DNA from: Acidobacteriaceae bacterium
GTDB taxonomy: Bacteria > Acidobacteriota > Terriglobia > Terriglobales > Acidobacteriaceae
Length of the DNA stretch: 64,000 nt
Assembly (NCBI GenBank): GCA_030038195.1
Contig: JASHPJ010000095.1
Location: forward strand, 1 to 64,000
Direction: 5' to 3'
Shown one piece after another: positions 1-64,000 of this stretch (the first letter of the stretch is position 1; each line of letters begins with the position of its first letter). The position numbers and the translations under genes were made by a program. The notes beneath the pieces were generated by a model. It made no database searches. It was not told where the DNA came from and saw only the letters and a program-made list of their open reading frames with translations.

Positions 1-117
1 CACCCGATATACCCACACGCGGCCCACCTCCAGCCGCCGTGCAATGTCTGAAGGCCGCTCTCCCCGCTCCAGCGCCCAAAGCACACGATCACGCAGGTCT
101 TGCGAATAGCTATGCAT
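1..117 (-). mobile_element. IS630-family transposase, N-terminal fragment cut by window edge
   Basis: The reverse strand reads 39 codons from an ATG at 117 and runs off the left edge. The product starts MHSYSQDLRDRV and continues with ERPSDIARRLEVGRVWVYRV. This matches the N-terminal helix-turn-helix of IS630-type transposases, which bind the element ends. The catalytic DDE part would lie outside the window, so completeness cannot be judged. No clear terminal inverted repeat was recognised between here and tdh. The call rests on the start pattern and the DIARRLEV recognition helix. Confidence 0.7.
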
Positions 118-427
118 CCCGGCCGCCTCCAAACAGCAGGAATAGTATCGCACAGTATGTATACACCTAAATTAGAAATGCTCTAGCAGCGCATCGAACC
201 TGGCGTGCTCGGCTTGATTTGTGCCCGTCATGAAGCGAGATACAGACGATGCCATCACCGTCGGCGCCGGTGAATTCGACCAGCCGACTTGCCTGGATTT
301 AGTTACTATACATATCTTTTACTTTTCTTATATTTTCTTTTATATGCTATTGTGAGCTGGTATTGCTTTTCAGATCGATTGCGGAGCGCCTTAGAATTGA
401 AAATGATTCGCGAGACGAAAGGATGAG
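118..427. other. Intergenic region upstream of tdh, AT-rich at its right end
   Basis: No gene was recognised. The first half is ordinary sequence behind the transposase fragment. Bases about 299-352 are strikingly AT-rich compared with the rest of the window (runs such as ACTTTTCTTATATTTTCTT), consistent with a promoter or the edge of an insertion. The ribosome site GAAAGGA lies just upstream of the tdh start. Confidence 0.5.
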
Positions 428-1468
428 ATGAAGGCCCTGGCAAAGACGCATGCAAAGCGCGGTTTGTGGATCGAGGATGTAGCGGAGCCGGAGATCGGTA
501 TAAACGATGTCAAGATTCGTGTCCTCATGACCGGTATCTGCGGAACCGACCTGCACATTTACGATTGGGATGCCTGGGCGCAGCAGACGATCCCTGTTCC
601 GCTGGTGATCGGGCATGAGTTTGTGGGAGAGATCGTCGAAGTTGGCTCGAATGTGAGCGACTTTCATGCCGGAGATCGGGTCAGCGGCGAAGGGCATGTT
701 GTCTGTGGCCGTTGCCGCAATTGCCTTGCGGGACGGCGCCATCTGTGTGCGCACACCCTGGGCGTGGGCGTCAATCGCGCTGGAGCTTTTGCCGAGTACA
801 TCGTATTGCCCATGACCAACATCTGGCGGCACGCTCCGCAGGTTGCGCAGGAAGTGGCGGCCATCTTCGATCCCCTGGGAAATGCCGTGCATACGGCGCT
901 CGCTTTTCCTGTCCTGGGCGAAGATGTGCTGGTCACAGGCGCAGGCCCGATTGGAATTATGGCCGCGGCAGTGGCGAAGCATGCGGGCGCGCGTCACGTG
1001 GTCATCTCCGATCCTAACCCTTACCGGCTGGAAATTGCGAGGCGCACGGCAGCCGTAACAGAAGCCATCAATCCACTTGAGATTTCGCTCGCGCAGGTTC
1101 AGAAAAAGCTGGGCATGCAGGAAGGATTCGATGTCGGCCTTGAAATGTCCGGCAATGCTCACGCCTTGCGCGACATGCTCGCCAATCTCAGTCACGGCGC
1201 AAAGATTGCCATGCTCGGAATTCCCTCGCCTTCCGAAATGTCGATCGACTGGTCGAAAGTGATCTTCAACCAGATCACGATTCGCGGCATTTATGGGCGC
1301 GAAATGTACGAGACCTGGTACAAGATGACTGTCATGCTTCAATCCGGTCTGGATATCAGCCCGGTGATCACCCACAAACTGCCCTGGCGCGCATTCGAAG
1401 AAGGTTTTGAGGTCATGCACTCAGGCAATGCCGGCAAAGTGATTCTCGACTGGCGGGAAACAAGCTGA
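428..1468 (+). CDS. tdh: L-threonine 3-dehydrogenase
   Basis: This cytosolic zinc-dependent medium-chain dehydrogenase oxidises L-threonine to 2-amino-3-ketobutyrate with NAD+. The 346-residue length is normal for Tdh. Visible features are the catalytic zinc ligand C38 in GICGTD, the H63-E64 pair in GHEFVG, and the structural zinc cysteines C93, C96, C99 and C107. A Rossmann loop GAGPIG and the C-terminal GKVILDW follow. An upstream ATG at 423 is closed at once by TGA, so the ATG at 428, preceded by GAAAGGA, is the start. The kbl gene follows after 46 bases and encodes the next enzyme of the pathway, so the two form a threonine-to-glycine operon. Confidence 0.96.
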
Positions 1469-1514
1469 GCCGGAGGGGGCAGACAAAAGCGGCCCGGCAG
1501 CGGAAAGGACCAAG

Positions 1515-2699
1515 ATGTACGGCAACGTTCAGCGCTATTTGCAGGACAAAATCACCGATATCCGCAACGCGGGCCTCTACAAAAGCGAGCGCATAATCGC
1601 GGGGCCGCAGCAGGCAAAGGTCCTGGTCGCCCATGGAACGCCCGTGCTGAACCTTTGCGCCAACAACTATCTTGGCCTGGCGAATCATCCGGCGATTGTG
1701 GAGGCTGCGCAGCGGGCGTTGCACGACTGGGGCTATGGACTTGCCAGTGTGCGATTCATCTGTGGCACCCAGTCCATTCACAAGCAGCTCGAAGAGCGCA
1801 TCAGCGCGTTTCTCGGCACTGAAGACACCATTCTTTACAGTTCCTGTTTCGACGCCAATGGCGGCCTGTTTGAAACGCTGCTTGACGCGGACGACGCCAT
1901 CATCTCCGATGAGCTGAATCACGCCAGCATTATCGACGGCATCCGGCTGTCGAAGGCGGCGCGTTCTCGCTACCGCAACGGCGACATGGATGACCTGGAG
2001 GCAAAGCTCAAGGAAGCTGCGCCGGCGCGCCATCGCCTGATTGCCACCGATGGCGTTTTCTCGATGGATGGCTACTTCGCAAAGCTGGACAAGATCTGCG
2101 ATCTGGCCGAGAAATACGATGCCATGGTCATGGTCGATGACTCCCACGCCGTAGGCTTCATCGGCGAGCATGGCCGGGGCACGCCGGAGCTTTGCGGCGT
2201 CGAGGGCCGCGTGGACATCCTCACCGGCACGCTGGGCAAGGCGCTCGGCGGCGCCAGCGGCGGCTACACCAGCGGACGCAAGGAGATCGTCGAATGGCTC
2301 CGCCAGCGGTCCCGTCCCTATCTCTTCTCGAACTCCGTCACTCCGGCGATTGTCGCGGCTTCGCTCAAGGCACTCGACCTTCTCACGGAATCCGGAGAGT
2401 TGCGACAGCGCTTACGCGAGAACACGCACTTCTTTCGCGGCCAGATGGTCAACGCCGGGTTCCATGTCCTTCCCGGTGAGCACCCCATCGTTCCGGTCAT
2501 GTTCGGCGATGCAGCGGCGGCTGTCCGGATGGCAGAGTTGCTGCTGACAAAGGGCATCTATGCTGTCGCGTTCTCGTATCCGGTCGTGCCGCAGGACAAA
2601 GCCCGCATCCGCATCCAGGTTTCGGCGGCCCACACGCGTGCCGATCTCGAATTCGCCATCGCACAATTTGCCCAGGCAAGAAGCGAGCTTGGGTTTTGA
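1515..2699 (+). CDS. kbl: Glycine C-acetyltransferase (2-amino-3-ketobutyrate CoA ligase)
   Basis: This pyridoxal-phosphate enzyme of the alpha-oxoamine synthase family cleaves 2-amino-3-ketobutyrate with CoA to glycine and acetyl-CoA, completing the Tdh pathway. The 394-residue product carries DDSHAVGF at 208-215 and the Schiff-base lysine K242 in GTLGKALGG. The N-terminal region [12 protein letters not shown] and the C-terminal [11 protein letters not shown] are typical of Kbl. The ribosome site GGAAAGGA lies 5-12 bases before the ATG. It is encoded directly behind tdh, which makes Kbl far more likely than the related BioF or HemA. Confidence 0.96.
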
Positions 2700-2736
2700 C
2701 TCTGCCGCTCAGGATAACAGCATCAGTGATGCCAGA

Positions 2737-2997
2737 TCAGTGATGGTCTTCGTGTTGATGCCGCCAGTCCCAGTACGCCTTCTGGTCGGCAGCGCTGCGC
2801 TTGTTGAAATCCATGTGGTTCCGGTGTGTCTCATGCTCCCACTGCTCGTAGTAGACCGTCTCTCCGCCCCAGGGATGATAATCGTGGTAATAGGGGTCGT
2901 AGACGCGGGCGTGCACGGCGCAGCCGGTCACAAAAACCGGCATGGCGCAGGCCGCCGCAAGCAAAAGGGTGGCAACGTTCCGAGACAACAAGCGCAT
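2737..2997 (-). CDS. Small His/Tyr-rich lipoprotein, function unknown
   Basis: The product is 86 residues with a lipoprotein signal peptide: a basic start MRLLSRN, a hydrophobic stretch, then a VTGC lipobox with the lipidated cysteine at 26. The mature part is rich in Tyr, His and Trp (for example VYDPYYHDYHPWGGETVYYE) and ends QHEDHH. No catalytic motif was recognised. A longer frame extends upstream, but AAAGGAGAAC just before the ATG at 2997 and the signal peptide fix the start here. It is probably anchored to the outer membrane facing the periplasm. Metal binding by the histidines is only a guess. Confidence 0.75.
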   Translation of the reverse strand: MRLLSRNVATLLLAAACAMPVFVTGCAVHARVYDPYYHDYHPWGGETVYYEQWEHETHRNHMDFNKRSAADQKAYWDWRHQHEDHH

Positions 2998-3163
2998 ATC
3001 CGTTCTCCTTTTCGATACGGATAGGATTCGATGCAATCGGACGGGAAGGGTTGGTGCAACCAGCAGGCAAATTGGCAAAAAATTTGCATGCACTTGTGTG
3101 CAACCTTGCAAATAACTGAAAATAAACGCCTGTTTTGAAGCAGCCGCGCTGCGCTTCCGGGTG

Positions 3164-4414
3164 TCACACCGCGGCCGCCCCAGCCGCTCTCGGCTGCATG
3201 CGCGCTGCGAGCGCCGCCGCCAGCTCTGCGTGAAACTCCGTCGTATTGCCCATCTGCAGCCGCGCCGCCGCCGTCTCGGCTGCCAGTTCCACATCGCCGC
3301 CCAGCAGCGCGCCCGTAGCCAGAATGTCGTAGAGCTCGCCGAACGCGGGCGCACTGGCCACGGCGCGGCGCATGCGCGCAATTCCCTCCTGCGCGCTGCC
3401 CAGGTGCACCTCAGAAGCGCCACGCTTCGCTTCGCTCAGCGGAGAATCCTCGCCCAGCGCGGCCACTTGTGCGTAAGCCTCGCGCGCCTCAGCGTAACGG
3501 CTGCCGTGAAAGTACGCGTCGCCCGCCGCCTGGTAGAACAACGCATTTCGCATGCCCAGGCTGGCGGCGCGCTGCAGGCATTCGAGCGCCTCCCTGAGCC
3601 GTGCGAGGCGCACCAGGCAGATTCCGGCAAACAGCCAGCCTACGCCCGACGCCGGGCTCAGCCGGCAGGCGCGCTCAAAGTGGCCGAGCGCAACCGCCGG
3701 CCGGCGCGCATTCTCAAGCTCCGCCATGCCCATCTCGATGAGCGCCTGCGGATCGTCGGCATTTGCGCGGAGCTTTCTCTCGCCCAGCAGTTGATAGAGA
3801 TCGTTCTTCTTCTGCCGTTCCATGTCGTCGTCTTCAGCGTGGCCAAAGTGGTGAACGATGAAGTCCGCAAACCTGGCGGCCAGTCCGAGCGCGGCCAGCC
3901 GCCGCGTCACCGTCTCATGCACGCAGCCCTCGTAGCAGATGCCCGGATGACTGCGGAAGAGCCGCGTTGTGGGCAGCGGAACATAGGCCGGGTAAGGCCG
4001 CGACTCCTCGATCAGAACGGGATTGGGCCGGGCCACCTGAAAGCCCAGCCGCGTGCTCGTGTCGCGCATGTAGTTCCAGCGCCAGTTATGGAAGGCGGAA
4101 ACGCCGGACCGCTCGATGGCCATGCGAATCTGCGCACCGGCCGAGCCGTCCAGCATCTCGTCGGCATCGAGCACCAGGATCCAGTCGCACCTGCGCTGCG
4201 CCAGCACGCGATTGCGCGCGAGAGAGAAATCCTCCTCCCAGGGAATCGCGATCACCTCGGCGCCGTGGTCGCGGGCGATGGCGGCGCTCTCATCCGTGGA
4301 GCCCGTATCGCCCACGACGATCCGGTCAGCGAACGCGGAGACGCTTTTGAGGCAGCGCGCAAGGGTAGCGCCGCCGTTCTTCACAATCATGGAGACTTCG
4401 ATGGTCGGCTTCAT
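3164..4414 (-). CDS. Family 2 glycosyltransferase with C-terminal TPRs
   Basis: The 416-residue protein begins with a GT-A fold: SMIVKNGGATLARCLKSV, then VGDTGSTDES, then the metal/nucleotide motif LDADE with D83 and D85. The domain covers about residues 1-220. The rest is built of TPR-like helices (ALIEMGMAELENARR, YQAAGDAYFHG). This arrangement resembles the WaaE/SunS-like branch that transfers sugars to lipopolysaccharide or peptides. Donor and acceptor are unknown. It lies 59 bases downstream of the amidase gene on the same strand and may belong to that transcript. No transmembrane segment was seen, so it is likely cytosolic. Confidence 0.87.
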   Translation of the reverse strand: MKPTIEVSMIVKNGGATLARCLKSVSAFADRIVVGDTGSTDESAAIARDHGAEVIAIPWEEDFSLARNRVLAQRRCDWILVLDADEMLDGSAGAQIRMAIERSGVSAFHNWRWNYMRDTSTRLGFQVARPNPVLIEESRPYPAYVPLPTTRLFRSHPGICYEGCVHETVTRRLAALGLAARFADFIVHHFGHAEDDDMERQKKNDLYQLLGERKLRANADDPQALIEMGMAELENARRPAVALGHFERACRLSPASGVGWLFAGICLVRLARLREALECLQRAASLGMRNALFYQAAGDAYFHGSRYAEAREAYAQVAALGEDSPLSEAKRGASEVHLGSAQEGIARMRRAVASAPAFGELYDILATGALLGGDVELAAETAAARLQMGNTTEFHAELAAALAARMQPRAAGAAAV

Positions 4415-4473
4415 TGCGGGTCAGGAATACATCGGCAACAAAGCCGCTGCATTTCAATCGTCCGCGCACAGCG

Positions 4474-5898
4474 CTACGCTCGCGCCATTGGCGGCGGACG
4501 ATAGCCAAATGCCGCGTCGACCACTGCCGCAACGCCCAGAGCCACTTCGTCTGCAAACGGCCGCGCGGCAATCTGCACGCCGATCGGCAGTCCTTCCGGC
4601 GACACGCCCACCGGCACAACCGCTGCCGGCGCTCCCAGCGAGTTGAACCATTGCGTATAGCGCACGGCATCGAGATACTCCACCGTTTCGCCATCGATAG
4701 TCCAGGCGCGCTCATCATGCCGAAAAGCCGGAATCGCCGCCGCCGGGCACAGCAGCACCGGAAACGCGCGCATCTCTTCCAGCATCTTCCCGCGCAGCAG
4801 ATCGAGCTCAGCCCACGCGCTGAGCAGTTCCGTCGCAGTCAGCTTGCCGGAGCGTTCCGCAATTGTCAGAAAACCCTTGAAAATCGGGCTGAGCGATGCT
4901 TCCTTTCCGGAGATTACCGGCTCATAAAACATCGCCCCGCACTGCACAAAGAACTTCCACCACAGCTTGCGCAGCGGCTCCAGCGCGCGCGGCTGGAAAG
5001 GCTCTACGTGCAATCCCGCCGCGCGCAGCGCCTGCGCGGCGGCGTGCACGGCCGCGCGGGTTTCGGGTGTAACCGGCGTGATGCCGTCCTCTTCAAAGAA
5101 GCCGATCGTATGCGCGCGCAGCTCATTCCAACTTGGCTCGCGCAGCGGAACCGGCGGACTCGCCGGATCGCAAGGGTCCTGGCCGGCGAGCGCGCGAAAG
5201 AGCAGGGACACATCGCCGATGGTGCGCGCCAGGGGACCAATTGCGCCGAGGATCGAAAACGGTCCCACGCACGGCGGCAGATGCCCGCGGCCCGGCACGC
5301 GACCCGGCGTAGGCTTGAGCGAGCAGATGCCCGTAAAATGCGCGGGCACGCGCACCGAGCCGCCGCTGTCGCTACCCAGCCCTCCGGCCGAAAGCCCGGC
5401 CGCAATCGCCGCCGATTCGCCGCCGCTCGACCCGCCCGGCGAACGATCCAGGTCCCACGGGTTGCGTGTGCGCCCATGCAGATCGTTGGCCGTCTCGTAG
5501 GCCATCAGCAGCTCGGGGCAATTGGTGGTGCCCAGAATCAGCGCGCCCGCCGCGCGCAGCCGCGCCACCACCACCGCGTCTTCGCCCGGAACTTCGCCCT
5601 TGTGCAGCACGCTCCCAATCTCGCACCTGTAGCCCGCCGTCGCGATCGACGACTTCACCGTTACCGGCAGCCCATACAGCGGGCCGCGTCCATCGCGCAC
5701 CGCGTCCAGACTCCGCGCCTGCGCGCGCACGCGCTCCGCGTCGAAATCCGCAAACACATTCAGCTCCGGATTCAGCCGCTCGATCTGCCGGATGTGCGCT
5801 TCCGCCAGCTCGGCGACTGAAACCTTCCCGGCGCGCAGCAACTCAAGCTGACGTGTCGCCGGCGTGAGCACCAACTCCTGCTCCACAACATCGGTCAT
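4474..5898 (-). CDS. Amidase-signature family hydrolase
   Basis: The 474-residue protein has the complete Ser-cisSer-Lys triad of the amidase signature family: K82 in PVTVKSS, S157 in PGGSSGGESAA and S181 in GSDSGGSVR. The 24-residue spacing between the two serines is as in fatty acid amide hydrolase. Such enzymes hydrolyse amides to acid and ammonia. The substrate cannot be told. A GatA role is unlikely because no gatB or gatC lies here. Its ATG overlaps the stop codon of the upstream FG-GAP gene by 4 bases (5895-5898), indicating translational coupling. No signal peptide was seen. Confidence 0.92.
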   Translation of the reverse strand: MTDVVEQELVLTPATRQLELLRAGKVSVAELAEAHIRQIERLNPELNVFADFDAERVRAQARSLDAVRDGRGPLYGLPVTVKSSIATAGYRCEIGSVLHKGEVPGEDAVVVARLRAAGALILGTTNCPELLMAYETANDLHGRTRNPWDLDRSPGGSSGGESAAIAAGLSAGGLGSDSGGSVRVPAHFTGICSLKPTPGRVPGRGHLPPCVGPFSILGAIGPLARTIGDVSLLFRALAGQDPCDPASPPVPLREPSWNELRAHTIGFFEEDGITPVTPETRAAVHAAAQALRAAGLHVEPFQPRALEPLRKLWWKFFVQCGAMFYEPVISGKEASLSPIFKGFLTIAERSGKLTATELLSAWAELDLLRGKMLEEMRAFPVLLCPAAAIPAFRHDERAWTIDGETVEYLDAVRYTQWFNSLGAPAAVVPVGVSPEGLPIGVQIAARPFADEVALGVAAVVDAAFGYRPPPMARA

Positions 5899-8800
5899 TG
5901 CGTGTCCTGGTTCAAAGGCGATGGCAGATCATCCTGCGGCGTCGATGGCCGCAGCTTGTAGTTGAAGCGGTACGAGTGCACCTGGTTGCCCGACTCGAAG
6001 CGGTCGTTCCAGTTCAATTGATAGGCAAGCGAATCCGCATCGTCAGGATAATGCTCGCTCTCGGGATACGGATAGCGGCTCATGCCGTGGAACGGCATCT
6101 GCGCCACGGTAAACGGCGATGCATCCCACCAGTCCATGTCCTTCACGTAGCCGTTCGCGTAAAAGAAGTAATCGCGCTTCCAGCCCACCGGCAGCGCGGG
6201 CAGCTTCGCCGTGTCGAACTCGGCGGCGATCTCTTCGCCGCTGCCGAAGACGGCAAAGCGGTTGTCGATTCCCTTCACCAGCGCCGTCACGTCGCCCATG
6301 CGCGTATAGCTGCCGCGCTCGTGCTGGAACGGCCCGGTGAGGCTCACCACGTTGTAGTCGTAATCCAGATCGCCGTCGCTGGCGCCCTCGATCTGCCGCG
6401 GATAGCCGCGGAAATGCAGCGTGGCGAAGCTCAGCGGCAGCTCCGTGGCGCGCGCTTCGGCATTCGTGCTCTGGTCGATGAGCACCTGGTCCCAGTAGAT
6501 CTGTAGATTGGTCATCAGCCGGATGCGCCGCGTGCCCGCAGGCAGCTTGCCCGTCAGGTCCACCACGATCGTCCGCTCCAGCCCGGCGGTAAATCCCGCA
6601 TCGCCAGGAATGGGCTTCCATGAGCCGTCCGGCAACTGCGCCTCGACATACGGCGGAATCTCTTTCATGCCTGCCTGCCATGCGGCGTAAAGCGAGGTTG
6701 CGCTGAAGTAGTTCACATAGCCGGTCATCAGCAGGCGCAGCGGCGCGTTGGGCTTCACGTCTCCCAGGTCGAGCGTGAGCGGATGCATGTTGGCAAAGCC
6801 GTCATACGGCGGCAGCGCCGTAAATCCGCTGGCAAACTGGTGATCGCGGCGGCTGACCAGGTCAAGCACGTCACGCCCGTTGCCATCCCACGCGCCGGCG
6901 GGCAGCCGCACATCTGTGCTGGCAACCACTTTGCCCGAGGCAAACGGCGGATTGTCGAGAAAACGCTCGTCGGGATTGACTTCGACGTTGCCTGGATGAT
7001 CAACGGCGACCAGTCGCAACTGGTCGATGTAGTTCACCTCTTCCATCGGCTCCATGAAGCGCACGCTCACCTTGCCGTTGACCGTGGTTACGTGCGCGCC
7101 ATCCACCTTCACCCACTCGCCAGGATTCGGAATGTTGGTCCGCTGCGGCGTAAGCCAGTGCCCCACCACTGCCGCACCAATCACGTCGGTCACAAACTTG
7201 TATCTGTGCCCATCCCACACAAACAGCACCGGGCATGAGCTGCCGCGCCGGTCCGCCTCTTTCATCGCGATCACCTGCGTGTGCGGCAGATCGATCTCAT
7301 CCTGCAGCACGCCGGTGGGCCACAGAATGCGCAGCAGATCGATGCTCTGCGCGTCACCCAGGCCGACCAGGATCTGCGGCGGCGCCTGCGTCTGGTAGCC
7401 CGAAGCGCCGGCAAGCTCCCACTTCTGCCACAGCCCATTGGCGAACACCTCCACCTTCACGCCCGTCGCCGTCTTGTTATCCGCGAAACCGGTCAGGTCG
7501 AGGCGCACAAAGTGGTTCTGGTTCGCGCCCACGTTGCGCAACACTATGGGCGGCGCATTCACCTGCGTCACAACCAGGTCGGCTGCACCGTCGCCGTCCA
7601 CATCGGCAGCGATCAGCCCGCGCGGATCGTGCAGCGCAAGCCCGTCGAGCCCCAGCGCATGGCTCACATCTTCAAACGTGCCGTCGCCGCGATTGCGCAG
7701 CACGCGCACCTCGGAGCCGGCCTTTGTTTCGACAATCGCCGCCAGGTCAATCCAGCCATCGTTGTCAATATCGATCGGCGTCAGCCCCCATGCGCGCGTC
7801 GCGCCTTCCATGGGCAGGCTCACGCGCTCGAAGCGCCGATGCACGCCATCGGCCGCCACAACGTTGCGCCATAGCGTAAGCCCCGGCGCGCCGGCGTGGG
7901 TGACAGCAATGTCCATCCAGCCATCTTTGTCGAAGTCGAGAACGGCGATGCCGGTGGTCGCCGGCAAGGACGTATCGCCGTAGAGCGGCTGCGTGGGATA
8001 CTTGCCCTCGCGCGGATTCACGTACAGCGTCGGCGAAGGCTGATCGCCCGTCACCGCGATGTCCACGGCGCGATCGTTGTTGAAATCGGTGAGAATGGCC
8101 GCCGCAGTCGTGCCGCTGCCGCCCAGCCCCGTCGCATCGGTCCACTCGGTAAAGGAGCCGTTGCCGTTGTTGCGCCACAACACATTCGGCGCAGCGCCGG
8201 GCTTCCATCCTGCGCCGGTCAAAAACAGGTCGAGATCACCATCGTGGTCGTAATCCACGAACGTGATCCCCGATGGCCGATTGCGCGGCACCAGTCCCGC
8301 ATCCGCCGTCACATCCTTGAACTGCCCATGGCCGAGGTTGTGATAGAGGCGCACCTGGTAGTCCAGCGCCACGGCCAGGTCGTTCAACCCATCGCCATCG
8401 TAGTCGCCCACGGCGCACGCAACCGCATGGCCGCTCGCCTTGAGCCCCGCCGCGGCGGCATCGAAATCCACAAAGCCGCCGGCGCCGTTTGCATGCAGCA
8501 CGCGAATCGCCTGCGCGCCCGACTCCATCAGCACCAGGTCCATGCGCCCCGAGCCGGTCACGTCCATCATGCATGCGCCGCCCGTCAACGTGGGCGCCCC
8601 AGGTCCCTCCGCCGCGGCGGATGGGACCTGGGAAAGCACGGACTGCGCCGCCAGCTTCACCGGAATCATCGCCCGCGGCTTTGCCTCCGCTCCTTCCACC
8701 GTGGCCGCCGTCGAGTAGTGCCCCTGCTCGCCATACGCCAGCCCGATAGGCGCGGAAATCTTGGTGCTCGCCAGGTGCTGAAAGACCTTGAAGTGCGCGC

Positions 8801-9362
8801 GGGCTTCGTCCACATGGCCGCTGCGCTGCAGCGCCCGCGCCAATCCGAACTCCGCCGAAGCGTGCAGCGGCTGCACCTTCAGCACCTGCTCGAAGGCGTC
8901 GACGGCCTTGCCGTACTGCTTCATCTCCTGGTAGCAGACACCCACGAAGTAAAGCGAATCCGCATCGTGCGGATCGATCCTGGCCGCACGCTGAAAGCTA
9001 GCCAGTGCGTCGTCCAGCTCGTTGTCCGCGTGCTGCGCCAGGCCCAGGTTGTACCATCCCTGCGCGCTATTCGGGTCAAGGGCGAGAGCGGCGCGCAGCG
9101 CCTTCCTGGCGTCATCCAGTTTTTGCAGCGTGAGCAGCGCAATGCCCTCGTTCACCTCGGCCTGCGCCAGCGTGGGGTCCTTCTTGAAGGCCTCGGCAAA
9201 GCTCGCGGCTGCGCGGTTAGTGAACTGCTGGCCCATCTGCGCCACACCGCGATTATTGAGCCGCACCGCCTCGGCGTCAAAATGCGCCTGCGCGCCGCAC
9301 CTGGCCGCGGCCGCAGCCAGAATCAGCAGGGCCAGCGGCCTGAAACTCTGCATCGTTTTCAT
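5895..9362 (-). CDS. Exported TPR / FG-GAP / ASPIC-UnbV protein
   Basis: A product of about 1155 residues. After the signal peptide (MKTMQSFRPLALLILAAA ending near GAQA) come TPR repeats to about residue 230. A beta-propeller region follows with six Ca-binding FG-GAP motifs (DYDGDGLNDL, DYDHDGDLDL, DFNNDRAVDI, DFDKDGWMDI, DIDNDGWIDL, DVDGDGAADL), then an ASPIC/UnbV-like segment ending WPTGVLQDEIDL. About 430 further residues are of no recognised family. The frame extends upstream to 9455, but 9362 opens the signal peptide. The ribosome site is weak, and ATG 9368 is an alternative. A palindromic repeat at 8591-8640 is translated in the linker between TPRs and propeller. It is coupled to the downstream amidase. 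Confidence 0.85.
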   Translation of the reverse strand: MKTMQSFRPLALLILAAAAARCGAQAHFDAEAVRLNNRGVAQMGQQFTNRAAASFAEAFKKDPTLAQAEVNEGIALLTLQKLDDARKALRAALALDPNSAQGWYNLGLAQHADNELDDALASFQRAARIDPHDADSLYFVGVCYQEMKQYGKAVDAFEQVLKVQPLHASAEFGLARALQRSGHVDEARAHFKVFQHLASTKISAPIGLAYGEQGHYSTAATVEGAEAKPRAMIPVKLAAQSVLSQVPSAAAEGPGAPTLTGGACMMDVTGSGRMDLVLMESGAQAIRVLHANGAGGFVDFDAAAAGLKASGHAVACAVGDYDGDGLNDLAVALDYQVRLYHNLGHGQFKDVTADAGLVPRNRPSGITFVDYDHDGDLDLFLTGAGWKPGAAPNVLWRNNGNGSFTEWTDATGLGGSGTTAAAILTDFNNDRAVDIAVTGDQPSPTLYVNPREGKYPTQPLYGDTSLPATTGIAVLDFDKDGWMDIAVTHAGAPGLTLWRNVVAADGVHRRFERVSLPMEGATRAWGLTPIDIDNDGWIDLAAIVETKAGSEVRVLRNRGDGTFEDVSHALGLDGLALHDPRGLIAADVDGDGAADLVVTQVNAPPIVLRNVGANQNHFVRLDLTGFADNKTATGVKVEVFANGLWQKWELAGASGYQTQAPPQILVGLGDAQSIDLLRILWPTGVLQDEIDLPHTQVIAMKEADRRGSSCPVLFVWDGHRYKFVTDVIGAAVVGHWLTPQRTNIPNPGEWVKVDGAHVTTVNGKVSVRFMEPMEEVNYIDQLRLVAVDHPGNVEVNPDERFLDNPPFASGKVVASTDVRLPAGAWDGNGRDVLDLVSRRDHQFASGFTALPPYDGFANMHPLTLDLGDVKPNAPLRLLMTGYVNYFSATSLYAAWQAGMKEIPPYVEAQLPDGSWKPIPGDAGFTAGLERTIVVDLTGKLPAGTRRIRLMTNLQIYWDQVLIDQSTNAEARATELPLSFATLHFRGYPRQIEGASDGDLDYDYNVVSLTGPFQHERGSYTRMGDVTALVKGIDNRFAVFGSGEEIAAEFDTAKLPALPVGWKRDYFFYANGYVKDMDWWDASPFTVAQMPFHGMSRYPYPESEHYPDDADSLAYQLNWNDRFESGNQVHSYRFNYKLRPSTPQDDLPSPLNQDTQ
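8591..8640 (+). repeat. Palindromic repeat, family A, inside a coding gene
   Basis: The arms GCCCCAGGTCCC and GGGACCTGGGAAAGCACG flank a GC-rich centre. The same framework (GTGCCCCA...TGGGAAAGCACG) recurs at 16331, 49286, 51424 and 52512. This copy is translated in frame within the FG-GAP gene, in the residue 241-258 linker. Confidence 0.75.
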
Positions 9363-9532
9363 CCACATGGCTCTAAGGCAACACCGTCCAGTGTACGCGA
9401 CGCCCCTCACCCACTCCCATAACCGCGCTGGCCGGTGGATGGACTCTCGCCTCAACCAAAAGTTGGTTGTTCCTTGTGCCTGTGGCCTGTCATGCTCCTC
9501 ACGAGTTTTCCCTGTTTTTTCGTGAGGTCGAA

Positions 9533-10366
9533 ATGCGTTCTATCGCTATTTGTTTGTTTGCTACACTCGCCCTGTCCGCATCCCTGCCAGCGCAGCAGAA
9601 TTTCTTTTCCAACTGGGAACAGCGCACGTCGCAGACGCAGTCCAAGCAGCCTGCGTGGCCGCCGCCGCTGATCACCGGTTTCGTCGGACTCATCCAGGTG
9701 GGGCGCACCGATTTCTATCGCCAGACCGCCACCAACGGCGTGCAGACCTGGAACATTGACGGCAGCAAGGGCTTTAACCTGATCCCGTTTGCCAACACCG
9801 AGATCGACACCAACCTGCCTCCGTATCTCATCCACAGCTCGCCGGCGGTGGCCAACGGCGCGGGTGACATGTCGTTCCTGCTGAAGTACCGCTTCCTCTC
9901 CGGCAACGCCACCCATGGCAACTACATGATGAGCGCGTCCCTGCTGGGAACCATTCCCACCGGCAGCTACAAAAACGGCAGCACCGACGCGTCCGTCGGG
10001 CCCACTCTGGGCGTGGCCAAAGGCTACAAATGGTTTGACGTGCAGAGCACCATCGGCGGCAGCCTGCCGGTGAAAGACACGGCCAAGCTGGGCCGCACCA
10101 TCGCCTGGAACACGGCCATGCAGGCGCGCGTGGCCAAGTACTTCTGGCCGGAGGTCGAGTTCAACGCTACGTATTTCAAGGGCGGCGCCAACGACGGCAA
10201 GAACCAGGTCTTTGCCACGCCCGGCCTGCTTGTAGCCCGCAAGCTCAGGCCGGAGAGCCCCAAGAGCCGTCTGGCGATATGCGCCGGCGGCGGCGTGCAG
10301 ATCGCTACCAGCCATTTCCACAGCTACAACCACGAGATCGCTATAACGACGAGATTTCTCTTCTAA
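9533..10366 (+). CDS. Putative outer-membrane beta-barrel protein
   Basis: 277 residues from the ATG at 9533. A signal peptide (MRSIAICLFATLALSASLPA, cleaved near AQQ) precedes alternating hydrophobic/polar strands with many Gly, Tyr and Phe residues. The chain ends in ITTRFLF, a C-terminal aromatic pattern recognised by the BAM insertase. It resembles the barrel family loosely annotated as phenol-degradation MetA-like or putative transporters, but no substrate can be named. The frame begins earlier at 9467. The signal peptide and the preceding GTGAGGTCGA support the later start. It stands alone, divergent from the FG-GAP gene. Confidence 0.75.
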   Translation: MRSIAICLFATLALSASLPAQQNFFSNWEQRTSQTQSKQPAWPPPLITGFVGLIQVGRTDFYRQTATNGVQTWNIDGSKGFNLIPFANTEIDTNLPPYLIHSSPAVANGAGDMSFLLKYRFLSGNATHGNYMMSASLLGTIPTGSYKNGSTDASVGPTLGVAKGYKWFDVQSTIGGSLPVKDTAKLGRTIAWNTAMQARVAKYFWPEVEFNATYFKGGANDGKNQVFATPGLLVARKLRPESPKSRLAICAGGGVQIATSHFHSYNHEIAITTRFLF

Positions 10367-10367
10367 C

Positions 10368-10471
10368 AGCCTGTTTTAAAACTTTTCAGAACAAGGCAAG
10401 AGCCTTGCAAGGGCATGACTTCAGCCGTGCCCTTTCAAAACATCAAGTTTTTAGACATTTTTGGACAGGCT
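10368..10471. repeat. Palindromic interspersed element with AGCCTGT/ACAGGCT ends
   Basis: A 104-base non-coding element starts AGCCTGT and ends ACAGGCT, a 7-base terminal inverted repeat. Inside it a second hairpin has AAGGGC and GCCCTT arms around a CATGACTTCAGCCGTG centre. It sits immediately after the barrel gene stop and could act as a hairpin in that transcript. The sequence style is that of a MITE or REP element. Confidence 0.5.
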
Positions 10472-10555
10472 CTAAGTCTGCCCCGGCAATGCAGCGCCCC
10501 ATCCCGGACGCGCATTTTTGCGTTCAGGATGGTGAGCGCCAGGACGGTCCCTGTG

Positions 10556-11083
10556 CTACTCGGCGCCCAGCTTATACGGAATCCCGAACCGGCCAATCTG
10601 AATCAGCTCCTTGTCCTGCGGCGGCCAGATGCGCAGGCTCTCGATGCGCCCCGAGCCGGCGATCCAGCGCGCGTCGGTGGTGCCTACCAGCGCGCCGGTG
10701 GCCGCGTCGTTGAAGTGCACGCTCAGCGAGTCGCCGTTTTCCGCGCGGGTCCAGCCAAAGACGTACTGGCCCGGCTTGAGCGCGATGCCGCCGATCCGCA
10801 CCGGCGCTTGCACCAGCAGGTAGTGCGAGTATCTTCCGTCCGCCGAGTAGCCGGCGGTAATGAGCACCACGCCGGCGATAAACCGCCCGCGTGTATCCAC
10901 GATGCCGGACGCGGTGCGCATCTCTGTCTCAATATGCTCGCTGATGACCGGCGCGCGCGACGGCAGCACTGAGGCCAGCTCGCTCTGCGTCGCCTGCCGC
11001 CATGCGGCCGTCTCCGCCGGCGCCATCGTCAGCCAGCACACAGCTGCGCAGATCGTCCAGAATGTTCGGGCCCTGGCCTTCAT
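10556..11083 (-). CDS. Hypothetical secreted protein coupled to a response regulator
   Basis: 175 residues with an N-terminal signal peptide (MKARARTFWTICAAVCWLTM, cleaved near AETAA). The mature domain is beta-rich, with GGIALKPGQYVFGWT and LSVHFNDAATGALVGTTDA. No known family was recognised with confidence. The segment order (chain, LKPGQYVFGW turn, then GALVGT) is like small acidobacterial secreted proteins of unknown role. Its ATG overlaps the response-regulator stop by 4 bases (11080-11083), so it is the third gene of the kinase operon. It could be an output or an accessory sensor of that system, which is inference. Confidence 0.75.
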   Translation of the reverse strand: MKARARTFWTICAAVCWLTMAPAETAAWRQATQSELASVLPSRAPVISEHIETEMRTASGIVDTRGRFIAGVVLITAGYSADGRYSHYLLVQAPVRIGGIALKPGQYVFGWTRAENGDSLSVHFNDAATGALVGTTDARWIAGSGRIESLRIWPPQDKELIQIGRFGIPYKLGAE

Positions 11084-11730
11084 GATTTCGGCTTCCTCAG
11101 CGATTCGAGGGGAACAATGCCACGCTGAATCGCCGCCGTCGCTGCCTGGGTTCTGTCCGTCACGCCCAGCTTGCCCAGCAGGCTGTTGATGTGGGTCTTG
11201 ACCGTGGCCTCTGAAACGTCTAGCTCGGCCGCAATCTCCTTGTTGCTCTTGCCGTGCACAATCTGCTCCAGCACGTCGAACTCGCGCGGCGTCAGCTCTT
11301 CGGCTCCCATGCGCTCGGCGAGCTTCTCGGCAATCACCGGCGGAATATGCGATTTCCCCTCGTGCACGATGCGGATGGTCGAGATCAGCTCCTCGCTGGT
11401 CATGCCTTTCAGCAGATAGGCCTTCGCGCCGGCCTTCAGAGCGCGGTAGATATCCTCGTCGCCGTCATACGTGGTGAGCACGATGAACCGCGCCTGTGGC
11501 GCCTCCATGCGCACGCGCTGAATCACGTCCACGCCGCTCATCCGCGGCAGCCGCAGGTCGACGAGCGTCACGTCGGGCTGGTGTTTGCGATACTGCGCGA
11601 TGGCTTCCGCGCCGTCCGCAGCTTCGCCCACCACCTCCAGGCCTTCCGCCACCTTCAGCAGGGCCACCAGTCCCTGCCGCACCACGTTATGGTCTTCGAC
11701 CACCAGTACGCGAATTGTCTCTCTCGTCAT
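11080..11730 (-). CDS. NarL/LuxR-family response regulator
   Basis: 216 residues: a receiver domain (1-120) followed by a LuxR-type helix-turn-helix (about 145-205). The acidic pocket is at E12-D13, the phospho-acceptor is D58 in LVDLRLP, and the conserved lysine is K108 in YLLKGM. The DNA-binding part reads LTPREFDVLEQIVHGKSNKEIA and SEATVKTHINSLLGKLGV, typical of NarL proteins. Its start overlaps the end of the histidine kinase gene by 4 bases, so the kinase is the expected phosphodonor. The DNA targets are unknown. Confidence 0.95.
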   Translation of the reverse strand: MTRETIRVLVVEDHNVVRQGLVALLKVAEGLEVVGEAADGAEAIAQYRKHQPDVTLVDLRLPRMSGVDVIQRVRMEAPQARFIVLTTYDGDEDIYRALKAGAKAYLLKGMTSEELISTIRIVHEGKSHIPPVIAEKLAERMGAEELTPREFDVLEQIVHGKSNKEIAAELDVSEATVKTHINSLLGKLGVTDRTQAATAAIQRGIVPLESLRKPKS

Positions 11731-14657
11731 CGCAACTCTTTCGCGGCTTCCGGTGCGGGCGCCTCGAGCCTCACTGCAGTTCCCTCTCCCGGCGCGCTGG
11801 TCACCTGCAGCATGCCGCCGATGGCCGCCGCGCGCTCGTGCATGCCGGTGAGCCCGAAGTGCCCGGCAGGCGCCCGCGCAGCGCTTGCGCCGCCCCGCCC
11901 ATTGTCTCGCACTTCGAGCGCGATCGTCGCCAGCCCGTACTCCAGTTGCACAAAAAGCTGGCTGGCCGCCGCATGCTTCTTAACATTATGGACGGCTTCC
12001 TGGGCCACGCGCAGCAATTCCTGCTCCGTCTCCGCGGGCAGCGGCCGGTACGCACCAAAGACGCTGAAATGCGACTCCAGGCCGTTGCCCGCGGCGGATT
12101 CCACCACCCGGCGCAGCCTGACCGGCAGCGTGGTTTCGCCTGCGTCCTGCGTGCGCAGCGCCCAGATCGACTGGCGCGCATCGGCCAGTCCTTCGCGCAC
12201 CTGCTCGCGCGTGGTGTCGAGCTGTTCCTGCGCCGCCTCCACCTTGCGCAGGCGCAGCAACTCCGCCAGCACCTCCAACTGCACGGAGATGCCCACGTAT
12301 CCCTGCGCCAGCGTGTCGTGAATCTCGCGGGCGATGCGGCTGCGCTCGCGCAGCACGGCCTGGAACTCGCGCTTGGCACGCCGCAGCCGCCGCCGGATCA
12401 CCAGAATCACCGCGCCGACGATCGCCGCCACCAGCAGCATGTAAAACCAGACCGTCTGGTAGAAGTGCGGGCGCAGCTCGAAGGTGAGCGCGGCGCCCTC
12501 CCTGTTCCACACGCCGTCGTTGTTGGCCGCCTGCACGCGAAACGTGTACCGCCCCGGCGGAATGTTGGTGTAGTACGCCGCGCGCCGGCTGCCGGCCTCG
12601 GTCCAGCCGCGATCGAAGCCCTCCAGCATGTAGCGGTAGCGCACCTTCTGCGGCGCAACGAAGCTCAGCCCGGCGTAGTCGAACTCGAAATGCACATGCC
12701 CGGCCTCGACCCTCATCCGGGAGCCTGTCCCGCGCAGCGGCTGCGGATGGTCGTCGACGAGAAAATTTTCGAGAGCCACGGGCGGCGCGAGCGCGTTGAG
12801 ATGGAAGTGCGCCGGATCGGCCTCCGCCAGCCCCTTGGGCGTGGTAAACCAGAGCCGGCTGTCCTGCGCGCGCCACGCCGAGGGATGGCTGTTGGTCGCC
12901 ATCTCGCGGCTGCGCAGGCCATCTGCGGGACCAAACTCGGTCCAGTGCGCGCAGCCGGCCGCATTCGCCGCGTTCCCATCGCAGCGCGCAATCCCGTTGC
13001 CGGTGGCGAACCACAGGTGGCCGCGCCGGTCATCCAGAATCGCGTGCACCGCCGTCTGCGCCGCCGGGCTGTCGTGGTCCGCGGAAAAGCTTTGTCCGTT
13101 CCACGCGTCCCATCCACGGTCTTCCGTGCCGATGAGCAGCGCGCCGCCGGGCTCGGCGAGCAAGGCCGTCACCACGTTGCTTGAAAGCCCATTGGCGCGG
13201 GTGTAATTGGCAAGAGTGCCGCCACGCAGACGCGACAGCCCGCTCAGCGTGGCGATCCACAGGTCGCCCTGCGCGTCGCGGGTCATGGCGCCCACCAGGT
13301 CGCTGCCCAGCCCATCGGCCTGCGTGTAAATCCGCATCCTGCCCGCGGCCTGACCGGCATTCGCCCAATGCGCGAGCCCGCGGCGCGTGCCGATCCACAG
13401 CGAGCCGTCGGCATCCACCAGCAGCGAGCGGATGAAGTCGTCAGGCAGGCCGTCGGCCGAGGTAAAGGTCGTTATACTTTCCGTGCGAATCCGGCTCAGG
13501 CCATCGGGCGTGCCCACCCACAGGTCGCCGTCCGCGGCGGCAGCCAGCGACAGGATCACATCGCTGGCCAGCCCGTTGGCCACCGAGTAGCTGCGCACCG
13601 GCGCAAGCGCGCCGCCGCGCTCGCGCAGCGCCGTGAGTCCATCGCCGGCCGTGCCCACCCACAGCGTGCCTGCGCCATCTTCGGTAACCGCGGTGGTATT
13701 GTCGGACGACAGCCCTTCCCGCGCGCCGATGACACGGAAGCGCTGGTCGCGCAGGATGTGCAGCCCATCCGTCTCCGTGCCCACCCACAGGTCGCCCTCG
13801 CGGTCTTCCATCAGCGCCAGAACCGACGAGCGCGCCAGCGGATCGGTGGCCGGCAGCAGCTCAAGCCGGCCCGGCGAAAACCGCGCCAGCCCGCTGTTGG
13901 TCCCGATCCACAGGCTGCCCGCGCGGTCGGTAAACAGTACCTGCACGCGGCTGCCCGGCAGTTCCCTGCCGGCGGCGAGCCGCTGCGCTACGCCGTTGCC
14001 GCGCACCACGATCACCGCGCTGTTGGTGGCCACGGCTGTCTCCCCGCCGGGCAGCGCAGTTTCACTCACCACTCCCTCCAGATCGACCCCGGCCCGCGTA
14101 GCCGCATCGGACCATCCCTGGCTTCTGCCGGCGCTCACCTGGTCAGCCGGGATAAAACGCTGCCCATCCAGCCGCGCCGGTCCGGCGTCAGTCCAGACCC
14201 ACAGGGTTCCATCCGCCGCCTGCGCAAAGGAGCGAATCCCGTTGGCTGGCAGGCCGTCGCGCGTGGAAAACACCGTAACTGCGCCGTCCCGCCAGCGCGC
14301 CAGGCCGGCGCTGGTTCCAATCCACAGCGCGCCGCCGGCATCCGCCAGCAGGCAGTGGATGTCGTTCCCCGGCAGCGCCGGCGTGGAGTTGCGGTCAAAG
14401 ACAGTGAAGCCCACGCCGTCGAACCGCACCAGCCCGGCTTCGGTTCCTGCCCATACAAATCCGTCGCGCGTCTGCGCCAGCGCCTGTACCGTGTTCTGCG
14501 GCAGGCCGCTCTCCATAGCCCACCCCTGCCGGCCATAACCGGCCAGCGGCGTGGCCGGATCGAGCGCCGGCGCCACGCACGCCGCGCCTGCCAGCAGCGC
14601 CGCAAACAGGATGCGCAGCGCAGGGCAGAGCCTCGAATTGTGCGGGGATCGGTTCAC
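11727..14657 (-). CDS. Two-component propeller sensor histidine kinase (HisKA_3)
   Basis: A hybrid sensor of about 976 residues. A signal-like N-terminus (ALRILFAALLAGAACVAPA) leads into many propeller blades with LWIGT/LWVGT cores, then a Y_Y_Y domain (YRYMLEGFDRGWTEAG). A transmembrane helix (FYMLLVAAIVGAVILVI) and a HisKA_3 kinase follow. The phospho-acceptor is H780 in REIHDTLAQGYVG. ATP-site motifs NVKKHAAA, DNGRGG and GHFGLTGMHERA are intact. The periplasmic propellers probably sense a carbohydrate-related ligand, as in related gut systems. The start is uncertain: no ATG is available, GTG at 14657 suits the signal peptide, and TTG at 14699 is possible. The gene is coupled to its regulator. 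Confidence 0.9.
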   Translation of the reverse strand: MNRSPHNSRLCPALRILFAALLAGAACVAPALDPATPLAGYGRQGWAMESGLPQNTVQALAQTRDGFVWAGTEAGLVRFDGVGFTVFDRNSTPALPGNDIHCLLADAGGALWIGTSAGLARWRDGAVTVFSTRDGLPANGIRSFAQAADGTLWVWTDAGPARLDGQRFIPADQVSAGRSQGWSDAATRAGVDLEGVVSETALPGGETAVATNSAVIVVRGNGVAQRLAAGRELPGSRVQVLFTDRAGSLWIGTNSGLARFSPGRLELLPATDPLARSSVLALMEDREGDLWVGTETDGLHILRDQRFRVIGAREGLSSDNTTAVTEDGAGTLWVGTAGDGLTALRERGGALAPVRSYSVANGLASDVILSLAAAADGDLWVGTPDGLSRIRTESITTFTSADGLPDDFIRSLLVDADGSLWIGTRRGLAHWANAGQAAGRMRIYTQADGLGSDLVGAMTRDAQGDLWIATLSGLSRLRGGTLANYTRANGLSSNVVTALLAEPGGALLIGTEDRGWDAWNGQSFSADHDSPAAQTAVHAILDDRRGHLWFATGNGIARCDGNAANAAGCAHWTEFGPADGLRSREMATNSHPSAWRAQDSRLWFTTPKGLAEADPAHFHLNALAPPVALENFLVDDHPQPLRGTGSRMRVEAGHVHFEFDYAGLSFVAPQKVRYRYMLEGFDRGWTEAGSRRAAYYTNIPPGRYTFRVQAANNDGVWNREGAALTFELRPHFYQTVWFYMLLVAAIVGAVILVIRRRLRRAKREFQAVLRERSRIAREIHDTLAQGYVGISVQLEVLAELLRLRKVEAAQEQLDTTREQVREGLADARQSIWALRTQDAGETTLPVRLRRVVESAAGNGLESHFSVFGAYRPLPAETEQELLRVAQEAVHNVKKHAAASQLFVQLEYGLATIALEVRDNGRGGASAARAPAGHFGLTGMHERAAAIGGMLQVTSAPGEGTAVRLEAPAPEAAKELR

Positions 14658-14919
14658 AGAATCGCACGCCAGCGGCGGCCCTGTTACGGTCAGGATCAAA
14701 AGACGGCCGGATGCTCACATCCAAAATACACTTCCCGGCAGAAATAACCCGCGTTTCCCACGGGAGAACGCGGCCGGTTCCGGAGCGCCAGACAGGCTCC
14801 GCAAATTTGCTGACGCCCCAGTTCCGGCGGGAGTACAATGGGGCCAATTCCGGCCGGGTCGCATGCTCGCCGGCCAGCTCGCATCGTACGCTGCCGTAAA
14901 GATCGAGAGGAATCAGACC

Positions 14920-16095
14920 ATGAAGACCGCTTGTTCCCGCAGGGAGTTCCTGGGCGCCGCAGGCCTGGTCGCTGGCGCGCTGCTCACGCCGTCCCGCCTG
15001 CTCCGCGCGCAGCACATGTATACCAGCCGCGTCGCCGTGGGCCGGTGCGCGGAGTACAACCGCCAGGTGATCGACACGCTCTCTGCCATGTTCGATCAGC
15101 TGGGCGGCATCGATACGCTGGTGCGCGGCAAGACCGTGGCCATCAAGCTCAACATGACCGGCCCGGCCAACGACAAGCTCAAGGCCATGCCCAACCAGAT
15201 GACCCACTGGGTGCATCCGCAGGTCATCGGCGCGCTGGTTTACCTGCTGGGCAAGGCTGGAGCGCAGCGCATCCGGCTGCTGGAAAGCGCGCCGGTGGGC
15301 ACTACGCCGCTCGAAGAGTTCATGATCTCCGCTGGCTGGAATCCCAAGGAATTCGCCGGCGCCGCACCCCACGTGGAGTTCGAGAACACCAACTTCCTGG
15401 GTAGCGGCAAGAGCTATGCGCGGTTCATGGTTCCCGGCGACGGCATGATGTATGCCGGCTATGACCTGAACCACTCCTATCGCGACTGCGACGTCTTTGT
15501 CTCGCTGGCCAAGCTCAAACAGCACCGCACCGCCGGCGTCACGCTCTCGATGAAGAACTGCTTCGGCATCACGCCCTGCACCATCTACAGCCGCGAAGCG
15601 CCGGAAGACGCGCCCAGCATCGTGCCCGTAGGCTATCGCGAGCCCATGCACACCGGCTCGCGCGTGCCGCCCAAGAGCGCGCCGCCGCTGGTGGACAAGA
15701 CCAACTCGAAAGACCCAGGCTACCGCGTGCCGCGCATCACCGCCGAGCTGGTTGCCGTGCGGCCGGTTCATCTGGCGGTCATCGATGGTATCTATACCAT
15801 GACCGGCGGCGAGCTGCCCAACCAGGAGCCCGGCTGGATTCATCAGCCCGTTCATCCCGGCCTGCTGATCGCCGGCTTCAACTGCGTCTCGACCGACGCT
15901 GTCGCCACCGCCATCATGGGCTTCAACCCCATGGCCGACCGCGGTGTGCCTCCCTTCGAAAAGTGCGACAGCACCCTGCTCCTGGCCGAGCATCTGGGCG
16001 TAGGCACCCGCGATCTGGGCCGCATCGAGGTTGTCGGCACGCCGATCGAGAAAGCCCGTTACCGCTTCTCGCCGCTGTCGGATCTGGTGGCGTAA
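14920..16095 (+). CDS. Tat-exported DUF362 domain protein
   Basis: 391 residues from the ATG at 14920, preceded by GAGAGG. The Tat signal is SRREFLGAAGLVAGALL, so export of a folded, probably cofactor-bearing protein is expected. The body matches the DUF362 family: early VAIKLNMTG, then ESAPVGTTPLEEF, FVSLAKLKQHRTAGVTLSMKN and VIDGIYTMTGGELP. The biochemical role of DUF362 is not established. No ferredoxin-type cysteine cluster is visible in this copy. It is transcribed away from the kinase operon. The small membrane gene follows after 4 bases and is probably co-transcribed. Confidence 0.85.
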   Translation: MKTACSRREFLGAAGLVAGALLTPSRLLRAQHMYTSRVAVGRCAEYNRQVIDTLSAMFDQLGGIDTLVRGKTVAIKLNMTGPANDKLKAMPNQMTHWVHPQVIGALVYLLGKAGAQRIRLLESAPVGTTPLEEFMISAGWNPKEFAGAAPHVEFENTNFLGSGKSYARFMVPGDGMMYAGYDLNHSYRDCDVFVSLAKLKQHRTAGVTLSMKNCFGITPCTIYSREAPEDAPSIVPVGYREPMHTGSRVPPKSAPPLVDKTNSKDPGYRVPRITAELVAVRPVHLAVIDGIYTMTGGELPNQEPGWIHQPVHPGLLIAGFNCVSTDAVATAIMGFNPMADRGVPPFEKCDSTLLLAEHLGVGTRDLGRIEVVGTPIEKARYRFSPLSDLVA

Positions 16096-16099
16096 AGCG

Positions 16100-16330
16100 A
16101 TGATCAACGTCCATCAGTTCATCAACGGGCTTTTCGTGGGAACACTGATGACCGCGCTCGGTCTGTTCCCGAGCTTTTTTCAAACACTCGGGGAAACACT
16201 GACTGCATTCTTGTACAAGTTTCGTATTCCAACCATATCGCTCGTTTTTGTCGAACAACGCCGCTGGTTCGCGGTCTTTGGAGTAGCACTGATCATCTTC
16301 TCCTTCGCCGCATATTTCACCCGCGCGTGA
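16100..16330 (+). CDS. Small hydrophobic protein, unknown
   Basis: 76 residues starting 4 bases after the DUF362 stop. It has two hydrophobic stretches, GLFVGTLMTALGLFPSFF and WFAVFGVALIIFSFAAYF, which suggest a two-helix inner-membrane protein. No family was recognised. The ribosome site is poor (CGTAAAGCG), so expression would depend on coupling to the upstream gene. The close spacing and sensible hydrophobic pattern favour a real gene, but a chance frame is not excluded. Confidence 0.5.
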   Translation: MINVHQFINGLFVGTLMTALGLFPSFFQTLGETLTAFLYKFRIPTISLVFVEQRRWFAVFGVALIIFSFAAYFTRA

Positions 16331-16390
16331 ATCAGCACGAAAATGGGTAATGAGTGCCCCAGGTCTCTCAAGAGACCTGGGAAAGCACGA
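16331..16390 (+). repeat. Palindromic repeat, family A
   Basis: A near-perfect hairpin (CCCAGGTCTCT/AGAGACCTGGG) lies inside the framework GTGCCCC...GAAAGCAC. The 18 bases before it (ATCAGCACGAAAATGGGT) are identical to those before the copy at 52512, so the repeat unit is longer than the hairpin. Confidence 0.85.
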
Positions 16391-16507
16391 ACCTAACCAT
16401 CTAACTCCGCGAACACCGCAATCTCCGCCAACTCCGCTCCCATGTCATAGAATTGCGTGGCCTGAAGATTTGTTCTTCAACATATTCCATTCATGGAGGG
16501 CCACATC

Positions 16508-17845
16508 ATGCCGATCCCACGCCGCGGCTTGCTCAAATCCATTGCCGGAGCAGCCGGTACGCTCGCGCTCGCGCCGCGCTTCACACTCGCCGACGAACAG
16601 GTAGCCCGCGCCATGCGCGGCCTGCCGCAGCCGCGTATCAAGGACATCCGCGTTATCGAGTGCCAGCCCGAGGGCGTGCGCCTCACGGTGGTGAAGATCA
16701 CCACCGACCAGGACGGCCTCTACGGCTACGGCTGCGCTACCTTCACGCAGCGCGCCGACCTAGTGAAGCCCGCCGTGGAGCTTTACCTCAGGCCCTTTCT
16801 GCTGGGCAAAACGACGGACCGCATCGAGGACATCTGGCAGTCGTGCTACGACAGCTCCTACTGGCGCAACGGCCCGGTGCTCAACAACGCCATCAGCGGC
16901 GTGGACCAGGCACTGTGGGACATCAAGGGGCGCCAGGCCGGCATGCCCGTCTACCAGCTCGCCGGCGGCAAGTGCCGCGAGGCCGTGGATACCTACGCGC
17001 ACGCCAGCGGCGACGATTTTGAAGACGTGGTGGCCAATGCGAAGCAATATCTGGCGCAGGGCTTCCGCAACATCCGCGTGCAGGTGGGCCTGCCCGGCAT
17101 GGCCGGCTATGGCTCGTCGCACAGCGGCAACACCTCGGTAAAGCCGCTCCACGACAAGCCGCTCTTCGAGCCCGCCTACCAGATGCGCCGTGGGCTCAAG
17201 CTGCTGGAAATCTGCCGCCGCGAGCTGGGCGACGAGGTCGAACTGCTCCACGACATGCACGAGCGGCTCACGCCCAACGAGGCCGTGCAGTTCTGCAAAG
17301 AAGCCGAGCAGTACCGCATGTTCTTCCTCGAAGATCCGCTCTCGCCCGAGGACATCGACTACTTCCGCCAGATTCGCCAGAACTGCGCCACGCCCATCGC
17401 CATGGGCGAGCTGTTCAACAATCCGCACGAGTGGCAGCCGCTGATTGCAGAACGGCTCATCGACTACATCCGCTGCCATCTCTCGCAGGTAGGCGGATTC
17501 AGCTCCGGACGCAAGATCGCCATCCTGGCCGAGCAGTTCGGGGTGAAGACCGCATGGCACGGCCCCGGCGACGTTTCGCCGGTGGGCCACATGGCCAATG
17601 TCACGCTCGACATTGTCAGCTACAACTTCGGCATCCAGGAGTACACACCCTTCAACGAGCGCACCCAGGCCATCTTCCAGGGCTGCCCCGAGATGCGCGA
17701 CGGCTACCTGTGGGTGAGCGAGAAGCCCGGCTGGGGCATCGAGATCGACGAGAAGGAAGCGGCCAAAGCGCCGTTCAAGCCAAGCCCGCTTAACGGCGGC
17801 TGGGGCGAAATCCGCCTGCGCGACGGCACCGTTATCAAGCAGTAG
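16508..17845 (+). CDS. Tat-exported D-mannonate dehydratase-like enolase-superfamily protein
   Basis: 445 residues of the ManD/RspA branch of the mandelate racemase group. That branch includes D-mannonate dehydratases, which form 2-keto-3-deoxygluconate. The metal ligands are spaced as in characterised ManD: D249 in HDMHER, E275 in FFLEDP and E301 in MGELFNNP, with H251 beside the first ligand. A Tat-like leader (RRGLLKSIAGAAGTLALAP) indicates export. An earlier ATG at 16493 is in frame, but GGAGGG at 16495-16500 is placed correctly for 16508. Members of this family are often weak or inactive on mannonate, so the true substrate is open. Confidence 0.86.
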   Translation: MPIPRRGLLKSIAGAAGTLALAPRFTLADEQVARAMRGLPQPRIKDIRVIECQPEGVRLTVVKITTDQDGLYGYGCATFTQRADLVKPAVELYLRPFLLGKTTDRIEDIWQSCYDSSYWRNGPVLNNAISGVDQALWDIKGRQAGMPVYQLAGGKCREAVDTYAHASGDDFEDVVANAKQYLAQGFRNIRVQVGLPGMAGYGSSHSGNTSVKPLHDKPLFEPAYQMRRGLKLLEICRRELGDEVELLHDMHERLTPNEAVQFCKEAEQYRMFFLEDPLSPEDIDYFRQIRQNCATPIAMGELFNNPHEWQPLIAERLIDYIRCHLSQVGGFSSGRKIAILAEQFGVKTAWHGPGDVSPVGHMANVTLDIVSYNFGIQEYTPFNERTQAIFQGCPEMRDGYLWVSEKPGWGIEIDEKEAAKAPFKPSPLNGGWGEIRLRDGTVIKQ

Positions 17846-17926
17846 CGGTGATGATTAGTCACAACGAACGGATCGAAAATGCGAAGGGTCAGGTCATGCT
17901 GGACATGATCATGTGGACGGGTCAAA

Positions 17927-18469
17927 ATGACCGCTGTGACACCGATCTATTTTCTATCCATAGTGGCCATGGTCTTGCTGGCTTTGGGCGGGGTCCGGAT
18001 CTTCCATATGTTCCGCGCGCGGGCGATGCGCGCGTTTGCTGCCAGATGGAGTTTCCAGTACATTGGGCCTTCTGCTCCCCCAAAGTGGTGGTGGAACCCT
18101 GCACATCTCAAAATTGGTTCGCCTCTTCCGGCTTGGATTTCGCACTTTCACCCCTCCGGACAACGAATAAGACAGGTCTGGAACGTAATCGAGGGACAGC
18201 ACAATGGAGTTTCGATACTCATTTTTGACTGCGTTATCGGGGAATATAAAGGCGGTCAGCCCTGTACGCTTATTGCGTGCCATACCGAACAGAATCCATT
18301 CGGAACAGTTACCTCGGCGGACAAGGTAGTTCAGTCACACGGATGGACAGTCCTTCATGGGGTTTGGTTCCTCTGGTTTTCATGGACAATGAGCACAAAG
18401 AGGATCGATGACCATATGAATGGATTGCTGACCGCTCAGTACCTCACGCAATCCTCGTCAGCGAAATAA
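17927..18469 (+). CDS. Hypothetical membrane-anchored protein
   Basis: 180 residues with one N-terminal transmembrane helix (IYFLSIVAMVLLALGGV) followed by a soluble domain rich in Trp and His. No family was recognised. The base composition is visibly lower in GC than in the neighbours (for example the last third, with GGATGGACAGTCC and ATGAGCACAAAG), which may mean recent acquisition. It lies between the ManD-like gene and a bidirectional terminator at 18468-18501, and nothing else points to its role. A start upstream near 17848 is also in open sequence but in another frame. Confidence 0.55.
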   Translation: MTAVTPIYFLSIVAMVLLALGGVRIFHMFRARAMRAFAARWSFQYIGPSAPPKWWWNPAHLKIGSPLPAWISHFHPSGQRIRQVWNVIEGQHNGVSILIFDCVIGEYKGGQPCTLIACHTEQNPFGTVTSADKVVQSHGWTVLHGVWFLWFSWTMSTKRIDDHMNGLLTAQYLTQSSSAK

Positions 18470-18501
18470 AAGAGCGAAGCGCCATCACGCCTCGCTCTTT
18501 T
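18468..18501. terminator. Bidirectional rho-independent terminator
   Basis: A perfect 10-base stem AAAAGAGCGA / TCGCTCTTTT closes a 14-base loop between the convergent hypothetical gene and the TonB-family gene. The A-run on one side and T-run on the other allow termination in both directions. Confidence 0.85.
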
Positions 18502-18520
18502 CGCTTCCACCAATTCCCTG

Positions 18521-19714
18521 CTAATACAACCTGAAGTTCACCTCGACGGTAATCATCACCGGCACCGGCGTCTTGCCATCTTTCATCGCCGGCTTGAACT
18601 TGTACTTCCTCACCGCTTCCAGGGCCTTTTCGTCCAGGCCCATGCCCAGCGCGCGCACCACACGCGGGTTCTGCGGATTGCCATTGGCATCCACGATCAT
18701 CGAGATGAGGCAGACGCCCTGGTACTTGGCCCGCCGAGCTTCGTCAGAGAACTCGGCCTCGGGCGTCACCAGCGCCACCGGCGGCGAGACCCGTCCGCCG
18801 ATCTGGTAGACGCCGCCGCCCGTATTGCCGCCCTCACCGGGACCGTAGCCGTTGCCACTGCCGGAGCCCAGGCCGCCGCCGCTGCCTGTGCCCATGCCGC
18901 CGCCGTTGCCGGTTCCATTGGAAAGCACAACGTTGGCCGAGGTCTTCATGCCGATCACCGGCATGGTTGGATTATCCGGCAGCGTAATGTTCTTCTGCAC
19001 GTCGATGGCTGCCGGCATGGGAATCTTGGGCTTGTCGAAGGTCTGCACCTGGGGTGGCACGACCGGCTGTTTTTCCAGCAGCGGCAGCTTGCCCTTGCTG
19101 GCCTGCAGAATGCTGCGGTCGCCGCCACCGCCGCCGCCGCCGGCCATCTTCAGGTCCTTGGGCGCCTTGAAGTCGCTGATCTGGATAGACGTGAGCAGGT
19201 TTGGCTTGACCGTCTCAATCACTTTTTTGCCCACAAAAAACAACACGATGAGGGCAACGGCCAGATTCATCGTGGTAGAGATGCCGATGGCCCAGGGATT
19301 GGCCTTCACCGCCATCCGGTCCGGGACCGGAATCGGCGTGGAGGTCAGCTCCAGCGGGGGCAGCTTGGGGGGGAAGAAAACGTCGCGGATGCTCTCGTAA
19401 AGCCCTGTCCAGATGGGCTTTTCCTCAAAAGCGTTGCCCAGAAAGGCGTCTAGATCATGCCTCTCCGGGAGGTCGGCGCCTGACCGGGGTTCCGCTTCTG
19501 TCTGTGTCAGTAGCTCGTTTGCCATAGTTGTTGCCGGCTCAGTTGTCCTTGCCCGCCGCGGCGGGCTTGCCTGTCCAGACTGGAGCTTGCCCGAAAACAG
19601 GCCCATCGCTCTATTATGCTGGAGCTTGCTCGAAGTTGTCTCGCCACGGAAGTCACCTTGGGAAGTGACTTCAATATCCACAGAGTCATATTCCGCCGGC
19701 TTCGGGGCTTCCAT
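18521..19714 (-). CDS. TonB-family energy-transducing protein
   Basis: 397 residues from the ATG at 19714. A long cytosolic N-terminus precedes one transmembrane helix (MNLAVALIVLFFVGKKVIE, about residue 147). A periplasmic linker with two glycine-rich tracts follows (GGGGGGG, then GTGNGGGMGTGSGGG), and a TonB C-terminal domain ends the chain (SDEARRAKYQGVCLISMIVD, ALEAVRKYKFKPA). TonB-type proteins carry proton-motive energy from the inner membrane to outer-membrane receptors. The receptor at 29263 is a possible partner. No exbB/exbD lies beside it. ATG 19525 (MANELLTQTEAEP) is an alternative start, giving a more usual N-terminus. Confidence 0.87.
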   Translation of the reverse strand: MEAPKPAEYDSVDIEVTSQGDFRGETTSSKLQHNRAMGLFSGKLQSGQASPPRRARTTEPATTMANELLTQTEAEPRSGADLPERHDLDAFLGNAFEEKPIWTGLYESIRDVFFPPKLPPLELTSTPIPVPDRMAVKANPWAIGISTTMNLAVALIVLFFVGKKVIETVKPNLLTSIQISDFKAPKDLKMAGGGGGGGDRSILQASKGKLPLLEKQPVVPPQVQTFDKPKIPMPAAIDVQKNITLPDNPTMPVIGMKTSANVVLSNGTGNGGGMGTGSGGGLGSGSGNGYGPGEGGNTGGGVYQIGGRVSPPVALVTPEAEFSDEARRAKYQGVCLISMIVDANGNPQNPRVVRALGMGLDEKALEAVRKYKFKPAMKDGKTPVPVMITVEVNFRLY

Positions 19715-19815
19715 AAACAATAGACGATCCCCCAGCGCCGTTTGTTACCCAAAAGTCACTGCATTGCCATTTAAACTGGTAAGTGAAAAAGTACGCACCA
19801 CAAATCGGAGTTACG

Positions 19816-22794
19816 ATGCCCCCTGCGCCGGAGTTAAAGGCGACTCTCACACTGCCGCAAACCGCCTTCCCCATGAAGGCCAATCTGCCTCAGAATGAAC
19901 CGCTTCGCCTGGCCCGGTGGGCCTCGCTGCGTCTCTGGGAAGAGATCAGAAAAGCCGGCTGCGGCCGTCGCGCATTCCTCCTTCACGACGGGCCCCCTTA
20001 CGCCAACGGACCCATCCATCTTGGTCACGCACTCAATAAAGGCCTCAAAGACTTTGTCGTCAAGTCGAAGACCATGGCCGGCTACGACGCGCCCTACGTT
20101 CCCGGCTTCGACTGCCACGGCCTGCCCATCGAGATCAAGGTCGACGAGAAGCTGGGCCGCAAAAAGCTGGAGATGCCCGCTCCAGCCGTTTTAGATGCCT
20201 GCCGCGCCTACGCGCAGAAGTATGTCGATCTGCAGACCTCCCAGTTCGAGCGCATCGGCTGTCTTGGCCGCTGGCAGACGCCTTACAAAACCATGTCCCG
20301 CGACTACGAGGCCCGCACGCTGGAAGCCTTTTACGGCTTCCTCGAGAAAGGCTTCGTCTACCGCGGCCTCAAGCCGGTCTACTGGTGCATCCACGACCGG
20401 ACCGCATTAGCCGAAGCAGAAGTCGAGTACGAGCAGCATACCAGCCCTTCGGTATTTGTGCGCTACCGGATGACCTCGGACCCCGGAAATATTTCTTCCG
20501 AGCTGGCCGGTCGCGAGGTTTACACCATCATCTGGACCACCACGCCCTGGACGTTGCCCGCATCGCTCGCCGTCGCCTTCCATCCCGACTTCGAGTACGT
20601 CGCCCTCGAAGCAAAAGCAACACCCAACCAGCCAGAAGACTCCCATGCCCCATCCTCGCGCCTTTCTTCTGGCGCGCGGGTGGGAGACCACGAATCTGTG
20701 CCCGTCTACATCGTCGACGCCGAGCTGGCTGAAGCCGTGAAGGCCCAATGCAGCCTGCAGGACACAACTGAGATCGCCCGCTTCAAAGGCTCGAAACTCG
20801 AAAAGACCGAGTACAAGCATCCGTTCCTGGAGCGCACCGTCCTGGGCGTGCTGGCCACCTACGTTACGGCCGACACTGGCACCGGCGCCGTGCACACCGC
20901 GCCGGCGCACGGCGCAGACGACTTCTACACCGGACAGCGCTATGGTCTCGACCCCACCTGCCGCGTCGACGCCGCCGGTTCCATCCACGTCGATCCCGCC
21001 GCATGGACCCAAGCCACGCCGCCGCCCTTTGACGGCCTCAAGGTCTGGGCCGCCAATCCGGTCATCGTGGACATGCTCAAGACCAGCGGCGCACTGCTGG
21101 GCAGCGCGAATCTTGAGCACTCCTACCCGCACTGCTGGCGCTGCCATAATCCAGTCATCTTCCGCGCCACCGAGCAGTGGTTCATTGGCCTCGAAACTCC
21201 GATGAAGCGCGCCGACGGCACCGAGACGACCTTCCGGCAGTTGACCATCGAGGAGATCGACAAGGTCACCTGGGACCCAGCCTGGGGCAAAGAGCGCATC
21301 ACCAACATGATCGCCACGCGCCCCGACTGGTGCATCAGCCGCCAGCGCATCTGGGGTGTGCCTATCGCCGTGTTTCTCTGCGAAGGCTGCAACGAGCCTA
21401 TCCTCGACGCGGGCCTGAATCGCAAGATTGTCGACCTCTTCGAGCGTGAAGGCGCCGAGGCGTGGCACACCACCGACGTTGCCGAATTGCTGCCTGTCGG
21501 CGCGAAGTGCGCCAAGTGCGGCGGCGCAGCATTCCGCAAGGAAACCGACATCCTCGACGTGTGGTTCGACTCCGGCGTGAGCTGGCTTGCTGTCTGTGAA
21601 TCGGATGCAGACCTTCAATCGATCTACAAATCCTTCCAGACGGAAAGTGGCGTAAAACGCCCCGAGGTTCTCTATTTAGAAGGTGGCGACCAGCACCGCG
21701 GCTGGTTCCACTCGTCGCTGCTCACATCGGTTGCGCTGCGCGGCCGCGCGCCGTACTCGCACGTGGCCACCGCCGGCTGGACACTCGACGAGCAGGGCCG
21801 CGCCATGTCGAAATCCCTGGGCAACGGCGTCGACCCGGTAGACATCGCCAACCGCATGGGCGGCGAGATCGTGCGCCTCTGGGTCGCGTCGGTTGATTTT
21901 AGAGAAGACATGGCCGCCAGCGAAAACCTGATGCAGCGCTGCGCCGAGCTCTATCGCAAGCTGCGTAATACCTTCCGCTTCCTGCTGGGCAACCTGCACG
22001 GCTTTTTCCCTGAACAGGACCGCGTGCCCGAAGCGGAACTGCTGCCGCTCGACCGCTACATGCTGGCCCGCACCCGCGAGCTTGCTGAAAAGATTCTCGG
22101 CTTCTACCAGGCATTCGAGTTTCATCGCGTCTATCACGCCGTGAACGAGTTCGCCATCGTGGACCTGAGCGCCTTCTATCTCGACGTGCTCAAGGACCGC
22201 ATGTATACCTTCGCACCGTCGAGTCACGCCCGCCGCTCCGCGCAGACGGTGCTGTGGCGGATCACAGAAGCGCTCGTGCGGCTGGTTGCGCCCATCCTCA
22301 GCTTCACCGCGGATGAAGTATGGGAACATCTGCCCACCGTCGCCGGGCGCGCAGAGAGCGTGCACCTGGCGCTCTTCCCCAGGCCCGAAGAAATCTTCTC
22401 TGAGAACCCAACAAAGCTGCTCGACGAATGGAAGCAGCTCTTCACCGTGCGCGATGAGGCGCTCCGCGTGCTCGAAGATGCGCGCCAGGCCAAGCGCATT
22501 GGCAAGGGACTCGAAGCCGAGCTTGAGATTGCCGCATCCGGCGCGCAGCTTGAGCTGCTCCAGCGTTACGCTACAGGATTGAAAGAGATCATCAACGTCT
22601 CGGCCGTGCGCGTAGTGGCCGGCAGCGAACTGTGCGTGACTGCTCTGCCCGCCAGCGGCCACAAATGCGCCCGCTGCTGGAACTTCATGCCCGAGGTCTC
22701 CGATTACGGCATCTGGCGCGACGTCTGCATGCGCTGCCAGTCAGCGCTCCAAGAGATGGGCGTCAATCCTCCGCAAGCGGAGGATGCCGCGTGA
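19816..22794 (+). CDS. ileS: Isoleucyl-tRNA synthetase
   Basis: A 992-residue class I synthetase charging tRNA-Ile. The HIGH motif appears as HLGH at 68-71, the KMSKS loop as AMSKS at 663-667, and the C-terminal zinc site as CARCW...CMRC. The editing (CP1) domain contains IWTTTPWTLPASLA. Just after it, residues about 268-295 (PNQPEDSHAPSSRLSSGARV) form an extra segment. Part of it (276-291) is encoded by a family A palindromic repeat at 20643-20688. The ATG at 19816, with CGGAG upstream, is preferred to the GTG at 19783. Its stop overlaps the lspA GTG, so the two are coupled. Confidence 0.96.
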   Translation: MPPAPELKATLTLPQTAFPMKANLPQNEPLRLARWASLRLWEEIRKAGCGRRAFLLHDGPPYANGPIHLGHALNKGLKDFVVKSKTMAGYDAPYVPGFDCHGLPIEIKVDEKLGRKKLEMPAPAVLDACRAYAQKYVDLQTSQFERIGCLGRWQTPYKTMSRDYEARTLEAFYGFLEKGFVYRGLKPVYWCIHDRTALAEAEVEYEQHTSPSVFVRYRMTSDPGNISSELAGREVYTIIWTTTPWTLPASLAVAFHPDFEYVALEAKATPNQPEDSHAPSSRLSSGARVGDHESVPVYIVDAELAEAVKAQCSLQDTTEIARFKGSKLEKTEYKHPFLERTVLGVLATYVTADTGTGAVHTAPAHGADDFYTGQRYGLDPTCRVDAAGSIHVDPAAWTQATPPPFDGLKVWAANPVIVDMLKTSGALLGSANLEHSYPHCWRCHNPVIFRATEQWFIGLETPMKRADGTETTFRQLTIEEIDKVTWDPAWGKERITNMIATRPDWCISRQRIWGVPIAVFLCEGCNEPILDAGLNRKIVDLFEREGAEAWHTTDVAELLPVGAKCAKCGGAAFRKETDILDVWFDSGVSWLAVCESDADLQSIYKSFQTESGVKRPEVLYLEGGDQHRGWFHSSLLTSVALRGRAPYSHVATAGWTLDEQGRAMSKSLGNGVDPVDIANRMGGEIVRLWVASVDFREDMAASENLMQRCAELYRKLRNTFRFLLGNLHGFFPEQDRVPEAELLPLDRYMLARTRELAEKILGFYQAFEFHRVYHAVNEFAIVDLSAFYLDVLKDRMYTFAPSSHARRSAQTVLWRITEALVRLVAPILSFTADEVWEHLPTVAGRAESVHLALFPRPEEIFSENPTKLLDEWKQLFTVRDEALRVLEDARQAKRIGKGLEAELEIAASGAQLELLQRYATGLKEIINVSAVRVVAGSELCVTALPASGHKCARCWNFMPEVSDYGIWRDVCMRCQSALQEMGVNPPQAEDAA
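20643..20688 (+). repeat. Degenerate family A palindromic repeat inside ileS
   Basis: The order ATGCCCCATCCTCGCGCC then GGCGCGCGGGTGGGAGACCACG repeats the framework TGCCCCATCC...GGGTGGGAAAGCACG seen intergenically at 49286. It is translated in frame as part of an extra loop in the IleS editing domain. Confidence 0.65.
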
Positions 22795-23306
22795 CCTGGC
22801 CTGCACCCAAGCGCCTGCCCTGGCTGCTGCTCATCTCCGCCCTGGTCTTCGTCGCCGACCGGCTCACCAAGACCTGGGTCGCGCATCATATCGAGATCGG
22901 CGGAGCCATCCCCGTCATTCCGCGCGTGCTGCGCATCACCCACTGGACCAACGACGGCGCGGCCTTTTCCATGTTTGTCGACTCGGCCTCGCCGCACACG
23001 GTCCGCGTCTGCCTCATCGCCTTCACGCTGCTCGCCGCCGCGGCCGTGCTGGTCGCGCTGATCCGCCTGGGCAGCCGCGTCACGCTCACCACCGTGGCGC
23101 TGGCGCTCATCCTGGGCGGCGCCATCGGCAACGTGCACGACCGCATCGTCTACGGCTCGGTGGTCGATTTCGTCGAGATTCACATCGTCCACTACCACTG
23201 GCCCGACTTCAACGTGGCCGACAGCTCCATCGTCATCGGAGCCTGTCTGCTGTTTCTCGATTCCCTGCTGCCGCACAAAAAAGCCGGGCCTGCCGCCGAA
23301 TCCTGA
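22791..23306 (+). CDS. lspA: Lipoprotein signal peptidase (signal peptidase II)
   Basis: A 171-residue inner-membrane aspartyl protease that removes signal peptides from prolipoproteins. Four transmembrane helices are evident. The catalytic aspartates are D117 in GNVHDR and D144 in FNVADSS, with the family motif NDGAAFSMF. The start is the GTG at 22791, which overlaps the ileS stop (GTGA). GCGGAGGA just upstream is its ribosome site and lies inside ileS. The ileS-lspA pairing is widespread in bacteria. Frames opening earlier (22632) overlap ileS and are not the real start. Confidence 0.95.
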   Translation: MTWPAPKRLPWLLLISALVFVADRLTKTWVAHHIEIGGAIPVIPRVLRITHWTNDGAAFSMFVDSASPHTVRVCLIAFTLLAAAAVLVALIRLGSRVTLTTVALALILGGAIGNVHDRIVYGSVVDFVEIHIVHYHWPDFNVADSSIVIGACLLFLDSLLPHKKAGPAAES

Positions 23307-23367
23307 GAGCCTTTCGATACGATGACGGAGGTAGATGCTTCAGCTTGAAAGGTACGGGGCTTTAGTT

Positions 23368-23398
23368 GAGATGTACGGGCTTTAAGCCCGTACATCTC
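23368..23398. repeat. Perfect 31-base palindrome, family C
   Basis: 15-base arms (GAGATGTACGGGCTT and its complement) lie around a single T. The core GTACGGGCTT...AGCCCGTAC recurs at 57477-57496. It sits between lspA and the PaiB-like gene and would form a strong hairpin in RNA. Confidence 0.8.
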
Positions 23399-23441
23399 CA
23401 TCCGCTAAAAGAACATGGAGCTTCAGCCCTGGGGATAGACG

Positions 23442-24065
23442 ATGTACACGCCGAAGTTCAACCAGGTCACCGATCGCGCAACGCTCCTCGAAGCCATGCG
23501 CGCCTACTCCTTCGCCATCCTCTTTGGTCCGCAGACTGAGGCTGACGGCGACAGCGTCCCCGTAGCCACGCATCTTCCGCTGGTCGTGAAAGACGAAGGC
23601 CCGCACGGCCTGCTCGAAGGCCACTTCGCCCGCGCCAACCGGCACTGGCAGTCCCTTGCCGGCCGCGAGACGCTGGTAGTCTTTCCCGGTCCGCACAGCT
23701 ACGTTTCGCCTTCGCTCTACGAAGAGGAGCTTTCCGTGCCCACGTGGAATTACATCGCCATCCACGCCTACGGCACGCTCGCACTGGTGGAAGACGACGC
23801 CGGCAAGGAGGCGTTGCTTGCCGATCTCATCGCGATGCACGATCCGGCCTATGCCGGCCAGTGGCGCAGCCTGCCCGAAGGCTATCGCCGCACCATGCTT
23901 GGCAACATCATGGGTTTCCGCATTCCCATCGAGCGCATCGAAGGCAAATTCAAGCTGAGCCAGAACCGCCAGGAGCAGGAGCAGCGCAACGTGCAGGCCA
24001 CACAGGCTGGCGGCAACGACGATCAGCGCGCGCTCGCTGCCTGGATGGCGCGTCTCATCGGCTGA
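23442..24065 (+). CDS. PaiB-family FMN-binding protein
   Basis: 207 residues with the PaiB pattern: MYTPKFNQVTDR at the start, ATHLPLVV, GHFARANRHWQ, FPGPHSYVSPSLY and VPTWNYIAIHAYG, then YRRTMLGNIMGFRIPIERIEGKFKLSQN. The fold is a split-barrel flavin reductase type, and homologues are annotated as negative transcriptional regulators of sporulation and protease genes in Bacillus. Whether this one binds FMN or regulates anything is not shown by sequence. No conserved partner lies beside it. Confidence 0.9.
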   Translation: MYTPKFNQVTDRATLLEAMRAYSFAILFGPQTEADGDSVPVATHLPLVVKDEGPHGLLEGHFARANRHWQSLAGRETLVVFPGPHSYVSPSLYEEELSVPTWNYIAIHAYGTLALVEDDAGKEALLADLIAMHDPAYAGQWRSLPEGYRRTMLGNIMGFRIPIERIEGKFKLSQNRQEQEQRNVQATQAGGNDDQRALAAWMARLIG

Positions 24066-24116
24066 CCGCGCAGGGCGATATACTTCTCCCAAACTGTGCA
24101 TCGAGGAGACCGATTC

Positions 24117-24662
24117 ATGCGCAAAGCCTTCCTTGTTCTCACCCTTCTCATCGTCCCATTCGCCGCGCGGACCGGCGCGCAAACCGGCTGGAAGACCACG
24201 CTCGCCGAGCGCCTGCCGCTGCTCGGCCATCGCAACTGGATTCTCATCGCCGACTCGGCTTACCCGCTGCAGACCTCGCCCGGCGTCGAGACCATCGAGA
24301 CCAACGCAGACCAGATCGACGTGGTCCGCTATGTGCTCCAGCAGATCGACAGTTCCATCCACGTGCGCCCCGAAATCTTCATGGACGCCGAGCTGCCCTT
24401 TGTGCCCGACCAGGACGCGCCCGGTGCATCCGAGTACCGCAGGCAGATCGCCGAAGTGCTGCGCGGCTACAAGGTCGACTCCGAGCTGCACGACAAGCTC
24501 ATCGCCGAGATGGGCCAGGCCGGCCAGACCTTCCGTGTGCTCGTGCTCAAGACCAACCTGACCGTGCCCTATACCTCGGTCTTCATCCGCCTCAACTGCA
24601 AGTACTGGCCCACCGACGCCGAAAACCGTATGCGCGCCAGGATGGCCGCCGCAAAACCGTAA
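24117..24662 (+). CDS. Exported RbsD/FucU-like protein (tentative)
   Basis: 181 residues. A signal peptide (MRKAFLVLTLLIVPFAARTG, cleaved near AQT) is followed by a domain recalling sugar mutarotases of the RbsD/FucU fold. LLGHRNWILIADSAYP parallels the RLGH...VADAG.P active-site region with its His and Asp, and VLKTNLTVPYTSVFIRL parallels the C-terminal PYANIIL strand. RbsD and FucU are normally cytosolic, so export is odd. GAGGAG lies 8 bases before the ATG at 24117. Resemblance was judged by eye and needs a profile search. The alternative call is simply a hypothetical secreted protein. Confidence 0.55.
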   Translation: MRKAFLVLTLLIVPFAARTGAQTGWKTTLAERLPLLGHRNWILIADSAYPLQTSPGVETIETNADQIDVVRYVLQQIDSSIHVRPEIFMDAELPFVPDQDAPGASEYRRQIAEVLRGYKVDSELHDKLIAEMGQAGQTFRVLVLKTNLTVPYTSVFIRLNCKYWPTDAENRMRARMAAAKP

Positions 24663-24672
24663 CGCCGTCACA

Positions 24673-25914
24673 CTACTCGTACCTGAGCGCCTCAATCGGA
24701 TCCAGATTCGCCGCGCGGATCGCCGGAATCATCCCGCTCACCAGCCCCGTGACGATCAGGATCGCCGTGGCTACGATCACCGAAGCGGGCGAGATCAGCA
24801 GCCGGATATCGGCATCCGATGCATTGCTGGCAATCGCGCTGTAAAACGTGATCCGCCCCACCATCGCAGAGATCGCGTAGGCCAGCGCAATGCCCAGTGC
24901 GCCGCCTACGCCGGTGATCGCCAGCGCCTCGGCCATGAACTGCAGCAGGATGTGATGCCGCTGCGCGCCCAGCGCCTTCTCCACGCCTATCTCGCGCGTG
25001 CGCTGCTGCACGGCGACGAGCATGATGTTCATCAGCCCGATGCCTGCAATGCCCAGCGTGAGCGAGCCCACCATCGAAAGCAGCACCTCCAGCGCAATCG
25101 ACAGGATGTGGAACTGCGCCAGTTGCGTCATCAGGTTGGCCACGAAGACCGCGTTGTGATCCGACGGACGGAAGCGGTGCGCCGCGGCCAGCGTCTCGCG
25201 CAGGCTCTTCTCAATCTGCTCGTGGTCGCCGTGATAGTTAAACCAGATGCCGCTCAGGTAGTGCGTATCGGCCAGGTCGCTCATGGTGTTGAACGGCACG
25301 TAAATCTGCCGGTTGCGGTCGTCGCCGTCGCCCTCCTGCATCTTGGGGCTCAGCACGCCGATCACCGTAAAGATCACGCCGTTCAGCCGGATGTTCTGGC
25401 CGATGGCCCATTCGCCCGAGAACAGCTTGGTCTTGGCCTCTGAGCCGATCACGCACACATGCGCGCGCTGCTGGTCCTCCTGCCCGTTGAAGAATCGGCC
25501 TGCCTCGGTGCCCAGCTTCCAGATGTCCTGGAACGCCGGCCGCACGCCGTTCGCCGTCCACGTATAGGTGTGCATGTCGTTCTGCACGGTCACGTCTTTC
25601 CACACCACCGGCGAGATGTGAAACACGCCCGGCACGCTGTTCGCAACGCGGTCCACGTCGTCCAGCGTGAACTGCACCTTGGTGCCCGCCTTGTCGCCGC
25701 CGGCCTGCTGGCTGGTGCGCCCCGGAAAAGCCCCGATCACGTTCGTGCCCCACTGCGCAAAGATGGCCTCAATGGCCCGGCTGAACCCCACGCCATAGGC
25801 CAGCAGCAGCACCACCGTGACGATGCCCCAGGCCATGCCGATCATGGTGATGGCCGTGCGCCGGCGGTTGAAGATCATCGCCTCCCACGCCTGGCCCAAG
25901 ATGTCCTTCAGCAT
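24673..25914 (-). CDS. MacB-type ABC transporter permease
   Basis: 413 residues: an N-terminal helix (TAITMIGMAWGIVTVVLLLA), a large periplasmic MacB core domain (about 50-280), then three C-terminal helices of the FtsX domain. That domain contains IGLMNIMLVAVQQRTREIGVEKALG and ends LDPIEALRYE. The motif REIG.xKALGA is the family's coupling region, which contacts an ATPase. It is the second gene after another permease of the same kind (61-base gap), so the two may form a heterodimer. No ATP-binding gene is adjacent, so the complex must borrow one or be non-transporting. Confidence 0.92.
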   Translation of the reverse strand: MLKDILGQAWEAMIFNRRRTAITMIGMAWGIVTVVLLLAYGVGFSRAIEAIFAQWGTNVIGAFPGRTSQQAGGDKAGTKVQFTLDDVDRVANSVPGVFHISPVVWKDVTVQNDMHTYTWTANGVRPAFQDIWKLGTEAGRFFNGQEDQQRAHVCVIGSEAKTKLFSGEWAIGQNIRLNGVIFTVIGVLSPKMQEGDGDDRNRQIYVPFNTMSDLADTHYLSGIWFNYHGDHEQIEKSLRETLAAAHRFRPSDHNAVFVANLMTQLAQFHILSIALEVLLSMVGSLTLGIAGIGLMNIMLVAVQQRTREIGVEKALGAQRHHILLQFMAEALAITGVGGALGIALAYAISAMVGRITFYSAIASNASDADIRLLISPASVIVATAILIVTGLVSGMIPAIRAANLDPIEALRYE

Positions 25915-25975
25915 CTGCCGCGCTCCCGCAGTCCGTTCCCAGTCCCTAATTTCCTATTCCCTAGTCCCCGCCTTT

Positions 25976-27229
25976 TCACTCCCTGCGCAGCGCCTCAATC
26001 GGATCGAGCTGCGCCGCCTTGTTGGCCGGATACAGGCCCGCCGCCACGCCGCTCAGCAGCAGCGTACCCAGCGCCAGCGCCGCCGACCACGGCACCAGCC
26101 GCGGCGGATCGAATCCCGGCATCTTGCCAGTGAGGGTCGCCTGCAAAATACCCATGAATCCTGCCGAAACCGCAATCCCGATCAGCCCGCTGATGCCGGT
26201 CAGCAGCAGGCCCTCCCAGAAAAACTGCGCCAGGATGCTGCGTTTCGTCGCGCCAATCGCCTTCAGCAGCCCGATCTCGCGGGTGCGCTCGGTCACTGAG
26301 ACCAGCATGATGTTGATGATGCCCACAGCGCCTAGTCCCAGCGTCACAATGCCCACACCGCCCAGAAAGATGTCCATTGCATCGAAGATGGCTCCCACCA
26401 TCTTGCTCGACTGGATTGTGTTCCACTCGTTGAAGGCGTCGGTCAGCGCAGGATCGAAGCGGTGCCGCTCGCCAATCACGCGATGTACCGCTGCCACCGC
26501 CGCCGTCGCATCGTTTTTTACCGCCGGCTGATACTGAATCGACGTCAGCGCGTTCTGTGCGATATTGTCGCCCTTCATCGCAAACAGCTCCTGCATGACG
26601 CTCAGCGGAATGTAGAGCTTCTGGTTGTCGCTGTCGTTGTTGCCGTGGTTGACGGGCCCTACGCGGCCGACGACGGTAAACGCCGTGTCGTTGATGGTGA
26701 TGGTTTCGCCTACCATGGGCCGGCCGGGAAACAGCAGCGTCGCGCTCTTCGAGCCCAGCACCACTACGCGCCGCCGGTTCACGATGTCGTCGTCGCTGAT
26801 GAATCGCCCCTCAACCAGCGGAACAAAGCGCACCGCGGCAAAGTTGGGCTCCACGCCCATTACGTCGCCCGAAGTGTTCGAGTACGCGCTTACCTGGTAA
26901 AGATCGTTGCGGTCCAGATAGCCGGTCGCCGCCCTCACCTGCGGCAGCGCGCGGATCGCCGCCTCGTCGCCCAGCGTAAGCTGATAGGGCCGCATGCCGG
27001 TGTGCTGATTGGCCAACGCCGGCACCGTGCCATTCCACATCATCACCACGTCATTGCCAAACGAGGCCAGTTGCCGGTGCTGCCCGGAGCGGAATCCTTC
27101 ACCCAGCCCCACCAGCACCAGCAGCGATCCCACGCCCCAGGCGATTCCGAACATGGTCAGAAAGCTGCGCAGCTTATTGGCCATGATGGCGCGGAAGACC
27201 TGGCCGAGCGTATCTGAAAAGTTCTGCAT
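25976..27229 (-). CDS. MacB-type ABC transporter permease
   Basis: 417 residues with the same plan as the neighbour: an N-terminal helix (LRSFLTMFGIAWGVGSLLVLV), a periplasmic domain, then an FtsX region with VGIINIMLVSVTERTREIGL, LKAIGATKRSILAQF and a C-terminal LDPIEALRRE. The frame opens at 27382, but the ATG at 27229 (MQNFSDTLGQVFRAI) is the natural start for this family. It is the promoter-proximal gene of the pair and is divergent from the MacA-like adaptor at 27476. MacB-type systems export macrolides, peptides or lipoproteins. No substrate can be read here. Confidence 0.9.
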   Translation of the reverse strand: MQNFSDTLGQVFRAIMANKLRSFLTMFGIAWGVGSLLVLVGLGEGFRSGQHRQLASFGNDVVMMWNGTVPALANQHTGMRPYQLTLGDEAAIRALPQVRAATGYLDRNDLYQVSAYSNTSGDVMGVEPNFAAVRFVPLVEGRFISDDDIVNRRRVVVLGSKSATLLFPGRPMVGETITINDTAFTVVGRVGPVNHGNNDSDNQKLYIPLSVMQELFAMKGDNIAQNALTSIQYQPAVKNDATAAVAAVHRVIGERHRFDPALTDAFNEWNTIQSSKMVGAIFDAMDIFLGGVGIVTLGLGAVGIINIMLVSVTERTREIGLLKAIGATKRSILAQFFWEGLLLTGISGLIGIAVSAGFMGILQATLTGKMPGFDPPRLVPWSAALALGTLLLSGVAAGLYPANKAAQLDPIEALRRE

Positions 27230-27475
27230 GATTCCCGATGTTCGGATTCCGGCGTTTGCCGCTTGGACGGATTCGAACGGTATCCGGTAGTTCCATACGC
27301 GCAGAATCTTGCCGCGGTTCCACATTGCATCTCCGGAACCGGATCGGCCCCGCCTGCGTACAGTTCGTGCAGCAGGTGACACAAGCCTGCTGGGGGCGTC
27401 TTATCAGAAAGTCTCTTCGCACCGATCGTTACGCCTCGGAAGTTCACGCTTTTTTCAAGAGGCTGGGAGGATCTT

Positions 27476-28681
27476 GTGGCTGCACCGCGAAGAAACAGGA
27501 AATTCTGGATATGGCTGAGCGCCGGCATCGGCGCGGTGGTGCTGCTGTGCGGCACCGGCCTTGCGCACATGGCCAGAGGCGCCTCCATCGATCCCAACCG
27601 GATCGCCAAGGTCATGCGCGGCGATGTCGCGCAGTCGGTGGTGGCCACCGGCAAGATTCAGCCCATCACCAAGGTCGAGGTCAAAAGCAAGGCCTCGGGC
27701 ATCGTGGAAAAGCTCTTCGTCGATATCAACAACCACGTCACCAGGGGCCAGGAGCTGGCGCAGCTCGACCAGCAGGAGATTCGCGCGCAGGTGGACGCGC
27801 AGCGCGCGCAGCTTGCCTCTGCGCAGGCCAACGTGGCCACGTATGAGGCCAACATCGTGCAGGATAAGGTGAACGCCGCCGCTCCCGACCTGGCCATGTA
27901 CAAGGCCACGCTGGACCGCAACCTGGAGATGCAGAAAGACGGCATCGTGAGCCGCCAAGCGCTGGACGACGCCAACCGCGATTATCTCGCCGCGCTCACC
28001 CGCCGCAACTCCGCGCAGGCGCAGGTGGCCGTGGACGCAGCCAAGCTCAAGCAGGCCCGCGCGCAGGTGCTCGAAAGCCAGGCCACGCTCAACCAGCTTG
28101 AAGAGCAGCTCTCCTACACCACCATCGTCGCGCCCATGGACGGCGTGATCCTTTCCCGCGACGTGGAGATCGGCGACGCGGTCAGCTCCATCCTCGTTCT
28201 CGGATCAACCGCGACGCTGGTCATGACCGAAGGTGACACCACGCAGGTTTACGTGCAGGGCAAGGTGGACGAGGCGGACATCGCCCACGTCTATCTCGGC
28301 CAGCCCGCGCGCATCAAGGTGGAGAGCTTCCGCGACCGGCCCTTCTACGGCAAAGTCACCAAGATCGCACCCATGGGCGTGGAAAAAGACAACGTCACCA
28401 CCTTCGAGGTGCGCGTCTCCATCAACAACCCCGGCGGTGAGCTGAAGGCCAACATGACCGCCAACGCCGAAATCCTGCTCGACGAGCACAAGGGCGTGCT
28501 GACGGTGCCGGAAAACGCCGTCCTCTACGACAACCAGAAGAACGCATCGGTCGAAGTTCCCGACCGCAGCCAGAAGGACGGCACGCGCAAAGTGCCTGTA
28601 AAAGTAGGCCTTTCCAACGGCTCCGTGACGGAGATCGCAAGTGGGCTCAAAGAGGGCGACCAGGTGGTGCTGCAACAGTAG
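27476..28681 (+). CDS. MacA/HlyD-like periplasmic adaptor subunit
   Basis: 401 residues. An N-terminal anchor (FWIWLSAGIGAVVLLCGTG) is followed by a lipoyl-like half (VEVKSKASGIVEKLFVD), a helical hairpin of about 100 residues rich in Ala and Gln, and the second lipoyl half (YTTIVAPMDGVILSRDVEIG). A beta-barrel domain (VYVQGKVDEADIAHV) comes next. This is the adaptor of tripartite efflux pumps, linking an inner-membrane transporter to an outer-membrane channel. It starts at a GTG with GGGAGGA spaced 5 bases. It faces two MacB-type permease genes across a 246-base divergent region. No ATPase or TolC-like gene is visible beside it. Confidence 0.92.
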   Translation: MAAPRRNRKFWIWLSAGIGAVVLLCGTGLAHMARGASIDPNRIAKVMRGDVAQSVVATGKIQPITKVEVKSKASGIVEKLFVDINNHVTRGQELAQLDQQEIRAQVDAQRAQLASAQANVATYEANIVQDKVNAAAPDLAMYKATLDRNLEMQKDGIVSRQALDDANRDYLAALTRRNSAQAQVAVDAAKLKQARAQVLESQATLNQLEEQLSYTTIVAPMDGVILSRDVEIGDAVSSILVLGSTATLVMTEGDTTQVYVQGKVDEADIAHVYLGQPARIKVESFRDRPFYGKVTKIAPMGVEKDNVTTFEVRVSINNPGGELKANMTANAEILLDEHKGVLTVPENAVLYDNQKNASVEVPDRSQKDGTRKVPVKVGLSNGSVTEIASGLKEGDQVVLQQ

Positions 28682-29262
28682 CCGCGCCGCCGCATCGCCG
28701 CGCATCAACCCGGCGTCCTTATCCCTTTTTACCGGCTTACCCCGTCCTCTGGCGCATCGGAGGCCATCCGCCATTCGCTTCGCCGTTGCATCCGTCAAAA
28801 ATATCCGGCTCGATGGTAGCGAGACCATCCCCCCTTTTCGCGCCGCTCCAGGGCCCAACCCATCAGCCGTATCAACTCGGTCATTGCGATAGAACTAAAA
28901 CGGTTATTCATAAAAGCCTGCAGCGAACTCTCCCGAACTATCCAGTCCTGATATCGATCTCAGAAATTTGTTGACAAGCGCTTCCGCAAGCGCGTATTGT
29001 CACCTCCAATCAACTCAGCGATTCAAACTTTCGATTGATCTTTTGCTCATCGGCTTGAATTACTTCCCAATCTGTGCATGATCGCGCTCCCAGTCAAGCT
29101 CGGGAGCCAGGAGAGGGAGGCACGGGCCTCCTCGCAAAAAACGAGCGATCGGAAAAAACCGGTCGGTACGGTGACCACCCGCAGTTGAGCTCTTGGCTCA
29201 AGAAGGGGTGTTATGTCTTCAAAACGCACGCAAACAAGCACATTTCAGGAGGACGAAGGGCT
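28682..29262. other. Intergenic region and long leader of the TonB-dependent receptor gene
   Basis: No gene was recognised in 581 bases. The left 290 bases show nothing definite. A promoter lies at 28971-29000 and implies a 5' leader of about 250 bases. The leader holds several short inverted repeats, such as GCTCCC...GGGAGC near 29087-29108 and GAGCTCTTGGCTC near 29187-29199. The strong ribosome site AGGAGG at 29247-29252 then serves the ATG at 29263. Confidence 0.6.
28971..29000 (+). promoter_or_regulatory. Sigma-70 promoter with palindrome in the spacer
   Basis: A consensus -35 TTGACA (28971-28976), an 18-base spacer and -10 TATTGT (28995-29000). The spacer holds a perfect inverted repeat GCGCTT-CCGC-AAGCGC (28978-28993), well placed for a repressor of the LacI type, whose half-sites often contain AGCGCT-like cores. 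It reads toward the TonB-dependent receptor gene. Confidence 0.7.
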
Positions 29263-32200
29263 ATGCTGCATACTTCAGACCCCATAAGGGAGAAGTGCGG
29301 CCATCGGAGCGCAGACTCCATCGGCCATGGAATATCCCACCCATTGGCGACGATGCATCCCATGCGGCTTTACCGCCGTCTCGCCGGCAACACCCATGCC
29401 TGCGTTGTTCTGGCATTTGCAGTGGTGGCTCTGCTCGTGGCCTTCGTGTCGAGCCCCAGGCTGCAGGCCCAGACCAGCACCATCAATGGAACCGTCGTCG
29501 ATCCCACGGGCGCCGTGGTTGTGGGAGCCCATGTGCAGATCTTCGACGCAGCCACGCACAATCTCACCCGTGAAACCAACACCGACGCAAGCGGCTCCTT
29601 CCAGTTGCTCACGCTGCCCGCCGCAACCTACAATCTCAGGATCAACGCCACGGGCATGAAAGAGCTTGACCGCAACGGCATCGTGCTCGACCAGGACCAG
29701 ACCCTGGGCCTGGGCAACCTGGCGCTGACTGTCGGCCAGTCCTCGCAAACCGTCATGGTTTCGGCTGAAACCCCCACCATCGACACCACCAGCTCGAACA
29801 ACTCCGCGGTTATCGATCAGCGCCAAGTCGTCGAGCAGCCGTTGAACGGGCGCGACTTCGAATCGCTGCTCACCACCACCGCTGGCGTGGTGACCAACAA
29901 CAACTCGCAGTTCCGCCTGGTCTTCAACCAGACCGATGACTTCTACGTCAACGGAATGCGCGGCACCGATAACAACTTCTTCCTCGACGGCATCATCAAC
30001 ACCGACATCGGCGCCAACGACGGCGAATATACCGACCTCAGCATCGATGCCGTCGGCGAGTTCAAGACGCTCACCGGCAACTACAACGCCGAGTACGGGC
30101 GCAGCCCCGGCGTCATGATCCTGGTGAATACCAAGAGCGGCGGCGAGCGCTACCACGGCACACTTTACGAGTTCGACCGCAACACCGACTTTGACGCCAA
30201 CGACTGGTTCAGCAACCACGAGGGGCTGGGCCGCGCCGTGCTGCGGTTCAACCAGTTCGGCGCCAACGTGGGCGGATACATTCCCATTCCCAAAATCTCG
30301 CCGCGCAGCCATAAACGGGCGTTCTTCTTCTTCAACTACGAGGGCACGCGCGCCAGCCGTCCCAACGGCGGCACGTATTACACCATGCCGGTTCCGGGAA
30401 TGCTCGGCCTGGATACATCCGGCAACAAGCTCACGCAGGCCGACCTGTCGCCTATGTACCGCTCCGGACCGATATGCACCTACTACAACAACGGCCCCTA
30501 CACCGGCACCTGCACTCCGATCATCGTGAACGGATACCAAAGCGATTCCCAGCCCAACGCTCCTGCGCTGCCGGCCGGCGAAGTGCAGAACGGTCAGGCC
30601 TTCGTTCCGGGAACGGTCACCTATGACGCCGCCGGCGAAGTGACCGGTGGCACGCCGGTCAAGGACAACCTCATTCCGTCGTCGCAGTTCAACTCGCAGT
30701 ACGCGGCGATGATCGACGATTTCACGCCCGGCTACAAAGGCAACTTCAACCGGCCCTTCTTCAACAACGGATACAACGACGAGGAGCAGGTCAACTTCCA
30801 GGACACGTACACGTTCTATAAGAACCAGTACGCGCTGCGCGTGGACTACAACTTCGGTCCCAAGGCCAACGCTTTCTTCCGCTACGTGGACGACCGCCAG
30901 CAGGAGCAGGAGGGATTCGGCATCTTCTCCGGTCCCAGCTTCCCGGTCACGCCACTGTTCCGCCGCAAGCCGGGCAAGAGCTGGGCATGGGAGCTGACCA
31001 ACGTGATCTCGCCCACGCTCACCAACGAGGTCTCGGTAGGCTGGCTCCATCTGACGCAGATTGTCGACATCGTACCCGGTACGCCCAAGGCCGATTACGA
31101 CAAATCGACGCAGGGATGGACATTCTCCGATCTCTATCCCTCCACCAACACCCATGACCTTGCGCCTGCGGTCACCGACGGTAGCGGATACATCAACACC
31201 GGCATCTTTCCGGCCGGATGGACCTCGACCGGCAACACGGTTGTGGCCAACGACGACGTGACCAAGGTGTGGAAAGAGCACATCTTCAAGTTCGGCATCC
31301 TGCTCGACCTGAATGAAAACGGCCAGGAGGGATCGTGGCAGGAGAACGTCTCGATGAACTTCGGGGCCAGCAATCAGAACTCGTACAACACCAACAACGG
31401 CATGGCCAACATGCTCCTCGGCAACGCCACCACCATCAGCCAGACCAACGCCTTCGTCTTTGGCGCATTTCACATGTACCAGTACGAGGGCTATGCGCAG
31501 GACACGTGGAAGGCCAAGCCGCGATTGACGCTCGACTACGGCGTGCGCTACCAGTTTCTCGGGCCGACCTATACCGCCGGCAAGTATCACCAGTACTACT
31601 TTGAGCCGGACGCCTACATTCCCGCCGATGCCGTCACCATCAACACCGCTCCCAACGTGCCGGGCGCAGCGCCCACCCAGGGCACCATCTGCGGCGCAAA
31701 CGTCAACAACGGCAACGGCTGCGGCGGCATCAACAACTACGGCAATCCGTACAACGGCATGGTCCGCGAAGGCACCAACGGCCTGCCCAGGGGCGGCATG
31801 GACTTCCGCTATAACAACGTCGGACCGCGCATCGGTTTTGCCTGGGATGTATTCGGCAACAGCAAGACCGCTATCCGCGGCGGCTATGGCGTCTTCTACG
31901 AGCGCTACCAGCAGAACACCTTCAACTTCGGCGGCATCAGCAACCCGCCCAACGTCTACACGCCCACGCTGTATGGGCAGCCGATTGCGAACATCTCCGC
32001 AGCAGAGGTGAACGGTGCTCCGCTTACCGTCTCCGGCGGCGTGCTCACCGTGCTGCGCAAAGGCATGATTCCCACTACAGCGGGATTCAACTTCGGCATC
32101 CAGCAGGCGCTGCCGTTCCACATGGCCGTCGACGCCTCGTACGTCGGCAACCAGTCACGGCACCAGATCTACCTGCACGAGCTGGAGCAGTTGCCGCTGG

Positions 32201-33096
32201 GCTACACCAATGTCATCAACCCCACCATCCTTGGCTCGGTCAACAACGTCACGCAGGCAATCCTGCCCTACCTGGGCTACAGCTCGATCATCCAGACCGA
32301 CATGGGCGCCAGCTCCGGATACAACGCGCTGCAGGTCAGAGTCATTCGCCGGTTCAGCGACTGGCTCACCTTCAACGCCGACTACACCTTCTCCAAGGCC
32401 ATCGACCTGGAGGACGTGGACGGCGACCAGAACACGCTGCCCGATTACAGCCAGCTCTCCAAGTTCTACGCTCCGGCTGGCTACGACCGGCGCAACGTCT
32501 TCAACCTGCAATGGGTCTACAACACTCCGGGACTCAAGCAGTACAACAAGCTGTTGCAGGAGGTGGGCGGCAACTGGGAGGTCGCTGGCACCGCGCAGTT
32601 CTGGAGCGGCACGCCGTGTCTCTCTGGCGCAAGCCCAAGCGACGATGCGTGCGACCTGAGCTCGACCGGCAACCTGGGCAACGGCGGCTTCGGCCACATC
32701 CGCCCCGACTACGTGGGCGGCTCGTGGGCGGAATCGCACTCCCACAACGTTCCAGCCAACCAGTTCCCCATGTGGTATAATCCAGCGGTCTTTGCCGTGC
32801 CGGCCAACGGCACCTTCGGCAACTTCCACCGCAACACCATCTACGGCCCTGGCGTGAATAGCTGGAACATCTCGCTCTACAAGAACTTCACTATCAACGA
32901 AAACACCCGCTTCCAGCTCCGCTTCGAAGGCTACAACGTCTTCAACCACACGCAGTGGGGCAATGTAAACAACAGCCTCTCCGCGCCCGACGTGGCGGGA
33001 ACCACCTACTCCGGCTCCAACGCCGGCTCCTCCGGCCAGATCACCACTGTCCGCGATCCTCGACAACTGCAACTGGGCGGCAAGTTCTACTTCTAG
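29263..33096 (+). CDS. TonB-dependent receptor with carboxypeptidase-regulatory-like N-domain
   Basis: About 1277 residues. A signal peptide (VVLAFAVVALLVAFVSSPRL, then QAQ) leads to a carboxypeptidase-regulatory-like beta-sandwich (INGTVVDPTGAVVVGAHVQI). A plug domain (QVVEQPLNGRDFESLLTTT) and a large barrel follow, ending GGKFYF. The type is characteristic of Acidobacteriota and is generally assigned to uptake of oligosaccharides or other large nutrients. The substrate is unknown. The start at 29263 is fixed by AGGAGG. ATGs 30 residues further on are alternatives nearer the signal core. It is flanked by a promoter (28971) and a strong terminator (33115), so it is monocistronic. Confidence 0.94.
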   Translation: MLHTSDPIREKCGHRSADSIGHGISHPLATMHPMRLYRRLAGNTHACVVLAFAVVALLVAFVSSPRLQAQTSTINGTVVDPTGAVVVGAHVQIFDAATHNLTRETNTDASGSFQLLTLPAATYNLRINATGMKELDRNGIVLDQDQTLGLGNLALTVGQSSQTVMVSAETPTIDTTSSNNSAVIDQRQVVEQPLNGRDFESLLTTTAGVVTNNNSQFRLVFNQTDDFYVNGMRGTDNNFFLDGIINTDIGANDGEYTDLSIDAVGEFKTLTGNYNAEYGRSPGVMILVNTKSGGERYHGTLYEFDRNTDFDANDWFSNHEGLGRAVLRFNQFGANVGGYIPIPKISPRSHKRAFFFFNYEGTRASRPNGGTYYTMPVPGMLGLDTSGNKLTQADLSPMYRSGPICTYYNNGPYTGTCTPIIVNGYQSDSQPNAPALPAGEVQNGQAFVPGTVTYDAAGEVTGGTPVKDNLIPSSQFNSQYAAMIDDFTPGYKGNFNRPFFNNGYNDEEQVNFQDTYTFYKNQYALRVDYNFGPKANAFFRYVDDRQQEQEGFGIFSGPSFPVTPLFRRKPGKSWAWELTNVISPTLTNEVSVGWLHLTQIVDIVPGTPKADYDKSTQGWTFSDLYPSTNTHDLAPAVTDGSGYINTGIFPAGWTSTGNTVVANDDVTKVWKEHIFKFGILLDLNENGQEGSWQENVSMNFGASNQNSYNTNNGMANMLLGNATTISQTNAFVFGAFHMYQYEGYAQDTWKAKPRLTLDYGVRYQFLGPTYTAGKYHQYYFEPDAYIPADAVTINTAPNVPGAAPTQGTICGANVNNGNGCGGINNYGNPYNGMVREGTNGLPRGGMDFRYNNVGPRIGFAWDVFGNSKTAIRGGYGVFYERYQQNTFNFGGISNPPNVYTPTLYGQPIANISAAEVNGAPLTVSGGVLTVLRKGMIPTTAGFNFGIQQALPFHMAVDASYVGNQSRHQIYLHELEQLPLGYTNVINPTILGSVNNVTQAILPYLGYSSIIQTDMGASSGYNALQVRVIRRFSDWLTFNADYTFSKAIDLEDVDGDQNTLPDYSQLSKFYAPAGYDRRNVFNLQWVYNTPGLKQYNKLLQEVGGNWEVAGTAQFWSGTPCLSGASPSDDACDLSSTGNLGNGGFGHIRPDYVGGSWAESHSHNVPANQFPMWYNPAVFAVPANGTFGNFHRNTIYGPGVNSWNISLYKNFTINENTRFQLRFEGYNVFNHTQWGNVNNSLSAPDVAGTTYSGSNAGSSGQITTVRDPRQLQLGGKFYF

Positions 33097-33114
33097 CCGC
33101 ACCCTGTTCAACCC

Positions 33115-33148
33115 AATTGGCCGGACTCGCTTGAGTCCGGCCAATTTT
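33115..33148 (+). terminator. Rho-independent terminator after the receptor gene
   Basis: A perfect 14-base stem AATTGGCCGGACTC / GAGTCCGGCCAATT with a GCTT loop, followed by TTTTA. It lies 19 bases after the receptor stop codon. Confidence 0.9.
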
Positions 33149-33190
33149 ATATGCACCATCCTTTGCGCGCTTCCGGCATACGATAGCATC

Positions 33191-34360
33191 ATGCGATCTT
33201 ACTGCTCCGTCCTCGCACTCGCTCTTCTGCTCACCGCTGCCCGCGGCCTCTGCGCCGGCGTAGACACAGCGCGGCAGATCTTCGAGTCTGCGGTGCAGGC
33301 CATGCAGGCCGGCAACTACGCGCAGGCTGAGAGCGGCTTCCACCAGGTGCTCCAGCTCGATCCGCACAACGTCAGCGCACTGGCCAACCTGGGCATTCTC
33401 TACGCCAAGATGCGCCGCTACATCGAGGCGATCGAAGAGTACAAAAAAGTGCTCGCCCTTGACCCGCAGCAGCCGGAGACCCAGCTCAATCTCGGCCTTG
33501 CCTATCTCAAGCAGGACGACTACGCACAGGCGCTGCCCTACTTCCGCCAGCTTCACGCGCGCGACGCCGCAAACCAGAAGGCGACCATGCTGCTGGCTAC
33601 CTGTCTTATCTCTTCGGGCCATCCCGGCGAAGCCATTGCCCTGCTCAAGCCGCTGACCGATGCAAGCACCGCAGACCCCGCGGCGCTCTACCTGCTCGGC
33701 CTGGCTTATACGCGCGCCGGCGACGCCAACCAGGCACAGCAACTCTTCACGCGCCTCTTTGCCAGCGGCACAACGCCCGCGCAAACCAACTTTCTACTGG
33801 GCAAGGCCTACGCCGACGCCACCGACTACGACAAGGCCATCCAGGCCTTTCAGTCCACGCTGCAGACCGAACCCTCCTTTCCCGGCGCCCACACCGAGCT
33901 TGGCAAAGCCTATCTCGGCGCGCATCGCGACGCCGACGCGCAGCACGAGCTGGAGCTCGCCATCCACCAGGACCCGCAGGATGGCGACGCCTGTTATTAC
34001 CTGGGCGCCATGCTGGTGCAGTCGCAGCGCTACCAGGAGGGCCTGCCTTATCTGAAAAAAGCCAACCAGATCATTCCGGACGCCTGGGCCATCTACTTTT
34101 ACATGGGCAAGACCGAGTTCCTGCTCGGCCAGCCCGCCCAGGCCGTGCCGCTGCTGCGCCGGGCGACCGAGCTGAACCCCGACGACTCCGGCTCATACTA
34201 CCTGCTTTCCAGAGCGTACAAGGCAGAGGGTCGCGCCCAGGACGCGGCCGATGCCCTCAAACGCGTGGCGGCGCTGCACGTAACATCCCTCGACGTGGAG
34301 CGGCGCGCCCTGAAAGACGCCGGCATTGTAAAAAACGCCGGCATGGACAGCGGCCGATAG
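33191..34360 (+). CDS. Exported TPR-repeat protein
   Basis: 389 residues. A signal peptide (MRSYCSVLALALLLTAARGL, cleaved near CAG) is followed by some ten TPR units with the usual W/L-G-Y-A-F-A-P spacing, for example NVSALANLGILYAKMRRYIE and PETQLNLGLAYLKQDDYA. No catalytic domain follows. TPR arrays mediate protein-protein contacts, here in the periplasm. The ATG at 33191 starts the signal peptide, and the longer frame from 33131 overlaps the terminator region. It is transcribed after the receptor gene but beyond its terminator, so it probably has its own promoter. Confidence 0.88.
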   Translation: MRSYCSVLALALLLTAARGLCAGVDTARQIFESAVQAMQAGNYAQAESGFHQVLQLDPHNVSALANLGILYAKMRRYIEAIEEYKKVLALDPQQPETQLNLGLAYLKQDDYAQALPYFRQLHARDAANQKATMLLATCLISSGHPGEAIALLKPLTDASTADPAALYLLGLAYTRAGDANQAQQLFTRLFASGTTPAQTNFLLGKAYADATDYDKAIQAFQSTLQTEPSFPGAHTELGKAYLGAHRDADAQHELELAIHQDPQDGDACYYLGAMLVQSQRYQEGLPYLKKANQIIPDAWAIYFYMGKTEFLLGQPAQAVPLLRRATELNPDDSGSYYLLSRAYKAEGRAQDAADALKRVAALHVTSLDVERRALKDAGIVKNAGMDSGR

Positions 34361-35178
34361 CGAAATTCCCCGCCCCGGCCCTGTCCCCTGGGACCTGAGT
34401 CTGAAGTTCGCATGACAAATACGCTGTTATCCTGAGCGAATTTTGGCGCGTTTTGCGCCAAAATGAGTCGAAGGTCAAAGATCCGCCGTGGCGGGACCTG
34501 CGGTTCGGGACTTCAACTTATGCTACGAACCTCTGTGACGCCACACTGGTTTCCACATACCCATTGCGCGTCAATCTTTGCGCCAGCCGCCAAAATACTT
34601 CGCCAACGATGAAACGGCCTCCGCCCGCTGGCCACTATCGAGCCAGAGGGTGATGGAATGCCGAGCCTCAGCGTCCAGATCGGTGTCCTTTATAAAACTA
34701 TTGGCCAGCTTGAGCAGGGATCCGGACCGCGCGGCACGGCTCCGCGTCCGGCCCGGCTTGGCGCTTCCGGCCGCTGGCTTTACTCCTTTTATTGCCTCTG
34801 GTTCTCCCTTCCGCTGTCCATCTGGCTCAGTACCGGCTCGATTGGACTGCTTCTCTACTGGCAGGCGCTCTCCGCAGCCGCCTGCCTGCTGGAGAAGTTC
34901 TCACTGAAACAGCGGCCGGCCAGCGCTCTCGTTGCCGCCGGTCCGACCGCGGATTATTGCCCGGCCCAAGAGGCGGCACAATGACTCCACGGCTTGAGGG
35001 CGCAGCCGCGCGCAGGCAGACGGCATCCATGGCTCCAGCGTTTCTTCACGACCCGGCTTCCTTCGGCGCCAAGCGCGTGCAAACGTATCCCCGGCCGCGC
35101 GCGCGCAAGGCCGCGGCGCGTCCGTCGCCAACAGAGCGGATGGTATACTTGCGTTCTCCAAGGGTTACGGAGAACGCC
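34361..35178. other. Long intergenic region with a family B repeat
   Basis: About 818 bases without a convincing gene. A family B repeat occupies 34426-34510. A 108-codon frame at 34658-34984 has a hydrophobic middle (SFYCLWFSLPLSIWLS) but no recognisable family and no clear ribosome site. A -10-like TATACT at 35144-35149 lies 30 bases before the proposed sigma-factor start. Confidence 0.5.
34426..34510 (+). repeat. Interspersed repeat, family B
   Basis: The order is ATCCTGAGCGAA, then a hairpin TTTTGGCGCG/CGCCAAAA, then GAGTCGAAGG and GGGACCTGCGGTTCGGG. Related copies are at 63090-63175 and, inverted, 53430-53480. Confidence 0.8.
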
Positions 35179-35763
35179 TTGCAATTTCGAGAGTTCGACG
35201 CGGGTTATATCGAAAACCTCCGTGCGGGTGATCTCCGCACGCAGGAGCATTTCGTCGCTTATTTTACCGAGCTGCTTCACCTCAAGCTGCGTTCGCGCCT
35301 GCAATCCCCACATGCCATCGAAGACGTCCGCCAGGAAACCTTTGCACGGGTCCTGGCATCGCTCCGCAAGGAAGGCGCGCTGCGCCGGCCGGAGTGCCTG
35401 GGAGCCTTCGTCAACACCGTCTGCAACAACGTTCTCTTCGAGCACTACCGCATGGCGTCGCGCAGCCAGTCGCTCGACGACGAAGGGCAGCCCGAGCTTC
35501 CGGCCGCCGACTTCGACGTGCTGGGAATGGTGGCCGCCAAGCAGTTGAGGGCCAAAGTCCGCGAAATTCTGCTCGACATGCCGGAGCGGGACCGTTCCCT
35601 GCTCAAAGCCGTCTTCCTGGACGAAAGAGACCGTGAGGAGGTCTGCCGCGAGCGCGGCGTCGACCGGGAGTACCTGCGGGTCCTGCTTCACCGCGCCAAG
35701 CAGAACTTCAAGACCGCGTACGTCAAGCGGGTGGGCGCGGGAATTTTGTCGGAAAACGCATGA
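35179..35763 (+). CDS. ECF-type RNA polymerase sigma factor
   Basis: About 194 residues. The region 2-like part reads FVAYFTELLHLKLRSRL and IEDVRQETFARVLASLRKEG. The region 4-like part reads LDMPERDRSLLKAVFLDERD, REEVCRERGVDREYLRVLLH and RAKQNF. The frame is open far upstream (34792) with ATGs at 34981 and 35140. The TTG at 35179, with ACGGAG 6 bases before it, gives the normal family N-terminus (MQFREFDAGYIENLRAGD), so I choose it. The next gene, an anti-sigma factor, overlaps or lies just beyond the stop. The target promoters are unknown, but the CHAT protease locus downstream is an obvious candidate. Confidence 0.88.
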   Translation: MQFREFDAGYIENLRAGDLRTQEHFVAYFTELLHLKLRSRLQSPHAIEDVRQETFARVLASLRKEGALRRPECLGAFVNTVCNNVLFEHYRMASRSQSLDDEGQPELPAADFDVLGMVAAKQLRAKVREILLDMPERDRSLLKAVFLDERDREEVCRERGVDREYLRVLLHRAKQNFKTAYVKRVGAGILSENA

Positions 35764-35816
35764 GAGAGGGTGAGCCAATGAGCACGCTATGTTGCGCCGA
35801 ACCCGGGGAAGACAAC

Positions 35817-36524
35817 ATGAATCACAACGAAGCTGTACAACTTATGGCTGTGGAGCGATACCTGTTGGACGAGTTGACGTCTGAGCTCCGCGACGAATTC
35901 GAGGAGCACATGTTCGATTGTGCCGAGTGCGCGCTCGATCTGCGCGCCGGCGCAACGTTTGTCCAGGAGGTGAAGCTGCAGTTGCCACAGTTGGCCGTTT
36001 CGCCGGACCCAGCCGCGCCGGGCATCGAGCCGCGTTCCGGGCAGCGGTCCGCCAGGGGCTTCTTCGACTGGTTCTCCTGGCTCCGGCCGGCTTTTGCCGT
36101 ACCTGCCTTTGCCGCGCTGCTGGCGGTCATCGCCTACCAGAACTTCGAGACCATCCCCGCCCTGCGCGCGTCGGCCGGCAGCCCGCGCCTGGCGCCCTGG
36201 GTCAGCTTCCACACCGGCACGCGCGGCGCCGCGCGTCTCGAGGTGCCCGCTGACCGCAAGCAGGGCGCGGCGGTGGTCATCGAGCTGTCCCAGGACATTC
36301 CCTATGCAAGCTACGTCTTCGAGCTGTACGATCAACACGGCAACCGGTTCTGGACGCAGACTGTCTCCGCTTCAGGCCAGGCCGGCAACGGAGCCTTTAC
36401 ACTCTTGATACCCGGCCCGGGCCTCGAAGAGGAGAGCTATACGCTGGTCATTACCGGCGCGACACCGCAAGGCGCCCGGACTGAGATCGACCGCCGCATC
36501 CTCGACGTTCATTTTGACGACTAA
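35817..36524 (+). CDS. Zinc-finger transmembrane anti-sigma factor
   Basis: 235 residues from the ATG at 35817. An N-terminal zf-HC2 motif H31-x3-C35-x2-C38 (HMFDCAEC) is typical of ZAS-type anti-sigma domains that hold an ECF sigma factor at the membrane. One transmembrane helix follows (about 91-108, PAFAVPAFAALLAVIAY). The external C-terminal domain of about 125 residues is beta-rich (AAVVIELSQDIPYASYVFEL), and its family was not recognised. In-frame ATGs at 35760 (overlapping the sigma stop as ATGA) and 35778 exist. The MNHNEAVQLM start with GGGGAAG upstream fits the family best. It pairs with the preceding sigma gene. Confidence 0.85.
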   Translation: MNHNEAVQLMAVERYLLDELTSELRDEFEEHMFDCAECALDLRAGATFVQEVKLQLPQLAVSPDPAAPGIEPRSGQRSARGFFDWFSWLRPAFAVPAFAALLAVIAYQNFETIPALRASAGSPRLAPWVSFHTGTRGAARLEVPADRKQGAAVVIELSQDIPYASYVFELYDQHGNRFWTQTVSASGQAGNGAFTLLIPGPGLEEESYTLVITGATPQGARTEIDRRILDVHFDD

Positions 36525-36529
36525 AGCAG

Positions 36530-36552
36530 GCCGGGCTAGCCTAAAGCCCGGC
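36530..36552. repeat. Short hairpin between anti-sigma gene and next gene
   Basis: GCCGGGCT and AGCCCGGC arms around 7 bases form a stable stem in the 57-base gap. There is no T-run, so it is more likely an mRNA processing or attenuation hairpin or a repeat remnant than a terminator. Confidence 0.5.
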
Positions 36553-36581
36553 GCTTCTCTCGAAAGGAAGTTGAATCTGGC

Positions 36582-37427
36582 ATGGCCCAAGAAACAATCC
36601 GCACCCACCGGTATCACGCTGAAGCCACAGTTCTCCACGGCGATCTGTACCATCCGCTGGTTCAGGAAATCAAGCCGCAAACCAACGTGAAACTCGCCGA
36701 AGGCGGCGGCTACCTGTCGGAGCACGCCGAGCCGTACCGGCTCGAAGGCGTCATCTCCTTCGAGAAAGCCTACACCCAGGTGGCCGGCAACCCTGACTCC
36801 AAGCCCGGCCATGGCTGGAGCACGCTGGCGACATCGGTCGTCGAAAAACTGAATATTCTCGAGGTGGTCACCGCCGACCGCGTCGTCGGCCAGATTGCCA
36901 CCGATCATCCGCTGGAGGGCTACGTTCCCACCGTCCACTTCCTCGGCACGCGCTTTGAGAACCTGCGCATCGCCGGCCATCCGGTCAACATCGACATTTA
37001 CCCCGACCCCGGCTTCCTGGGTGAGAGACCGGCGAACGACGGTGCCTACACGCGCCATCCCGGCCTGCTCAAGCGACTCGAAGAGCAGTTCGAACGCATC
37101 CGCAAGTCCGACAAGGTTCCCGATGCAATCGTGCAGCGCTACAATGGAGTTTCATCGACTTCGGATGGTATTGAAACGATCGAATGCTCTCTGGTCAACT
37201 AGGCGAGCGGCCCCTATCCCGGCTGCTCTTACGGGCACGTGATCGATGTACCGGGCTTCGGGAAGGTTCATCTTGCCGTCCTGCGCATCGAGCACTCGGA
37301 CTGGGTGCACAACGTCCCCAAGAAGACCCTGTTTGACCTGACCATGATTGAACTGGAGATGGGATGCATCGGGGGCGGCAAAGCGGGGATCGTGAATCCG
37401 GTTACCAACGGGTCGACCGAGCCATAG
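36582..37427 (+). pseudogene. Unrecognised protein gene interrupted by an in-frame TAG
   Basis: The frame opens at 36582 (MAQETIRTHRYHAEATVLHG) and runs to TAG at 37200-37202 after ECSLVN. It then continues in the same frame, with coherent protein-like sequence (ASGPYPGCSYGHVIDVPGFG, then HLAVLRIEHSDW and FDLTMIELEMGCIGGG), to the TAG at 37425. The total is about 281 codons with one internal amber. A single C-to-T change of a CAG codon would explain it. The two halves read as one beta-rich domain with no signal peptide. I do not recognise the family. Either the gene is newly inactivated, or it makes a 206-residue product, or the stop is read through or a sequence error. The gene sits between the anti-sigma and CHAT genes. 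Confidence 0.7.
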
Positions 37428-39979
37428 TCCTGGCCGGTGGTCCGACGCTTCTTCTGCCCAAGGAGACGCTTCGGACTACCGCACAAAAACCAGCTTCTTC
37501 CTGGTTCCGCAGCTTTTCCATTCTTCCTGCCCTTGCCTTCCTGCTGCTGATTCCTCTCCAGGATACGCGCCCATCCAACGCACAGGTTGCGTATGAACGT
37601 GCGCAGCAATTGTTTGTCCACGGCCAGCTCGAAGACTGCCAGCGCAAAGCATTTTGGGGGTACGAGCAATTTCGAACCACCAGCCTGCCGTGGGCCTCGA
37701 AATTCCGGCTTCTGGAAGCCCAGGCCATGCTCTATCGGGGTCTTTATCCAGACTCGCTCGCCGTGCTTTCTAACTTCAGTCCACCCACCGGCGACCTGGA
37801 TGAAAGTGTGCAGGAACTCACAACCGAGGCCGTCTCTCTCGCGCACCTGCACCGCATCTCTCTGGCTGCGCAAAAACTCTCTGCTGCCGATGCGTTCTGT
37901 ACAGCCAATTCCCTTGAAGCGTGTGGTGAGGTTCTAAGAGCACACGGAATTCTGGCCATGGAGCGCGGCCAGCTCTCCGATGCGCGGCAGGCATTTCTTT
38001 CCAGCCTTTCCTTCGCGCGGGCTCACCATGACCTGAACCTGGAATCGAATGCCCGATTGAACCTGGGAACCGTTGCGCTCCAGGATAATCATTATGACGA
38101 GGCTGTGGACTGGTCGCAGCAGGCATACGCTTCAAGCCTCGCACTGGGGAATCAAAACCGTGCGCAAATCGCTCTCGGCAACCTTGGCTGGGCCTACTTC
38201 GAGCTAGGCGATTCCGAGCGCGCGCTGCCTTTATTCCGCGAAGCCGAACAGCGCGCCGCAAAGCTCGGCAACATCCGCAATCAGGTCAAATGGCTCACTA
38301 CCACCGGCTACGTCTACCAGAACACCGGCGACTGGATGCGCGCGGCCCAGTTCTACGGACAGGTTCTCGACCTTGCCCGGCCCATCCATAGCCAGGAAGA
38401 TGTCATCAACTCCCTCGAAGACCTTGCCCATCTCTCCATCGCGATGGGCAATCTCGACCAAGCAAATGCGTATCTGGCCCAGCTCACGCCCCTGGTGCGC
38501 GCCACGCAGAATCGACTCGACGACCTCGACATCACCCTCGCGCAGGGCGAGATCGCCGCCGCCCGCCGGCAGGATCAGCAGGCTCAATCCATCTTCAAAT
38601 CCATTGCCGCCGATCCCGACAGCCAGACCTCCATGCGCCTGGGCGCCGAGCACCAGCTTGCCAGTCTCTACGAGCGCGAAGGCAACGCCGCCTCCGCCGA
38701 CCGCATGTACCGAACCGCGCTCACCACCTTCGAGTCGGCCCGCCAGCAGCTCAAGAAAGAAGACTCCAAGCTTCCCTTCCTGGCCAACGCCACGCCCATC
38801 TACACTGACTACATCCACTTCCTCATTCAGCAGGGCAAAGTGCGGCAGGCGCTCGACGTGGCCGATCACGGCCGCGCCCGCACGCTCGAGCAGGGGCTGG
38901 GCCTGATCTCCCGCGAGCGCACCTTTCACCCGGCTCCGCTCAACCCCGGCGGCATTGCGCGCAAGGCCGGCGCAACGCTGCTCTTCTACTGGCTGGGCCG
39001 CTCGCAATCGTACCTGTGGGCCATCACCCCCACAAAGACCGCGTTGTTTCCGCTGCCTGCGCGCAGCCAGATCGCCGCCGTCGTCCAGCGCTACCGCAAT
39101 GTGCTGCTCGGCCCCGACGGCACGCTCGAATCCTCGCAGGCTGACGGCGTCGCGCTCTATCGCACGCTGGTCGCGCCCGCCGCCGCGCTCATCCCTCCCG
39201 GCGCCAACGTGGTCATCCTCAGCGATGGCGCGCTCAGCGAGCTGAACTTTGAGACCCTCATCGTCCCCGGCCCGCATCCCCACTACTGGATCGAAGACGC
39301 CACTCTCTCTTCCGCGCCGTCGCTTTACATGCTGGCCGCGGCCAAACCCGCGCGCGACGCTGGCCGCAGGCTGCTTCTGCTGGGCAACGCCGTCTCGCCC
39401 AACCCCGACTATCCCCAACTGGCGCAGGCGCCGCTCGAAATGCAGCGCATCGAAAAGCACTTTCCCGCCAACGACGAAACCGTGCTCTCGCGCCAGCAGG
39501 CCAATCCCGCGTCGTATCTCAACAGCAGACTCGGGCAGTACTCCTACATCCACTTCGTCGCGCACGGCGTAGCCAGCCGCACCGATCCGCTCGACTCGGC
39601 CATCATCCTTTCGCCCGCCAGCGACGCAGAAGACTCCTTCAAGCTCTACGCGCGCGAAATCATCCAGCATCCCATCCATGCGCAGCTTGTCACCATCTCG
39701 TCGTGCTACGGCGGCGGCACACGCTCTTACGCAGGCGAGGGGCTGGTCGGCTTGTCATGGGCGTTTCTGCGCGCCGGCGCGCACAACGTCATCGGCGCAC
39801 TGTGGGAAGTAAGCGACGACTCCACGCCGCAGTTGATGGACACGCTGTATCAGCGGCTCGAACAGGGCGCGCCGCCCGCCGTGGCCCTGCGCCAGGCCAA
39901 GCTCACGCTGCTCCACTCCCAGGGCAGCTTCCGCAATCCGTTCTACTGGGCGCCGTTCCAGCTTTACACCGGACTGTGA
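37364..39979 (+). CDS. TPR-CHAT domain caspase-like protease
   Basis: 871 residues. A hydrophobic segment (ILPALAFLLLIPLQ, about 53-66) anchors or exports the protein. TPR units cover about 80-500 (for example ARLNLGTVALQDNHYDEAVD). A CHAT domain (about 560-871) belongs to the caspase/separase clan. Its catalytic dyad is intact: H734 in IHFVAHG and C781 in ISSCYGGGT. The ending FRNPFYWAPFQLYTG is also typical of CHAT. CHAT proteases act as regulated peptidases in bacterial signalling and cell-death or defence systems. The only ATG overlaps the interrupted gene by 64 bases and is preceded by GGAGATGGG. The partner substrate is not evident. Confidence 0.9.
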   Translation: MHRGRQSGDRESGYQRVDRAIVLAGGPTLLLPKETLRTTAQKPASSWFRSFSILPALAFLLLIPLQDTRPSNAQVAYERAQQLFVHGQLEDCQRKAFWGYEQFRTTSLPWASKFRLLEAQAMLYRGLYPDSLAVLSNFSPPTGDLDESVQELTTEAVSLAHLHRISLAAQKLSAADAFCTANSLEACGEVLRAHGILAMERGQLSDARQAFLSSLSFARAHHDLNLESNARLNLGTVALQDNHYDEAVDWSQQAYASSLALGNQNRAQIALGNLGWAYFELGDSERALPLFREAEQRAAKLGNIRNQVKWLTTTGYVYQNTGDWMRAAQFYGQVLDLARPIHSQEDVINSLEDLAHLSIAMGNLDQANAYLAQLTPLVRATQNRLDDLDITLAQGEIAAARRQDQQAQSIFKSIAADPDSQTSMRLGAEHQLASLYEREGNAASADRMYRTALTTFESARQQLKKEDSKLPFLANATPIYTDYIHFLIQQGKVRQALDVADHGRARTLEQGLGLISRERTFHPAPLNPGGIARKAGATLLFYWLGRSQSYLWAITPTKTALFPLPARSQIAAVVQRYRNVLLGPDGTLESSQADGVALYRTLVAPAAALIPPGANVVILSDGALSELNFETLIVPGPHPHYWIEDATLSSAPSLYMLAAAKPARDAGRRLLLLGNAVSPNPDYPQLAQAPLEMQRIEKHFPANDETVLSRQQANPASYLNSRLGQYSYIHFVAHGVASRTDPLDSAIILSPASDAEDSFKLYAREIIQHPIHAQLVTISSCYGGGTRSYAGEGLVGLSWAFLRAGAHNVIGALWEVSDDSTPQLMDTLYQRLEQGAPPAVALRQAKLTLLHSQGSFRNPFYWAPFQLYTGL

Positions 39980-40247
39980 CCGTAGGCACAGCAACACTCT
40001 TCGCGCAACGCACGAAGTGTAAGACCACGACTTTACTCGCACTGAAAAACCGGAGATTGTTCCACGAAAAATTGTTTTAAAAGAGCACGGCTTCAAAGCC
40101 TGCTGAAAAATGCTCAAGGGAGGCTTTGTAACAGGGCGCAGCTTCAGCCGCGCCGCATGAGCCCGGCAATCGATTGGGCTTCAACCCCTGGTAGATACTT
40201 TTGCTGCGAGAAATAACTCTCCGATACGCACAGCCGCGTAAGCTATC
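39980..40247. other. Intergenic region with REP-like short palindromes
   Basis: No gene was recognised. Several short inverted motifs of the interspersed-repeat type are present, such as CGGCTTCAAAGCC, GCGCAGCTTCAGCCGCGC and TGGGCTTCAACCCC. Convergent genes end on both sides, so a termination function is possible. No classical T-run hairpin was found. Confidence 0.5.
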
Positions 40248-41720
40248 TCACCCTGCCTCCGGCCCCGCAAACAAAAACTCCCACGAAGCATCCAGATACA
40301 GCCATCGCTGCGTGCCGAACCAGCTTGTCGGCAGCCCCGGCACATGCAGCAGCGCGTGCCCACCCGAGCACATCAATTCCGTTCCGTTCCACGCCAGGAA
40401 CGTGCGCGACACGAGGCCCACCTGCGCCGGATGCGCCACGCGCTTGAGACACACCGGGCACCGCTGCCGCTGATCGAGCAGCGCCCAGCGCATGCCGCCA
40501 AGGCAGAGCGCAAAGGCCGAGAAGAGCTGGATGTAATCCGCCGCATACGTTGTGCCGAACGACCGCCAGTAGGCCAGATCGAGCGACATGTAATACACAA
40601 TCGGCAGTAGCAGCGCGATCTTCGCAGCCAGATAGAGCCAGCGCACAACGCGGCGCGGCCACTGCGGCCGGTGCGAGCTCGGGCTGTACTCGCCCAGCGA
40701 AACCGTCGTAATGGCCGGCAGCGCCAGCAGCGCCAGAAACAGCGCAAACCGGTACAAATCCCATGGCCCCACGGACTCATCGTCCATCGAAAACCCGTTC
40801 AGATCGAGCTCCGTGTCGTTGCGTCCGTATGCGGTAATGTGCACCGAGCCTGTCCACATCTCCGCGCGCCCCGCGCGGGTAAGATGCGCCACCACACTCC
40901 CGCTCGCCTGCGCCGGCATCGCGGCCTCCGGCTCCAGCACCCACGCGTCGACGTTGCCCGGCAGCTTCCACGCGCGGCGCGCCGCCACGCCCACAATTCG
41001 CGCCTCGCGCCGGCCCACATGCAGCACCTTGCCGGCAATCTCCGGATCGGCGCCGAATGCGCGCCGCCACATCGCATCACTCACAATCGCCGCGGGCAAC
41101 GCGTCATCCGCCCCGCCATCCTCATTCTTCCACTGCGCCGGAATCCCGAGCAGCGTAAATAGATTCGGCGTAGCGTAAGCAATCTTCCACGCGCCTTTAA
41201 GCACGCCGCCGTCGAGCACGTTTTCCCGGCTCATCCAGTAAAACGCCATCTCGTCAAAGTACCGCTGCCGCCTGGCGCTCCACGCCTGAAACAGCTCGAA
41301 CGGAATCGAAGTGCCGCCTTTCGCTTCGCTCGACTTCTGGATCAGGATGAGCCCCGTTCTCGCCGGAGCCCACAACGGATTCGTCGCCGACCGCGCTTCA
41401 GGCAGCAGATGCGCCACCAGACAGCTCGCCGCCAGCACCGTCGCCATGGCCAGCAGGCACTGCCCCGCCGATCCATGCAGAGCAACCGGCCGCGCCTTTT
41501 CGCGCTGCGCATGCCGCCGTAAACACCACGCATCCTGAAACGCACCCAGGCAAAATGCTGTGGCGTACCATCCGCCGGCGCATGACCGCTCCACGTGCCA
41601 CGTCTCCGCCTGCCACTCGCGCAGCCACTCCGCACGCATGCCGGCAGGAACCAGCAGCGCCGCGCCGCGCATCAGCATCCTGCGCAGCAGCGAGAAGGCC
41701 ATCCCCACCAGGGACGTCAT
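40248..41720 (-). CDS. Membrane protein with MacB-like periplasmic domain and C-terminal Cys pairs
   Basis: 490 residues. The N-terminal 70 residues (PAGMRAEWLREWQAETWHVE) resemble the leader of acidobacterial orphan permeases. A MacB core-like extracytoplasmic region follows (WSARRQRYFDEMAFY, YATPNLFTLLGIP, DAMWRRAFGADPEIAGKVLH). Helices (FALFLALLALPAITTVSLG, LYLAAKIALLLPIVYYMSLD) come next, then a tail with CPVC and a later Cys in ELMCSGGH, suggesting a zinc ribbon. The FtsX coupling motif is missing, so it is not an ordinary transporter permease. It overlaps padR by 4 bases and is presumably controlled with it. Confidence 0.72.
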   Translation of the reverse strand: MTSLVGMAFSLLRRMLMRGAALLVPAGMRAEWLREWQAETWHVERSCAGGWYATAFCLGAFQDAWCLRRHAQREKARPVALHGSAGQCLLAMATVLAASCLVAHLLPEARSATNPLWAPARTGLILIQKSSEAKGGTSIPFELFQAWSARRQRYFDEMAFYWMSRENVLDGGVLKGAWKIAYATPNLFTLLGIPAQWKNEDGGADDALPAAIVSDAMWRRAFGADPEIAGKVLHVGRREARIVGVAARRAWKLPGNVDAWVLEPEAAMPAQASGSVVAHLTRAGRAEMWTGSVHITAYGRNDTELDLNGFSMDDESVGPWDLYRFALFLALLALPAITTVSLGEYSPSSHRPQWPRRVVRWLYLAAKIALLLPIVYYMSLDLAYWRSFGTTYAADYIQLFSAFALCLGGMRWALLDQRQRCPVCLKRVAHPAQVGLVSRTFLAWNGTELMCSGGHALLHVPGLPTSWFGTQRWLYLDASWEFLFAGPEAG

Positions 41721-42034
41721 ACCGTCTTCGCCTCCTCGGTGGGAATCAGCCGCTCCAGCAGCGGATAGCGTCTGCGCGAGGCCTCCAGCGTCGACTTCCC
41801 CGCCGCCGTCAGCTTGTAATACTTGCGCGCCGGCCTCTGCTCCGCGTCGGCAATCGACTGCTTCTCCCAGTGCGACCGGATCAGCTCGTCCCGCTCCAGC
41901 CGCCGCAGCGCCGGATAGACCGTGCCGCTGGGCAGCCCGGTCATCTCCATCACGCTGAATCCATAGATGTATCCCGCATGGATCGCCTGCAGGATCATCG
42001 CCGCCGTATGCGAAAGTTTGGGCTCCACGGCCAT
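41717..42034 (-). CDS. PadR-family transcriptional regulator
   Basis: 105 residues forming one winged helix-turn-helix: ILQAIHAGYIYGFSVMEMTG, then LPSGTVYPALRRLERDELIR and the wing RPARKYYKLTAAGKSTLE. PadR proteins are dimeric repressors released by small ligands and often control adjacent efflux or permease genes. Its start codon lies 14 bases from a symmetrical control region (42048-42093) that also covers the promoter of the divergent ABC exporter. Its stop overlaps the start of the membrane protein by 4 bases. Auto-repression and control of both operons is the natural reading. Confidence 0.93.
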   Translation of the reverse strand: MAVEPKLSHTAAMILQAIHAGYIYGFSVMEMTGLPSGTVYPALRRLERDELIRSHWEKQSIADAEQRPARKYYKLTAAGKSTLEASRRRYPLLERLIPTEEAKTV

Positions 42035-42047
42035 GCGCGCATTTTAA

Positions 42048-42093
42048 CTATGTAGTGATCTACTTGACAAGCTATATACAGAATGCTACATAG
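42048..42093 (+). promoter_or_regulatory. Divergent control region: consensus promoter inside palindromic PadR-type sites
   Basis: Rightward promoter: TTGACA (42064-42069), a 17-base spacer and TACATA (42087-42092). A perfect inverted repeat CTATGTAG (42048-42055) / CTACATAG (42086-42093) brackets it, and the second arm covers the -10. An overlapping dyad GTAG-TGAT-CTAC lies at 42052-42063. ATGTA/TACAT half-sites are typical of PadR operators. Confidence 0.75.
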
Positions 42094-42111
42094 GGCAACA
42101 GGAAGGCCTAC

Positions 42112-42885
42112 ATGCTTACCGTACAGAACCTGTTCAAAAGCTACCGCGGCATCCCCGCCGTCCAGGATGTCTCGTTCACCGTCGCGCCCGGCGAGGTCAT
42201 CGGTTTTCTGGGCCCTAACGGTGCGGGCAAATCCACCACCGTCAAGATCATCACCGGCATGCTGCACCCCAACGAGGGCTGCGTGCTCTTTGAAGGCCGC
42301 GACATCCGCGACGACATGGTCGCCTATCGCGCGGCTTTCGGCTATGTCCCCGAAGAGGCGCATCTCTATACCTATCTCTCCGGCCTCGAATATTTGCAGC
42401 TCATCGGCCGGCTGCGCGGGCTGCCCGAAGCCGTGCTCACCGCCAAGGCCACCAGCCTGTTGCGCCTGCTCCAGCTTGAATCCTGGCAGTACTCATCCAT
42501 CTCGTCTTACTCGAAAGGCATGCGCCAGCGCGTGCTCATCGCCGCTGCGCTGCTGCATGATCCACGCCTGTTCATCTTCGACGAGCCGCTCTCCGGCCTC
42601 GATGTTGCCTCCGCGCGGCTTTTCAAGGACCTGCTTGAAGTTCTCGCTGCGCAGGGCAAGGCGATTCTCTACATCTCCCACGCCCTCGAAGTCGTCGAGC
42701 AGATCTGCAACCGGGTTATCGTCATCGCCGGCGGACGCGTGCTGGCCGACGCGCCGCCTTCCGATCTGACGCAGTTCATGAGCCTGCCCAATCTCGAAAG
42801 CGTCTTCGCGCAGCTCGTCCAACAGCAGGACACCGCCGCCATCGCACACCAGATCGTCGAGGTTATGCGGATTCATCATGTCTGA
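42112..42885 (+). CDS. ABC transporter ATP-binding protein
   Basis: 257 residues with all ABC motifs: Walker A GPNGAGKST, Q-loop region YVPEEAHLY, signature SYSKGMRQR and Walker B LFIFDEPLSGLD, followed by the switch His in YISHALE. It matches the drug/ABC-2 exporter type. Its end overlaps the start of the membrane gene at 42878 by 8 bases, which marks an ATPase-permease pair. Transcription starts from the promoter at 42064-42092 and is probably repressed by the divergent PadR. Confidence 0.94.
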   Translation: MLTVQNLFKSYRGIPAVQDVSFTVAPGEVIGFLGPNGAGKSTTVKIITGMLHPNEGCVLFEGRDIRDDMVAYRAAFGYVPEEAHLYTYLSGLEYLQLIGRLRGLPEAVLTAKATSLLRLLQLESWQYSSISSYSKGMRQRVLIAAALLHDPRLFIFDEPLSGLDVASARLFKDLLEVLAAQGKAILYISHALEVVEQICNRVIVIAGGRVLADAPPSDLTQFMSLPNLESVFAQLVQQQDTAAIAHQIVEVMRIHHV

Positions 42886-44713
42886 AGCCTTTCAACACCT
42901 TTTAACCATGTCCGGACCCGAAGCCCTCTCGCTCAACGAGCAGGCCGCGCTCGGCGAAGCGCACCCACGCGAGCGCAGCCAGTTCACGCACCTTGTCCGA
43001 CACTATCTCGAGCGCTTCTTCAATCACGAAACCGCAGCGCCCGACGGCAGCGCCAAGGCGCGCCTCATTCTCGCCGCATTCGCTGCCGGCATTCCGGGGC
43101 TCATGGTCGCCGTCTATCTCTGGCCCGTCTACCATCCTTTTCGCGGATGGCCGCCCAACCATCCCTCCAACGGCGGACCACCGCCCTACTGGCTCCAGGT
43201 CAATCATCATCTCTTCTTCGTGCTCTACTCCTTCGTGGTCATGGGCATCGTCACCGTCTTCGAGTGGGACCTGTTCTTCCCCGACCTGCTCGATATCTCC
43301 GTTCTCGGCACACTGCCCATACCCACGCGCCGGCTATTCCGCGCCCGCGTCGCCGCCATCGCCATCTTCATCGCCGGCTTCCTCTTCGATTCCAACATCC
43401 TCGCTCCACTGATTCTTCCTGAGTCCATCGAGCCACCCAGCGTCGCGCGCCTCATCGCCGGCCACGTGCTCGCTGCCTTCGGCGCGGGGCTCTTTGCCGC
43501 GCTCTTCGTGGTTGCCTTTCAATCGACTCTGCTTGCGCTCTTCGGCGAAAGGCTCTTTCGCAAGCTCTCGCTCTTTGTGCAGGGCCTGACGATCTCCGCT
43601 CTGCTCATCGCGCTGCTGCTCTTTCCTGTGCTCTCGGGCGCAGTGCCTGCCCTGCTGCAATCGGGCAGCGTCTGCGCGCGCTGGTTTCCACCCTTCTGGT
43701 TCCTCGGTATCTACCAGCGATTGCTCGAAGGCCCGTCAGCCTTGCCTATCTACACCCAACTCGCGCAGATGGCATGGCCTGCCACACTCGCCGCCGCTGC
43801 GCTCATGCTCATCGCCTACCCGCTCGCGTACCTGCGCCGCGTCCGGTGTCTCATCGAAGGCTCCGTGACGCGCAAGGCGCGCAATCCGCTCGCGCGCGCC
43901 GCGCATCCGCTCATTCATCTCTCCATCGCGCGCGCGCCCATCCGGCGCGCCGTCTTTCACTTCATCGGCCAGACCCTGCTGCGCGTCCCACGCTACCGCA
44001 TCTACCTCGTTCTCTACTGCGGCGTGGGCCTCTCGGTTGTCACTGCCAGCGTGCTACGTTTCAACGTTATGCACAACCAGCTTCACATCGCCATCTCCGC
44101 CGACGGCCTGCGTTCCGCCATCGCCATCATTGCCTTCTGGATCGTCGCCGGCCTCCGCTCAGCTTTCATCTCGCCCGGCAACGAACGCGGAAGCTGGGCC
44201 TTCCGCATCGCGCACGGCAACCCTCCCGCCTTCCCAATCGCTCTCGACCGCCTGCAAGCCGCCAAGACCTGGGTCATGGTCTGCGCGCTCGCCGTCACAT
44301 GCGCCGCGCTGCTCGCATCGCGCGCCATCGCTCCACCGGAACTGCTTAACGCCGCAGCCACCGCTGCGCAGACCCTTACAGTACTCGCACTCTGCCTGCT
44401 GCTCACCGACGCTTTCTTCCTCCATGTCATCACCGTTCCCTTCACCGGCACGCCCTCCAGCGAAGAGCCCAACCTCGCCTTCACGCTGCTCAGGTACTTC
44501 ACCTTCTTTCCCGTCGTGGTCTGGCTCCCGATCGCCGTCGAGCCCTGGATCGAGAGCAAACTCTGGCACTTTGCCACTGCGGTCATCGCCATCATCGCAG
44601 CCCATATCGGATTGCGCTTCTGTCACCACGCCCTCGTCGCCGCACACTGCCAGCAGCTTCCACTCGAAGAAGACGAAGAAGACTTCCCCATGCGCCTGGG
44701 CCTGCGCTACTGA
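42878..44713 (+). CDS. ABC-2-type transporter membrane subunit
   Basis: 611 residues with about ten or more hydrophobic helices, including LILAAFAAGIPGLMVAVYLW, FVLYSFVVMGIVTVF, AAIAIFIAGFLFDSNIL and ALLIALLLFPVLSGAVPALL. It is larger than usual ABC-2 permeases and has a long central loop with many basic residues. The 8-base overlap with the ATPase gene makes it the cognate membrane partner. No substrate is evident. Export of toxic compounds or antibiotics would fit PadR control and is inference. Confidence 0.8.
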   Translation: MSEAFQHLLTMSGPEALSLNEQAALGEAHPRERSQFTHLVRHYLERFFNHETAAPDGSAKARLILAAFAAGIPGLMVAVYLWPVYHPFRGWPPNHPSNGGPPPYWLQVNHHLFFVLYSFVVMGIVTVFEWDLFFPDLLDISVLGTLPIPTRRLFRARVAAIAIFIAGFLFDSNILAPLILPESIEPPSVARLIAGHVLAAFGAGLFAALFVVAFQSTLLALFGERLFRKLSLFVQGLTISALLIALLLFPVLSGAVPALLQSGSVCARWFPPFWFLGIYQRLLEGPSALPIYTQLAQMAWPATLAAAALMLIAYPLAYLRRVRCLIEGSVTRKARNPLARAAHPLIHLSIARAPIRRAVFHFIGQTLLRVPRYRIYLVLYCGVGLSVVTASVLRFNVMHNQLHIAISADGLRSAIAIIAFWIVAGLRSAFISPGNERGSWAFRIAHGNPPAFPIALDRLQAAKTWVMVCALAVTCAALLASRAIAPPELLNAAATAAQTLTVLALCLLLTDAFFLHVITVPFTGTPSSEEPNLAFTLLRYFTFFPVVVWLPIAVEPWIESKLWHFATAVIAIIAAHIGLRFCHHALVAAHCQQLPLEEDEEDFPMRLGLRY

Positions 44714-44735
44714 CTCCAGCACCGCAAGAATCCTC

Positions 44736-44763
44736 GTAGCGCCGGCCTCCTGGCCGGCTGTAC
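44736..44763. repeat. Short palindromic repeat, family D
   Basis: GTAGCGCCGGCC...GGCCGGCTGTAC. A close copy lies at 63884-63912 (GTAGCGCCGGC...GCCGGCTTGTAG). Both are intergenic. Confidence 0.7.
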
Positions 44764-44836
44764 TGACGGCTTCCGCGCCGCCAGCCCATGCGCTCGCCCC
44801 TTATCTCCACACCGTACTTGCGATACAGTGAAAGCA

Positions 44837-46024
44837 ATGCGCGTGCTCGCTCTTATCGCCGGTGTCGTCTGCCTCTTCACCGTCCTGCTGGACGCCTTTC
44901 AGACCATCATCCTGCCCCGCCGCGCCACCGGCCGCTTCCGCATCACGCGCATCTTCTACGTCCTCACCTGGAACCCCTGGGCCTTCTTCGCGCAGCGCCT
45001 TCACCATCCGCGCAAGCGCGAAACCGTCTTCAGCTACTACGGCCCTTTGTCGCTCATCCTTCTGCTCATGGTCTGGGCGGCGGTGATGGTCTTCGGCTTC
45101 GCGCTGCTTTTCTATTCGCAGGGCAGCCCGTTCCATGATGCGACGCAGCAGCCCGGCCTCCGCTCCGACCTTTACGTGAGCGGCACCACCATTTTCACGC
45201 TCGGCCTGGGCGACGTGACGCCGCAAAGTCCCGCGACGCGCGAGCTCATCATCCTCGAGTCCGGCACCGGCCTTGGATTTCTGGCTATCGTCATGGGTTA
45301 CTTTCCGGTTCTCTACAGCGCCTTCTCGCGGCGCGAAGTAAGCATTTCGCTGCTGGACGCGCGCGCCGGCTCGCCGCCCACCGCCGCCGAGCTCATGCGC
45401 CGCCATTCCTATGAAGGCGCGGAGCAGGCGCTCTCGCTGCTGCTCGTCGAGTGGGAGCGCTGGTCCGCTGAATTATTGGAGAGCCACATCTCCTATCCGC
45501 TGCTCTGCTACTTCCGCTCCCAGCACGGCAATCAAAGCTGGCTTGCCGCTCTCACTTCGATCCTCGATGCCTCGGCGCTGCTCATCGCCGGCGTGCGCGG
45601 ACACGAGGCCCGCCAGGCGCAGCTCACCTTCGCCATGGCCCGCCACGCCGTGGTCGATCTCGCACAGATCCTCTCGCTGGCGCCCATTGCTGACATGCCC
45701 GACCGCCTGCCCGTCGAGCGCTATGAGCAGCTTTACTCGCTGCTTTGCCAGAGCGGCGTCAGCGTCTGCCGCGACAGCCAGTCCTACGAGCGGCTGCGCG
45801 AGCTGCGCGTACTCTACGAGGGCTACGCCGAAGCGCTCGCCTGTCATCTGCGCATGCCGCTGCCGCCCTGGATGGTCGATCGTCCGCGCAAGGACAACTG
45901 GCTCACCGTGGCCCGCGTGCGCGCACAGGCCGAGTCTGGCAACCCGTCAGCGCAATCTGCCGCGCAGCCCGGCGAAACGCCGCAGGCCATCGCCTCGCTC
46001 ATCGATCACCACCACGACTTCTAG
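44837..46024 (+). CDS. Two-helix potassium-channel-like membrane protein with long cytosolic domain
   Basis: 395 residues. Helix VLALIAGVVCLFTVLLDAF comes first, then SLILLLMVWAAVMVFGFALL, a re-entrant pore-like segment SGTTIFTLGLGDVTPQS, then LGFLAIVMGYFPVLY. The TLGLGD filter replaces the usual TVGYGD, so selectivity is uncertain. The remaining 220 residues are soluble and helical, with no RCK or cyclic-nucleotide motif recognised. The frame opens at GTG 44828, but the ATG at 44837 is chosen. The gene is separate from the ABC pair (114-base gap with a family D repeat). An ion-channel role is likely but unproven. Confidence 0.75.
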   Translation: MRVLALIAGVVCLFTVLLDAFQTIILPRRATGRFRITRIFYVLTWNPWAFFAQRLHHPRKRETVFSYYGPLSLILLLMVWAAVMVFGFALLFYSQGSPFHDATQQPGLRSDLYVSGTTIFTLGLGDVTPQSPATRELIILESGTGLGFLAIVMGYFPVLYSAFSRREVSISLLDARAGSPPTAAELMRRHSYEGAEQALSLLLVEWERWSAELLESHISYPLLCYFRSQHGNQSWLAALTSILDASALLIAGVRGHEARQAQLTFAMARHAVVDLAQILSLAPIADMPDRLPVERYEQLYSLLCQSGVSVCRDSQSYERLRELRVLYEGYAEALACHLRMPLPPWMVDRPRKDNWLTVARVRAQAESGNPSAQSAAQPGETPQAIASLIDHHHDF

Positions 46025-46513
46025 CCGCCGCGCGCATCCGCATCCCCGCTCTCAGAGCATTTTCGGAATACACGTAGACTTTTTGAGATGTGTGAAAGGT
46101 GGCTTTCTCTTGAAAAAAAGCCACTTGAGCGCTTACTTTCGGTCTACAGCAATTCCGAAGATGCTATAGCCGTTTTGTCCCACGCCTGCAGCCGGTTCGT
46201 GTTTCCGCTGATCTCAGCGCCGCAGCCATTCTGCCTGAAAAGGTTGCTTCGCCGGAAGCAACATATTGATTAGCAGTGATTCCTATCGTCTAATTCCGGG
46301 AATCGTTCCATTCCTGCACACGCACCCTTCTATTTCCGCCACGTGCGCGCGTTCTTGGGCTGATTCTGCGTCACGATTTCCTTGCAGCCGTTCCATCAGG
46401 CATCAAGAAAGTCCTGCAAGTCAGAGCCGGATACGCCTGCATTCGTTGCGCACGATATTTCCACGGCTGCGATTGGGAAATCGAATCTCGTTTTTCGCTT
46501 GAGGCCCTCACCG
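46025..46513. other. Intergenic region with a 110-base palindromic element
   Basis: No gene was recognised in 489 bases. A large imperfect palindrome occupies 46056-46165. The remainder is ordinary sequence leading to the sugar transferase, whose ribosome site is GAGG at 46501-46504. Confidence 0.5.
46056..46165. repeat. 110-base imperfect palindrome, MITE-like
   Basis: The 24-base end arms (46056-46079 and 46142-46165) pair at 19 positions, beginning AGCATTTTCGGAAT on the left and ending ATTCCGAAGATGCT on the right. An inner perfect stem GTGGCTTT / AAAGCCAC lies at 46099-46124. It could fold as one long hairpin in RNA. No T-run follows the inner stem. Confidence 0.65.
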
Positions 46514-47326
46514 ATGAAAGCCCCCCGCCGTCTGCCTGAATCGCCGTTGATTGCACTGCCGATTCAGACAAAAAGAACTCGCGCCCAGGACGCATGCGGA
46601 ACGCCGCTCACGCATGCAACTGCCAGTCCCTGGACGCTCTCCGCGCGCAAGCGGCTCCTGGACATATGCGTCGCGCTTTTTGTCCTTGTCCTTTTTGCTT
46701 TGCCCATGCTGGTCATCGCGCTTTGCATCCGGCTCGCCTCGCCCGGACCGGCGCTTTTCCGCCAGCAGCGCATCGGCCGCAGGGGCCGGCTCTTCATCAT
46801 CTACAAATTTCGCAGCATGACCGCCGGCCCCAGTTCCGGCATCGGCCTCACCCGGCACGGCGACCGCCGCGTCACTCCCCTCGGCCGCTGGCTGCGCAAA
46901 TTAAAGCTCGACGAGCTGCCGCAGTTCTACAACGTGCTGCGCGGGGATATGAGCCTGGTGGGCCCGCGTCCCAAGCTGCCGCAGTACACGGTGCTGCGCA
47001 ACGCGCCTTATCGTCCCGGCATCACCGGCGCGGCCACGCTGGCCTTCCGCCGCGAAGAAGAACTCCTGGACCGCATCCATCCCGCTGCAATGGAGAACTT
47101 TTATCACCGGCACATCAAGCCGCTCAAAGCGCGCATCGACGCGCGCTATATGCACCGCGCCACTTTCTGGAGCGATCTCCGCATCGTCGCGGCTACCTTC
47201 CTGGCCTGCCTATCTATGCCACGCCTGCCCGCCGCGGTGCGCAAAGCCTCGCGGCAGGCCATCACCTTTCCTGGGCTGACGGCCATCGAAAGCACAGGCA
47301 GCGACTCGCCCGGCAGCTCGAATTAG
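46514..47326 (+). CDS. Bacterial sugar transferase (polyisoprenyl-phosphate hexose-1-phosphate transferase)
   Basis: 270 residues. One N-terminal helix (LLDICVALFVLVLFALPML) precedes the catalytic core: GPALFRQQRIGRRGRLFIIY, KFRSM, then LDELPQFYNVLRGDMSLVGP with the conserved DE pair and RGD. This is the monotopic WbaP/WcaJ C-terminal type that starts exopolysaccharide or O-antigen synthesis by moving a sugar-1-phosphate onto undecaprenyl phosphate. The ATG at 46514 is taken as start with GAGG upstream. The frame opens at 46382. No other polysaccharide genes lie beside it. Confidence 0.92.
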   Translation: MKAPRRLPESPLIALPIQTKRTRAQDACGTPLTHATASPWTLSARKRLLDICVALFVLVLFALPMLVIALCIRLASPGPALFRQQRIGRRGRLFIIYKFRSMTAGPSSGIGLTRHGDRRVTPLGRWLRKLKLDELPQFYNVLRGDMSLVGPRPKLPQYTVLRNAPYRPGITGAATLAFRREEELLDRIHPAAMENFYHRHIKPLKARIDARYMHRATFWSDLRIVAATFLACLSMPRLPAAVRKASRQAITFPGLTAIESTGSDSPGSSN

Positions 47327-47490
47327 CTTTTTGCAACTGCGCATCCAGCCATCGCGCGGCCCACTTTTTTGAGCGTGGGCCGACGCTCCCTGCTGCTCTC
47401 GGCCTCGCATCGCGCCGCGCCGCACTCGACAATCCCCGCCGTCCATCTGATATAGGTATCGAGTCGGTTCCTTTCTCGTCACGAGGTCTC

Positions 47491-49254
47491 ATGAAATCTC
47501 CTTCATCCTCCGCTGGGAGCCAGGTGCGCGCATCCTCGCTGACGCTCTTTGTCGCCGGAGCCGTCGTGGCGATCGCCGGCATCGTCTATCTGCTCAAAAC
47601 CAACCCTGCCGCGGGCGCGTGGCTGCAGGTCTACGACCCCACCGGCCACTGGCAGCTTTCCACGCTCGTGGCCGCGCTGCCGCTCATCGTGCTGCTGGGC
47701 GCCATGGCCATCTTCCGCGTAAAAGCGCATATCGCCGCAGTCGCCGGCCTGTTCACCGCGCTGTTGATCGCCGTTGCCGTCTACCACATGCCCGCACGGC
47801 TCGCGCTTACTTCCGCGGCTTACGGTGCCGGTTACGGCGTCTTTCCCATCTGCTGGATCATTCTGCCCGTCATCTTTCTTTACAACCTTACCGTCAGGGC
47901 CGGCCGCTTCGTCACGCTGCAGGAGAGCCTGGCCAACATCACCAACGACAGCCGCCTGCAGCTTCTGCTCATCGCCTTCGCGCTGGGCGCGTTCTTTGAG
48001 GGCACCTGCGGATTCGGCACGCCCGTGGCCGTCTGCGGTGCAATCCTCATCAGCCTTGGCTTCCGTCCGCTCGAAGCTGCAGGCCTTTCGCTCATCGCCA
48101 ACACCGCGCCGGTGGCCTTCGGAGCGCTGGGCATTCCGACAATCACGCTGCACGGCGTCACCAACATCGACCTGTTGCTGCTTTCGCGAACCATCGGCGT
48201 GATTCTCGCGCCCTTCTGCCTGCTGGTTCCCTTCTGGCTTATCTGGGCCTATGCGGGTTTCCGCGCCATGGTCGAGATATGGCCTGCCATCCTTGCTGCC
48301 GGCATCACGTTCTCCGCCGCGCAGCTTCTCGTGGCTATTTATGCCGGCCCATCGCTCGCGGCCATCATCGCCGCAGTCTCCACCATCGTTGTGCTCATCA
48401 CCTTTCTGCGTTTCTGGAAGCCTAAGCGCGTGCTCAATGTAAGCGGACACGACATCACCAGCCACGAGCACACGCGATTCGACCACTCCGCCGGCAAAAC
48501 CTTCAAAGCCTGGCTGCCCTGGCTGGTCCTGTGCGTGGTTGTCTTCGCCTGGGGAACGCCGCAGTTCTCGCACTGGCTGGATGCGCAGACGACCATCAAA
48601 TTTCCCGTGGCCGGACTGAACAACTTCGTCGCACGCATTCCTCCCGTAGTCACGCATGCCACGCCCGAGCCCGCGGTCTTCAACCTAAACTGGGCCACGG
48701 CTACCGGCACGGCTATTCTTGTCGCCGCGCTCATCGCCGGCGTCTGCATGGGCCTCGGCCCCAGCTCGCTCGCCGTCACATTCTTCAAGACCCTCGCCGA
48801 CATCCGCTTCACCGTCATCACCATCGCCTGCATGATGGCCCTCGGCTTCATCACCCGCTACTGCGGCCTGGATGCTACGCTCGGCCTCGCCTTTGCGCGC
48901 ACCGGCGCGTTCTACCCCTTCTTCGGCACGCTCATCGGATGGCTCGGCACCGCAACCACCGGCTCCGACACATCGTCCAACGTCCTCTTTGGCAGCCTGC
49001 AAAAAGTGGCCGCGCAACAGATCGGCGTCTCACCCGTGCTCATGACCTCAGCCAACTCCGCCGGCGGCGTCATGGGCAAGATGGTCGACGCGCAAAGCAT
49101 CGTGGTAGCCAGCACTGCCACGCAGAACTACGGCCAGGAAGGCTCCATCCTGCGCTTCGTGCTGCTGCACAGCCTGGCGCTCGCCTCGCTGGTCGGCATT
49201 TTCGTCTATCTCATGGCCTACGTCGAACCCTTTACGAAACTCGTCGCACACTAA
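47491..49254 (+). CDS. lldP: L-lactate permease
   Basis: A 587-residue inner-membrane protein with about 12-14 helices and the LctP family pattern: FPICWIILPVIFLYNLTVRA, FEGTCGFGTPVAVCGAIL, LIANTAPVAFGALGIPT, TGSDTSSNVLFGSLQ and TSANSAGGVMGKM. LctP imports lactate or glycolate with protons. The ATG at 47491 with ACGAGG upstream is chosen. The open frame from 46594 overlaps the preceding gene and is not the start. The rhamnose genes downstream make a link to lactate, an end product of one rhamnose pathway, plausible. Confidence 0.94.
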   Translation: MKSPSSSAGSQVRASSLTLFVAGAVVAIAGIVYLLKTNPAAGAWLQVYDPTGHWQLSTLVAALPLIVLLGAMAIFRVKAHIAAVAGLFTALLIAVAVYHMPARLALTSAAYGAGYGVFPICWIILPVIFLYNLTVRAGRFVTLQESLANITNDSRLQLLLIAFALGAFFEGTCGFGTPVAVCGAILISLGFRPLEAAGLSLIANTAPVAFGALGIPTITLHGVTNIDLLLLSRTIGVILAPFCLLVPFWLIWAYAGFRAMVEIWPAILAAGITFSAAQLLVAIYAGPSLAAIIAAVSTIVVLITFLRFWKPKRVLNVSGHDITSHEHTRFDHSAGKTFKAWLPWLVLCVVVFAWGTPQFSHWLDAQTTIKFPVAGLNNFVARIPPVVTHATPEPAVFNLNWATATGTAILVAALIAGVCMGLGPSSLAVTFFKTLADIRFTVITIACMMALGFITRYCGLDATLGLAFARTGAFYPFFGTLIGWLGTATTGSDTSSNVLFGSLQKVAAQQIGVSPVLMTSANSAGGVMGKMVDAQSIVVASTATQNYGQEGSILRFVLLHSLALASLVGIFVYLMAYVEPFTKLVAH

Positions 49255-49285
49255 GTATGGAACCTCTTGATTAAACAATGAGCTT

Positions 49286-49341
49286 GGGTGCCCCATCCTA
49301 AACGCGTTTCCGCCGCGGCGGACGTTTAGGGTGGGAAAGTA
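49286..49341 (+). repeat. Palindromic repeat, family A
   Basis: GGGTGCCCCATCCTAAACG and CGTTTAGGGTGGGAAAGTACG surround a CCGCCGCGGCGG centre. It is the intergenic copy most like the one inside ileS, and lies between the lactate permease and rhaM. Confidence 0.85.
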
Positions 49342-49409
49342 CGATAACAAAGCGTTCGCCTCCAACGCCGCAACTGCTACGATTACATCGTTTCTGAAAG
49401 GCGGTATTC

Positions 49410-49727
49410 ATGCGCATCTGTTTTCTGCTCAAAGTCCGTCCGGAAAAAATCGAAGAGTACAAGGTGCGCCACGCGCAGGTGTGGCCCGCAATGCTGGACG
49501 CGCTGCGCGAGACCGGCTGGCGCAACTACTCGCTCTTTCTGCATCCCGACGGCCTGCTCGTCGGCTACCTCGAGACCGACGATTTCGAAAAAGCCTGTGC
49601 CGGCATGAAGGAGCGCGAAGTGAACGCGCGCTGGCAGGCGGAGATGGCTCCTTTCTTTGAAAAGCTCGACCATGGCGGCGCAGATGATAATATGTTTCCG
49701 CTCGAAGAAGTGTTTCATCTCGCGTAA
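49410..49727 (+). CDS. rhaM: L-rhamnose mutarotase
   Basis: A 105-residue cytosolic enzyme that interconverts alpha- and beta-L-rhamnopyranose. Family features: MRICFLLKVRPEKIEEYKVR with H21 (RHAQVWPAM), the NYSLFLHPDGLLVGYLE strand, and the C-terminal WQAEMAPFFEK. Length and these positions match RhaM. It lies just before a GH28 gene and near the lactate permease, which supports sugar catabolism. Other rhamnose genes here are the GH78 rhamnosidase (58621) and RhaT (62024). Confidence 0.92.
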   Translation: MRICFLLKVRPEKIEEYKVRHAQVWPAMLDALRETGWRNYSLFLHPDGLLVGYLETDDFEKACAGMKEREVNARWQAEMAPFFEKLDHGGADDNMFPLEEVFHLA

Positions 49728-49768
49728 CCAGTGGTCAGACCACACAATTTCTTCTAAGGGATGAAGGT

Positions 49769-51415
49769 ATGCAAAATCTCCATCTGCTGCGCCGCGATCT
49801 TCTGCGCATCGGCGGCTTCGGCGTGGCCGGAGCCGCAATTCCAGCCGTCTCGCTCTCAGCCGCGGCCCAGCAAAACGCCGCAGGCGCGGCATCCGGAAGC
49901 GTCTTCGACGTGCGCCAATACGGCGCCGCCGGCGACGGCAAAACCGTGGACACGCCGGCCGTAAATCGCGCTATTGAAGCCGCAGCCGCAGCCGGTGGAG
50001 GCGTTGTTCTCTTTCCTGCGGGAACCTATCTCTGCTTCTCGATCCATCTCAAGAGCTATGTCCACCTGTACCTGGGGCCGGGCGCGACCATCCAGGCCGC
50101 CGACTCGCCGCTGCCTGGACAGACCACCGGCTACAACGGAGGCACTTACGACCCAGCCGAGCCTAAGACCGAGTGGGACCCCTACCAGGACTACGGCCAC
50201 AACCACTGGCACAACTCGCTCCTCTGGGGCGAAGACATTCACGACTTCAGCATCACCGGCGCCGGCCTCATCTACGGCAAGGGCCTGAGCTTTGGCGCGG
50301 GCCCGCACGCGCGCGGCAGCTATCCCGTTTACGTCGCCGAACAGGCCGGCGTGGGCAACAAGTCTATCGCACTCAAGAACTGCCGCAACGTGCTGCTGCG
50401 CGACTTCTCCGTGCTCAAGGGCGGCCACTTTGCGCTGCTGCTCACCGGCGTCGATAACCTCACCATCGACAACCTTAAAATCGACACCGACCGCGACGGC
50501 ATGGACATCGACTGCTGCCAGAACGTGCGCGTCTCCAACTGCACCGTCAACTCGCCCTGGGACGACGGCATCTGCCCCAAGTCGAGCTACGCGCTCGGCT
50601 ACGCGCGGCCCACGCGCAACCTCACCATCGATAGCTGCTGGGTCACCGGCTGCTACCAGCTCGGCACCGTGCTCGACGGCACGTTCAAGAAGTTCCCTCC
50701 GGATCAGCGGCCCTATGGAACCGGGCGCATCAAGTGCGGCACCGAGTCGAACGGCGGATTCATCAGCATCGCCATCTCCAACTGCGTCTTCGAGGGTTGC
50801 CTTGGCTACGCGCTGGAGTCCGTCGACGGCGCGCTGCTGGAAGATGTTGCCATCACCAACACCACCATGCGCGACCTTGGCTGCGGCCCGCTGTTTCTGC
50901 GGCTGGGCGCGCGCCTGCGCGGCCCGAAGGAGAGCACCAAGGTGGGAACGCTGCGCCGCGTGCTCATCAGCAATCTCACCTGCTACAACGCGCCGCGGCG
51001 CCAGGGCTCGATCCTCTCCGGCATTCCCGGCTACGCGATTGAAGATGTGAAGCTCGCCGACATCTACGTGCAGACCGCAGGCGACGGCAGCGCCGACGAC
51101 GCCAAAATTCAGGTGCCCGAGATCGCAGACAGCTATCCCGAGCCCGGACGCTTCGGCATTATCCCCGCGTCCGGCTTCTTCCTGCGCCATATGAAGAACG
51201 TGGAGCTGAGCCATGTTGAAGTGGCCAACGCCACGCCCGACGCGCGGCCTGCATTCTATCTCGACAACGTCGAGCGCGCCGACTTCTTCGCCATCACCGC
51301 GCCGCGCAACGCGGACGGAGCCTTCGCGCTGCACAGCGTGCAAGACTTGCGCATCGGCTGGAGCCGCGCGGCGGCAGATACGACGCTGGCCAGCGTGGAT
51401 TCAAAGATGCTTTAA
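49769..51415 (+). CDS. Tat-exported glycoside hydrolase family 28 (polygalacturonase-like)
   Basis: 548 residues. A Tat signal (LLRRDLLRIGGFGVAGAAI) is followed by a right-handed beta-helix. The catalytic acids are visible: D241 in DTDRDGMD and the D265-D266 pair in WDDGICPKSS, the GH28 arrangement. Pectate lyase-type lead-in FDVRQYGAAGDGKTVDTPA supports it. GH28 enzymes cleave alpha-1,4-galacturonan or rhamnogalacturonan. The exact substrate is open, but the rhamnose genes around favour a rhamnogalacturonan-directed enzyme. It follows rhaM after 41 bases and is probably in the same operon. Confidence 0.92.
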   Translation: MQNLHLLRRDLLRIGGFGVAGAAIPAVSLSAAAQQNAAGAASGSVFDVRQYGAAGDGKTVDTPAVNRAIEAAAAAGGGVVLFPAGTYLCFSIHLKSYVHLYLGPGATIQAADSPLPGQTTGYNGGTYDPAEPKTEWDPYQDYGHNHWHNSLLWGEDIHDFSITGAGLIYGKGLSFGAGPHARGSYPVYVAEQAGVGNKSIALKNCRNVLLRDFSVLKGGHFALLLTGVDNLTIDNLKIDTDRDGMDIDCCQNVRVSNCTVNSPWDDGICPKSSYALGYARPTRNLTIDSCWVTGCYQLGTVLDGTFKKFPPDQRPYGTGRIKCGTESNGGFISIAISNCVFEGCLGYALESVDGALLEDVAITNTTMRDLGCGPLFLRLGARLRGPKESTKVGTLRRVLISNLTCYNAPRRQGSILSGIPGYAIEDVKLADIYVQTAGDGSADDAKIQVPEIADSYPEPGRFGIIPASGFFLRHMKNVELSHVEVANATPDARPAFYLDNVERADFFAITAPRNADGAFALHSVQDLRIGWSRAAADTTLASVDSKML

Positions 51416-51423
51416 GTCGATTG

Positions 51424-51478
51424 GTGCTTTCCCAGGTCTCATCCGCCGCGGTCCGCCACGGCGGAAGACCTGGGGCAC
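51424..51478 (-). repeat. Palindromic repeat, family A, inverted orientation
   Basis: Reading on the minus strand the element begins GTGCCCCAGGTCT and ends AGACCTGGGAAAGCAC, with a purine-poor GC palindrome between. It lies just after the GH28 stop. Confidence 0.85.
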
Positions 51479-51535
51479 CCGGCTTCGGCTTCGGCTAGCC
51501 ACAGAAGATTCAAAACGTCCCATTAAGCAGTTGCC

Positions 51536-52474
51536 ATGAAAAAGAGCAGAACGATCATATCGATTGTGCGCATCCTTTTGTTCTGCGTTGGTATGCGAAT
51601 TGCAATGGGCCAGTCTCAAACTGCTTCTGTGCCTGAATGGCAAACAGCCGCAGGCGGCAAGATGGAGTTTGAGGTCGCATCCGTCAAGCCTGCCGAGCCG
51701 GGAACGCCTTTCGCAACAAACGTTGCTCTCAATGGATTGGAGGGTACCGCCCCAACCAGCGATTTATTCTCTGCAAACGCCCCGCTTATGGCTTATCTGC
51801 TCTTCGCGTACAAAATCGCAGACTCAAATCAGGGACGCGCCATCTATGACAAATTGCCGGCCTGGGCCAAAATGCAGTTTTACACCATCCAGGCGCGTGC
51901 AAATGGCGCTCCTACACGCGACCAGTTGCGGCTCATGGTACAGGCATTGCTTGCAGACCGTTTCGAACTGGCGATTCATCAGGAAACTCAAATGCGCGAG
52001 GAATACGCATTTACTCTCGATCGGCCCGGCAAACTCGGTCCGCAGCTTTATCCTCATTCGACCAGCGAATCATGCGTTGACAACCCCAGCAGGTCTCCCA
52101 TGATAGCCGCTCCGGATCGAGACACGGATGCTCCGCGCTATTGCGGCGTCGTGGCGTGGAACATGGGTGATCAGCGGCACGTGCGTATGATCGATGTCAC
52201 CATGGCCGAGGCTGTGAACTATTTATCCGGAGCTGCGATGGCGGGAGGCACTTTAACGCCTCACACAGGGATAGACGATACCGGACTGTCCGGCCATTAC
52301 GATCTCGATCTTCAGTTCTTATTGGAACCGGAAGGGCCGGGCAGCAACACAAATGCAGGCGGCCCGACGTTTACGCAAGCACTGAAAAATCAACTCGGGC
52401 TGAAGCTCACAGCGCGCAAAGGACCGGTTCAAATCCTCGTTCTCGATCATCTCGAAAAGCCGTCGCCCGATTAG
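51536..52474 (+). CDS. TIGR03435-family secreted protein
   Basis: 312 residues with a signal peptide (IVRILLFCVGMRIAMGQSQ) and the family core: KMEFEVASVKPAEPGT, TRDQLRLMVQALLADRFELAI, HQETQMREEYAFTLDRPGK and HTGIDDTGLSGHYDLDLQ. This family of unknown function is multicopy in soil Acidobacteriota and often sits in genomes rich in M56 peptidases and TonB genes. No catalytic residues are known. It stands alone between two family A repeats. Confidence 0.9.
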   Translation: MKKSRTIISIVRILLFCVGMRIAMGQSQTASVPEWQTAAGGKMEFEVASVKPAEPGTPFATNVALNGLEGTAPTSDLFSANAPLMAYLLFAYKIADSNQGRAIYDKLPAWAKMQFYTIQARANGAPTRDQLRLMVQALLADRFELAIHQETQMREEYAFTLDRPGKLGPQLYPHSTSESCVDNPSRSPMIAAPDRDTDAPRYCGVVAWNMGDQRHVRMIDVTMAEAVNYLSGAAMAGGTLTPHTGIDDTGLSGHYDLDLQFLLEPEGPGSNTNAGGPTFTQALKNQLGLKLTARKGPVQILVLDHLEKPSPD

Positions 52475-52511
52475 AAGCGGAAAGCTGCGAATCGAAAATA
52501 CGCCTCTTTCG

Positions 52512-52565
52512 ATCAGCACGAAAATGGGTGCCCCAGGTCTGGATTTTCAGACCTGGGAAAGCACG
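52512..52565 (+). repeat. Palindromic repeat, family A
   Basis: ATCAGCACGAAAATGGGT, then the hairpin CCCAGGTCTG/CAGACCTGGG within GTGCCCC...GAAAGCACG. The 18-base left flank is identical to the copy at 16331. It lies between convergent genes. Confidence 0.85.
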
Positions 52566-52596
52566 GATTCCAACCAGCCGCGCTCCCACAAACTTC

Positions 52597-53346
52597 TTAC
52601 CCCCGCAAAAAGTCCTTCACCTTCTGCACCAGCACGTCGCGTCCCACATCGCTGATGGCGTTGGTGAGTGGAATCTGCTTGGGGCAGACCTCCACGCAGT
52701 TCTGCGCAAAGCCGCACTCCTGGATGCCGCCGTCGCCGGCCAGTGCGCGCAGCCGCTCTTCCTTGAGCACCTTGCCCGTGGGGTGGTTGTTGAACAGCTT
52801 TACCTGCGCGATGGTCGCCGCGCCCACGAACCCAGTCTCCTCGTTGAACTGCGGGCAGACCTCCATGCAGCAGGTGCAACTGATGCAGTTCGAGAGCGGA
52901 TAGCTCACCTCCTGCTGCTGCGGAAACACGCGCGGCCCCGAGCCCAGATCGTAGGTCCCGTCCACCGGCACCCAGGCCTTCACAGCCATCAGGTTCTTGA
53001 ACAGCACCGAGCGGTCCACCTGCAGGTCGCGCACCAGCGGAAACTTGGAGAGCGGCTCGATCCTGATGGGCTGCTCGAGGTTATCGATCAGCGCCGAGCA
53101 GGCCATGCGCGCCTTGCCGTTGATGCGCATGGCGCACGACCCGCAGATCTCCTCCAGGCAATTCGAGTCGTAGCTGATCGGCGTAGTCTCACGCCCTTCG
53201 GCGGTGACGGGATTGGCGGCAATCTCCATCATCGCGGAGATAACGTTCATGCCCGGCCGCCATTCCAGCTCAAACTTCTCCCACACCGCGGGTGCATCGG
53301 GGCTGGCCTGGCGCTTGATTTCGAGTTGCACGGTCCTGCTTGCCAT
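52597..53346 (-). CDS. sdhB: Succinate dehydrogenase iron-sulfur subunit
   Basis: 249 residues. N-terminal 2Fe-2S cysteines lie in CLEEICGSCAMRINGKARMAC. C-terminal 4Fe-4S and 3Fe-4S clusters lie in CISCTCCMEVCP and CGFAQNCVEVCP. It passes electrons from the flavoprotein to the membrane anchor in respiratory complex II. The ATG at 53346 has GAGGGATTGAG upstream. It is the last gene of the sdhC-ahpD-like-sdhA-sdhB series, separated from sdhA by 148 bases that hold two repeat elements. Confidence 0.96.
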   Translation of the reverse strand: MASRTVQLEIKRQASPDAPAVWEKFELEWRPGMNVISAMMEIAANPVTAEGRETTPISYDSNCLEEICGSCAMRINGKARMACSALIDNLEQPIRIEPLSKFPLVRDLQVDRSVLFKNLMAVKAWVPVDGTYDLGSGPRVFPQQQEVSYPLSNCISCTCCMEVCPQFNEETGFVGAATIAQVKLFNNHPTGKVLKEERLRALAGDGGIQECGFAQNCVEVCPKQIPLTNAISDVGRDVLVQKVKDFLRG

Positions 53347-53429
53347 GTTGTTCTCAATCCCTCAAGGGCTAAAACCCCTCGACAGTCGATGCCATCATTA
53401 TGCCGGGGCTGAAACCCCAGCCTGCCTAA

Positions 53430-53480
53430 AAGCAACCGCAGATCCTTCGACTCGCCTTTCAGACTCGCTCAGGACGACAG
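53430..53480 (-). repeat. Interspersed repeat, family B, inside the sdh operon
   Basis: On the minus strand it reads GTCCTGAGCGAG, GCGAGTCGAAGGATCTGCGG. It occupies the gap between sdhA and sdhB and follows a stretch of family C-like GGGCTGAAACCCC motifs. It may affect the ratio of the two subunits. Confidence 0.7.
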
Positions 53481-53494
53481 CGGTGTTGCCGCCA

Positions 53495-55273
53495 TCACTT
53501 CGCTGCGTCATATCGCCGTGGCCGCGGCTTGATGTACTGCGTATCCACGTCCTCAAACTCGAACCGCGGACCCTCGGGCGCGCCGGTAAAGCTCGCCTTG
53601 GTGGTCTTCAAGAACTTTTCGTCGTTGCGGTCCGGAAAATCCGGCTTGTAGTGCGCACCGCGTGACTCGTCGCGCAGAATCGCGCCCTGCACCACCGTCC
53701 GTGAAAGCTCCAGCATGTTGTAAAGCTGCCGTGTGAAGGCAAAGCTGGTATTCGCCCACTGGCTCTTGTCGCTCAGGTTCACGTTCTTATAGCGATCGAG
53801 CAGCTCCACGATCTTCTCGTCGGCCTGCTTCAATCCCTGGTTGTAGCGGATCACCGTCGCATGCTCGGTCATGGTATGCCCCAGCTCGCGCCACAGCTTG
53901 AAGGGATTCTCGGTCCCGCTCGACGACAGCAGTTTTTTGTTGATCTCCGTCTGCCGCTGCAGCTCGGCCGCCGCGCCGCCGTCACCCTCCGTCGCAGCCG
54001 CGCTCTTTGCATAGCGCATCGCGTTGGGGCCGGCGTTAAAACCGTCGAACATGCAACTGACCAGCGAGTTCGCCCCCAGCCGGTTGGCGCCGTGATGCTG
54101 ATATTCGCACTCGCCCGCCGCAAAGATGCCGGGGATGCTCGTCATCAGGTTGAAGTCTACCCACAGGCCACCCATGGTGTAGTGCATGCCGGGAAAGATC
54201 TTCATCGGCACTTCGCGCGGATCGTCGCCCACAAATTTCTCGTAGATTTCCAGAATGCCTTCGAGCTTGCGGTTCAGCGTCTCGTGGTCAATGTGCGTCA
54301 CGTCGAGATAGACCATCGGCTGGCCGTCGATACCCAGCCCATGCTCGTACACAACCTTGTGAATAGCGCGGGTGGCCACGTCGCGCGGCACCAGGTTGCC
54401 GTACTTCGGATACCACTCCTCGAGGAAGTAGAACCGCTCCGACTCGGGAATCTGCTTCACCGGCCGCTTGTCGCCCGCCGTGCGCGGAACCCACACGCGT
54501 CCGCCCTCGCCGCGCGCCGACTCCGACATCAGCCGCAGCTTGTCTTCGCCGGGAATGCAGGTGGGATGCACCTGGATGAACTCGCCGTTGGCGTAGTACG
54601 CGCCCTGCTGGTAGAGAGCCGACTGCGCCGAGCCCGTACACGCGACGGAGTTGGTGCTCTTGCCGAAGATGGCGCCAATGCCGCCCGTGGCCAGGATGAT
54701 CGCGTCCGCCGGAAACGCGCGCAGCTCCATCGAGCGCAGGTCCATCGCCGTGATGCCGCGGGCTACGCCCTTCTCGTCGAGAATGGCGGAGAGGAACTCC
54801 CAGCCCTCGTACTTTCTGACCTTGCCCTCGGACTCGTAGCGCCGCGCCTGCTCGTCAAGCGCGTACAAAAGTTGCTGGCCCGTGGTTGCGCCGGCAAAGG
54901 CGGTGCGGTGATAGAGCGTGCCGCCAAAGCGGCGAAAATCCAGCAGACCCTCCGGCGTGCGGTTGAAGGGCACGCCCATGCGATCCAGAAGATCGATGAT
55001 CGCCGGCGCCATCTCGCACATGGCCTTTACCGGCGTCTGGTTGGCCAGAAAGTCGCCACCATAGATCGTGTCGTCAAAGTGCTGCGCGGTGGTGTCGCCT
55101 TCGCCCTTCAGGTTCTTGGCCGCGTTAATGCCGCCCTGTGCGCACACCGAGTGCGAGCGCTTCACCGGAACGATCGAAAACAGATCCACGTTCCCGCCCG
55201 CCTCGGCAATCTTAATGACCGCGGCCAGCCCCGCGAGCCCTCCGCCCACCACGATGATCCTGGGTCCTGCCAT
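53495..55273 (-). CDS. sdhA: Succinate dehydrogenase flavoprotein subunit
   Basis: 592 residues. The FAD-binding start is IIVVGGGLAGLAAVIKI, and H41 in RSHSVCAQGG is the covalent flavin site. HPTCIPGEDKLRLMSESARG and GGLWVDFNLMTSIPGIFAAG are active-site regions, with the fumarate/succinate-binding Arg in SESARGEGGR. It oxidises succinate to fumarate. An upstream start (55294) is possible, but the ATG at 55273 gives the canonical N-terminus. It follows the AhpD-like gene by 21 bases. Confidence 0.97.
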   Translation of the reverse strand: MAGPRIIVVGGGLAGLAAVIKIAEAGGNVDLFSIVPVKRSHSVCAQGGINAAKNLKGEGDTTAQHFDDTIYGGDFLANQTPVKAMCEMAPAIIDLLDRMGVPFNRTPEGLLDFRRFGGTLYHRTAFAGATTGQQLLYALDEQARRYESEGKVRKYEGWEFLSAILDEKGVARGITAMDLRSMELRAFPADAIILATGGIGAIFGKSTNSVACTGSAQSALYQQGAYYANGEFIQVHPTCIPGEDKLRLMSESARGEGGRVWVPRTAGDKRPVKQIPESERFYFLEEWYPKYGNLVPRDVATRAIHKVVYEHGLGIDGQPMVYLDVTHIDHETLNRKLEGILEIYEKFVGDDPREVPMKIFPGMHYTMGGLWVDFNLMTSIPGIFAAGECEYQHHGANRLGANSLVSCMFDGFNAGPNAMRYAKSAAATEGDGGAAAELQRQTEINKKLLSSSGTENPFKLWRELGHTMTEHATVIRYNQGLKQADEKIVELLDRYKNVNLSDKSQWANTSFAFTRQLYNMLELSRTVVQGAILRDESRGAHYKPDFPDRNDEKFLKTTKASFTGAPEGPRFEFEDVDTQYIKPRPRRYDAAK

Positions 55274-55294
55274 GTTCTTCTCGAATCCTTTCAC

Positions 55295-55783
55295 TTACTG
55301 CGCAGACCCTGGAACGGGCGGCGTAAAACGGAACGGCGCCGCAACCCGGTTCCAGGCATTGATCTGGCTGATGGCCACGGTAAGGAGCGTCAAATCCCGC
55401 TCCGAAAAATGCTCCTGCACGCGCGCATAGGCTTCGTCGTCGATATGCTTCTGCGCCAGCAGCGTCACGTGCTCGGTCCACTCCAGCGCCGCCCGTTCGC
55501 GCGCCGAAAACACGCCCGCCTCGCGCCACGCCGCCAGCAGATCGAGCTTTTCCGCCGGCACATTCAGCTTGCGCGCGTCGTTCAAATGAAACTGGATGCA
55601 GAATGCGCAGCCGTTCAACTGCGAAGCGCGAATCTTGATAAGCTCGCGCAGCCCCGGCTCAATGCCCGACTTCCTGAGCGCGTGCGTAATGCTGGCCATC
55701 GCGGTGGCAAACTCCGGCACGATCTCCTGAAAGGTCTTCCATTCGAGACGCGGCGCAACCGCTTCAGCAACAGGCATCGCCAT
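55295..55783 (-). CDS. AhpD-like carboxymuconolactone decarboxylase-family protein
   Basis: 162 residues with the CMD/AhpD core: RELIKIRASQLNGCAFCIQF holds the redox CxxC pair (C59 and C62) and the HLNDARKLN that follows. WTEHVTLLAQ and INAWNRVAAPFRF also fit. Members act as alkylhydroperoxide reductases or carboxymuconolactone decarboxylases. The CxxC and length favour a peroxidase-type role. It begins one base after the sdhC stop and ends 21 bases before the sdhA ATG, so it is inside the sdh operon. That position is unusual and suggests a link to respiration-derived peroxides. Confidence 0.9.
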   Translation of the reverse strand: MAMPVAEAVAPRLEWKTFQEIVPEFATAMASITHALRKSGIEPGLRELIKIRASQLNGCAFCIQFHLNDARKLNVPAEKLDLLAAWREAGVFSARERAALEWTEHVTLLAQKHIDDEAYARVQEHFSERDLTLLTVAISQINAWNRVAAPFRFTPPVPGSAQ

Positions 55784-56557
55784 TCACCCCCATCGAATCG
55801 AACCCAATGCCGCGCGCACCGGCGTCACCTGCAACCGGCTCACCGGCGCCACAGTATCCGGCGCGTTGGCGTACTTGGGACCCACGAAGGCCCAGATGCT
55901 GGCCAGGCCCATCACGCACAGCGCCACACCGCCAGCCAGGCACACCCAGCCGAACCGCCGGCGCGCCTTTGCCCCCGGCGTAATACCCCACTTGGCCGCG
56001 AACAGCCACACGCCATACGCAAAGTGCCAACAGACAGCGATCATTGCGATGATGTAAACCGCAAGAATCAGCGGATGCGCCAGCTCCGCCTGCACCTTGT
56101 GGAACGAAGCTCCCGGATTCTCCGGCAGGTTCACGCCCAGGAAGCGCTGCGTGGCCACGTGATAGGCGATATACGCAAACGCGATCAGCCCCGTGTAGCG
56201 CTGTGCCACGTACATCCAGTTGCCGGCCCACGGGTAATACACGATGTTCGACTTGCCGCGAATCCAGATGTAGACGCCGTAGATGCCGTGATAGAGCAGC
56301 GGCAGAAAGATGAACACCCACTCCAGCACGCGCACCAGCGGCAGGCTGTTGAGGAACTTGACCTGCGCCGCGTAAGCCGCCGGGCCTTTCAATGCCTCGA
56401 AGTTCGAGAGCAGATGCTCGATTAGAAACGCGCCGATGGGAATGACGCCGAGCAGCGAGTGCAGCTTGTGCCAGAGAAAGCTGGTTCCCTGGCCGGCCCT
56501 GAGCGGCTGAACGCCGCGATGTACAACCGGCGCGGCAGAGTGTTGAGCTGTTGCCAT
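55784..56557 (-). CDS. sdhC: Succinate dehydrogenase cytochrome b subunit
   Basis: 257 residues of the five-helix type B anchor. Helices include LGVIPIGAFLIEHLL, WVFIFLPLLYHGIYGVYIW, YTGLIAFAYIAYH, ILAVYIIAMIAVCWHFAYG and GWVCLAGGVALCVMGLASIW. The His residues in LHSLL, IEHLL, LYHG, AYHVA and WHFAYG are candidate haem ligands. It anchors SdhAB and passes electrons to quinone. The ATG at 56557 with AGAGGAG upstream is chosen over the open frame to 56653. It is the first gene of the operon. Confidence 0.93.
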   Translation of the reverse strand: MATAQHSAAPVVHRGVQPLRAGQGTSFLWHKLHSLLGVIPIGAFLIEHLLSNFEALKGPAAYAAQVKFLNSLPLVRVLEWVFIFLPLLYHGIYGVYIWIRGKSNIVYYPWAGNWMYVAQRYTGLIAFAYIAYHVATQRFLGVNLPENPGASFHKVQAELAHPLILAVYIIAMIAVCWHFAYGVWLFAAKWGITPGAKARRRFGWVCLAGGVALCVMGLASIWAFVGPKYANAPDTVAPVSRLQVTPVRAALGSIRWG

Positions 56558-56782
56558 GGAAGATGTACGCTCCTCTGAGAACGGCTGCGAGCCAGGTTTC
56601 CGTGGGTTCGCGTTTCGGATAGAGAGACGGAGGTTCGCGCGGAATATCCTCAAGCATTATTGGAAACGCACGGTTTGATCGTCAAGCACGCCAGCCCGCG
56701 CGTACCTGCATGTGGTGAACGGACGAACCGGGCAATTCCCTGAAAGGAACACGCGCGCTTGCATGCGTGGAAACCCGGCCGA

Positions 56783-57406
56783 TCAGCCCTGCATCTTTCT
56801 GAGCAGCGTTTCCAATGCGCGTCCGCGATGGCTCAGCATGAGCTTGGTGTCGAGATCGATCTCGGCCATCGTCTTCTCCAGCGCGGGCAGATAAAACAGC
56901 GGATCGTACCCGAACCCTCCCGTGCCGCGCGGCGCATCCAGCACCATGCCTTCCACGCTGCCCTCGGCGGTGTGCACAACTTCGCCGTCGCGCGCGCAGG
57001 CCAGCGCGCAGCGGTAGCGCGCTGGCCGCCGCTCGGCCGGCGCCTGGGCCAGCCGCTGCAGCAGCACCATGTTGTTCCACACGTCGGTGTTGTCGTTGGC
57101 GTCGGGCGAGTCCACCAGCCCCGAGTCCGCCGCATACCGCGCCGAGCGCACGCCGGGCGCGCCGTTCAAGGCATCCACCTCCAGCCCCGAATCGTCGGCC
57201 AGCACCAGCGCACCCGGCGCAAAGCGCGAATAGTAGACAGCCTTCAGCACAGCGTTCGCCGCAAACGTGTCGCCGTCTTCCTCCGGCGCTTCGATGCTCT
57301 CAAGGCCGGGAAGCGGCTCGATCTCCACCGCAAACGCGCGCGCCGCCACGCGAAAATCCCGCAGCTTGCCCTGGTTCGTCGTCGCCGCCCAAAGCCGAAG
57401 TCCCAT
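56783..57406 (-). CDS. rdgB: XTP/dITP pyrophosphatase (RdgB/HAM1)
   Basis: A 207-residue house-cleaning nucleotidase removing deaminated purine triphosphates such as XTP and dITP. Family motifs: TTNQGKLRDF near the start, ADDSGLEVDALNGAPGVRSA, GTGGFGYDPLF and LMLSHRGRALETLL. The conserved metal-binding Asp is in ADDSGL. The ATG at 57406 begins the canonical sequence, and the longer frame from 57529 is not needed. It lies 225 bases upstream of sdhC on the same strand and is not necessarily co-transcribed. Confidence 0.95.
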   Translation of the reverse strand: MGLRLWAATTNQGKLRDFRVAARAFAVEIEPLPGLESIEAPEEDGDTFAANAVLKAVYYSRFAPGALVLADDSGLEVDALNGAPGVRSARYAADSGLVDSPDANDNTDVWNNMVLLQRLAQAPAERRPARYRCALACARDGEVVHTAEGSVEGMVLDAPRGTGGFGYDPLFYLPALEKTMAEIDLDTKLMLSHRGRALETLLRKMQG

Positions 57407-57476
57407 GCCCTGAGTGTACCGGTCGCCCGTGGGATGAGTATTACGCTCGTTTGGAGGTAGCGGGTCTGTTTGAAGG

Positions 57477-57496
57477 GTACGGGCTTCAGCCCGTAC
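57477..57496. repeat. Perfect 20-base palindromic repeat, family C
   Basis: GTACGGGCTT / CAGCCCGTAC, near-identical to the core of the 31-base palindrome at 23368-23398. It is intergenic, between rdgB and the membrane gene. Confidence 0.8.
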
Positions 57497-57633
57497 AGGA
57501 AACCAATCGATCATAATATTGGCAGACAATCAAGCTGACCCACTGCCCGTCCGGGGCAACGCGCTGATTGCATGGTATTCTGTTGCTCCTTTGGAAGAGT
57601 CTTTGTTTGCATCCTCGATCGCAGGAGACAGGC

Positions 57634-58494
57634 ATGACTGTCGAGGTCTGGGCGATGATGGGCGCGGGCATCGCCACACTGGCTGCGGGACTCGTTCTTG
57701 TCCGGGCGCGGTTCCGGGCAGCTTCCGGCACAGCCAGGGTTGTGTTGCTTGGCCCGGTCTTTGAAGCCGTTGCGCTCGCAATCTTTGCCGCGGAGCACTT
57801 CACTGCCGCGCGCGATCTCATGTCTCTCGTGCCGCGCTGGTTGCTGGGGCCTCTGTTCTGGACCTACCTGGTTGGTGCGGCTCTGCTGGCTGCGGCCATC
57901 AGCTTCATCGCCTGGCGGTGTGTGCGCTGGTCGGCAGCGCTGCTCGCCTTGCTGTTCCTCATCATCGTCACCACAATCGATCTGCCCAATCTGCCTGCGA
58001 ATGCGCATGACCGCATCTCCTGGACGCTCACTGTGCGCGAGCTTGCGTTCGCCAGTGGAGCGATGGTGCTGGCGGGCAGCGTGTGGCCGCGCGAAAGCTC
58101 CGCAGGCAAAGCGCTCATGGTGATCGGCCGCGGAATCGTCGCGTCGGTGATGGTCTTCTACGGAATCGAGCACTTCCTGTTTCCACGCAACGTCCCCGGC
58201 GTACCTCTCGAAAAGCTTACGCCCGCATGGATGCCAGCTCCGGTGCTCATCGCGTATTTCATCGGAATCACCCTGCTCCTCGCGGGAATCGGGCTATTGA
58301 TTCGCCGTACCATACTGATCGCAGCCGCAGGTTCCGGAACCATTCTTGTGCTGCTCACCGTGTTCTTCTACGTCCCGATCCTTGGAACGGAACTCCACAC
58401 CGACCTCGCCGTGGAGGGTCTCAACTATGTGGGCGACACCCTGTTATTCGCCGCGACTACATTGCTTGCTGGCTTCGGCACTGAGCGCCATTGA
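57634..58494 (+). CDS. DoxX-like multi-pass membrane protein
   Basis: 286 residues with eight or nine hydrophobic helices, for example VWAMMGAGIATLAAGLVLV, VVLLGPVFEAVALAIFAA, PLFWTYLVGAALLAAAIS and APVLIAYFIGITLLLAGIGL. The GIEHFLFPR motif and repeated four-helix layout recall DoxX/MauE-like proteins. No catalytic residue was identified. AGGAGAC lies upstream of the ATG at 57634, and the frame opens at 57568. The function is unknown. Neighbouring genes give no operon context. Confidence 0.7.
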   Translation: MTVEVWAMMGAGIATLAAGLVLVRARFRAASGTARVVLLGPVFEAVALAIFAAEHFTAARDLMSLVPRWLLGPLFWTYLVGAALLAAAISFIAWRCVRWSAALLALLFLIIVTTIDLPNLPANAHDRISWTLTVRELAFASGAMVLAGSVWPRESSAGKALMVIGRGIVASVMVFYGIEHFLFPRNVPGVPLEKLTPAWMPAPVLIAYFIGITLLLAGIGLLIRRTILIAAAGSGTILVLLTVFFYVPILGTELHTDLAVEGLNYVGDTLLFAATTLLAGFGTERH

Positions 58495-58620
58495 CAACCC
58501 CACCGCCGCTTGCATAACGTTATTTCGCCTCGAAAATATTTTCATTTGAGGAAATAAGCCGCGGCCGCACGCAGGCCTGACCTGTGGTTGCACATATTTC
58601 TTCCCAAAGGCGAGCCAACC

Positions 58621-61600
58621 ATGAACTGCTTTCATCTCCGCAGCCTGCTCTGCTGCCTTTTCTGCACTGCTGCACTGCCGCTCCTGGCGCAAACACCCGC
58701 CGCCGGCTCCGTTGTCGGCCCGGTTGCATTACGCGTCGACAATCTAGCCACCCCGCTCGGCATCGACGATCCCGCTCCCAGCTTCTCCTGGCAGTTGCAA
58801 GACCTCGTCCGCGGCGCAAAGCAGACCGCATACGAAGTGCAGGTCGCCTCGAGCGCTGCCAATCTCAGCCAGAACAAGGCCGACATCTGGGACAGCGGAC
58901 GCGTGGACTCCAGTGAGCCCATCAACATCCGCTATGTCGGACCCGATCTCGCCGCCAGCACCCGCTACTACTGGCGCGTCAAGCTCTGGAGCGCCGCCGG
59001 ACAGCCTTACGCTGCAAGCTCCACCACATGGTGGGAGACCGGCCTGCTTACCCAGGACGCATGGCACGCCCAGTGGATCGGCTACGAGACGCCGGAAGAA
59101 GCCGCCGTGCGTCATGCGCCCGCCGCATGGATCGCCAGCCCCGACTCGAAGACCCTCGCCGAGGAGCGCGGCACCGAGCAGCACTACGCCTTCCGCACCA
59201 CCATCACGCTGACGCAGCCGGTGCGTTTCGCGGCCCTCTACGCCACCGGGCAGGACGCCGTCTCCGCCTGGGTGAACGGCGCGCAGGTGCTCGCTGCCGC
59301 ACCGCTGCCGCCCTGGCAGCAACTCCCGTGGAAGAAGTTCGTCCGCGCCGACGTGACCCAAAAACTCGCTAGCGGTGCAAACACGCTGGCCATCGAGTCC
59401 GTGCATTACGTCGTCAATCCCAACGGCATGGTGACCGACGACCAGCCGCCCATGATCGCCGCGCTCGTCGTCCAATACGCTGACGGCACCTGGGCCAGCT
59501 TCACCACCAACCGCGACTGGAAGACCGCCATCCACGCGCCCGCAGGCTGGCAAGACAAGTCCTTTGACGACACCGCGTGGAAGAACGCCATGCTTCCCGG
59601 CCCCGGCGACGGCTCCTCGGCCTTCGGCCATCCCTGGATTCCTGACTCGGTCAAGGCCCTGCGCCATGCATTCACCATCAGCTCGCCCATCAAATCCGCG
59701 CGCCTCTACGCCACCGCGCTGGGCGCCTATGAAATCTTTCTCAACGGCAAGCGCGTGGGCGACCAGGTTCTCTCACCCGGCTGGACCGACTACCGCCAGC
59801 GCGTCATCTACCAGGCCTACGACGTGACCGATCAGCTTACGCGAGGTCCCAATGCCATCGCCGCGCTGCTCGCGCCCGGATGGTACTCCACCCCGCTCGA
59901 ATGGCTGCAGCAGCCCAACAATTACGGCGCCACGCCGCCGGCGCTGCGCGCGCAGTTGCGCATCGAGCATGCCGATGGCTCCGTCGAATGGGTCCATACG
60001 GATCAGACATGGCAGGCCGGCACTAGCTACATCCTCCACGCCGAGCTTTACGACGGCGAAGCGCAGGACGCGCGCCGCATGCAGCCGGGATGGGACACGG
60101 CCAGCTTCAACGCATCCACGTGGAAACCCGCCGCGATCATCGACCCGCAACCGGTGATGATCGAGGCGCAGAGCTTCCAGCCTATCCGCGTGGAGAGAGC
60201 GCGCTCCGCCAAAACGCTCACCCAGCCCAGGCCCGGCGTGTGGGTCTACGACTTCGGCCAGAACATGAGCGGTGTCGAGCAGATTCACGTCCACGGCCCC
60301 GCCGGAACCACCATCCGCATGCGCTTTGCCGAGGTGCTCAACGCTGACGGCACGCTCTACACCGAAAACCTGCGCACCGCCAAGGCCACCGATTCCTTCA
60401 CGCTCAACGGCAGTGGAGATGAAACCTTCACGCCGCAGTTCACCTTTCACGGCTTCCGCTACGCCGAGCTGACCGGCCTGCCCACCGCGCCCGGCAAAGA
60501 CGCCGTGAAGGTGCTCGTGATTCACACCGCCGCGCCCTTCACGGCCAGGCTGGATACCGGCAGCGCCCTGATCAACCAGCTCTGGAGCAACATTCTCTGG
60601 GGCCAGCGCTCGAATTTCGTCGGCCTGCCCACCGACTGCCCGCAGCGCGACGAGCGCCTGGGCTGGATGGCCGACGCGCAGGTCTTCTGGCGCGCGGCCT
60701 CGTACAACATGGCGCTGGCCGCCTTCTCGCGCAAGTTCGCCGCGGACATGCGCGGCACGCAGGCCGGCACGCCGTATTACGGTATCTACGCTCCCGGCAC
60801 CTGGCAGCCGAACACCGGCTCCGGCGCAGGCTGGAGCGACGCCGGCGTCGTCATCCCCTGGACCGCGTGGCTGCAGACCGGCGACACTCGCATCATCGAC
60901 CAGAACTGGGAGGCAATGCAGAAGTATCTTGACGCCATCGACGCCGCCAATCCCGATGGCCTCTGGCGCAACGAATCCGGTACGCCCTTCGGCGACTGGC
61001 TCTCACCCGAAGGTAAGACCGACTACGTGCTCATCGCCACCGCCTACTGGGCTTACGACGTCACGCTCATGCGCCAGATGGCGCTGGCCACCGGCCGCGC
61101 CACGGACGCGGAAAAGTACGCGCGGCTCTTCGACAAGATTCGCGACGCGTTCGACAGGCAGTTCGTGCATCCTGACGGCTTCATCGCCGGCGCGGACAAC
61201 TCGCCCTCGCCCTTCGGCCAGATCAACAACCCCAACGCCAAAAGCTCGGGCGGCGACACGCAGACCGGCTACGTGCTAGCCCTGCACATGAACCTGCTGC
61301 CGGAAGACCTGCGCGCCGCCGCGGCCAGGCATCTTGCCGACAAGATCGAGGCCAACCACGACCTGCTCGGCACCGGCTTTCTGGGCACACCTTACTTGCT
61401 GGAAGAGCTCACCAAGGCCGGCTACGCCAAGCTGGCCTACACGCTGCTGCTCAACACGCGCTACCCCTCCTGGGGCTACATGGTCACGCACGGCGCAACC
61501 ACCATGTGGGAGCGCTGGAACGGCGACCAGATGCGCAACGATCCCAGCATGAACTCCTACAACCACTACGCCTACGGCGCCGTGGCCGACTGGATCTACC

Positions 61601-61947
61601 GCTACGCCGCCGGCGTAGACACCACGCACGACGGCGCCGGCTTCCACACCATCGTGCTCCACCCCACCTTCGACCCGCGCCTGGGCAGCGTCACTTTCGA
61701 CTACGACTCCACCTACGGCCCGATTCATTCGGACTGGAAGATCGCCGGCGGCGCGGCCACATGGCGTGTCACCTTGCCTGCCAACACCACCAGCTGGCTC
61801 CCGCTCAGCGCCGATGAAGCTGCAAAGTACAAGCTCGATGGCGCCGCGCTCACAGACAGCAAGCTGGCCTCATCCACAACGAAAAACAACCAGCAGGGAT
61901 TCGAACTCGCCCCCGGCAGCTACACCTTCACTGTCACACTGCAATAA
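58621..61947 (+). CDS. Glycoside hydrolase family 78 alpha-L-rhamnosidase
   Basis: About 1108 residues. A signal peptide (LRSLLCCLFCTAALPLLAQ) is followed by N-terminal beta domains, a rhamnosidase N region (AKQTAYEVQVASS), and the (alpha/alpha)6 catalytic core. The core carries TDCPQRDERLGWMADAQVFW, WSDAGVVIPWTAW and WGYMVTHGATTMWERW with the catalytic acids in these segments. GH78 releases terminal L-rhamnose from pectic or plant glycosides. The ATG at 58621 fits the signal peptide. RhaT follows, suggesting extracytoplasmic rhamnose release and uptake. Length is typical for multi-domain GH78. Confidence 0.94.
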   Translation: MNCFHLRSLLCCLFCTAALPLLAQTPAAGSVVGPVALRVDNLATPLGIDDPAPSFSWQLQDLVRGAKQTAYEVQVASSAANLSQNKADIWDSGRVDSSEPINIRYVGPDLAASTRYYWRVKLWSAAGQPYAASSTTWWETGLLTQDAWHAQWIGYETPEEAAVRHAPAAWIASPDSKTLAEERGTEQHYAFRTTITLTQPVRFAALYATGQDAVSAWVNGAQVLAAAPLPPWQQLPWKKFVRADVTQKLASGANTLAIESVHYVVNPNGMVTDDQPPMIAALVVQYADGTWASFTTNRDWKTAIHAPAGWQDKSFDDTAWKNAMLPGPGDGSSAFGHPWIPDSVKALRHAFTISSPIKSARLYATALGAYEIFLNGKRVGDQVLSPGWTDYRQRVIYQAYDVTDQLTRGPNAIAALLAPGWYSTPLEWLQQPNNYGATPPALRAQLRIEHADGSVEWVHTDQTWQAGTSYILHAELYDGEAQDARRMQPGWDTASFNASTWKPAAIIDPQPVMIEAQSFQPIRVERARSAKTLTQPRPGVWVYDFGQNMSGVEQIHVHGPAGTTIRMRFAEVLNADGTLYTENLRTAKATDSFTLNGSGDETFTPQFTFHGFRYAELTGLPTAPGKDAVKVLVIHTAAPFTARLDTGSALINQLWSNILWGQRSNFVGLPTDCPQRDERLGWMADAQVFWRAASYNMALAAFSRKFAADMRGTQAGTPYYGIYAPGTWQPNTGSGAGWSDAGVVIPWTAWLQTGDTRIIDQNWEAMQKYLDAIDAANPDGLWRNESGTPFGDWLSPEGKTDYVLIATAYWAYDVTLMRQMALATGRATDAEKYARLFDKIRDAFDRQFVHPDGFIAGADNSPSPFGQINNPNAKSSGGDTQTGYVLALHMNLLPEDLRAAAARHLADKIEANHDLLGTGFLGTPYLLEELTKAGYAKLAYTLLLNTRYPSWGYMVTHGATTMWERWNGDQMRNDPSMNSYNHYAYGAVADWIYRYAAGVDTTHDGAGFHTIVLHPTFDPRLGSVTFDYDSTYGPIHSDWKIAGGAATWRVTLPANTTSWLPLSADEAAKYKLDGAALTDSKLASSTTKNNQQGFELAPGSYTFTVTLQ

Positions 61948-62023
61948 GAACGTCCAATTCATTGGGGCTGTACAGCACGTCCGTCCAGCCGATACGCTTT
62001 GAATTCGTCCTCGGGAGCCACAC

Positions 62024-63058
62024 ATGCCGGTAATCCTCGCAGGAATCGGATGGCACATCGTCGGAGCGGCCTGCGCCGCCTCGTTCTATGCGCCCATTGA
62101 GAAGGTCAACAAGTGGTCCTGGGAAACCACCTGGGCCATCGCCGGCTTCTTCTCCTGGATTCTGCTGCCCATCGGCGTCAGCCTCATTCTGCTGCCCGAC
62201 TTCCACGCCTTTTACGCCTCCGTGGGCACGGGACTGCTGGTCAAAGTCGCGCTCTTCGGAGCCATGTGGGGCGTGGGCAACGTCAGCTACGGGCTCACCA
62301 TGCGCCACCTGGGCATGTCGCTGGGCATCGGCGTGGCCATCGGCGTCACGCTCGTCGTCGGCACGCTCGTTCCGCCCCTGCTGCACGGCCAGGCCAGGAT
62401 GCTCTTCACCACGCGCAGCGGACTGCTCACCATAGCCGGCGTGCTGGTGGCGCTCATCGGCGTCGCCGTCGTCTCCTACGCAGGCCATCAGAAAGAAATC
62501 CAGCTTGGCACGGAGGTGCGCGAGTTCAACGTCAAGCTCGGCCTGCTGCTCGCCGTTCTCTGCGGCATCTTTTCGTCGGGCATGTCGTTCGCCATCGACG
62601 CCGCCCGTCCCATGGCCGACGCAGCCCTCAAGCTGCACGTCAACCCGCTCTACGCCGCGCTGCCCAGCTACGTCATCATCATGGGCGGCGGCGCCGTCAT
62701 CAACATGGCCTACTGCTTCATCCGCCTGGCCGCGCTGCCGCACCTCTCGCTGCGCGCCGACTTGAGCCAGCCGCGTCCGGTGCTCGTCAAAAACTCGCTG
62801 CTCGCCGCCAGCGGCGGCATCATGTGGTATCTGCAGTTCTTTTTCTACGCTTGGGGTGCGGCCAACATTCCGCAGCGGCTCTTCTACGTGAACTGGATGC
62901 TGCACATGAGCATCTACGTCCTCTGCGGCGGCCTGGTCGGCCTCGCGCTCGGCGAGTGGAAAGGCGTAGGCAGCCGCCCGGTGCGCCTGCTCTGGGCCGG
63001 CGTGCTGGTCATCATCGCCGCTGCCAACCTGGTCGGCCTGGGCATGGCCGCCTCGTAA
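62024..63058 (+). CDS. rhaT: L-rhamnose-proton symporter
   Basis: A 344-residue inner-membrane symporter with ten predicted helices. The family pattern is clear: [20 protein letters not shown], then [40 protein letters not shown] and the late [20 protein letters not shown]. It brings L-rhamnose into the cytosol. It starts 76 bases after the GH78 stop on the same strand, consistent with a rhamnose-use operon. The later rhaM (49410) and the GH28 gene lie on the other side of the sdh cluster. Confidence 0.95.
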
Positions 63059-63089
63059 ATTAAGCCACGGACCATCGCGATAAAAAACT

Positions 63090-63175
63090 TTGTCATCCTG
63101 AGCGAGTTCGTCCGCTGCGGCGGACGGATGAGTCGAAGCCGAAGACCCGCTGTGGCGGGGACCTGCGGTTCGGGA
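63090..63175 (+). repeat. Interspersed repeat, family B
   Basis: TCATCCTGAGCGAG, a CGTCCGCTGCGGCGGACG hairpin, then GAGTCGAAGCCGAAG and ACCTGCGGTTCGGGAGG. It is close to the copy at 34426 and lies between rhaT and the convergent HAD gene. Confidence 0.8.
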
Positions 63176-63230
63176 GGCCGGATCGAAGATGCGCTCAGCC
63201 CATTCAACTTCAACAAGCGCTGTTGCTCCA

Positions 63231-63869
63231 TTACTCCGGCAACGGCAACTCCGCATCGAATCCTGAAGCGATCAGATCCGCGCGCAATCGCTTCACATTC
63301 GAAAACACCAGCCCTTTCATTCCCAGCGCATGCGCCGTTTCGATATTCACCGGCTTGTCATCGAGGAACAGCGTCTCTTCCGGCCGCATGCCCAGCTTGG
63401 CCAGCACATACTCGTAGATCGCCGGATCGGGCTTGGCCACGCGCAGCTCATAGCTCCACACCCGCACGTCGAACCGCGCAATCCAGTCATAGGCGCGCTC
63501 GATGCTTTCATGCACAGCATCGCCCATGTTGGAGAGGATCGCCGTCTTGAAGCCCCGCTCCTTGAGCCGCGCCTGCCAAGCCACCATCGCCGGATTCTGC
63601 GTAGTCCACATCCGCGCGTCCCACCGGTTCAGCTCGGCAATCGTATCGTCGCCTAGGCTCAGACCCGCATCGCGCGCGATCTTCCGCCAGAACTCGATCC
63701 CGGTCAGCTTGCCCTCGTCGTAGGCGTGCCGGTCGGCCCAGTAGAAGCGGTCCAGCCGCTCCGCGCTCAGCCCCGCAATCCGCTGCAGCGCGGCATACGC
63801 CGCAGGGTCCGGCGGACCGGTCAACACCATTCCATAGTCAAACACCACCGCGCGCAGAGCCAAAGCCAC
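63231..63869 (-). CDS. HAD-superfamily hydrolase
   Basis: 212 residues with HAD motifs: nucleophile region FDYGMVLTGPPD (motif I, D10 with a Gly where many members have the second Asp), motif II AILSNMGD, motif III lysine in RVAKPDPAIYEYV, and motif IV LFLDDKPVNIETA. The position of the motif I Gly resembles the YihX-like group, which dephosphorylates sugar or nucleotide phosphates. The substrate is unknown. It is convergent with rhaT and has no obvious operon partner. Confidence 0.87.
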   Translation of the reverse strand: MALALRAVVFDYGMVLTGPPDPAAYAALQRIAGLSAERLDRFYWADRHAYDEGKLTGIEFWRKIARDAGLSLGDDTIAELNRWDARMWTTQNPAMVAWQARLKERGFKTAILSNMGDAVHESIERAYDWIARFDVRVWSYELRVAKPDPAIYEYVLAKLGMRPEETLFLDDKPVNIETAHALGMKGLVFSNVKRLRADLIASGFDAELPLPE

Positions 63870-63883
63870 CCCTCAGTCTTTGT

Positions 63884-63912
63884 GTAGCGCCGGCATCCAC
63901 GCCGGCTTGTAG
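63884..63912. repeat. Short palindromic repeat, family D
   Basis: GTAGCGCCGGC...GCCGGCTTGTAG, the second copy of the family first seen at 44736-44763. It is intergenic, 15 bases from the HAD gene start. Confidence 0.7.
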
Positions 63913-64000
63913 TGGCAGTGTTTACACCGCCATCGTACCTCGCCCCGTGTATGTTGAGTAGGAGCGCCACTTTTATTGTGCACGACCGGATTGCAGCAGG

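Follow-up and report, generated by a model that had tools for sequence, protein, structure and literature searches.

A conserved sigma factor, anti-sigma factor and CHAT protease gene unit in Acidobacteriota and its possible working as an envelope-spanning switch

On the evidence of comparative sequence analysis, four adjoining genes in the genome of a soil bacterium of the Acidobacteriaceae, encoding an ECF sigma factor, a zf-HC2 membrane anti-sigma factor, a protein that we call Mid and a TPR-CHAT protein, are a real, conserved signaling unit, beyond what chance would give. We propose that the unit is an envelope-spanning sigma switch in which a CHAT protease, predicted to be periplasmic, would act on the anti-sigma factor, and we give this reading a probability of about 0.5. 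Caspases and separase have bacterial relatives in the CHAT proteases, and the location of such an enzyme beside a sigma factor inhibitor suggests that a relative of the animal death protease relays an envelope signal to gene expression.

A four-gene unit conserved across Acidobacteriota

The window, which is the whole 64-kb stretch of DNA that was analyzed, carries the locus on its plus strand. An earlier note on this DNA had described four neighboring genes on one strand, and all four are present between 35179 and 39979 in the order that it gave: ECF sigma factor, anti-sigma factor, interrupted mid and TPR-CHAT (Table 1).

Table 1. Features of the locus, with positions in the window
Feature	Positions	Strand	Basis or detail
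Extended −10 housekeeping-type promoter element, TGGTATACT	35141..35149	+	38 nt upstream of sigma start codon
ECF sigma factor, 194 aa, TTG start	35179..35763	+	TIGR02937, 46.1 bits (cutoff, 42.9)
Single-pass anti-sigma factor: N-terminal zf-HC2 (HxxxCxxC), one TM segment, C-terminal beta-rich domain predicted to be periplasmic	35817..36524	+	PF13490; TM prediction
mid, choice-of-anchor P-like, no signal peptide, 206 + 74 aa	36582..37427	+	One frame with a single in-frame TAG
In-frame TAG in mid, unique to this genome	37200..37202	+	Sole mid match with a stop
TPR-CHAT caspase-like protease, 871 aa	37364..39979	+	PF12770, E = 1.4e-50, plus TPRs
Parts of the CHAT protein: signal-anchor-like segment, ~aa 51-70; TPR solenoid, ~aa 73-463; CHAT, aa 594-868; dyad, H734/C781			

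The assignments made in the note for three of the genes were borne out. The TTG-start sigma factor falls in the ECF class by its TIGR02937 match, which lies above the cutoff; Pfam sigma regions 2 and 4 gave weak matches. Its relatives have TTG or GTG at the corresponding place, and its orthologs in the nearer module loci are 53 to 87% identical to it. The transmembrane anti-sigma factor matches zf-HC2 (PF13490) with a score of 23.3 against a cutoff of 22.2. It has the features of the ZAS-type class, an HxxxCxxC finger ahead of a single TM segment, as do its orthologs, every one of which retains the HxxxCxxC motif; an upstream ATG at 35760 offers a possible alternative start. The 871-residue TPR-CHAT protein was verified with its dyad and its N-terminal hydrophobic segment. 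By sequence it is a CHAT protease (clan CD), having a PF12770 domain with a His-Cys dyad, and both dyad residues are kept in every full-length module relative. An AF2 model was confident for the TPR part and not for the CHAT part.

The third gene had been described as interrupted and of no recognized family. The interruption was confirmed, and the gene is stop-free in every relative, which the note had missed; the statement about its family did not stand. Intact Mid relatives match the choice-of-anchor P model NF040603 (11 of 14 members; best E value, 4e-10), and several of them (G155, G084, G066 and G257) exceed its cutoff, while the window protein scored 21.4 bits against a cutoff of 27. Sec signal peptides are present in the readable ordinary choice-of-anchor P members of acidobacteria. 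In contrast, no signal peptide or TM segment was found in the Mid of any relative examined, and Mid has a C-terminal half of its own. These matches place Mid beside the choice-of-anchor P family, as a relative that lacks the signal peptide, and it defines a signal-less protein family that was always accompanied by its CHAT in the genomes that we sampled. No mid was found on plasmids or viral contigs. A sequence search for solved structural relatives of Mid returned none, and an AF2 model built from three sequences had a pLDDT of 28, too low to be of use.

We looked across the phylum for all mid homologs of the window kind and found 31, every one of them adjoining a CHAT gene. The full order of sigma, anti-sigma, mid and CHAT occurs in 25 of these 31 loci; the cultured relative Terracidiphilus gabretensis (L024) has an intact module, and the recurrence in Acidobacteriota that the earlier note had proposed to look for is thus present. 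Gene order is kept across families of Acidobacteriota, an anti-sigma gene is present in the window and in most module loci, and the distance matrices of the four module proteins correlate (r = 0.84 to 0.93). Since mid adjoins CHAT in 31 of 31 cases while the flanking genes of module loci are hardly common to them, the module is not a chance arrangement, contrary to the suggestion that the genes might be chance neighbors.

The description of the locus as a signaling or cell-fate module was upheld in its first half, in that the coupling of a CHAT protein to a membrane sigma switch recurs in the phylum, even as a fusion. A role in cell fate or defense found no such backing: defense families gave no specific match (just a generic TPR model and one weak match), and no CRISPR-type direct repeats were found in the 24 kb around the locus (26000 to 50000). 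Rfam gave no match in 30000 to 44000.

Predicted topology of the CHAT proteins and their fusion to anti-sigma factors

The module CHAT is predicted from its N terminus to be exported and to face the periplasmic domain of the anti-sigma factor. A lipobox is found at the CHAT N terminus in most relatives (about 17 loci), and a signal-anchor-like segment is predicted instead in the window's clade. This extracytoplasmic location had been missed by the earlier note. An export-type N-terminal segment was found in 15 of 17 CHATs with an anti-sigma gene upstream versus 1 of 20 sigma-only CHATs, which have an ECF gene and no anti-sigma gene and look cytoplasmic from their sequences. The sigma-only CHATs form one clade in the tree, so this contrast rests on few independent changes, and a Fisher value of 2e-7, which treats them as many independent cases, is overstated. 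TPR-CHAT proteins occur in 175 of 250 genomes of the class. Most exported CHATs of the class have no anti-sigma gene immediately upstream, so an exported CHAT alone does not imply a sigma circuit.

Four CHATs first classed as sigma-only proved to be anti-sigma fusions. Encoded directly after an ECF sigma gene, each has one or more HxxxCxxC zinc fingers and a TM segment followed by TPR-CHAT, and the anti-sigma profile matches them across finger and TM segment at 6.5e-8 to 1.7e-5. One of the four lies at C152 of the window's own genome. Apart from these fusions, a zinc finger was found in none of the 86 CHATs examined.

An xRG motif after the anti-sigma TM segment is striking within the module. 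We rejected it as a CHAT-specific cleavage site because it is as frequent in anti-sigma factors not directly beside a CHAT (12/16 versus 13/20); Craspase sites are unconserved in any case.

A proposed sigma switch and its alternatives

In the zf-HC2 anti-sigma family, the zinc-finger part holds the sigma factor at the membrane. In the switch that we propose, the sigma factor would accordingly be held at the inner membrane by this part of the single-pass anti-sigma factor. The TPR-CHAT protein would be exported and anchored on the far side of this membrane: in most relatives it would be a lipoprotein there, and in the window's clade its signal-anchor-like segment would tether it. The long TPR solenoid would probably bind a protein or peptide, and this signal from the envelope would activate CHAT, which would then act on, and presumably cleave, the periplasmic part of the anti-sigma factor in the manner of a site-1 protease. 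Ordinary intramembrane and cytoplasmic proteolysis, known to release sigma factors in other systems, would then free the sigma factor. Mid would be a dedicated partner of the module CHAT clade, and the local copy of the switch may be impaired because mid is truncated in this genome, provided that the TAG is a true nonsense mutation and no error of the assembly.

The earlier note had suggested that the released sigma factor might induce the protease. We found no conserved ECF-type autoregulatory promoter before the operon; the conserved element there is instead a housekeeping-type extended −10. The pattern TGnTAnnnT stands at about the same position in 8 of 14 loci (window counted) versus a background of 0.6%, and TGNTATACT occurs once in the 64-kb window, at the operon promoter element. 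Self-induction is therefore unsupported. The housekeeping-type promoter would keep the operon expressed, so that proteolysis would throw the switch. The promoter also bears on an alternative in which the anti-sigma factor is inactivated in an ordinary way, by another site-1 protease or by conformational sensing, and the operon carries CHAT and mid as effector genes, the CHAT protein degrading envelope or foreign proteins. A single operon with mostly short intergenic gaps would suit this alternative, and exported CHATs without an adjacent anti-sigma gene are common enough in the class to imply independent roles. We nevertheless consider it unlikely, given the housekeeping-type element, the lack of any internal ECF-type promoter that stands out in the operon, and the fusions, since an anti-sigma factor and a CHAT joined in one protein are easier to reconcile with a regulator than with an effector under regulation.

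The envelope switch leaves one observation unexplained, which is that mid is tied more tightly to CHAT than the anti-sigma gene is. The pairing of mid and CHAT persists at L039, L040, L207 and L209, where the anti-sigma or sigma gene is absent or lies elsewhere, or where mid has diverged. This most inseparable of pairs (31/31) would be expected if Mid were cleaved by CHAT or activated it, with the sigma and anti-sigma factors as a reporting arm. Such an arrangement would be nearer to Craspase; in type III-E, the CHAT substrate gene is likewise a neighbor, and the cleavage site is unconserved between orthologs. However, Mid has no export signal, so that the membrane would separate it from a CHAT exported as predicted, which is a difficulty for the envelope switch as well. 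Other ECF-anti-sigma-CHAT operons and the fusions lack mid, and no relationship of Mid to a known CHAT substrate was found in any library searched. We regard a substrate or activator role for Mid as improbable, somewhat more so than an effector role for CHAT.

That these are chance neighbors or a functionless, decaying locus in this genome, as the stop codon in mid might suggest, is very improbable, and for the entire module it is already contradicted, given the order conserved across families without common flanks, the low Ka/Ks values against nearest relatives (sigma, ~0.07; anti-sigma, 0.23 to 0.26; CHAT, 0.16 to 0.31) and codons past the mid TAG that show no less constraint than is seen between intact relatives.

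Comparison with known systems

In its proposed working the module has something of both Craspase/CASP-sigma and ECF54, but judged by its gene content it is a member of neither. In type III-E systems, a CHAT protease cleaves an inhibitor of an ECF sigma factor, and proteolysis relieves the inhibition (PMC10028731). As in CASP/Craspase (Csx29, Csx30 and CASP-sigma/RpoE), the genes of a TPR-CHAT protein, an ECF-type sigma factor and an inhibitor of the latter stand together. Here, however, a zf-HC2 membrane anti-sigma factor takes the inhibitor's place, CHAT is predicted to be exported, CRISPR-type repeats are lacking at the window locus, and Mid matches no family known from type III-E. In the comparison of their flanking genes, no gRAMP/Cas7-11-type gene recurred among the module loci. 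The relatives of known structure matched by the window CHAT include Csx29 (E = 0.012); PDB 8rot and separase are closer to it by sequence than Csx29 is.

ECF54 sigma factors have a CHAT, subtilase or carboxypeptidase in the neighborhood and no anti-sigma factor, and proteolytic control has been proposed (PMC8999054). The window module shares the CHAT neighbor; its membrane anti-sigma factor and predicted CHAT export set it apart. The cytoplasmic sigma-only CHAT clade of Acidobacteriota (e.g., L080 and L086) is more similar to ECF54. ECF sigma genes also lie beside caspase-domain and TPR genes in neighborhoods with TRADD-N/EACC2 (PMC8195603), but the caspase families differ, and the pair of membrane anti-sigma factor and CHAT is not described in the part of that paper considered here.

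The proposed logic of envelope protease, single-pass anti-sigma factor and ECF sigma factor resembles that of DegS/RseA/RpoE. That system combines the same three elements and works by regulated intramembrane proteolysis. Logic of this type is also cited in PMC10028731. Here a caspase-like CHAT that senses through its TPRs, encoded in the operon of the anti-sigma factor or fused to it, would stand in place of a trypsin-like PDZ protease.

A fuller claim, which in our estimate falls a little short of an even chance, is that the membrane anti-sigma factor has a dedicated site-1 protease in the periplasmic CHAT, which a signal activates. The module would then be a CRISPR-free, envelope-facing counterpart of Craspase-sigma that also exists in a one-protein version, and Mid would be a new accessory component. 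Should control of anti-sigma factors prove to be the task of these exported CHATs, a testable role would be found for a large class of caspase-like orphans. A sigma-releasing CHAT circuit would then exist outside CRISPR, in a family that allows separate, fused and cytoplasmic arrangements to be compared.

Conservation of the unit and sigma-CHAT linkage

We searched 396 Acidobacteriota genomes with the protein encoded by mid, the third gene of the module, and found it in 19; a profile built from intact mids matched in 26 genomes, a few of these matches being ordinary choice-of-anchor P proteins. Named contigs (Terracidiphilus gabretensis among them) contributed another three loci and a class-wide CHAT sample three more, giving 31 mid loci in that phylum including the window's, near-duplicates (L033/L034, L035/L036, L039/L040 and L082/L084) being counted. 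A CHAT gene adjoined mid in all 31, and the order sigma-anti-sigma-mid-CHAT was complete in 25. The four genes are a conserved unit, and the module proposed in the earlier note recurs among flanks with hardly anything in common: shared flanking genes were sought around the module loci, and no family outside the unit occurred in more than three. Pairwise distances of the four proteins paralleled each other (r 0.84-0.93, with no species-tree control), and all 20 module CHATs sampled formed one fully supported clade in a CHAT tree. The genome carrying the window is 4.17 Mb, and its closest module relatives are Acidobacteriaceae.

At class level, 175 of 250 genomes carry CHAT genes. Of 86 sampled CHAT genes coding for more than 600 aa, many directly follow an ECF sigma gene or a pair of ECF sigma and anti-sigma genes. 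Sigma-70 region 2 is matched 17 times in the window's genome, yet both CHATs of that genome, on contigs C24 (the window) and C152, adjoin an ECF gene. Sigma-CHAT linkage is therefore a general theme in the phylum, within which the four-gene module is one clade, marked by mid.

Features of the window and of related loci
Feature	Position or locus	Strand	Remark
OMP_b-brl_4/TonB-plug large outer-membrane protein, then TPR protein	29074-34360		directly upstream of module; absent next to most other module loci
ECF sigma factor	35179-35763	+	TTG start; TIGR02937 above cut-off
zf-HC2 anti-sigma	35817-36524	+	one predicted TM
G+C-rich inverted repeat, GCCGGGCT...AGCCCGGC	36528-36552		between anti-sigma and mid; no T run; not evident among relatives
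mid	36582-37427	+	single in-frame TAG, 37200-37202
TPR-CHAT protein	37364-39979	+	dyad His and Cys
Protein with weak MacB-like periplasmic core domain	40248-41720	-	56% identical copy near module in L023, none in other loci
Anti-sigma-CHAT fusion, second CHAT of window genome	C152:55517-59122		1202 aa; two HxxxCxxC fingers, TM, TPRs, CHAT
ECF sigma gene, then this fusion gene	L043:2949-7123		contig C152
mid-CHAT-anti order	L039/L040		no sigma within 18 kb
Incomplete order	L204, L208		contig ends
mid and CHAT	L207		neither anti-sigma nor sigma found
sigma-anti-CHAT	L209		mid divergent
Sigma-only CHAT clade, predicted cytoplasmic	L080, L086, L088, L092, L110, L116-L118, L122, L129-L132, L138, L141, L142

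Expression and the interrupted mid gene

An extended -10 element of housekeeping type, TGGTATACT, lies 38 nt upstream of the window's sigma start codon. Such an element sits at about the same position in 8 of 14 loci, against a background of 0.6%, and the remaining loci retain related -10-like boxes. Intergenic gaps within the unit are mostly short. Together these features point to constitutive expression of the operon and disfavor the earlier idea that the sigma factor induces its own protease. Every relative examined has a TTG or GTG start at the sigma gene, and a TTGCAATTT-like start (window 35179-35190) is conserved in many module loci.

The CHAT His and Cys and the interruption of mid, both reported in the earlier note, were confirmed. 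The dyad is conserved across all full-length module relatives; in-frame stops, sought in all mid homologues, were found only in the window copy. Because constraint on the codons past the TAG matches that seen between intact relatives, and the window's sigma, anti-sigma and CHAT genes are under purifying selection, the stop either arose recently, is an artefact of assembly, or is read through. Sec signals are carried by the ordinary acidobacterial choice-of-anchor P proteins readable in the sample and absent from mids, which are predicted on this ground to be cytoplasmic.

Topology, mechanism and known systems

By the simple hydropathy and motif rules applied to all signal peptides and TMs here, rather than by dedicated predictors, module CHATs have export-type N termini. 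About 17 loci show a lipobox; the hydrophobic segment that the earlier note saw in the window lacks the lipobox Cys and is signal-anchor-like, as in the window's nearest kin. No module CHAT has Asp at +2, a sorting rule not established in this phylum. In the wider sample, an export-type segment was called in 15 of 17 CHATs following an anti-sigma gene versus 1 of 20 following only a sigma gene. Four of those 20, among them the second CHAT of the window genome, are fusions: a single protein combines one or two HxxxCxxC fingers with a TM, TPRs and CHAT. The other 16 lack the segment and form one clade in the CHAT tree, so the contrast is clean yet reflects few independent changes. A CHAT that has a membrane anti-sigma, whether in trans or in cis, is thus predicted to be across the membrane from the zinc finger, and one that has none is predicted to be cytoplasmic. 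Most zf-HC2 anti-sigmas sampled (L056-L143), CHAT-adjacent or not, carry an xRG motif some 20-50 aa past the TM.

Beyond what was observed directly (the conserved unit and dyad, the anti-sigma-CHAT fusion and the housekeeping-type promoter element), we infer that the module's CHAT, predicted to be exported, may act at the periplasmic side of the anti-sigma factor, and that sigma would be freed through this action.

We found no literature on ECF/anti-sigma/exported-CHAT modules, which may have been described earlier in the main ECF classification. Among tested systems, type III-E CASP comes closest: there a TPR-CHAT protein cleaves Csx30, which inhibits an ECF sigma factor (PMC10028731). Unlike the window module, with its membrane anti-sigma, that system is RNA-guided and has none. 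Craspase cleavage sites are not conserved among orthologues (PMC11106740). For ECF54, which has no anti-sigma, control by adjacent CHAT or other proteases has been proposed (PMC8999054); the sigma-only CHAT clade, predicted to be cytoplasmic, resembles this arrangement but is found in Acidobacteriota.
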